Positions 1-21,332 are shown, numbered from the stretch's first letter. The stretch is 21,332 nucleotides of DNA from Fibrobacterota bacterium (GCA_003165595.1 PLWQ01000020.1:1-21332); one strand, 5' to 3'. The notes: generated from the sequence alone by a model not told the origin. Numbers and translations are program-made.

Positions 1-102
1 TGAAGGCTGAAGGATGAAGGCTGAAGGAAAAAGAAGAAAAGGAAGCGAAGTGAACGTTGCAGGGTTAGGATTTGTTCATCCTTCATCCTTTATCCTTCAT
101 CC
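1..102. repeat. Inverted arrays of a 7-nt repeat upstream of cooC
   Basis: Positions 1-28 are four tandem heptamers, TGAAGGC and TGAAGGA alternating. Positions 75-102 are four heptamers TTCATCC (one is TTTATCC), which is the reverse complement of the same unit. The two arrays therefore face each other across about 46 bases and could pair into an imperfect stem with G-T pairs. The right array ends 9 bases before the cooC ATG, so it occupies the place of a ribosome binding site. The left array may extend beyond the window edge. Function unknown. Confidence 0.75.
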
Positions 103-111
103 TTTCTTATC

Positions 112-873
112 ATGACTACCATTGCAATCACCGGCAAAGGCGGAACAGGCAAGACCACCATTTCGGCGCTCATCGTGCGCCGGCTCGTGGCCGACAAGAA
201 GACGCCGGTGCTGGCCGTCGACGCCGATTCGAATGCGAATTTCAACGAAGTGCTCGGAGTTTCCTATTCGGCGTCGGTTGGCGGCATACGCGAGGACGCG
301 CGCGCAAAGGCCGGCTCCATGGGCGGCGGGCTTTCCAAACAGCAGTTTCTGGAAACGCAGGTAAACCAGGCGCTTGTCGAAAGCGAAGGCTTCGACCTTG
401 TGGTGATGGGCAGGCCCGAAGGACCGGGATGCTACTGCTTTGCCAACAACGTGCTGCGCGACGTGCTGGCCCGGATTTCGCGGAATTACCCTTTTATCGT
501 GGTTGATTGCGAGGCCGGGCTCGAACACCTGTCCCGCCGCACGCTGCTCGACGTCGACTGGCTTGTTACCGTATCCGATCCGTCAATTCGGGGGCTGCGC
601 ACGGCCAAACGGGTGGGCGAGCTCGTTGACGAGATGAAGACGCGGGTGCGGAGAAGGGCGCTGGTGATCAACAGGCTTTCCAAGACTGCGAACGAATTGA
701 CAGAAGCGCAACGGGAGGCAATCGCGGCCAGCAGGTTCGACAGGGTCTTCTTTCTGCCGCTTGACGAGGAGATTACCCGGATGGATGAGAATGGCGGTAC
801 GGTGAGGGATATCAGTGAGAATAGTGGGATTTACAAAGGCCTGTCCGAGATGACGCGGACACTGAGCGAATGA
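112..873 (+). CDS. cooC: CooC/AcsF-type nickel-insertion ATPase for CODH/ACS
   Basis: A cytoplasmic P-loop ATPase of 253 residues, the usual length for CooC/AcsF, which helps put nickel into the C-cluster of CODH or the A-cluster of ACS. The sequence shows the deviant Walker A motif GKGGTGKTT at residues 8-16 with the signature lysine of the MinD/ArsA class. It also has a DADSN motif at 37-41, the CYC pair (C107, C109) that forms the metal site at the dimer interface in CooC, and VDCEAGLEH at 131-139 in the Switch II position. The ATG at 112 opens directly onto the conserved MTTIAITGKGG start. No purine-rich ribosome binding site precedes it; the region is pyrimidine-rich repeat. It is the first gene of the CODH/ACS cluster. 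The sequence does not decide between CooC (serving CODH) and AcsF (serving ACS); as the only copy here it may serve both. Confidence 0.93.
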   Translation: MTTIAITGKGGTGKTTISALIVRRLVADKKTPVLAVDADSNANFNEVLGVSYSASVGGIREDARAKAGSMGGGLSKQQFLETQVNQALVESEGFDLVVMGRPEGPGCYCFANNVLRDVLARISRNYPFIVVDCEAGLEHLSRRTLLDVDWLVTVSDPSIRGLRTAKRVGELVDEMKTRVRRRALVINRLSKTANELTEAQREAIAASRFDRVFFLPLDEEITRMDENGGTVRDISENSGIYKGLSEMTRTLSE

Positions 874-882
874 TTGCCTGGG

Positions 883-993
883 CCCTCTCCCTGTGGGAGA
901 GGGTGGCCTGCCGTTGGCAGGCCGGGTGAGGTCCCTGGAGGCTACGCGATTGACCTCATCCCCTCGTTCCCCTTCTCCCACGGGGAGAAGGGG
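883..993. repeat. Three-hairpin palindromic element between cooC and cooS
   Basis: Three perfect hairpins lie in 111 bases. CCCTCTCCC (883-891) pairs with 895-903, 9 bp with loop TGT. GGCCTGCC (905-912) pairs with 916-923, 8 bp with loop GTT. CCCCTTCTCCC (969-979) pairs with 983-993, 11 bp with loop ACG. In addition 924-933 (GGGTGAGGTC) can pair with 952-962 (GACCTCATCCC) with one bulge. The arrangement resembles REP/MITE-type intergenic repeats that are present many times in other genomes; copy number here cannot be seen. It lies between two genes of one presumed operon, so it may set differential expression or mRNA stability. Confidence 0.8.
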
Positions 994-1040
994 AGGCCGG
1001 AATATGCCGCTGGTTTTGAAAATTGGGGCGAAATTGTACC

Positions 1041-1048
1041 CTGGAGGA
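1041..1048 (+). promoter_or_regulatory. Ribosome binding site deciding the cooS start
   Basis: CTGGAGGA ends 3 bases before the ATG at 1052; its GGAGG core lies 5 bases from the ATG. The open frame continues upstream to 893, but that stretch runs through the palindromic element and has no family similarity, so 1052 is the start. Confidence 0.8.
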
Positions 1049-1051
1049 CGA

Positions 1052-2989
1052 ATGAGTGACAGCAGAAATTGTGCACGCGACATCGATCCCGCAACTTTGC
1101 AAATGAAAGCAGTTGCAAAGGCGCGTGGCATCGAAACCGTGTGGGATCGTTCGGACGCAAATACCCTGTGCAAATTCGGCGCCGAGGGACTGTGCTGTAA
1201 GAATTGCAACCTGGGGCCGTGCAGGATATCGGTGCGGGCGCCCAGAGGCATGTGCGGCGCGGACGCCGACACCATCGCGGCGCGCAACCTGAGCCGGTCT
1301 GTAGCGGCCGGAACATCGGCGCATTCGGATCACGGCCGTCACCTGGTTCACACGCTGCGCATGGTTGCGGAAGGGAAGACAGACTCATATAGAATTACCG
1401 ACGAACGAAAGCTTATGGAAACGGCCAGGATTTACAAAATAGAGACCGACGGCCGACCGGCTCTCGACATAGCACAAGAGCTGGCCGACGTATTGGAGGC
1501 GGAGTTTGCCTACAGCGCGATTCCGATGAAGACTCTTTCACAAGCACCCGTCAAGCGGCAGGCTCTATGGCAAAAAAACGGTGTGCAGCCGCACGGGGTC
1601 GACCACGCGGTGGTTGAACTCATGCACCGCACCCACATGGGCGTGGATCACGCATTCGACCACGTAGAGCAGGCTTCGATCACCGCGTCGCTTGCCGACG
1701 GCTGGGGAGGCTCGATGATCGCCACTGCCGTCTCCGACATTCTGTTCGGGACGCCGCGTCCGCTCCTTTCCTCGGTTAATCTCGGGGTTATCTCAGCGGA
1801 CCAGGTGAACATCGTTGTGCACGGCCACGAACCAACACTGTCGGAATGCGTCGCCGCGGTATGCGAAGACCCGCGGACCATCGCCTACGCAAAAAGCAAG
1901 GGAGCAGCCGGCATACGCCTGTCGGGCATTTGCTGCACCGCCAACGAAATTCTCATGCGCCGCGGCGTTCCCGTTGCTGGCAGCTTTTTGCAGCAGGAGC
2001 TTGCCATCATGACCGGCGCTGTGGAAATGATGCTGGTTGACGTGCAGTGCGTCATGCCGTCGCTCGCCTCGGTTGCCGCGTGTTTCCACACCAAAGTGGT
2101 GGCAACGTCGAAACTCGCGCACACCAGCGGTTTCGAGACAATCGAATTCGACGAGGAACACGCGATGGAGCAGGCGCGCAGCCTGGTGACATCGGCAATC
2201 GACAACTTTGCGAACAGGAAGAAAGACTCGGTGACGATTCCCGACGCCCGCGTCGAATTCGTCGCGGGATTTTCGGTGCGCGCCATCCACGAAATGCTGG
2301 GCGGTCGCTTCCGCAGCGGGCTTCGGCCGCTCAACGATGCCATTATCGACGGCCGCATACGCGGGATCGCGGGCGTGGTGGGATGCAACAATCCCAAGAA
2401 AGGCCTCGACGGAACAATTGTCCCTCTTGTTAAGGGACTCATCGCCAGCGATGTGCTGGTGCTGCTTACCGGGTGCGCGGCGATCACGTGCGCAAAGGCC
2501 GGACTGCTTTCCCCCGAAGCTGCGGCAATGGCAGGACCTGGATTGCGCGAGGTGTGCGAGGCGGTGGGCATGCCGCCCGTTCTCCACCTCGGGTCATGCG
2601 TTGACAACAGCAGAATTCTTTCCGCTGCCTGCGACGTGCTGGCCGAGGGCGGGCTCGGCGACGATATTTCGGATCTTCCGGCAGCCGGCGCCGCGCCCGA
2701 GTGGATGAGCGAAAAAGCTGTTGCCATCGGCCACTATTTTGTGGCCTCGGGCATGCTTGTCCTGTTGGGCAGCCCCCTGCATGTTACGGGCGGCGAAAAA
2801 CTCAATACTCTGCTTACAAAGGATCTGGAGACCACGTTCGGCGGAAAGTTCGCGTGGGGATCGGATACGCCGACGCAGGTGAAGATCATACTCGACCATA
2901 TAGACAAGAAACGCGAGGCGCTCGGCATCAACACAAAGCGGCAGCGCCAGCTCCTGGATATGAAAGAAAGAAGGGCGCTCGATGTCTAA
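1052..2989 (+). CDS. cooS: Ni-Fe carbon monoxide dehydrogenase catalytic subunit (CooS/AcsA)
   Basis: Reversible CO oxidation to CO2; in the ACS complex it reduces CO2 to CO, which is passed to AcsB. The protein has 645 residues, a normal CooS length. N-terminal cysteines C40 and C48 fit the D-cluster shared by the homodimer, and C49, C52, C57 and C68 fit the B-cluster. The C-cluster ligands are all present: H259 (HGHEP), C295 (GICCTANE), C333 (VQCVMP), C445 (VVGCNNP), C475 (LTGCAA) and C516 (HLGSCVDNS). The acid-base candidates H94 (HSDHGRH) and K555 (WMSEKAVAIG) are also present. The spacing closely follows the numbering known for clostridial CooS. The gene overlaps the next one by 8 bases (ATGTCTAA), so translation is probably coupled. 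The direct neighbour acsB makes the synthase-type role (acsA) more likely than respiratory CO oxidation. Confidence 0.96.
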   Translation: MSDSRNCARDIDPATLQMKAVAKARGIETVWDRSDANTLCKFGAEGLCCKNCNLGPCRISVRAPRGMCGADADTIAARNLSRSVAAGTSAHSDHGRHLVHTLRMVAEGKTDSYRITDERKLMETARIYKIETDGRPALDIAQELADVLEAEFAYSAIPMKTLSQAPVKRQALWQKNGVQPHGVDHAVVELMHRTHMGVDHAFDHVEQASITASLADGWGGSMIATAVSDILFGTPRPLLSSVNLGVISADQVNIVVHGHEPTLSECVAAVCEDPRTIAYAKSKGAAGIRLSGICCTANEILMRRGVPVAGSFLQQELAIMTGAVEMMLVDVQCVMPSLASVAACFHTKVVATSKLAHTSGFETIEFDEEHAMEQARSLVTSAIDNFANRKKDSVTIPDARVEFVAGFSVRAIHEMLGGRFRSGLRPLNDAIIDGRIRGIAGVVGCNNPKKGLDGTIVPLVKGLIASDVLVLLTGCAAITCAKAGLLSPEAAAMAGPGLREVCEAVGMPPVLHLGSCVDNSRILSAACDVLAEGGLGDDISDLPAAGAAPEWMSEKAVAIGHYFVASGMLVLLGSPLHVTGGEKLNTLLTKDLETTFGGKFAWGSDTPTQVKIILDHIDKKREALGINTKRQRQLLDMKERRALDV

Positions 2990-5900
2990 GATTATCGCAA
3001 CCGCCGCCATCCGCGGGGCGCATGCCATCGTGGCGCAGGCTCGGACACGGCTGAGCGAGGTACTGGCGGCCAAAGGTGCCGATTGCGGCGTATCGTTCCC
3101 CAACACGGGCTATTATCTGCCGATTGCCTATTCGATGCTGGGGCTGGAGATAGCGAACCTGGGACAGATGAAAGCTGTTATTGACGAATGCAACAACCTG
3201 CTGCCGCCGGTCCCGCGCGATGCGCTCTGGCTGCCTTATCTGGGCCATACGCTCAATGCGGGCATGGCCACGCTGCTTGCGTTTGAAATAATCGAGGCAT
3301 GCAAAACCCTGATCGGTTCCAACCCGGTTGACGGTATCTGGCTGGGCGCGGCCGACGACGTGATTATGCGCGAACGCGGAGTTGAGTTCGTTGACGGAAG
3401 CGCGCCCGGGTTCGCGGCAATCGTCGGCGCCGCGCCGGATGCCGACGCGGCCGTCAGGCTGGCCCGCGAGCTACAAAGCAAAAACCTGTACGTGTTCATG
3501 GCCGGCAATGTCGGCGGCGTGTCGTTTGCCGAACAGCTCGCGTCCAAAGGCGTTGAGCTCGGCTGGGCAACCCGGCTCGTGCCCTTCGGCAAGGACATCA
3601 GCGCGGCGATTCACGCGCTGGGGTTTGCCAGCCGTGCGGCCCTGTCGTTCGGGGGGGTCAGGAAGGGTGATTTCAAGAAGAACCTGGCCTACAACAAGAA
3701 CCGGGTTTTCGCGTTTGTGCTTGCCCTGGGAGAGGTCGACGACGAGAAATACGCGGCGGCGGCGGGATGCATCAATTACGGATTCCCCACCATCGCAAAT
3801 ACGGACATTCCGCAAATCCTTCCTACCGGCATCTGTACCTACGAGCATGTGGTGAGCGGCGTGCCGCTTGACGCCATGGTGGCGCGGGCGCTGGAGGTTC
3901 GCGGCTGCAAAGTAAAGGTGACGCATGTGCCCATCCCGGTAAACTACGGAAGCGCGTTCGAGGGGGAACGCATCCGCAAGGAGCAGGTGCATGTCGAATT
4001 CGGCGGAACCCGCACAGCGGCGTTCGAGTATTGCACCATGAAGGACCCTTCGGAAGTTGAGGACGGCAAGATCACCGTTGTCGGCAAGGAAGCCGACGAA
4101 GTTGAACCCGGAACCCAATTGTCCCTTGCGGTCTGGATTGAAGTGGCCGGCCGCAAGATGCAGCCGGATTTCGAACCTATCCTGGAGCGCCAGGTGCATC
4201 ACCTGATCAACGGCGCCGAAGGCATATGGCACATGGGTCAGCGCGACATCATCTGGGTACGCATCAGTAAAGATGCGTTTGCTAAGGGCTTTCGTATCAG
4301 ACATCTGGGCGAAATCGTCCGCGCGAAATTCTTGAGCGACTATCCCGCCATCGTGGACAAGGTGCAGGTAACGCTGTACACCGACGCGGCAAAGGTGGAT
4401 GGTCTCATCACGGAGGCGCGGCGCGTGTACCGCGAGCGGAACCTGCGCCTGGAATCCATGACCGACGAAAGCGTCGACCTGTACTACTCCTGCCTTTTGT
4501 GCCAGTCGTTTGCACCCAACCATGTGTGCGTGATAACGCCGGAGAGGCTCGGCCTGTGCGGCGCGTACAACTGGCTCGACGGCAAGGCAGCCTATGAGAT
4601 CGACCCCACCGGGCCCAATCAGCCGCTTACCAAGGGAGAACTGATAGACCCGGTGCGCGGCGTGTGGAAAAACATCAACGAGTACGTATTCCAGCATTCA
4701 AACAAGTCGATCGAAGAGATCACCTTGTACTCGATCATGAAGAATCCCATGACCTCCTGCGGCTGCTTCGAGGCCATCTGCGCCGTGGTGCCGGAGCTCA
4801 ACGGCATCATCGTTGTCAACCGCGAATACGCCGGAGACACGCCGCTGGGCATGAAGTTCTCCACCCTGGCCGGCAACGTGGGCGGGGGACAGCAGACGCC
4901 CGGGTTTATCGGGTGCGGAAAGAGTTTCCTTCTGTCAAAGAAGTTCCTCTCGGCCGAAGGCGGGTTCGGCCGCCTTGTGTGGATGCCGTCTTCCCTTAAG
5001 CAGCAAATGAAGGAAGACCTGGAAATAGCGGCGGGGCGCACGTCATGGCCCGATTTGCTCGACCGGATCGCCGACGAAACCGTGGGCGTTGACACCGCCC
5101 TCATTGCCGCCTATCTCAAGGAGAAGAAACATCCTGCTCTTGCTATGTGGGACATCACGCAGCCAAGCCCGGAGGCTTGCAAGGCAGATAGTGCGCGTGA
5201 AGCTTCACAGGGAGGTGGAACTCCCGCCGCAAAGCCGCAAGCCGCTTCGGCGCCGGCAGCCAAACCCGCGGCGCCGAAACCTGCGGTCGTTCTTGAGGAG
5301 CTATTGGCAGTTCCGCCCGTTCCCGGGCCCGATTCGTCCATGACCGAATCGCTTGCGTACATCCGCGCGGTGGTGGCCGACCTCGCGCGCAAAGCAGCAT
5401 CGGGCGAGGCAGACCCCAAGCTCATGAGTGCGGTTACTATGCTGCTCGCTTCCACGGCAACGCTTCATGGCATGAGCAGCGGCGCTAAACCGACAGGTGC
5501 CGCTCCTGCTGCCGATCAGGCGCCGGACATTGTTTTGCCCGCAAAATTTACGCACGCGAAAGAACCCGGCGCTTCGGCCGTAACGCCCGTTACCATCGGC
5601 GGCTGCGGCACGCGCACAAGCAGCCTGATTATCGGCGGTGAAACAATCCTGCCGTTCCGGTACATGGAAGGTTCCTCTGGAAATCCTACGGCCATTGCCA
5701 TGGAGGTGTTCGACGCGCCGCCGGAAAGATACCCGGCCGCGCTTCGGGAATACTATGGGGATACGCTGTCAGATCCGGCAAAAATGGCGCGCCACTGCGT
5801 CGACAAGCTTGGCGCTCAAGCGATAAGTATCAGGCTTGACGGATGCCATCCAGACAAGGGAAACCGTTCTGTGCAGGACGCGGCCGGCGTGGTGGGCGCG

Positions 5901-6494
5901 GTGCTTGGGGCTGTCGGCGTTCCCGTCATCGTGAGCGGCCCGGCGCACTTTGACAAACGCAATGAGGTCATGAAGAAGATCGCGGCCGATTTCGCAGGCG
6001 AGAACCTGCTTCTTAACTGGGTTGAAACCGACAATTACAAAACCATTGCCGGCGCCGCCATGGGGTACAATCATTGCGTTGTGGCGCAGTCGCCCATAGA
6101 CGTCAACATGGCCAAGCAGCTCAACATCCTTCTTGCCGCAATGGGAATAAAGCCGGACAAAATCGTTATCGATCCCATGACCGGCGCGCTCGGCTACGGG
6201 CTCGAATATACCTATTCGGTGATGGAACGCATACGCCTGGGCGGGCTTGGCGGCGACGCCATGCTATCGCAGCCGTTTGTGTGCACCATCGGGTACGAAA
6301 CAGCAAAGTGCAAGGAAGCCAATGCGGTGGGACCGGAGTTTGAAAATTGGGGGAATGCGGCGGAACGAGGTGCAAATCTGGAGATAAGCGCGACAATTGC
6401 TCTTGTCAATGCCGGGGCGAATCTTGTGGTAATGTATTACCCGGAGGCAGTGAAGACGATAAGAAATGTAATTGACAAGATGAAAAGTAATTAA
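2982..6494 (+). CDS. Fused acetyl-CoA synthase (AcsB) - corrinoid protein small subunit (AcsD)
   Basis: One uninterrupted 1170-residue frame carries two proteins that are normally separate. Residues 1 to about 736 are a full bacterial-type acetyl-CoA synthase, including the N-terminal CODH-contacting domain. All six A-cluster cysteines are present: C504, C507, C516, C526, C593 and C595 (YYSCLLCQS, HVCVI, LGLCGAYN, TSCGCFEA), a constant offset of two from the Moorella enzyme as I recall it. Residues about 737-847 are a linker: Ala/Pro/Lys-rich at 745-776, then a probably helical piece (786-834). Residues about 848-1170 are a full AcsD/CdhD TIM barrel (IIGGETILPF, AIAMEVFD, LDGCHPDKGNRSV, IDPMTGALGYGLEYTYSVMER, YYPEAVKTI). 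AcsB makes acetyl-CoA from CO, methyl and CoA; AcsD pairs with AcsC to form the methyl carrier. No stop, frameshift or internal ribosome site was seen at the join; ATG 5340 has no Shine-Dalgarno. A neutral symbol would be acsBD. Confidence 0.94.
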   Translation: MSKIIATAAIRGAHAIVAQARTRLSEVLAAKGADCGVSFPNTGYYLPIAYSMLGLEIANLGQMKAVIDECNNLLPPVPRDALWLPYLGHTLNAGMATLLAFEIIEACKTLIGSNPVDGIWLGAADDVIMRERGVEFVDGSAPGFAAIVGAAPDADAAVRLARELQSKNLYVFMAGNVGGVSFAEQLASKGVELGWATRLVPFGKDISAAIHALGFASRAALSFGGVRKGDFKKNLAYNKNRVFAFVLALGEVDDEKYAAAAGCINYGFPTIANTDIPQILPTGICTYEHVVSGVPLDAMVARALEVRGCKVKVTHVPIPVNYGSAFEGERIRKEQVHVEFGGTRTAAFEYCTMKDPSEVEDGKITVVGKEADEVEPGTQLSLAVWIEVAGRKMQPDFEPILERQVHHLINGAEGIWHMGQRDIIWVRISKDAFAKGFRIRHLGEIVRAKFLSDYPAIVDKVQVTLYTDAAKVDGLITEARRVYRERNLRLESMTDESVDLYYSCLLCQSFAPNHVCVITPERLGLCGAYNWLDGKAAYEIDPTGPNQPLTKGELIDPVRGVWKNINEYVFQHSNKSIEEITLYSIMKNPMTSCGCFEAICAVVPELNGIIVVNREYAGDTPLGMKFSTLAGNVGGGQQTPGFIGCGKSFLLSKKFLSAEGGFGRLVWMPSSLKQQMKEDLEIAAGRTSWPDLLDRIADETVGVDTALIAAYLKEKKHPALAMWDITQPSPEACKADSAREASQGGGTPAAKPQAASAPAAKPAAPKPAVVLEELLAVPPVPGPDSSMTESLAYIRAVVADLARKAASGEADPKLMSAVTMLLASTATLHGMSSGAKPTGAAPAADQAPDIVLPAKFTHAKEPGASAVTPVTIGGCGTRTSSLIIGGETILPFRYMEGSSGNPTAIAMEVFDAPPERYPAALREYYGDTLSDPAKMARHCVDKLGAQAISIRLDGCHPDKGNRSVQDAAGVVGAVLGAVGVPVIVSGPAHFDKRNEVMKKIAADFAGENLLLNWVETDNYKTIAGAAMGYNHCVVAQSPIDVNMAKQLNILLAAMGIKPDKIVIDPMTGALGYGLEYTYSVMERIRLGGLGGDAMLSQPFVCTIGYETAKCKEANAVGPEFENWGNAAERGANLEISATIALVNAGANLVVMYYPEAVKTIRNVIDKMKSN

Positions 6495-6506
6495 TGCTGA
6501 TTTTGC

Positions 6507-6627
6507 GGGGGGAAGTTTCCCCCTCGCTCCAGCCCGGCGCGGCGCCGGTCTTCCGCTACCCCCTCCTGGGTGCACCCCTTGTTGGAGCAGGGGCGAGAGT
6601 CAATCTTTGATTGCGGGGGCACCCACG
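6507..6627. repeat. Dispersed intergenic element, copy A
   Basis: It shares ordered blocks with 15040-15187. These are GGGGGAAGTTTCCCCC followed by TCGCT, then CAGCCCGGCG, then CGCCGGTCTTCCG, then CCCTCCTGGGTGCACCCC, and finally GGGGGCACCCACG. The first block is a near-perfect palindrome, and TGGGTGCACCCC can pair with the terminal GGGGGCACCCA. Between blocks the two copies differ in length and sequence. The conserved ends and variable middle suggest a non-autonomous mobile or structured repeat. Confidence 0.75.
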
Positions 6628-6767
6628 GAGAGTGGTTGGTCCATGGATGCAGCTTTTCATGAATTTTTGAAGCGACAGGATGAACTATTAGATTGCGTTT
6701 TCTGGTTTTGAAATTTAATGGCCGAGAAGCGGCACACAATAGAGAAGGCGTTGCGGAAGCGTGACGC

Positions 6768-6886
6768 GCGCAATGCGTAAGCGTTGCGCATCGCGCACGT
6801 TTCCGCTGGAAAGGGTGTGGGCGCAGATCGCCGCCGCTTTGCGGCGGAAGCTGCGCCCCAGGGGAAACCGCGAAGCGGTGTCCCCC
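6768..6886. other. Cluster of three GC-rich hairpins before acsC
   Basis: Hairpin 1 (6768-6789): a 9-bp stem, GCGCAATGC with GCGTTGCGC (one G-T pair), closed by a GTAA tetraloop. Hairpin 2 (6819-6858): outer 8-bp stem GGGCGCAG/CTGCGCCC around an inner 7-bp stem CCGCCGC/GCGGCGG with loop TTT. Hairpin 3 (6861-6885): outer GGGGA/TCCCC around ACCGC/GCGGT with loop GAA. No T-run follows, so these are not typical terminators. They could act as an mRNA processing or stability element, or be another repeat family. I do not recognise a known riboswitch. Confidence 0.65.
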
Positions 6887-6929
6887 TCAGATTAAGATTC
6901 AAGAAAAATCAAAAAAGGGACTATTAATA

Positions 6930-8282
6930 ATGGCCAAAAAACTCACCGGCATGGACATCTTCAAACTCCTGCCCAAGACCAATTGCGGCGAATGCGGCGT
7001 GGCAACGTGCATGGCCTTCGCCATGAAACTCGCGCAGAAGAACGCAGAACTTTCGCAATGCCCGTACGCGTCCGACGAGGCCACAAAGGTGATCGGCGCG
7101 GCAAGCGAGCCGCCGATCCGTCTTGTAAAGATAGGCACGGGCAAGCATGCCGTTGCCATCGGCAACGAGACCGTGATGTTCCGGCACGACAAGACTTTCG
7201 TGCACCAGACCGCCATTGCGCTTTGCCTCGACGATACGCTCGGAGGGGCTGCGATTTCGAAAACCGCAGCAGACATGGAAGCGTATGCAATTGTTCGCGT
7301 GGGCGAGACGCTGCGCGTCGATATGCTGTGTATCAACAACGCAAGCGGCGATGCCGATGCTTTTGCCGCGGCGGCACGAAGCGCTGCCGCCAATTTCAAA
7401 GGCGCGCTCATGCTCAAGAGCGCATCGGTAAAGAACCTTATCGATTGCTCCACGGCGGTTGGGGATCGCGCCCCGCTGCTGCATGCCGCAACCGCCGCAA
7501 CGGTCGCCGAGCTCGGCGCATTCGCTGCGTCGGCCAAGTTGCCGGTATGCGTTTCCGCGCAAACTATCGACGAGGCGTTCGGCCTCACCGACACGCTTGC
7601 AGGCAAGGGTCATCGTGACATCGTCATAGACGTTGCCGCAAACAATTGCGCGGCAATGATCCAGAACAACACGATCGTGCGCAAGGCCGCGATTGCTTCC
7701 TCGGTGAAGCAGATGGGGTATCCAATTGTCAATTTCATCACCGGCAGGCAATCGGCCGCCGACATGGTTGCCGACGCGTCGAGCGTGATCTGCAAATACG
7801 CATCTATTGTGGTGATAGATCATGCCGACAAAGATGCGCTGTTGCCGCTGCTGATGCTGCGGCAGAATATTTATACCGACCCTCAGAAACCCATTCAGGT
7901 TGACGCCGGAATTTATAAGATCGGCGATGCGGGGCCAAATTCTCCGCTGGTGGTCACCACCAATTTTTCTCTCACGTACTTTATCGTGAGCGGCGAGCTT
8001 GAGAACGCGGGCGTGCCGGTCCACCTCGCCATTGTCGATTCCGAAGGAATGAGCGTGCTCACAGCCTGGGCCGCACGCAAGTTCAACGGCGAGAAGATCG
8101 GAGCCTTTCTGAAGAGCAAGGATGTGAATAAACAGTTCTCGTCGCGTAAAATCATCATCCCCGGGTACGTGGCGTCCATTTCGGGCGAACTCGAAGAAAA
8201 CATGCCCGGGTGGGAAGTGCTGGTGGGGCCGCAGGAGGCGTCCGACATCACGCCGTTTATGAAGAAGTTTGCGAAGGTTTGA
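6930..8282 (+). CDS. acsC: Corrinoid iron-sulfur protein large subunit (AcsC/CdhE gamma)
   Basis: Carries the cobalamin and the [4Fe-4S] cluster that receive the methyl group from methyl-tetrahydrofolate and hand it to the A-cluster of acetyl-CoA synthase; cytoplasmic, partner of AcsD. The protein has 450 residues, close to the usual size of about 445. The N-terminal Fe-S domain shows C19, C22, C27 and C44 (TNCGECGVATC ... QCPY), the hallmark of CdhE/AcsC. A TIM-barrel domain follows and the C-terminal part, roughly from residue 325, is the corrinoid-binding domain. The ATG at 6930 has AGGGA 9 bases upstream and opens onto the conserved MAKKLTGMDIFKLLP. Its partner AcsD is not a separate gene but the C-terminal part of the preceding fusion, 435 bases upstream. 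Confidence 0.95.
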   Translation: MAKKLTGMDIFKLLPKTNCGECGVATCMAFAMKLAQKNAELSQCPYASDEATKVIGAASEPPIRLVKIGTGKHAVAIGNETVMFRHDKTFVHQTAIALCLDDTLGGAAISKTAADMEAYAIVRVGETLRVDMLCINNASGDADAFAAAARSAAANFKGALMLKSASVKNLIDCSTAVGDRAPLLHAATAATVAELGAFAASAKLPVCVSAQTIDEAFGLTDTLAGKGHRDIVIDVAANNCAAMIQNNTIVRKAAIASSVKQMGYPIVNFITGRQSAADMVADASSVICKYASIVVIDHADKDALLPLLMLRQNIYTDPQKPIQVDAGIYKIGDAGPNSPLVVTTNFSLTYFIVSGELENAGVPVHLAIVDSEGMSVLTAWAARKFNGEKIGAFLKSKDVNKQFSSRKIIIPGYVASISGELEENMPGWEVLVGPQEASDITPFMKKFAKV

Positions 8283-8309
8283 GAACCGGCGAATTCGTAT
8301 TTTCTTATC

Positions 8310-10205
8310 ATGCCGCACACCATCACCTTTCTCCCTTCCAACAAGACCGGCCTTGTCGCCTCCGGCATCCGCATTTCCGATGCCGCGACAACAATCGACG
8401 AATTTGACCTGCACCTCGAATGCGGCGGCAAGGGCACGTGCCAGAAATGTCTCGTGGAGCTTGTGGCGGGTTGTGTTGAAATCAACGACCGCATATTCAC
8501 GGTTGCGAAAGGCGCAAAGCCGCTTCGGATATTGTCCTGCCAGGGACGCGTATGCGGCGAGGGTGTGTTTTCCATTGTTGCGGGCAGGGCGCACGAGGCC
8601 GCGACCATGTCTCTGGGCAAGGACATTGCAGCCATACCGCCGGGATTGTTGCCCGCAGCGCAGGACATTTCCCCGATCGTGACAACGCTGCGGCTTTGCG
8701 TGGATCAACCGGGCGCAGAGAGCAATTTTCCAGACAGTCAGCGGCTCGAAACGCAGGTTTGGTCCGTTGTCAAAAGCGACGCGCCGGTGTCCATTGAGCC
8801 TTCCGCATTGCGCTCGCTTCCAAATGCTCTGCGTGCCGACAACGGCCGGATAACCGTTCGCTTGCGCAAAGATGCGGAACCAATGACGGTTCTGTCGGTT
8901 GACGCAGGCGACAAAGAAAGCCCGGACGTAGGCATCGCCTGCGACATCGGCACCACAACCGTGTCGGTCCACTGCGTTGACCTTTCCACCGGAAAGGTCC
9001 TTGCCACCTCATCCGATTACAACGGCCAGATCCGGCGCGGCGCCGATGTAATATCCCGGATCGATTACGCGAAGAACGACCAGCGCATCGGGGAAATGCG
9101 GACGCTTGTGCTTGCCACCATGAACGGCCTCATCACAACGGTACTTGACAATATGCACATCCCGGCCGACGAGGTCTTTAACGTTGCGCTTGCGGGCAAC
9201 ACCACCATGATCCACCTGCTGCTGGGGCTGCCTTCGCAGGCCATCCGCGAAAGCCCGTATGTGCCTGTTGTCAACGCCCCGCCGGTGATGCGCGCATGGG
9301 ATGTCGGCCTGAACGTGCATCCCTTGGCTGCCGTGTCGTTTGCGCCCGGTGTCGGCAGCTACGTGGGCGGCGACATCACGTCCGGCCTGCTTACCACGCC
9401 CATGATACACGACAAACATGCAATGAGCCTGTTCATGGACATCGGAACAAACGGCGAGATCGCCATCGGCAACGCGGAATTTCTCATGGCTGCGGCATGC
9501 TCCGCCGGGCCTGCCTTTGAGGGATCGGGCATCAAATGCGGCATGCGCGCCGCACTCGGCGCCATCGAATCGTTTGAGACCGATGCGCAGATGAACGATG
9601 TTCGCTACAGCGTGATCGGCGGCGGCAAGCCCAAAGGCGTATGCGGCTCGGGCCTTATTTCTCTGCTCGGTGAGCTTTACACAAAGGGACTCATCGACAG
9701 GGCCGGAAAGATTTCGGCCTCCGCGCCGGCCCGGAGCATTGCAAAGATCGACGGAACGACGGGCCTGGTGCTTGCGCAGGCGGCCGACACGCTTGACGGA
9801 GCGGCTATCGTGATTACCGAGCCCGATATAGACAACCTCATCCGCACCAAAGGCGCCATCTATGCGGCCTGTGACCTCATGCTGGCGAACATAGGCCTGT
9901 CGGTGCGCGATATTTCGCACGTGTACATCGCGGGCGGGTTCGGAAGGTTTATCGACATAGACAAGGCAGTGCGCATCGGCATGCTGCCCGACATCCCGCG
10001 CGACAAGTTTACCTACCTGGGCAACTCCTCTTTGACGGGAGCGACGCTGTGCCTTGTGTCGAAGGCACGGCGGAAACAGCTTGCCGCTCTCGCCAAACGC
10101 GTCACCTACATCGACCTGTCGAGCGATCACCGGTACATGGACGCCTATGTGGCGGCGCTGTTTCTTCCGCACACCGATGCATCGAGATTCCCGAGTGTGA
10201 AATAG
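8310..10205 (+). CDS. acsV: Reductive activator of corrinoid Fe-S protein (RACo/AcsV)
   Basis: Uses ATP to drive an electron uphill and restore Co(I) from inactivated Co(II) in AcsC/AcsD. The protein has 631 residues, typical of the family. The N-terminal plant-type [2Fe-2S] domain shows C38, C44, C47 and C77 (CGGKGTCQKC ... SCQGR). After a linker/middle region (about 95-205) comes an ASKHA ATPase domain with CDIGTTTVSV (211-220), AGNTTMIHLLLG (295-306) and MDIGTNGEIAIG (376-387). It starts 27 bases after acsC and closes the acs cluster. Like cooC it lacks a purine-rich ribosome binding site and instead follows TTTCTTATC. The family also includes activators for other corrinoid methyltransferases, but the location points to AcsC/AcsD. 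Confidence 0.93.
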   Translation: MPHTITFLPSNKTGLVASGIRISDAATTIDEFDLHLECGGKGTCQKCLVELVAGCVEINDRIFTVAKGAKPLRILSCQGRVCGEGVFSIVAGRAHEAATMSLGKDIAAIPPGLLPAAQDISPIVTTLRLCVDQPGAESNFPDSQRLETQVWSVVKSDAPVSIEPSALRSLPNALRADNGRITVRLRKDAEPMTVLSVDAGDKESPDVGIACDIGTTTVSVHCVDLSTGKVLATSSDYNGQIRRGADVISRIDYAKNDQRIGEMRTLVLATMNGLITTVLDNMHIPADEVFNVALAGNTTMIHLLLGLPSQAIRESPYVPVVNAPPVMRAWDVGLNVHPLAAVSFAPGVGSYVGGDITSGLLTTPMIHDKHAMSLFMDIGTNGEIAIGNAEFLMAAACSAGPAFEGSGIKCGMRAALGAIESFETDAQMNDVRYSVIGGGKPKGVCGSGLISLLGELYTKGLIDRAGKISASAPARSIAKIDGTTGLVLAQAADTLDGAAIVITEPDIDNLIRTKGAIYAACDLMLANIGLSVRDISHVYIAGGFGRFIDIDKAVRIGMLPDIPRDKFTYLGNSSLTGATLCLVSKARRKQLAALAKRVTYIDLSSDHRYMDAYVAALFLPHTDASRFPSVK

Positions 10206-10211
10206 CTGTTC

Positions 10212-10238
10212 CGTTGACATCGACATCAACGTTTTCTT
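10212..10238 (+). terminator. Possible weak terminator after acsV
   Basis: CGTTGA (10212-10217) can pair with TCAACG (10226-10231), a 6-bp stem with an 8-base loop followed by TTTTCTT. It lies 6 bases after the acsV stop. The stem is short and AT-containing, so termination is uncertain. Confidence 0.35.
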
Positions 10239-10398
10239 CAATCCTCGCTCCCTTTTTCCGCATTTGCGTCTTTGCTGGACTATATTAATCAGAGTGCCGG
10301 ATTGCGTGGTCGATTGAACCGGACTCCTGGCTGGCCCGCGCGGCCTCGTCCTGCGGAATCATATCAAAACGCCGAAGGTTGATTCGATATCTTTGTCT

Positions 10399-10403
10399 GG
10401 AGG
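10399..10403 (+). promoter_or_regulatory. Ribosome binding site deciding the chitinase start
   Basis: GGAGG lies 5 bases before ATG 10409. An in-frame ATG at 10379 is rejected because it has no such site and would put ten residues in front of a clear signal peptide. Confidence 0.8.
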
Positions 10404-10408
10404 TAGTC

Positions 10409-11566
10409 ATGAATAGGATCGGTTTTCTCATTGTTGTTTGCGCCCTTCTCGGCAATACGGCACACGCCCAGCAGAAATACGTTGGCTGGTCTGCGGGGTA
10501 TCTGCCGGACTACGCCAATTTCCCGGTTTCAAGCATCAATTGGAAGTGCTACACGCATGTCATGTGGTTCTCGATAACGCCCAACAGTTCCGGCGTTGTG
10601 GGCGGTCTCAATTCGAGCACGGCAAAGAGTTTTACGGCCGCGTGCCATCAAAACAACACAAAGGCGATCATTTGCGTGGGCGGCGCGGGCGCCGCGAGCA
10701 GTTTCGAGACGGCCACCGCAAATGCGACGATCCTGAACACCTTTGTCAACAGCATGGTAACTCTCATGCAAACGAACTCTTTTGACGGGATAGACATAGA
10801 CTGGGAGGACGACGGAAACGGCATCACGGCGTCACGGTATATGGCCCTCTTTGTGGCCCTCAATACGGCCCTCACGAAAATTACTCCAAAACCGCTGCTC
10901 ACCGCGGCCGTGGCGGATTACTTTTCGAACGCCAGCGCTCCGGTGTACCCGTATTGCGACCAGATGAACATCATGTCGTATTACGACGACGTCAACTCAA
11001 GTGCGCAGGAGGTCTCGGCATTCACCAACAAGGGAGTTCCCAAGAGTAAACTTGGCATCGGGTACGGTTACGATGTCGACCAGGAGGTCGACGGCCCAAA
11101 CGAATGCGGCAACGGGCCCAACGGCAATCCCACGGACATCAATGCGAAGTGCCTGTATTCAATCAACAACGGGTGCGGCGGCATCATGATCTGGGAAATC
11201 GACAGGGCGCCGAAGGTATGCGACAGCGTTACCGCGCATTATGTAAACAAGATCGTGACCGGAATCATACCGTATTTTGCCGACCGGGAAATTTCCGAGA
11301 ACATGCTCACCGTCAGGCGGAACCGTTGTTCGGGAATCAGCGAGATCTGTTATACGGTTCCGGGAAATTCCGCCTCGGCCATTGACCTGACCATGTATGA
11401 TGCGAGCGGCGCTCTTGTGAGAACCCTCGTTCATGGTTTGGGTATGCCGGGCACTCATTCGTACATACTGGAACAAAACGGCCTGAACTGCAATTCCGGA
11501 ATCTATGTTTTCAAATTGAGGACGAATTCGAGAACCGCGGCGACAAAGGCGTTTGTTGTCAGATAG
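10409..11566 (+). CDS. Secreted GH18 chitinase-like glycoside hydrolase with C-terminal sorting-type domain
   Basis: Predicted to hydrolyse chitin or related beta-1,4-GlcNAc polymers outside the cytoplasm. The 385 residues begin with a signal peptide (hydrophobic 4-15, AHA cleavage site after residue 20). The GH18 catalytic motif is intact: FDGIDIDWE with D126, D129, D131 and the acid E133. QMNIMSYYD (185-193) supplies the usual Met/Tyr pocket residues and GGIMIWEID closes the barrel. The final 85 or so residues (YDASGALVRTL ... SGIYVFKLRT ... KAFVV) look like a FlgD-type/T9SS-type sorting domain, common in Fibrobacterota and Bacteroidota. That implies surface attachment or outer-membrane export. 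It is transcribed with the acs genes' strand but has its own leader of about 200 bases and is probably a separate unit. Substrate is not proven; some GH18 proteins cleave other glycans. Confidence 0.85.
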   Translation: MNRIGFLIVVCALLGNTAHAQQKYVGWSAGYLPDYANFPVSSINWKCYTHVMWFSITPNSSGVVGGLNSSTAKSFTAACHQNNTKAIICVGGAGAASSFETATANATILNTFVNSMVTLMQTNSFDGIDIDWEDDGNGITASRYMALFVALNTALTKITPKPLLTAAVADYFSNASAPVYPYCDQMNIMSYYDDVNSSAQEVSAFTNKGVPKSKLGIGYGYDVDQEVDGPNECGNGPNGNPTDINAKCLYSINNGCGGIMIWEIDRAPKVCDSVTAHYVNKIVTGIIPYFADREISENMLTVRRNRCSGISEICYTVPGNSASAIDLTMYDASGALVRTLVHGLGMPGTHSYILEQNGLNCNSGIYVFKLRTNSRTAATKAFVVR

Positions 11567-11666
11567 GAAGTAGATCCGGCGGCGGGGTCAGGGAACTTTG
11601 TTTACTGAGCGGGCGCGGCGTATAAAATGTCCTTTCAACTTCTAAACCATTCAACTCTTCAGCTCT

Positions 11667-13397
11667 TCAATATTCCGCCTTCCATTTTACTCCGATCAGT
11701 GCCGCCGCTTCCGCCACGGTCCTGCTGGCCAGGACTTTTTCCGCCAGTGCCTTTGCAGCGGATGCGTCAATGGTCTGGATCAGCTTTTGCATCCTCGGGA
11801 TACTCCGTGGCGGAATCGTGAAGTTCGTGATTCCCATTCCGACAAGAACAGGCGTCAATTCTTCCGAGGAAGCCATGTCGCCGCACACCGAAAGGGGCTT
11901 GCCGCGGCTCACGGCCGCTTCAACCACGAACCTGATCGCCCTGAGCACCGCGGGATGCCACGGCACGTACCAGTCGGCAATCTGTTCGTTTGTCCTGTCG
12001 ATGGCAAGCATGTACTGGACAAGGTCGTTGGTTCCTATGGAAAGAAAATCGGCTTCTTCGGCCAGCTCCGCCGCCATTCCCACGGCGCACGGCAGCTCGA
12101 TCATGGCGCCGATGTCCGGCGCGGCCTGGTGCGGGGCACCGGCGGCGGCAAGGTCTGCGGCAAGCTTCTTTACGAGGCGCTTGGCAAACAGGAAACTGTC
12201 CACCGAGGGCACCAGCGGGAACATGATTTTGATTGGCCGGTCGAACCCGGCCCGCAGCATCGCGCGCACCTGGGTGTCGAAGATCTCCTGGTGGCGGAAC
12301 GTGAAGCGGATGCCGCGCAGCCCGAGGAACGGGTTTGACTCCTGCTGTGTGGGAAAGTAGCGCAGGATCTTGTCGCCCCCGATGTCGAGGGTGCGGAAGA
12401 CAATTTCGCGCTGGCCCATTTCTTCCGCAATTTTCCGGTATACCGTGTATTGCTCGTCTTCGGACGGGAATCCGTTGCGTATGAGAAACGGCATTTCGCT
12501 TCTGTAAAGGCCAATGCCTTCTGCTTTGAGGTCGGCGGCGAGTTTTGCCTCGCTCACAAGGCCGATGGCGGCCAGCAGCCGTATGCTGCGGCCGTCTTTG
12601 GTGCGGGTATGGGGCTGCACATCGCGTTCCTCGGGCGATGGCTTGCCGCGGGTTTCCAGGAGGCTCTTGTAGTTCGCAAGCACAGCCGGCGGCGGGTCGA
12701 TGTAAATCAAGCCGTGATGCGCGTCCACGAGGAGCGGCGTGCCGTCGACAACAGTGCCGAGGATAGCGGCATCGGCAAGGACCATCGGCAGCTCAAGGCT
12801 CCGGGCGAGCACCGAGAGGTGCGCGGTGACTCCCCCGGCCGTCAGGACAACGCCCTCCACTTTTTCGGCAACGAGCCGCAATATGTCCGACGGGAACAAA
12901 CTGGAAGTGATGAGAATCCTGCCCCGATAGTCCCCGACCCTTCCCGCACTTCCGGATCTGGCGAGATTGGAAAGAAGGCGATTCACGAGATCGGTGAGGT
13001 CCTGGACCTTCTCTTTCATATAGGGGTTTGCGGTGTTGGAAAGGGCCGAAACGTACTCACTCCATACGCCCGTTATGGCTTCCCGGACCGCAGCGCCGTT
13101 TTCGATACGGCGTCTGATCCTGCCTGTAAACTCGGGATCGTCGAGGATGGCGAGGTGGGCGGCGAATATCTGCGTTACCTGCTCCGTCACACGTTCCTGG
13201 ATGGTCTTTTGAAACAACGCGAGCTGGTCGCGTGTCTGCGTGAGCGCGCGAAGAAAATCTTCGAGAGTCCAGGCATTCTGTGCGGGCGCCTCCTGCACGG
13301 CAAAGTCGTCGGGTGCCCGTGACTTGACAATGGCGAGTCCTTTCACCACTCCCTCGGACGCGGGCTGGCCACGGACAAATCGAGGTTGCGTTGTCAT
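11667..13397 (-). CDS. ptsI: Phosphoenolpyruvate-protein phosphotransferase (PTS enzyme I)
   Basis: Transfers phosphate from PEP to HPr, the first step of the phosphotransferase system; cytoplasmic. The protein has 576 residues, the standard enzyme I size, with no GAF domain, so it is not PtsP. The N-terminal HPr-interacting helical region is followed by the phosphohistidine motif GGVTAHLSVLAR with H193. The C-terminal PEP-binding barrel shows GLYRSEMPFL (R299), FRTLDIGGDK (335-343), IELPCAVG (433-440), SIGTNDLVQY (453-462) and the catalytic cysteine in SVCGDMAS (C505). It lies 34 bases downstream of selD on the same strand, so they are probably co-transcribed. No HPr or enzyme II gene is in the window. 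It may therefore serve regulation or a sugar system elsewhere. The ribosome binding site is weak (GCGGAA about 9 bases upstream). Confidence 0.94.
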   Translation of the reverse strand: MTTQPRFVRGQPASEGVVKGLAIVKSRAPDDFAVQEAPAQNAWTLEDFLRALTQTRDQLALFQKTIQERVTEQVTQIFAAHLAILDDPEFTGRIRRRIENGAAVREAITGVWSEYVSALSNTANPYMKEKVQDLTDLVNRLLSNLARSGSAGRVGDYRGRILITSSLFPSDILRLVAEKVEGVVLTAGGVTAHLSVLARSLELPMVLADAAILGTVVDGTPLLVDAHHGLIYIDPPPAVLANYKSLLETRGKPSPEERDVQPHTRTKDGRSIRLLAAIGLVSEAKLAADLKAEGIGLYRSEMPFLIRNGFPSEDEQYTVYRKIAEEMGQREIVFRTLDIGGDKILRYFPTQQESNPFLGLRGIRFTFRHQEIFDTQVRAMLRAGFDRPIKIMFPLVPSVDSFLFAKRLVKKLAADLAAAGAPHQAAPDIGAMIELPCAVGMAAELAEEADFLSIGTNDLVQYMLAIDRTNEQIADWYVPWHPAVLRAIRFVVEAAVSRGKPLSVCGDMASSEELTPVLVGMGITNFTIPPRSIPRMQKLIQTIDASAAKALAEKVLASRTVAEAAALIGVKWKAEY

Positions 13398-13431
13398 GAT
13401 TTGATGTTCCGCTTATTCACAATTCGGTTTT

Positions 13432-14472
13432 TCAACTTTTTACAACGACGCTCTTTTCCTGCTTTTGAATCACTCTGCCGATAATCTCCGCTCTCCGATA
13501 CTCGTTGTCGATGAGCGCCATTTTCAATTCGTCCGCCCTGACCTCCGGTACGCACATGAGCAGGCCGCCGGAGGTCTGCGGATCGAGGCACAGCATCTTC
13601 ATGGAGTAATCGACGTCCTTTTGAAAGAGGCAATCCTGTTCCACGAATTCCTGATTCCTGAACGCGGCGCCCGGGATGCAGCCGGTTTCCACGAGGTCGT
13701 AGGCGCCGGCCAAAACCGGGATTTCTTCGCTGTCTATCTCGATGGTCACGTTGCTTGCCTGAGCCATCTTGAGCCCATGGCCCAGCAGGGAGAACCCGGT
13801 GACGTCGGTTGCGCAGCGCACGCCGAACTCCTGCATGATCTCCGCTCCTGCTTTGTTGAGCTGTTTCATGTTGTCAAGGCAGGCCCGGTAGTCCGCGTCC
13901 GACACCTCGCGCAACCGCCTCCCGGCAACGATCACGCCGCTGCCCACCGGTTTGGTGAGCAGGAGCACGTCTCCAGCGGCGGCCTTGTCGTTTGTAATGA
14001 TGCGGTCCGGATGGATGATGCCGGTGACGGCGAGGCCGTATTTGGGCGGAAAATCGTCTATGGTGTGTCCGCCGGCGACCACGGCGCCCGCTTCCTCGAT
14101 CTTCTGAAGGCCGCCGCTGAGAATGTCACGCAGCACGTCGAGCGGAATCTTGGTTGACGGAAACATGCACAGGTTGAGCGCGGCAACGGCCTTCCCGCCC
14201 ATGGCAAAAACGTCCGACAATGCGTTCGCGGCCGCGATCTGGCCGAACTCGTAGGGGTCGGAACACACCGGCGGGAAGAAGTCGGTGGTGAGGATGATGG
14301 CCAGATCGTCCCTCAATTTGTACACGCCGGCGTCGTCGTGTGTTTCGATGCCCACCAGCAGGTTCTCGTTTGTAAGGCGCCGGAGGCCGCCAAGCGCCTC
14401 GGACAGTTTCGCGGCGGGCATCTTTGCCGAGCAGCCTCCGCATTCGACAGTGGAGAGTAGGTCGAAGGACAT
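13432..14472 (-). CDS. selD: Selenide, water dikinase (selenophosphate synthase)
   Basis: Makes selenophosphate from selenide and ATP, the selenium donor for selenocysteine and for 2-selenouridine in tRNA. The protein has 346 residues, the family size. The active-site pair is C14 and K17 in VECGGCSAK, with cysteine rather than selenocysteine at the catalytic place. Further conserved ATP/Mg motifs are DDAGV (46-50), TTDFFPP (62-68), AANALSDVFAMGG (81-93) and AGGHTIDDFPP near residue 156. Its presence implies that the organism uses selenium, which fits anaerobes with Sec-containing formate dehydrogenase or related enzymes. selA, selB and tRNA-Sec are not in the window. It is divergent from the small membrane protein gene at 14610. 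Confidence 0.95.
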   Translation of the reverse strand: MSFDLLSTVECGGCSAKMPAAKLSEALGGLRRLTNENLLVGIETHDDAGVYKLRDDLAIILTTDFFPPVCSDPYEFGQIAAANALSDVFAMGGKAVAALNLCMFPSTKIPLDVLRDILSGGLQKIEEAGAVVAGGHTIDDFPPKYGLAVTGIIHPDRIITNDKAAAGDVLLLTKPVGSGVIVAGRRLREVSDADYRACLDNMKQLNKAGAEIMQEFGVRCATDVTGFSLLGHGLKMAQASNVTIEIDSEEIPVLAGAYDLVETGCIPGAAFRNQEFVEQDCLFQKDVDYSMKMLCLDPQTSGGLLMCVPEVRADELKMALIDNEYRRAEIIGRVIQKQEKSVVVKS

Positions 14473-14490
14473 GGGAATCTCTCATCCAAG

Positions 14491-14496
14491 ATTATA
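14491..14496 (-). promoter_or_regulatory. Candidate -10 box for selD
   Basis: TATAAT on the minus strand ends 18 bases before the selD ATG. No good -35 sits 16-18 bases upstream; the nearest is TTGCCG with a 14-base spacer. If used, the leader would be only about 12 bases. Confidence 0.3.
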
Positions 14497-14609
14497 GCGC
14501 AGGGTTGCGCCGGCAACGGCATTGGTGCGCGAACCCAATTACTATTTTACCTATTAAAGATACTATCTCGAAACGGCTTGGCGGAAATTTCACACGAAAG
14601 GGGGGCCGG

Positions 14610-15017
14610 ATGAAACGAATCTGTGCGGTGGTTGTATTAATTGCCGCAACTTCAGCATTTGCTTGGAAGAAGGAAGCTCATTTCATTACCCTTCCCATTA
14701 TCGAAGGCCTGGGATTGTACACGTCGATCCGGTGCCTACAGGATACCAGGTCTGCGGCCACACAAGTTCCGTCAATTGCAACCATTGGCCTCCTCGCCGC
14801 CAACGCCGGCATCGGCGCGTTCTCCATTTTCGGGCCCCAGGAGAATTATCCCTTGCTCCGCACCATTCACCGTTTTGTAGGCATGGGCGTTTGTGCGGCT
14901 GCGCTGTGGATGACTCTTGCCGCGGCAAACGACAGGGATGTGAACAATCTTACGAGGAATATTTCGTACGGGTATACGGTGGTGACGGCGGTGCCGATAA
15001 TAGTATTTTCGTTTTAG
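14610..15017 (+). CDS. Small membrane protein of unknown function
   Basis: Not recognised. The 135 residues start with a signal-like hydrophobic stretch (residues 4-18, ending AFAWKK). Three further hydrophobic segments follow near 55-73, 85-105 and 118-135. A conserved-looking RTIHRFVGMG places H87 at the start of a membrane segment, and the protein ends inside a hydrophobic stretch (PIIVFSF). The start is chosen for AAGGGGG a few bases upstream of ATG 14610; the longer frame from 14424 would overlap selD. It is divergent from selD and is followed by a repeat-rich gap, so it probably stands alone. A haem or quinone role is conceivable but not supported. Confidence 0.6.
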   Translation: MKRICAVVVLIAATSAFAWKKEAHFITLPIIEGLGLYTSIRCLQDTRSAATQVPSIATIGLLAANAGIGAFSIFGPQENYPLLRTIHRFVGMGVCAAALWMTLAAANDRDVNNLTRNISYGYTVVTAVPIIVFSF

Positions 15018-15039
15018 TCAACATGGCGGTTTTGTTTGT

Positions 15040-15187
15040 GGGGGAAGTTTCCCCCTCGCTTCAGCCCGGCGTACCGCCGGTCTTCCGGCGCTTTCCGCCC
15101 TTACTGTTGGGCGGGCGCATGCCCTCCTGGGTGCACCCCAAGTAAGTTGATTTGCAAGCAACATGCTGCGGCTAGGGGGCACCCACG
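15040..15187. repeat. Dispersed intergenic element, copy B
   Basis: Second copy of the element at 6507-6627, in the same orientation. The shared blocks occur in the same order: the GGGGGAAGTTTCCCCC palindrome, CAGCCCGGCG, CCGCCGGTCTTCCG, CCCTCCTGGGTGCACCCC and GGGGGCACCCACG. Copy B is 27 bases longer. Its extra middle part includes CCGCCC/GGGCGG arms (15096-15115) that could form another hairpin. Confidence 0.75.
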
Positions 15188-15301
15188 AAGCATTAGTAGA
15201 AGATGCTTTGAAGAGGTGGAAGCCTTCGTTCTCTTCATGTCAATTAATAGCAGAAACGCGGAAAACTTCCTCTGCCCGCGCGTTAGGCAGGACTGGCGTG
15301 G

Positions 15302-15415
15302 TGCGCCAAAGCGCAGGGCCGCCTGATCACGGCCCGGAGGGCCATTGTGGCAGGCGGCACCGAGGCCGAACGGCCGAGCCCGGAGATTCAACCCGCCCAA
15401 CCGGAAGGGCGGGTT
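15302..15415. repeat. Run of GC-rich hairpins
   Basis: TGCGC-CAAA-GCGCA (15302-15315) is a 5-bp hairpin with a tetraloop. GCCGCCTG (15318-15325) pairs perfectly with CAGGCGGC (15351-15358) and encloses CAC/GTG and GGCCC/GGGCC pairings. AACCCGCCC (15390-15398) pairs perfectly with GGGCGGGTT (15407-15415), 9 bp. No T-run follows on either strand. It lies downstream of the minus-strand ferritin-like gene and could block 3' decay or be a further repeat family. Confidence 0.6.
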
Positions 15416-15457
15416 ATAGGCCGACCCGAGCGTAGCGAGGGGAACGCCCGATCTTAT

Positions 15458-15958
15458 CTATGAATCTCCTAGTGATCCCAAATGATTAAACTCGGCATTC
15501 TCCAAAAACCGCTTCGGTTCGTTTACAAATTCAAGAAGATGCTCAACCAGGTGCTCGTGCTTCTGTTCCTCTGCGATCAGGAACTGCAGCACCTTTTTGT
15601 CGTCCGGAGACGATGCCTTGCCCAGCATGCCTTCGTACAACGAAATGCTCTTGGTCTCCATCTCCAGCGCCTTGGCATAGGCCTGAGAATAGTCGTAGGC
15701 CGCCTGCGGAAACGCAAACTGCGCGGAGAGCCCGGCAAAGATGCGCTTCGCCTCCGCCGACGCTTCGCCGGCCAGCGGCGGAGCCGGGGACTTTCTCTTT
15801 GTCTGCCACGCGGAAAAGATATCGTAATGCTGCTGTTCCTCTTTGGCAAGCACCAGGAAAATGCCCGACAGCGCTGTAAGGGGAGAATCGGCCGCGAGTT
15901 TCTGGTAGTACAACTTGCCTTCCATCTCGATGTTTTTTGCGAGTTCAAGCGGGTCCAT
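15458..15958 (-). CDS. Ferritin-like diiron protein (rubrerythrin-type domain, no rubredoxin)
   Basis: A 166-residue four-helix diiron protein. Ligand candidates sit in the rubrerythrin pattern: E11/E13 in helix 1, E41 and H44 (EEQQH) in helix 2, E99/E101 in helix 3, and E131 and H134 (EEQKH) in helix 4. The C-terminal rubredoxin domain of classical rubrerythrin is missing, so electrons would have to come from elsewhere. Likely role: peroxide reduction or iron handling under oxidative stress in the cytoplasm. It is the last gene of a four-gene minus-strand run. The AGGAG site (15965-15969) lies just past the stop codon of the DOMON gene, 13 bases apart, supporting one transcript. Substrate is inferred from family only. 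Confidence 0.82.
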   Translation of the reverse strand: MDPLELAKNIEMEGKLYYQKLAADSPLTALSGIFLVLAKEEQQHYDIFSAWQTKRKSPAPPLAGEASAEAKRIFAGLSAQFAFPQAAYDYSQAYAKALEMETKSISLYEGMLGKASSPDDKKVLQFLIAEEQKHEHLVEHLLEFVNEPKRFLENAEFNHLGSLGDS

Positions 15959-15971
15959 AAAATGCTCCTAG

Positions 15972-16514
15972 CTAGCGAAGGATGATGGTGGTTTTTGCGA
16001 CGTCCAGGTGATGTTCCTTGAAGTCGGCGGAGGGGCCGGCGGCGAGAATGACCTTGACCTTTGCGCCGACGGTGAGTTTTACGTCCCGGGGATCGCCGCT
16101 GTCAAGCGGTATGGTAAAGCTAAACGTCGTTATTCCGTTTGCCTGTGCGCAATCGGCGCTCAGAATATTGTTCTTTCCGCCAAGGGCGGTGTCGGGCTTA
16201 TGCGACACGTCGCTGACGCCGAATTCGTCGGACGAGACCGTTTTCCCGCCGACCGCCGCGCCCATGATGAGGTTGGCGTTTTTCATCATGCTGGTGGGGT
16301 TGAAGCCTGCGGCAACCCAGCCCTTAGTCGGATACGAAACCCGTGCGCTCAGGTTGGGGCCCGCTACTTTCCAGGCAAACGTGAACTTGCCCGCCTTGAC
16401 GGATTGGAAGGGAGCCTCCGGGGCGCCGGTCGCGGCCGAATCCTGCGCCGCGGCAGCAGCGAAAACCGCACAGCCTGCGACCATCGCCGCTGCAAGAAAC
16501 CGTGAAACACTCAT
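15972..16514 (-). CDS. Secreted DOMON-domain (probable haem-binding) protein
   Basis: The 180 residues have a signal peptide (MSVSRFLAAAMVAGC ... AAAAAQ). One DOMON domain follows: GKFTFAWKVAGPNLSARVSY, TKGWVAAGFNP, MMKNANLIMG, ITTFSFTIPLD and an EHHLD near the end. DOMON domains bind haem b or sugars outside the membrane; Met/His candidates are present but not proven ligands. The start at 16514 is chosen because it forms an ATGA overlap with the stop of the upstream membrane gene and has AAGGAG 6 bases upstream; the longer frame from 16559 would lie inside that gene. The coupling to a DUF4405-like di-histidine membrane protein suggests a two-part electron path from membrane to periplasm. A lipoprotein reading (cysteine near the end of the hydrophobic segment) is less likely than plain secretion. 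Confidence 0.78.
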   Translation of the reverse strand: MSVSRFLAAAMVAGCAVFAAAAAQDSAATGAPEAPFQSVKAGKFTFAWKVAGPNLSARVSYPTKGWVAAGFNPTSMMKNANLIMGAAVGGKTVSSDEFGVSDVSHKPDTALGGKNNILSADCAQANGITTFSFTIPLDSGDPRDVKLTVGAKVKVILAAGPSADFKEHHLDVAKTTIILR

Positions 16515-16750
16515 GCCTTGCTCCTTTTCCTGAAATAGTTTGATTTTACCCACGACCAATTGAGCATCAAATGGACAAGAATCAGCGCCGCGAGTGTGAA
16601 TCCGGTAACAAGATGCACCTGACGCACCAGGCCGAACGGAATCGCTTCCGCGAAAAAGGCGAGAAGCACGGCGGTAGCGACCTGCAAGGCCGCAGCCACG
16701 GCAGTCAGCGGATTCGTGATTCTAAGAGCAACAACTTTTGTCAATGCCAC
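16511..16750 (-). CDS. Small DUF4405-like membrane cytochrome b subunit
   Basis: A 79-residue protein with two predicted membrane helices (about 15-34 and 44-64). H46 and H60 lie 14 residues apart in the second helix and are followed by LNWSWV. This H-x13-H-x-x-LNWxW(I/V) pattern matches the DUF4405/cytochrome b561-like fold that holds haem b between helices. Family proteins usually have more helices, so this may be a minimal form or an oligomer. The start is GTG (16748-16750), supported by AAGGGAG about 5 bases upstream. It overlaps the DOMON gene by four bases and follows ferritin by 33 bases. Likely role: moving electrons across or along the membrane to or from the DOMON partner. Assignment rests on motif recognition only. 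Confidence 0.65.
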   Translation of the reverse strand: MALTKVVALRITNPLTAVAAALQVATAVLLAFFAEAIPFGLVRQVHLVTGFTLAALILVHLMLNWSWVKSNYFRKRSKA

Positions 16751-16783
16751 AGGGTCTCCCTTCTCACGATAAACCGCGCGGTC

Positions 16784-17335
16784 CTACGCGCCGCCCGCAG
16801 CCTTCATCGCGGCTTCCACACCCTTGGAGAAATCGGTGGGGACCGTGGTCAGGCGCGTGGCCTTTTCTTTATCGAGCAGATAGAGCGCCGCGGTGTCGCT
16901 GCCGATAAGCTTGAGCTGGGCGATAATATCGTTGTCGTTTTCTTCTTCCTCGGTCTGCTCGGTAACGTACCACTGAAGAAATACTTCGGTCGCGTGGTCC
17001 TTTTCCTTTTTGGCAAGTTCAACCAGTTCGCCGATGCACTTGGTGATGAACTGCTCGTGCGCAAGCGTCTTCTGGAACATGTCCATGGGCGATTTGAATT
17101 CGGCGGGCGGTTCCTTGATTGCAAGCAGCCGCACCTTGCCGCCCATCTTGATGACGTATTCGTAGAATTTCATGGCATGGAGCATTTCCTCATGGTACTG
17201 GACCATGAACCAGTTCGCAAATCCCTTGAGGCCCTTAAACGCGCAATCGGCCGACATGGCCGAATACAGGTAGGCGGAGTACAGTTCGTTGTTGATCTGG
17301 CCGTTGATGGCCTTTTCCATGTTTTTTGATATCAC
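16784..17335 (-). CDS. Bacterial non-haem ferritin (FtnA type)
   Basis: Stores iron by oxidising Fe(II) at a ferroxidase centre in a 24-mer shell. The 183 residues carry every centre ligand at the same positions I recall for E. coli FtnA: E17, E50, H53, E94, Q127 and E130 (INNELYSAYLY, YHEEMLHAMKFYEY, HEQF, TEQTEEE). The start is GTG at 17333-17335, preceded by a strong AAAGGAGG (17341-17348) at 5 bases, and gives the conserved VISKNMEKAINGQIN beginning. An upstream in-frame ATG (17422) would add 29 basic residues foreign to the family. It heads the ferritin, DUF4405-like, DOMON, diiron-protein run. The haem ligand of bacterioferritin is not evident. Confidence 0.93.
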   Translation of the reverse strand: MISKNMEKAINGQINNELYSAYLYSAMSADCAFKGLKGFANWFMVQYHEEMLHAMKFYEYVIKMGGKVRLLAIKEPPAEFKSPMDMFQKTLAHEQFITKCIGELVELAKKEKDHATEVFLQWYVTEQTEEEENDNDIIAQLKLIGSDTAALYLLDKEKATRLTTVPTDFSKGVEAAMKAAGGA

Positions 17336-17415
17336 GGTATCCTCCTTTGTGGCAGCTTGTTTCCCGCGCCGCAAATATTTACCGATCACGCGAGCCGGCC
17401 GGCGCTTCGTATTTC

Positions 17416-17427
17416 GTTTCAAGAAAC
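17416..17427. promoter_or_regulatory. Palindrome upstream of ferritin, possible operator
   Basis: GTTTC-AA-GAAAC is a perfect inverted repeat with a 2-base spacer, about 80 bases before the ferritin GTG. A second palindrome, CGAAATTTCG, lies nearby at 17453-17462. They could bind an iron- or peroxide-responsive regulator, but neither matches a Fur or PerR box I know. Confidence 0.25.
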
Positions 17428-17501
17428 ATAATTAACCGCAGAGGGGATTTCACGAAATTTCGGAGGCGAGCGTCGTCGGTTCGGCGGAAACGGCGGATGT
17501 A

Positions 17502-18347
17502 TTATGCCACGAGCGCCGATTCTTTCCTGAAGAACCTGATTCCTTCTTCCACCAAATGCATATCGACACAGGTATTGTAGCAGGGGCCGTTGGGCCTGTC
17601 GTTGATGACGCCGTAGACAGGTATGGGGTGCACGTCCTGGATGCCGAAGGTGAGGTCGCGTTCGCACGCCACGGCAACGATGCCGTCGGGATTGAACGTG
17701 GCGACTTTCTTGCGCGCCAGGGTGCCTCCGTTTACCACTTCCACTTTGAGCCCGAGACGTTCTCCCATGTCCACGAGCCCGCCCACGGGGCAGCGGCCGC
17801 ACCGGGCGCAGTTGCTCACGTCGGACGTGAGTTTTCTGTTGCAAATGTCAATTTGCAGGCAGTGGGGGAGCAAAATAAGAATCCGGTCTCCGCGGATGCG
17901 TTTGCGCTGCGCCATGGTGAGGGCGTTATTCACCTTGATGAACGAGGCGCGAAGTTTTGCGCGATCGACATGCAGAATCTGGCTCAGGGTGGCAGCGATG
18001 GGAAACAGGAATTTGACGGTTACCGATTGCTTGCCGTGCGGGTACAGGAGATCCCATCCGGTAAGCGCCGAGACGGTTATGAGCGTGAGTCCGGCGGCCA
18101 CAACGAATACCACACAGCACAGCGCGATAATTGAGGCGTGGTCGAGCCACAGCCCGATGGCCGACAAACGGGGATGAACCAGATAATAGATCAGGAATGC
18201 GGTGCCCACGAAAATGGCAAGACTAGCCCAGCAGAACGCCAGGAACGTCGCCTTTGTCCACGCGTTTCGCCACGCGGACTGTAGTTTCCCCTGGACGCTC
18301 GCGGCGACCGCGTTTTTCACAACGCCTGCGGCAGGTTGGGAAGTCAT
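17502..18347 (-). CDS. DUF116-family membrane protein with cysteine-rich domain
   Basis: A 281-residue protein of unknown function. Two membrane segments (about 33-55 and 70-94) are followed by a cytoplasmic cysteine-rich DUF116 domain. The domain has LPHCLQ (C163), C169, NCARCGRCP (C180, C183, C186), C228 and PCYNTC (C256, C260), which probably bind Fe-S or another metal cofactor. DUF116 proteins occur mainly in anaerobes, often near Fe-S or methyltransferase genes; their activity is not established. The gene lies 30 bases after the NifU-like gene on the same strand, probably one operon. The pairing suggests that NifU supplies or repairs its cluster; that is inference. Confidence 0.82.
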   Translation of the reverse strand: MTSQPAAGVVKNAVAASVQGKLQSAWRNAWTKATFLAFCWASLAIFVGTAFLIYYLVHPRLSAIGLWLDHASIIALCCVVFVVAAGLTLITVSALTGWDLLYPHGKQSVTVKFLFPIAATLSQILHVDRAKLRASFIKVNNALTMAQRKRIRGDRILILLPHCLQIDICNRKLTSDVSNCARCGRCPVGGLVDMGERLGLKVEVVNGGTLARKKVATFNPDGIVAVACERDLTFGIQDVHPIPVYGVINDRPNGPCYNTCVDMHLVEEGIRFFRKESALVA

Positions 18348-18377
18348 GGGTGGATGCGACCCGGGGTTAAAAGGGTA

Positions 18378-18605
18378 TCAGCCGACGTTCTCAACGGATT
18401 TCACTTCCGGCACGTTTGCCTTGAGCATCCGTTCCACACCCATTTTAAGGGTCATTGCGGCACCCGGGCAGCCGTGGCAGGCTCCCTGCAACTTCACTTT
18501 TACAACACCGTCTTCTCCCACGTCAACAAGCTGAATGTCTCCGCCGTCGGCTTGAAGATTGGGCCGGATTTGATCGATCACCTTTTCCACTTTTTCCTTG
18601 AGCAT
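18378..18605 (-). CDS. NifU C-terminal-domain Fe-S scaffold protein
   Basis: A 75-residue single-domain Nfu protein. QADGGDIQLVDV (18-29) and the cluster-binding CHGCPGA (C43 and C46) are the family signature. Such proteins dimerise, hold a [4Fe-4S] cluster through the two CxxC motifs and hand it to target enzymes. The start has AAGGAG (18611-18616) 5 bases upstream. It precedes the DUF116 gene. It could serve the many Fe-S proteins here (CooS, AcsB, AcsC, AcsV), but no direct link is visible. Confidence 0.92.
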   Translation of the reverse strand: MLKEKVEKVIDQIRPNLQADGGDIQLVDVGEDGVVKVKLQGACHGCPGAAMTLKMGVERMLKANVPEVKSVENVG

Positions 18606-18725
18606 CGCTTCTCCTTGTAAAAAATACGCTAATCTACGCTGACACTAGTCTTCGTTTTATCGGGTTGAATATTGAAGATGACCGCTGTCTTGCGTGACCT
18701 TAATATACTTGATATCGGAAGAGGC

Positions 18726-18748
18726 CCGCCGCTGCGTAGCAGCGGCGG
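18726..18748. terminator. Strong GC hairpin downstream of the glycosyltransferase gene
   Basis: CCGCCGCTGC (18726-18735) pairs perfectly with GCAGCGGCGG (18739-18748), 10 bp with a 3-base loop. On the minus strand it lies 24 bases after the glycosyltransferase stop, but only GCCTCTTCC follows rather than a T-run. It may be an imperfect terminator or a stabilising 3' hairpin. Confidence 0.45.
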
Positions 18749-18771
18749 CACCCGGATTCTGCCTTTTCAGT

Positions 18772-19941
18772 TCAACCATTCCCCCCAATTTCACCCGAAA
18801 TAACTCGGAAGATCTCCGCAATCCTGTGATCGTAGGTGTGCTCGGAGAGCACCCGCCGCCTGCCTCGTTCCACGATGGCGGCCCGCTCGCTGTCGTGAGA
18901 GGCGTAATAATCGATGAGTTCTCCCAGGTGCTGCTCGTTGTCGAAAACGACCACCTCTTTGGCATCGCCCGTGGTTTCGAAAAACTCCTGCAGAACGGGC
19001 TTGGCACTGGTGATAACGAATGCCCCGGACGCAAGGCAATCGAAGACGCGCTGGGTGAGCCCTTCGCGTATCACCACACGATTGACGTCTATGTTCACCC
19101 TGGTTTCCTGGTAAGTACGGCTCAAGTTGACATAGTAGCCGACTTCCGTGGAGATTTTTTCCCTGGGCAGGTCCAGCAGCCACCATTCGTCTCCGAACAC
19201 CGTAAAGTCGGGATAGCGTCTGGCGAGCGAAACAATGAGCCGCCTGCGAAATACGTAGCTCACCAGGTGCTTGAGCACAAACACGGCTTTGTCGACAGAC
19301 ATTCCCGGAGGAAGGCTCGACGGTTCAACCTGTTGCGCCACGCAAGCCGAAAGGTCGAGTGCGGGATCCTGCCGATAGCGGGAGTACAAGGAGGTGACAA
19401 ACGGAATGAGGGAGTCGAAATACGGTTCGTAGTCCTTGGTGAACGCCTCCGCCTGCTTCACGTATGAATTACCCACAAAGCAAGACGTCCGCTTGTACCC
19501 CGGATGGGGCAATGCCGGTGCAAAGAGTGCAGGGTCCGATGCCAGGGGCGCAAAATGCGCGTTCATGCCGCGGCTGCGCATCGCGGCAACGTAGCTTCTG
19601 TCCGATACGAAGTCGATCCTGTTCGGCATGGGCCGCAGCGGGTGACCGTGAAACGTCTCGTAGAAGAACGGGTCATCGGCGCACCAATTGACATGCAAGA
19701 TAGAATTCGCTGTGAGGAATTCGGCCACCACGTTGTCAAGACCCATACCCCAGTCGTTGACCGTAAAAAGCATCCGTACCCTGTGGGCGCTGAGCGCGTC
19801 GCAGGCCTGCTGCGCCTGCTGGGGCGCGGGATAGTCGGGCATGTTGATCACCGCCAGGCGCACGCCGCTCACGCGTCGAAGCGCATCGATGATCTCTTTT
19901 TGCATCAGGAAATTCTGGTTGAAGAAGGCGACGGTTATCAT
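18772..19941 (-). CDS. CgeB-like glycosyltransferase (GT-B fold)
   Basis: A 389-residue protein resembling the CgeB/DUF3880 group of GT-B glycosyltransferases. The N-terminal half (MITVAFFNQNF, HVNWCADDP at 83-91, SDRSYVAAMRSRG) is the acceptor-side Rossmann fold. The C-terminal half has SCFVGNSY (153-160), DFTVFGDEWW (245-254) and the nucleotide-sugar region RVNIDVNR through RVFDCLASGAFVITS (281-312). No signal peptide or membrane segment, so it is cytoplasmic. Its sugar and acceptor cannot be told; protein, spore-coat or surface-glycan glycosylation are known roles of relatives. It is transcribed from a good promoter that places the start of transcription at or next to the ATG. Divergent from the aminotransferase. 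Confidence 0.8.
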   Translation of the reverse strand: MITVAFFNQNFLMQKEIIDALRRVSGVRLAVINMPDYPAPQQAQQACDALSAHRVRMLFTVNDWGMGLDNVVAEFLTANSILHVNWCADDPFFYETFHGHPLRPMPNRIDFVSDRSYVAAMRSRGMNAHFAPLASDPALFAPALPHPGYKRTSCFVGNSYVKQAEAFTKDYEPYFDSLIPFVTSLYSRYRQDPALDLSACVAQQVEPSSLPPGMSVDKAVFVLKHLVSYVFRRRLIVSLARRYPDFTVFGDEWWLLDLPREKISTEVGYYVNLSRTYQETRVNIDVNRVVIREGLTQRVFDCLASGAFVITSAKPVLQEFFETTGDAKEVVVFDNEQHLGELIDYYASHDSERAAIVERGRRRVLSEHTYDHRIAEIFRVISGEIGGNG

Positions 19942-19949
19942 ATAGTGAA

Positions 19950-19978
19950 ATTATACGTATCGGTTGACTATTATTCAA
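19950..19978 (-). promoter_or_regulatory. Sigma-70-type promoter for the glycosyltransferase gene
   Basis: On the minus strand TTGAAT (19973-19978) and a perfect TATAAT (19950-19955) are separated by 17 bases. The ATG follows the -10 box by 8 bases, so the mRNA would have no or almost no leader; no Shine-Dalgarno is present. Confidence 0.6.
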
Positions 19979-19992
19979 ATTTGTCTTATTTT
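19964..19992 (+). promoter_or_regulatory. Candidate promoter for the aminotransferase gene
   Basis: TTGACT (19964-19969) and TATTTT (19987-19992) are separated by 17 bases. This overlaps the divergent glycosyltransferase promoter, so the two could exclude each other. The leader would be about 80 bases. Confidence 0.4.
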
Positions 19993-20079
19993 GTTGTACG
20001 CTTTTTGTGTAAAAATGCACGCGACCTCGCGCGCAAACGGCGGCAAAGCATCTTTCAATTCAGGAAGGAGCGGCTTCGC

Positions 20080-21332
20080 GTGAACCCCGACAGCCAGGCC
20101 CGGGACCTCAACAACGCCATTTCCAACGCAAACCCGCATGTGCTCAGCATGCTGTCTGCGCGGGGAAAAAACATTTTCTTTCCCAAACTCGGCATCCTTG
20201 CCCAGACCGCCGAAGCCTCAGGAAAAGCGATCAACGCCACCATTGGCACTGCGCTCGAGGACAACGGCACGCCCATGTGCCTCGAATCCCTGTGGAGACA
20301 GCTCAACCTGCAGAAGAAGAACATTTTTTCCTACGCTCCTAGCCCGGGCCGGCCCGAAATCCGGACCATCTGGAAGGACACGCTGTTCAAGAAAAACCCG
20401 TCTCTGGCGGGCGCCGTGATAAGTTTGCCGGTTGTTACAAGCGCGCTTACGCATGGACTTTCCATGGCGGGCTACCTGTTCTGCAATGAGGGCGACGCCA
20501 TAGTCCTTCCCGATTTATACTGGGAGAATTACGACCTTATCTTTACGCATGCGTATGGCGCTTCGATGGCCACCTACGAGACATTTAAAAACAAGGGATA
20601 TAACACGGCGGGAATGGCCCGGCGAATCGCCTCGCTGCCGCGGGGCAAGAAGTTGGTTCTCCTCAATTTTCCGAACAATCCGACCGGCTATACCGTCACC
20701 CTGGCTGAGGCCCTGGCGATTCGCGATTCGCTTATCGCAGCAGCAGAGGCGGGCGACGACATCGTGGTTTTTATCGACGATGCCTATTTCGGTCTTGTGT
20801 TTGAGGACGGCATTCTCACCGAATCGCTGTTTTCCCTGCTTGCCGGCGCGCATGAGCGGATCCTGTGCGTCAAGTTCGACGGACCCACCAAGGAAGACTA
20901 TGTCTGGGGGTTCCGGGTGGGCTTTGTGACGTTCGGAATTAAGAACGGAACCCCGCAGCTCTACGGGGCGCTGGAGGCCAAAATTGCGGGCGCGATACGC
21001 GGCAGCATTTCCAACGCGTCTAACATCAGCCAGTCGCTGCTGCTCAACGCGTATGGCGACGGATCGTACGACGCCGAAAAGCGCGAAAAGTACGAAATCC
21101 TCAAGCGGCGCTACAAGAAGATGCGCGGGATTTTCGCGGCACACCCGGACTATGCGGACGCCATCACGCCGCTGCCCTTTAATTCGGGGTATTTCATGTG
21201 CGTTCGGGTGGTTGCAGGCAATGCCGAGGAAGTTCGTCAGAAATTGCTTTCCGAATACGACACCGGGATTATCGCATTCGGCGACATCATTCGCATCGCG
21301 TTCTCCTCCACGCCGCTGGATTCCCTGGAGAC
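20080..21332 (+). CDS. PLP-dependent fold-type I aminotransferase, cut by the window edge
   Basis: At least 417 residues, open at the right edge. The start is GTG 20080 with AGGAAGGAG (20062-20070) 9 bases upstream; the ATG at 20015 is in another frame and ends at 20082. Fold-type I features are visible: NFPNNPTGYT (196-205), FIDDAYFG (231-238) with the cofactor-contacting Asp and Tyr, and the likely Schiff-base lysine K271 in FDGPTKEDYVWGFRVG with R279 nearby. The N-terminal LNNAISNANPHVLSMLSARGK is not typical of plain aspartate aminotransferase and suggests a distinct subgroup. The substrate amino acid cannot be told. It is divergently transcribed from the glycosyltransferase gene. Confidence 0.85.
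   Translation, partial: MNPDSQARDLNNAISNANPHVLSMLSARGKNIFFPKLGILAQTAEASGKAINATIGTALEDNGTPMCLESLWRQLNLQKKNIFSYAPSPGRPEIRTIWKDTLFKKNPSLAGAVISLPVVTSALTHGLSMAGYLFCNEGDAIVLPDLYWENYDLIFTHAYGASMATYETFKNKGYNTAGMARRIASLPRGKKLVLLNFPNNPTGYTVTLAEALAIRDSLIAAAEAGDDIVVFIDDAYFGLVFEDGILTESLFSLLAGAHERILCVKFDGPTKEDYVWGFRVGFVTFGIKNGTPQLYGALEAKIAGAIRGSISNASNISQSLLLNAYGDGSYDAEKREKYEILKRRYKKMRGIFAAHPDYADAITPLPFNSGYFMCVRVVAGNAEEVRQKLLSEYDTGIIAFGDIIRIAFSSTPLDSLE

Follow-up and report, generated by a model that had tools for sequence, protein, structure and literature searches.

The locus and the two enzyme parts of AcsBD

The window, i.e. the whole stretch of 21,332 nt from a Fibrobacterota bacterium that was analysed here (GCA_003165595.1 PLWQ01000020.1:1-21332), starts 111 bp upstream of a gene for a cooC-type nickel-insertion ATPase (112..873, plus strand, 253 aa), which Pfam and NCBIfam assign to the CbiA/MinD-type ATPases and whose homologues lie directly 5′ of cooS also in other loci carrying the fusion described below. 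The gene that follows on the same strand is cooS/acsA (1052..2989), coding for the catalytic subunit of Ni-CODH (TIGR01702 CO_DH_cata, 606 bits with a cut-off of 478; Prismane domain). Its frame is open from position 893, and its start is likely to be near 1052, where it has been placed because homology begins there; the first ~53 codons of the frame, between 893 and 1052, resemble a non-coding repeat. The first 8 bp of acsBD lie within the end of cooS, and downstream of acsBD are found acsC (6930..8282, plus strand; PRK04165, 530 bits; FeS domain PF04060), for the corrinoid- and [4Fe-4S]-binding large subunit of CoFeSP, and then acsV (8310..10205, plus strand), for a RACo-type reductive activator of CoFeSP, which contains the RACo domains and scores 570 bits with the AcsV model, under the cut-off of 800. 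The 435-bp gap between acsBD and acsC (6495-6929), which is nearly absent in many fused loci, contains a 48-bp repeat that recurs, 92% identical, at 15040-15087. Riboswitch control of the operon was considered and rejected, Rfam having given no match for the window or for any of 14 related loci.

In bacterial CODH/ACS, AcsB and AcsD are normally separate parts. Here, as the preliminary description had it, a complete AcsB and a complete AcsD are encoded in one uninterrupted open frame, from the ATG at 2982 to the stop codon ending at 6494 (1170 aa). The AcsB part (2982..5156, plus strand; residues 1-725) is formed by the CODH-binding N-domain, a middle domain and the A-cluster domain, and the AcsD part (5559..6482, plus strand; residues 860-1167) corresponds to the TIM-barrel small subunit of CoFeSP, the two being joined by a linker (5157..5558, plus strand; residues ~726-859). 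Pfam recognizes CODH_A_N (23-108), CdhC (318-472), ACS_CODH_B_C (483-723) and CdhD (876-1101). Residues 10-725 score 1038 bits with NCBIfam CODH_ACS_al_bet (cut-off 800), and the PDB matches of this part are the C. hydrogenoformans and Moorella ACS (E 1e-210). The six A-cluster cysteines, all of which had been reported from the first reading of the sequence, are C504, C507, C516, C526, C593 and C595, and are invariant in 79/79 fused proteins; together with the CdhC core, the C-terminal domain and the CODH-binding N-domain, these residues identify the AcsB part as a bacterial acetyl-CoA synthase. Residues 860-1167 reach 351 bits with the AcsD-type model PRK04452.1-2 (cut-off 280) and 128 bits with PF03599, and 250 bits with the narrower WLP_AcsD model, below its cut-off of 430; the PDB match is the Moorella CFeSP small subunit (4djd_D, E 2e-80). 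Both enzyme domains of the AcsBD model resemble known structures in Foldseek searches, the AcsD part matching 4djd_D and 2h9a_B with TMt values of 0.93-0.95. The AcsD part is thus a CoFeSP small subunit, with a CdhD TIM-barrel over the family cut-off and a matching fold, and the catalytic domains, the fold and the partners of AcsBD are those of the known bacterial CODH/ACS.

The linker and its helix

The linker, for which a length of about 110 residues had been proposed, is in fact ~134 aa long and is modelled as a conserved amphipathic helix with a disordered arm on either side, an organization that is new here. The arms vary in sequence and have a high content of Ala, Pro and Glu; the helical element (5340..5468, plus strand; residues 787-829), defined by AlphaFold2 and by conservation, follows in the family roughly the pattern LTPELIxQIKxQIxxEIxxELKxSVTxEIVxDIIxTLSxKFLG. 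In the AlphaFold2 model of the window protein the arms have pLDDT values of ~30-50 and the element folds as a hairpin of two helices (787-806 and 812-829); in the typical member L015 it is predicted as one 40-residue helix (46-85). The segment is recognizable in 77/79 fused proteins; it has diverged in the subclade to which the window belongs and is absent from two proteins of Syntrophaceae, and a search of the ORFs of the compared loci found it nowhere outside the fused family. The helix probably serves for docking or self-association. In being a short amphipathic helix set into flexible sequence, it resembles the encapsulation peptides that target enzymes to bacterial microcompartments, but it is very improbable that the linker helix is one of them: the shell protein PF00936 is found in only 9/35 fused genomes, and in neither the window genome nor its fused relatives G001, G003, G011 and G041, a distribution on which microcompartment targeting was rejected as a general role.

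Distribution and origin of the fusion

A scan of species genomes yielded 80 related loci, and the search for further architectures with both domains in one chain, which the preliminary description had called for, returned the same single-frame fusion in 76 of them, representing 15 or more named phyla and several candidate divisions. The fusion is therefore widespread and no local oddity. Nearly all these loci come from metagenome-assembled genomes, with one 'OttesenSCG' genome that, by its name, is presumably from a single cell. The window genome itself (5.39 Mb in 42 contigs, 98% complete, 0.78% contamination) gave no second AcsB or AcsD when searched for them, and in a set of 36 genomes with the fusion no unrelated stand-alone AcsD was seen. 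That the long frame of the window results from an assembly mis-join or from an annotation artefact is barely conceivable, since the fusion is reproduced in independent assemblies, including that of a genome of the same genus (G001) with a protein of 79% identity, and since the active-site residues are invariant.

When the fusions are mapped on the AcsB tree, as had also been suggested, all fused AcsB sequences form one clade. In the IQ-TREE analysis (54 domains, 725 columns) the clade includes the 24 fused rows with a support of 100/99, is recovered in 100% of the bootstrap trees and has as its sister the split AcsB of Desulfobacterota and Spirochaetota genomes; in the FastTree analysis (167 rows) it includes 79 fused rows with a support of 100. 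It follows that the fusion arose once; its patchy distribution was probably reached by transfer. The AcsD tree agrees with that of AcsB, and in the trees of AcsC and AcsV the fused loci separate cleanly from the split ones, with a branch support of only 69 for AcsC, while the CooS tree needs two changes between the two states; the agreement of the trees points to a module of single origin that has travelled largely as a unit, and very patchily. In the phylum surveys the fused form was found in ~11/26 AcsB-bearing genomes of Spirochaetota, in 5-7/12 genomes of Verrucomicrobiota, in 1/~95 genomes with a match in Bacillota and in 1/~150 genomes of Desulfobacterota, being near absent from the latter two phyla as sampled. 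Within the window's order both the fused and the classical split forms occur, in different genomes.

Five rows within the fused clade were scored as split, and none of them is convincing as a case of re-splitting: the apparent split is a 10-N scaffold gap in L069, a contig end in L079 and L092, and a single frameshift in L067 and L075. The frameshift of L075, from Hydrogenedentota, is found inside the linker (~10256-10520), and may be an error or a real split. Independent fusions in G305, G546, G585, G622 and G091, suggested by open-frame values above 1000, were rejected because ORF checks gave separate B and D genes. The acidobacterial genome G091 (L242, C127), one of the set of 36 mentioned above, has besides its fused cluster a further cluster of the split type (acsB-acsD-acsC-acsV), whose branches are very long in both trees.

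An operon with a MesB-like gene and without acsE

The genes typically found with the fusion are, in order, a homocysteine S-methyltransferase gene (not always present; nearby in 29/80 loci), often a mesB-like gene with a second cooC, and then cooC-cooS-acsBD-acsC-acsV, CooS being encoded in 75/80 loci. The fusion thus marks a distinct operon type, [methyltransferase]-cooC-cooS-acsBD-acsC-acsV, which is likewise new here. Two features of the canonical acetogen-type acs operon do not apply to it, namely separate acsB and acsD genes and an acsE gene within the operon or close to it: acsE occurs in 0/80 fused loci versus 18/23 split loci, the latter being cut to a similar length but fewer in number and from fewer phyla. 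The recurrent neighbour families identified at the loci include no methyl-branch genes. At the level of whole genomes, AcsE-sized pterin-binding proteins are encoded in 10/35 fused versus 22/25 split genomes (Fisher p = 5e-6), and in those ten fused genomes never on the acs contig. A search of the window genome for AcsE, in which the upstream side of the operon is cut by the contig end, found only FolP and MetH. Genome G305 carries split acsB and acsD genes together with acsE.

The mesB-like genes code for a family of ~360 aa proteins and are present in ~58/80 fused loci (e.g. L018:4128-5213, and L310:10667-11749 on the minus strand); where at least 5 kb of upstream sequence is available the count is 56/59, versus 0/23 for split loci. 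In G001 the gene is directly upstream of cooC, and its counterpart is not visible at the window locus because the contig begins 111 bp before cooC. The putative zinc ligands, HxCC...D...C (i.e. an H-x-C...D...C pattern), are invariant in 45/45 members and correspond to the HCDC form of the HCEC/HCDC zinc-ligand signature described for MesB (PMC7857596). Similarity to characterized families is distant: 18/23 members match the NCBIfam methionine synthase model PRK00957, with 24-41 bits for a cut-off of 258 and a best E of 1.7e-10, matches to the CoM methyltransferase MtbA are weaker still, and Pfam and PDB searches gave none. The proteins seemingly form an unnamed family of methylcorrinoid:thiol methyltransferases, zinc-dependent by their conserved residues and probably using homocysteine as the thiol, an acceptor that is only putative because the scores are far below the cut-off and Pfam gives no match.

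Comparison with known systems

The module shares with the enzymes of Moorella thermoacetica, Carboxydothermus hydrogenoformans and Clostridium autoethanogenum the CooS/AcsA subunit, an AcsB with the N-terminal CODH-binding domain, AcsC, AcsD, AcsV and the A-cluster residues; it differs from that type by having AcsB and AcsD in one chain with a helix-bearing linker, no acsE in the operon and a mesB-like gene. Archaeal CdhC has no counterpart of the bacterial N-terminal domain and is a separate chain from CdhD. The core CdhC domain aligns with that of the archaeal ACDS of Methanosarcina thermophila (9c0s/9c0t), from which AcsBD departs by its N-terminal CODH_A_N domain; ACDS is a large stable assembly, a trait that is predicted for AcsBD as well.

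A functional parallel may be that of Dehalococcoides, which is without AcsE and MetF and in which a core methionine synthase has been proposed to take the methyl group from CoFeSP (PMC7857596, PMC7005905), so that methyl groups would flow from acetyl-CoA to CoFeSP and to homocysteine (PMC7005905). As in Dehalococcoides mccartyi, with its AcsB, AcsCD and core-MetE/MesB, AcsE is not found beside ACS and CoFeSP, and the methyl group is likely to be accepted by a zinc methyltransferase resembling MetE (PMC7005905, PMC7857596); unlike Dehalococcoides, where CODH is absent (PMC7005905), the fused operon encodes CooS and a joined AcsB-AcsD. The acs clusters described in termite-gut Treponema, a phylum and habitat shared with several fused members, have separate genes for ACS and for the small and large Fe-S protein subunits, and a methyltransferase gene (Matson 2011, PMC3082573), whereas uncultured Treponema from termite and cockroach guts (G062, G068, G071 and G075) carry the fused acsBD, no AcsE-like protein being found in them.

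Proposed function of the tethered module

For CODH/ACS, a central question concerns the way in which the methyl group passes between CoFeSP and ACS; the split complex requires large movements and a dissociable partner (PMC12289521). In AcsBD one polypeptide would contain both ACS and the small CoFeSP subunit, connected by a linker that is long and flexible, so that the AcsB to AcsD ratio is 1:1 if the chain is left uncut. AcsC binds AcsD in all CoFeSP structures. By the usual AcsC/AcsD dimer, the AcsD part is expected to hold the corrinoid subunit, which would thereby be tethered to ACS and could swing among the A-cluster, the activator AcsV and the methyl partner, with CooS taking the CO end. 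A permanent CODH/ACS/corrinoid assembly, as the preliminary description suggested, may form. A long flexible tether is geometrically plausible in view of the published AlphaFold3 model of the split complex, in which the ACS N-domain contacts the CoFeSP small subunit and, in the extended state, the corrinoid domain reaches the A-cluster (PMC12289521).

With AcsE gone, CoFeSP would not need to meet a methyl-THF enzyme, and the concurrent presence of a MesB/MetE-like zinc methyltransferase suggests that the partner with which AcsC exchanges the methyl group is most likely not methyl-THF but a thiol, probably homocysteine. The likeliest net use would be the cleavage of acetyl-CoA, the methyl group ending in methionine and the carbonyl being oxidized to CO2 by CooS. 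We thus favour, with about as much confidence as reserve, a tethered ACS-CoFeSP module that passes methyl groups to or from a thiol (probably homocysteine) and probably cleaves acetyl-CoA for methionine, the direction being the inferred part. Of the earlier proposal that tethering would keep the methyl donor next to the A-cluster, the fusion and the tether stand, on the single frame, the disordered arms, the single origin and the large clade; the notion of an ordinary acetogenic complex with improved efficiency does not, given that acsE is absent and a MesB/MetE-like gene is present. Counting against the cleavage reading are the contig end that hides any mesB-like gene of the window genome, the MetH of that genome, which could make methionine, the low methionine-synthase scores of the MesB-like family, and the ten fused genomes with an AcsE-sized pterin protein elsewhere. 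Nor does the absence of AcsE force the direction of cleavage, because human-gut Oscillospirales with a full methyl branch (fhs, folD, metF) often are without acsE (PMC11338639).

In a less probable reading AcsBD is biosynthetic, serving acetogenesis or CO2 fixation; another methyltransferase would then charge CoFeSP in place of AcsE, and no more than a share of the methyl groups would be diverted to methionine by the MesB-like enzyme. The Oscillospirales and those ten genomes speak for it, as do the MetH or short MetH-like proteins (812-931 aa) of many fused genomes, the nearby homocysteine S-methyltransferases and the nearly constant CooS, which CO2 fixation needs; yet a methyl-THF:corrinoid methyltransferase was found in the flanks of 0/80 fused loci, and the window genome offers no candidate beyond FolP and MetH. 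A neutral accident, in which adjacent acsB and acsD genes lost the stop codon between them and the joined enzyme became fixed while working like the split one, seems unlikely. The route would have been easy, because separate acsB and acsD genes are adjacent in some split operons (L242, L244 and L241), and the two Syntrophaceae members do without the linker helix; such an accident, however, would not account for a clade of many phyla in which no case of re-splitting is convincing, for the retention of the helix in nearly all members while the arms drift, or for the coincidence of the fusion with the loss of acsE and the gain of mesB.

No account of an AcsB-AcsD fusion was found in a full-text literature search, outside the scope of which lay the likeliest place for one, Adam et al. 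2018 (PNAS). Tentatively, AcsBD may represent an undescribed class of CODH/ACS, tethered and AcsE-free, in which the MesB-like enzyme mediates methyl exchange between acetyl-CoA and a thiol, and many uncultured 'acetogens' called from acsB may then make methionine from acetyl-CoA. With a natural tether, docking also becomes accessible to study without the contribution of diffusion. The acsB gene is a common acetogen marker, and its link to the operon type implies that modules of two different kinds are detected with it. Those with the fusion are present in termite-gut Treponema, Synergistaceae, Lentisphaerae and other uncultured lineages, where acetogenesis is usually inferred from such genes; in the gut Treponema with the fused form it is not to be assumed from acsB.
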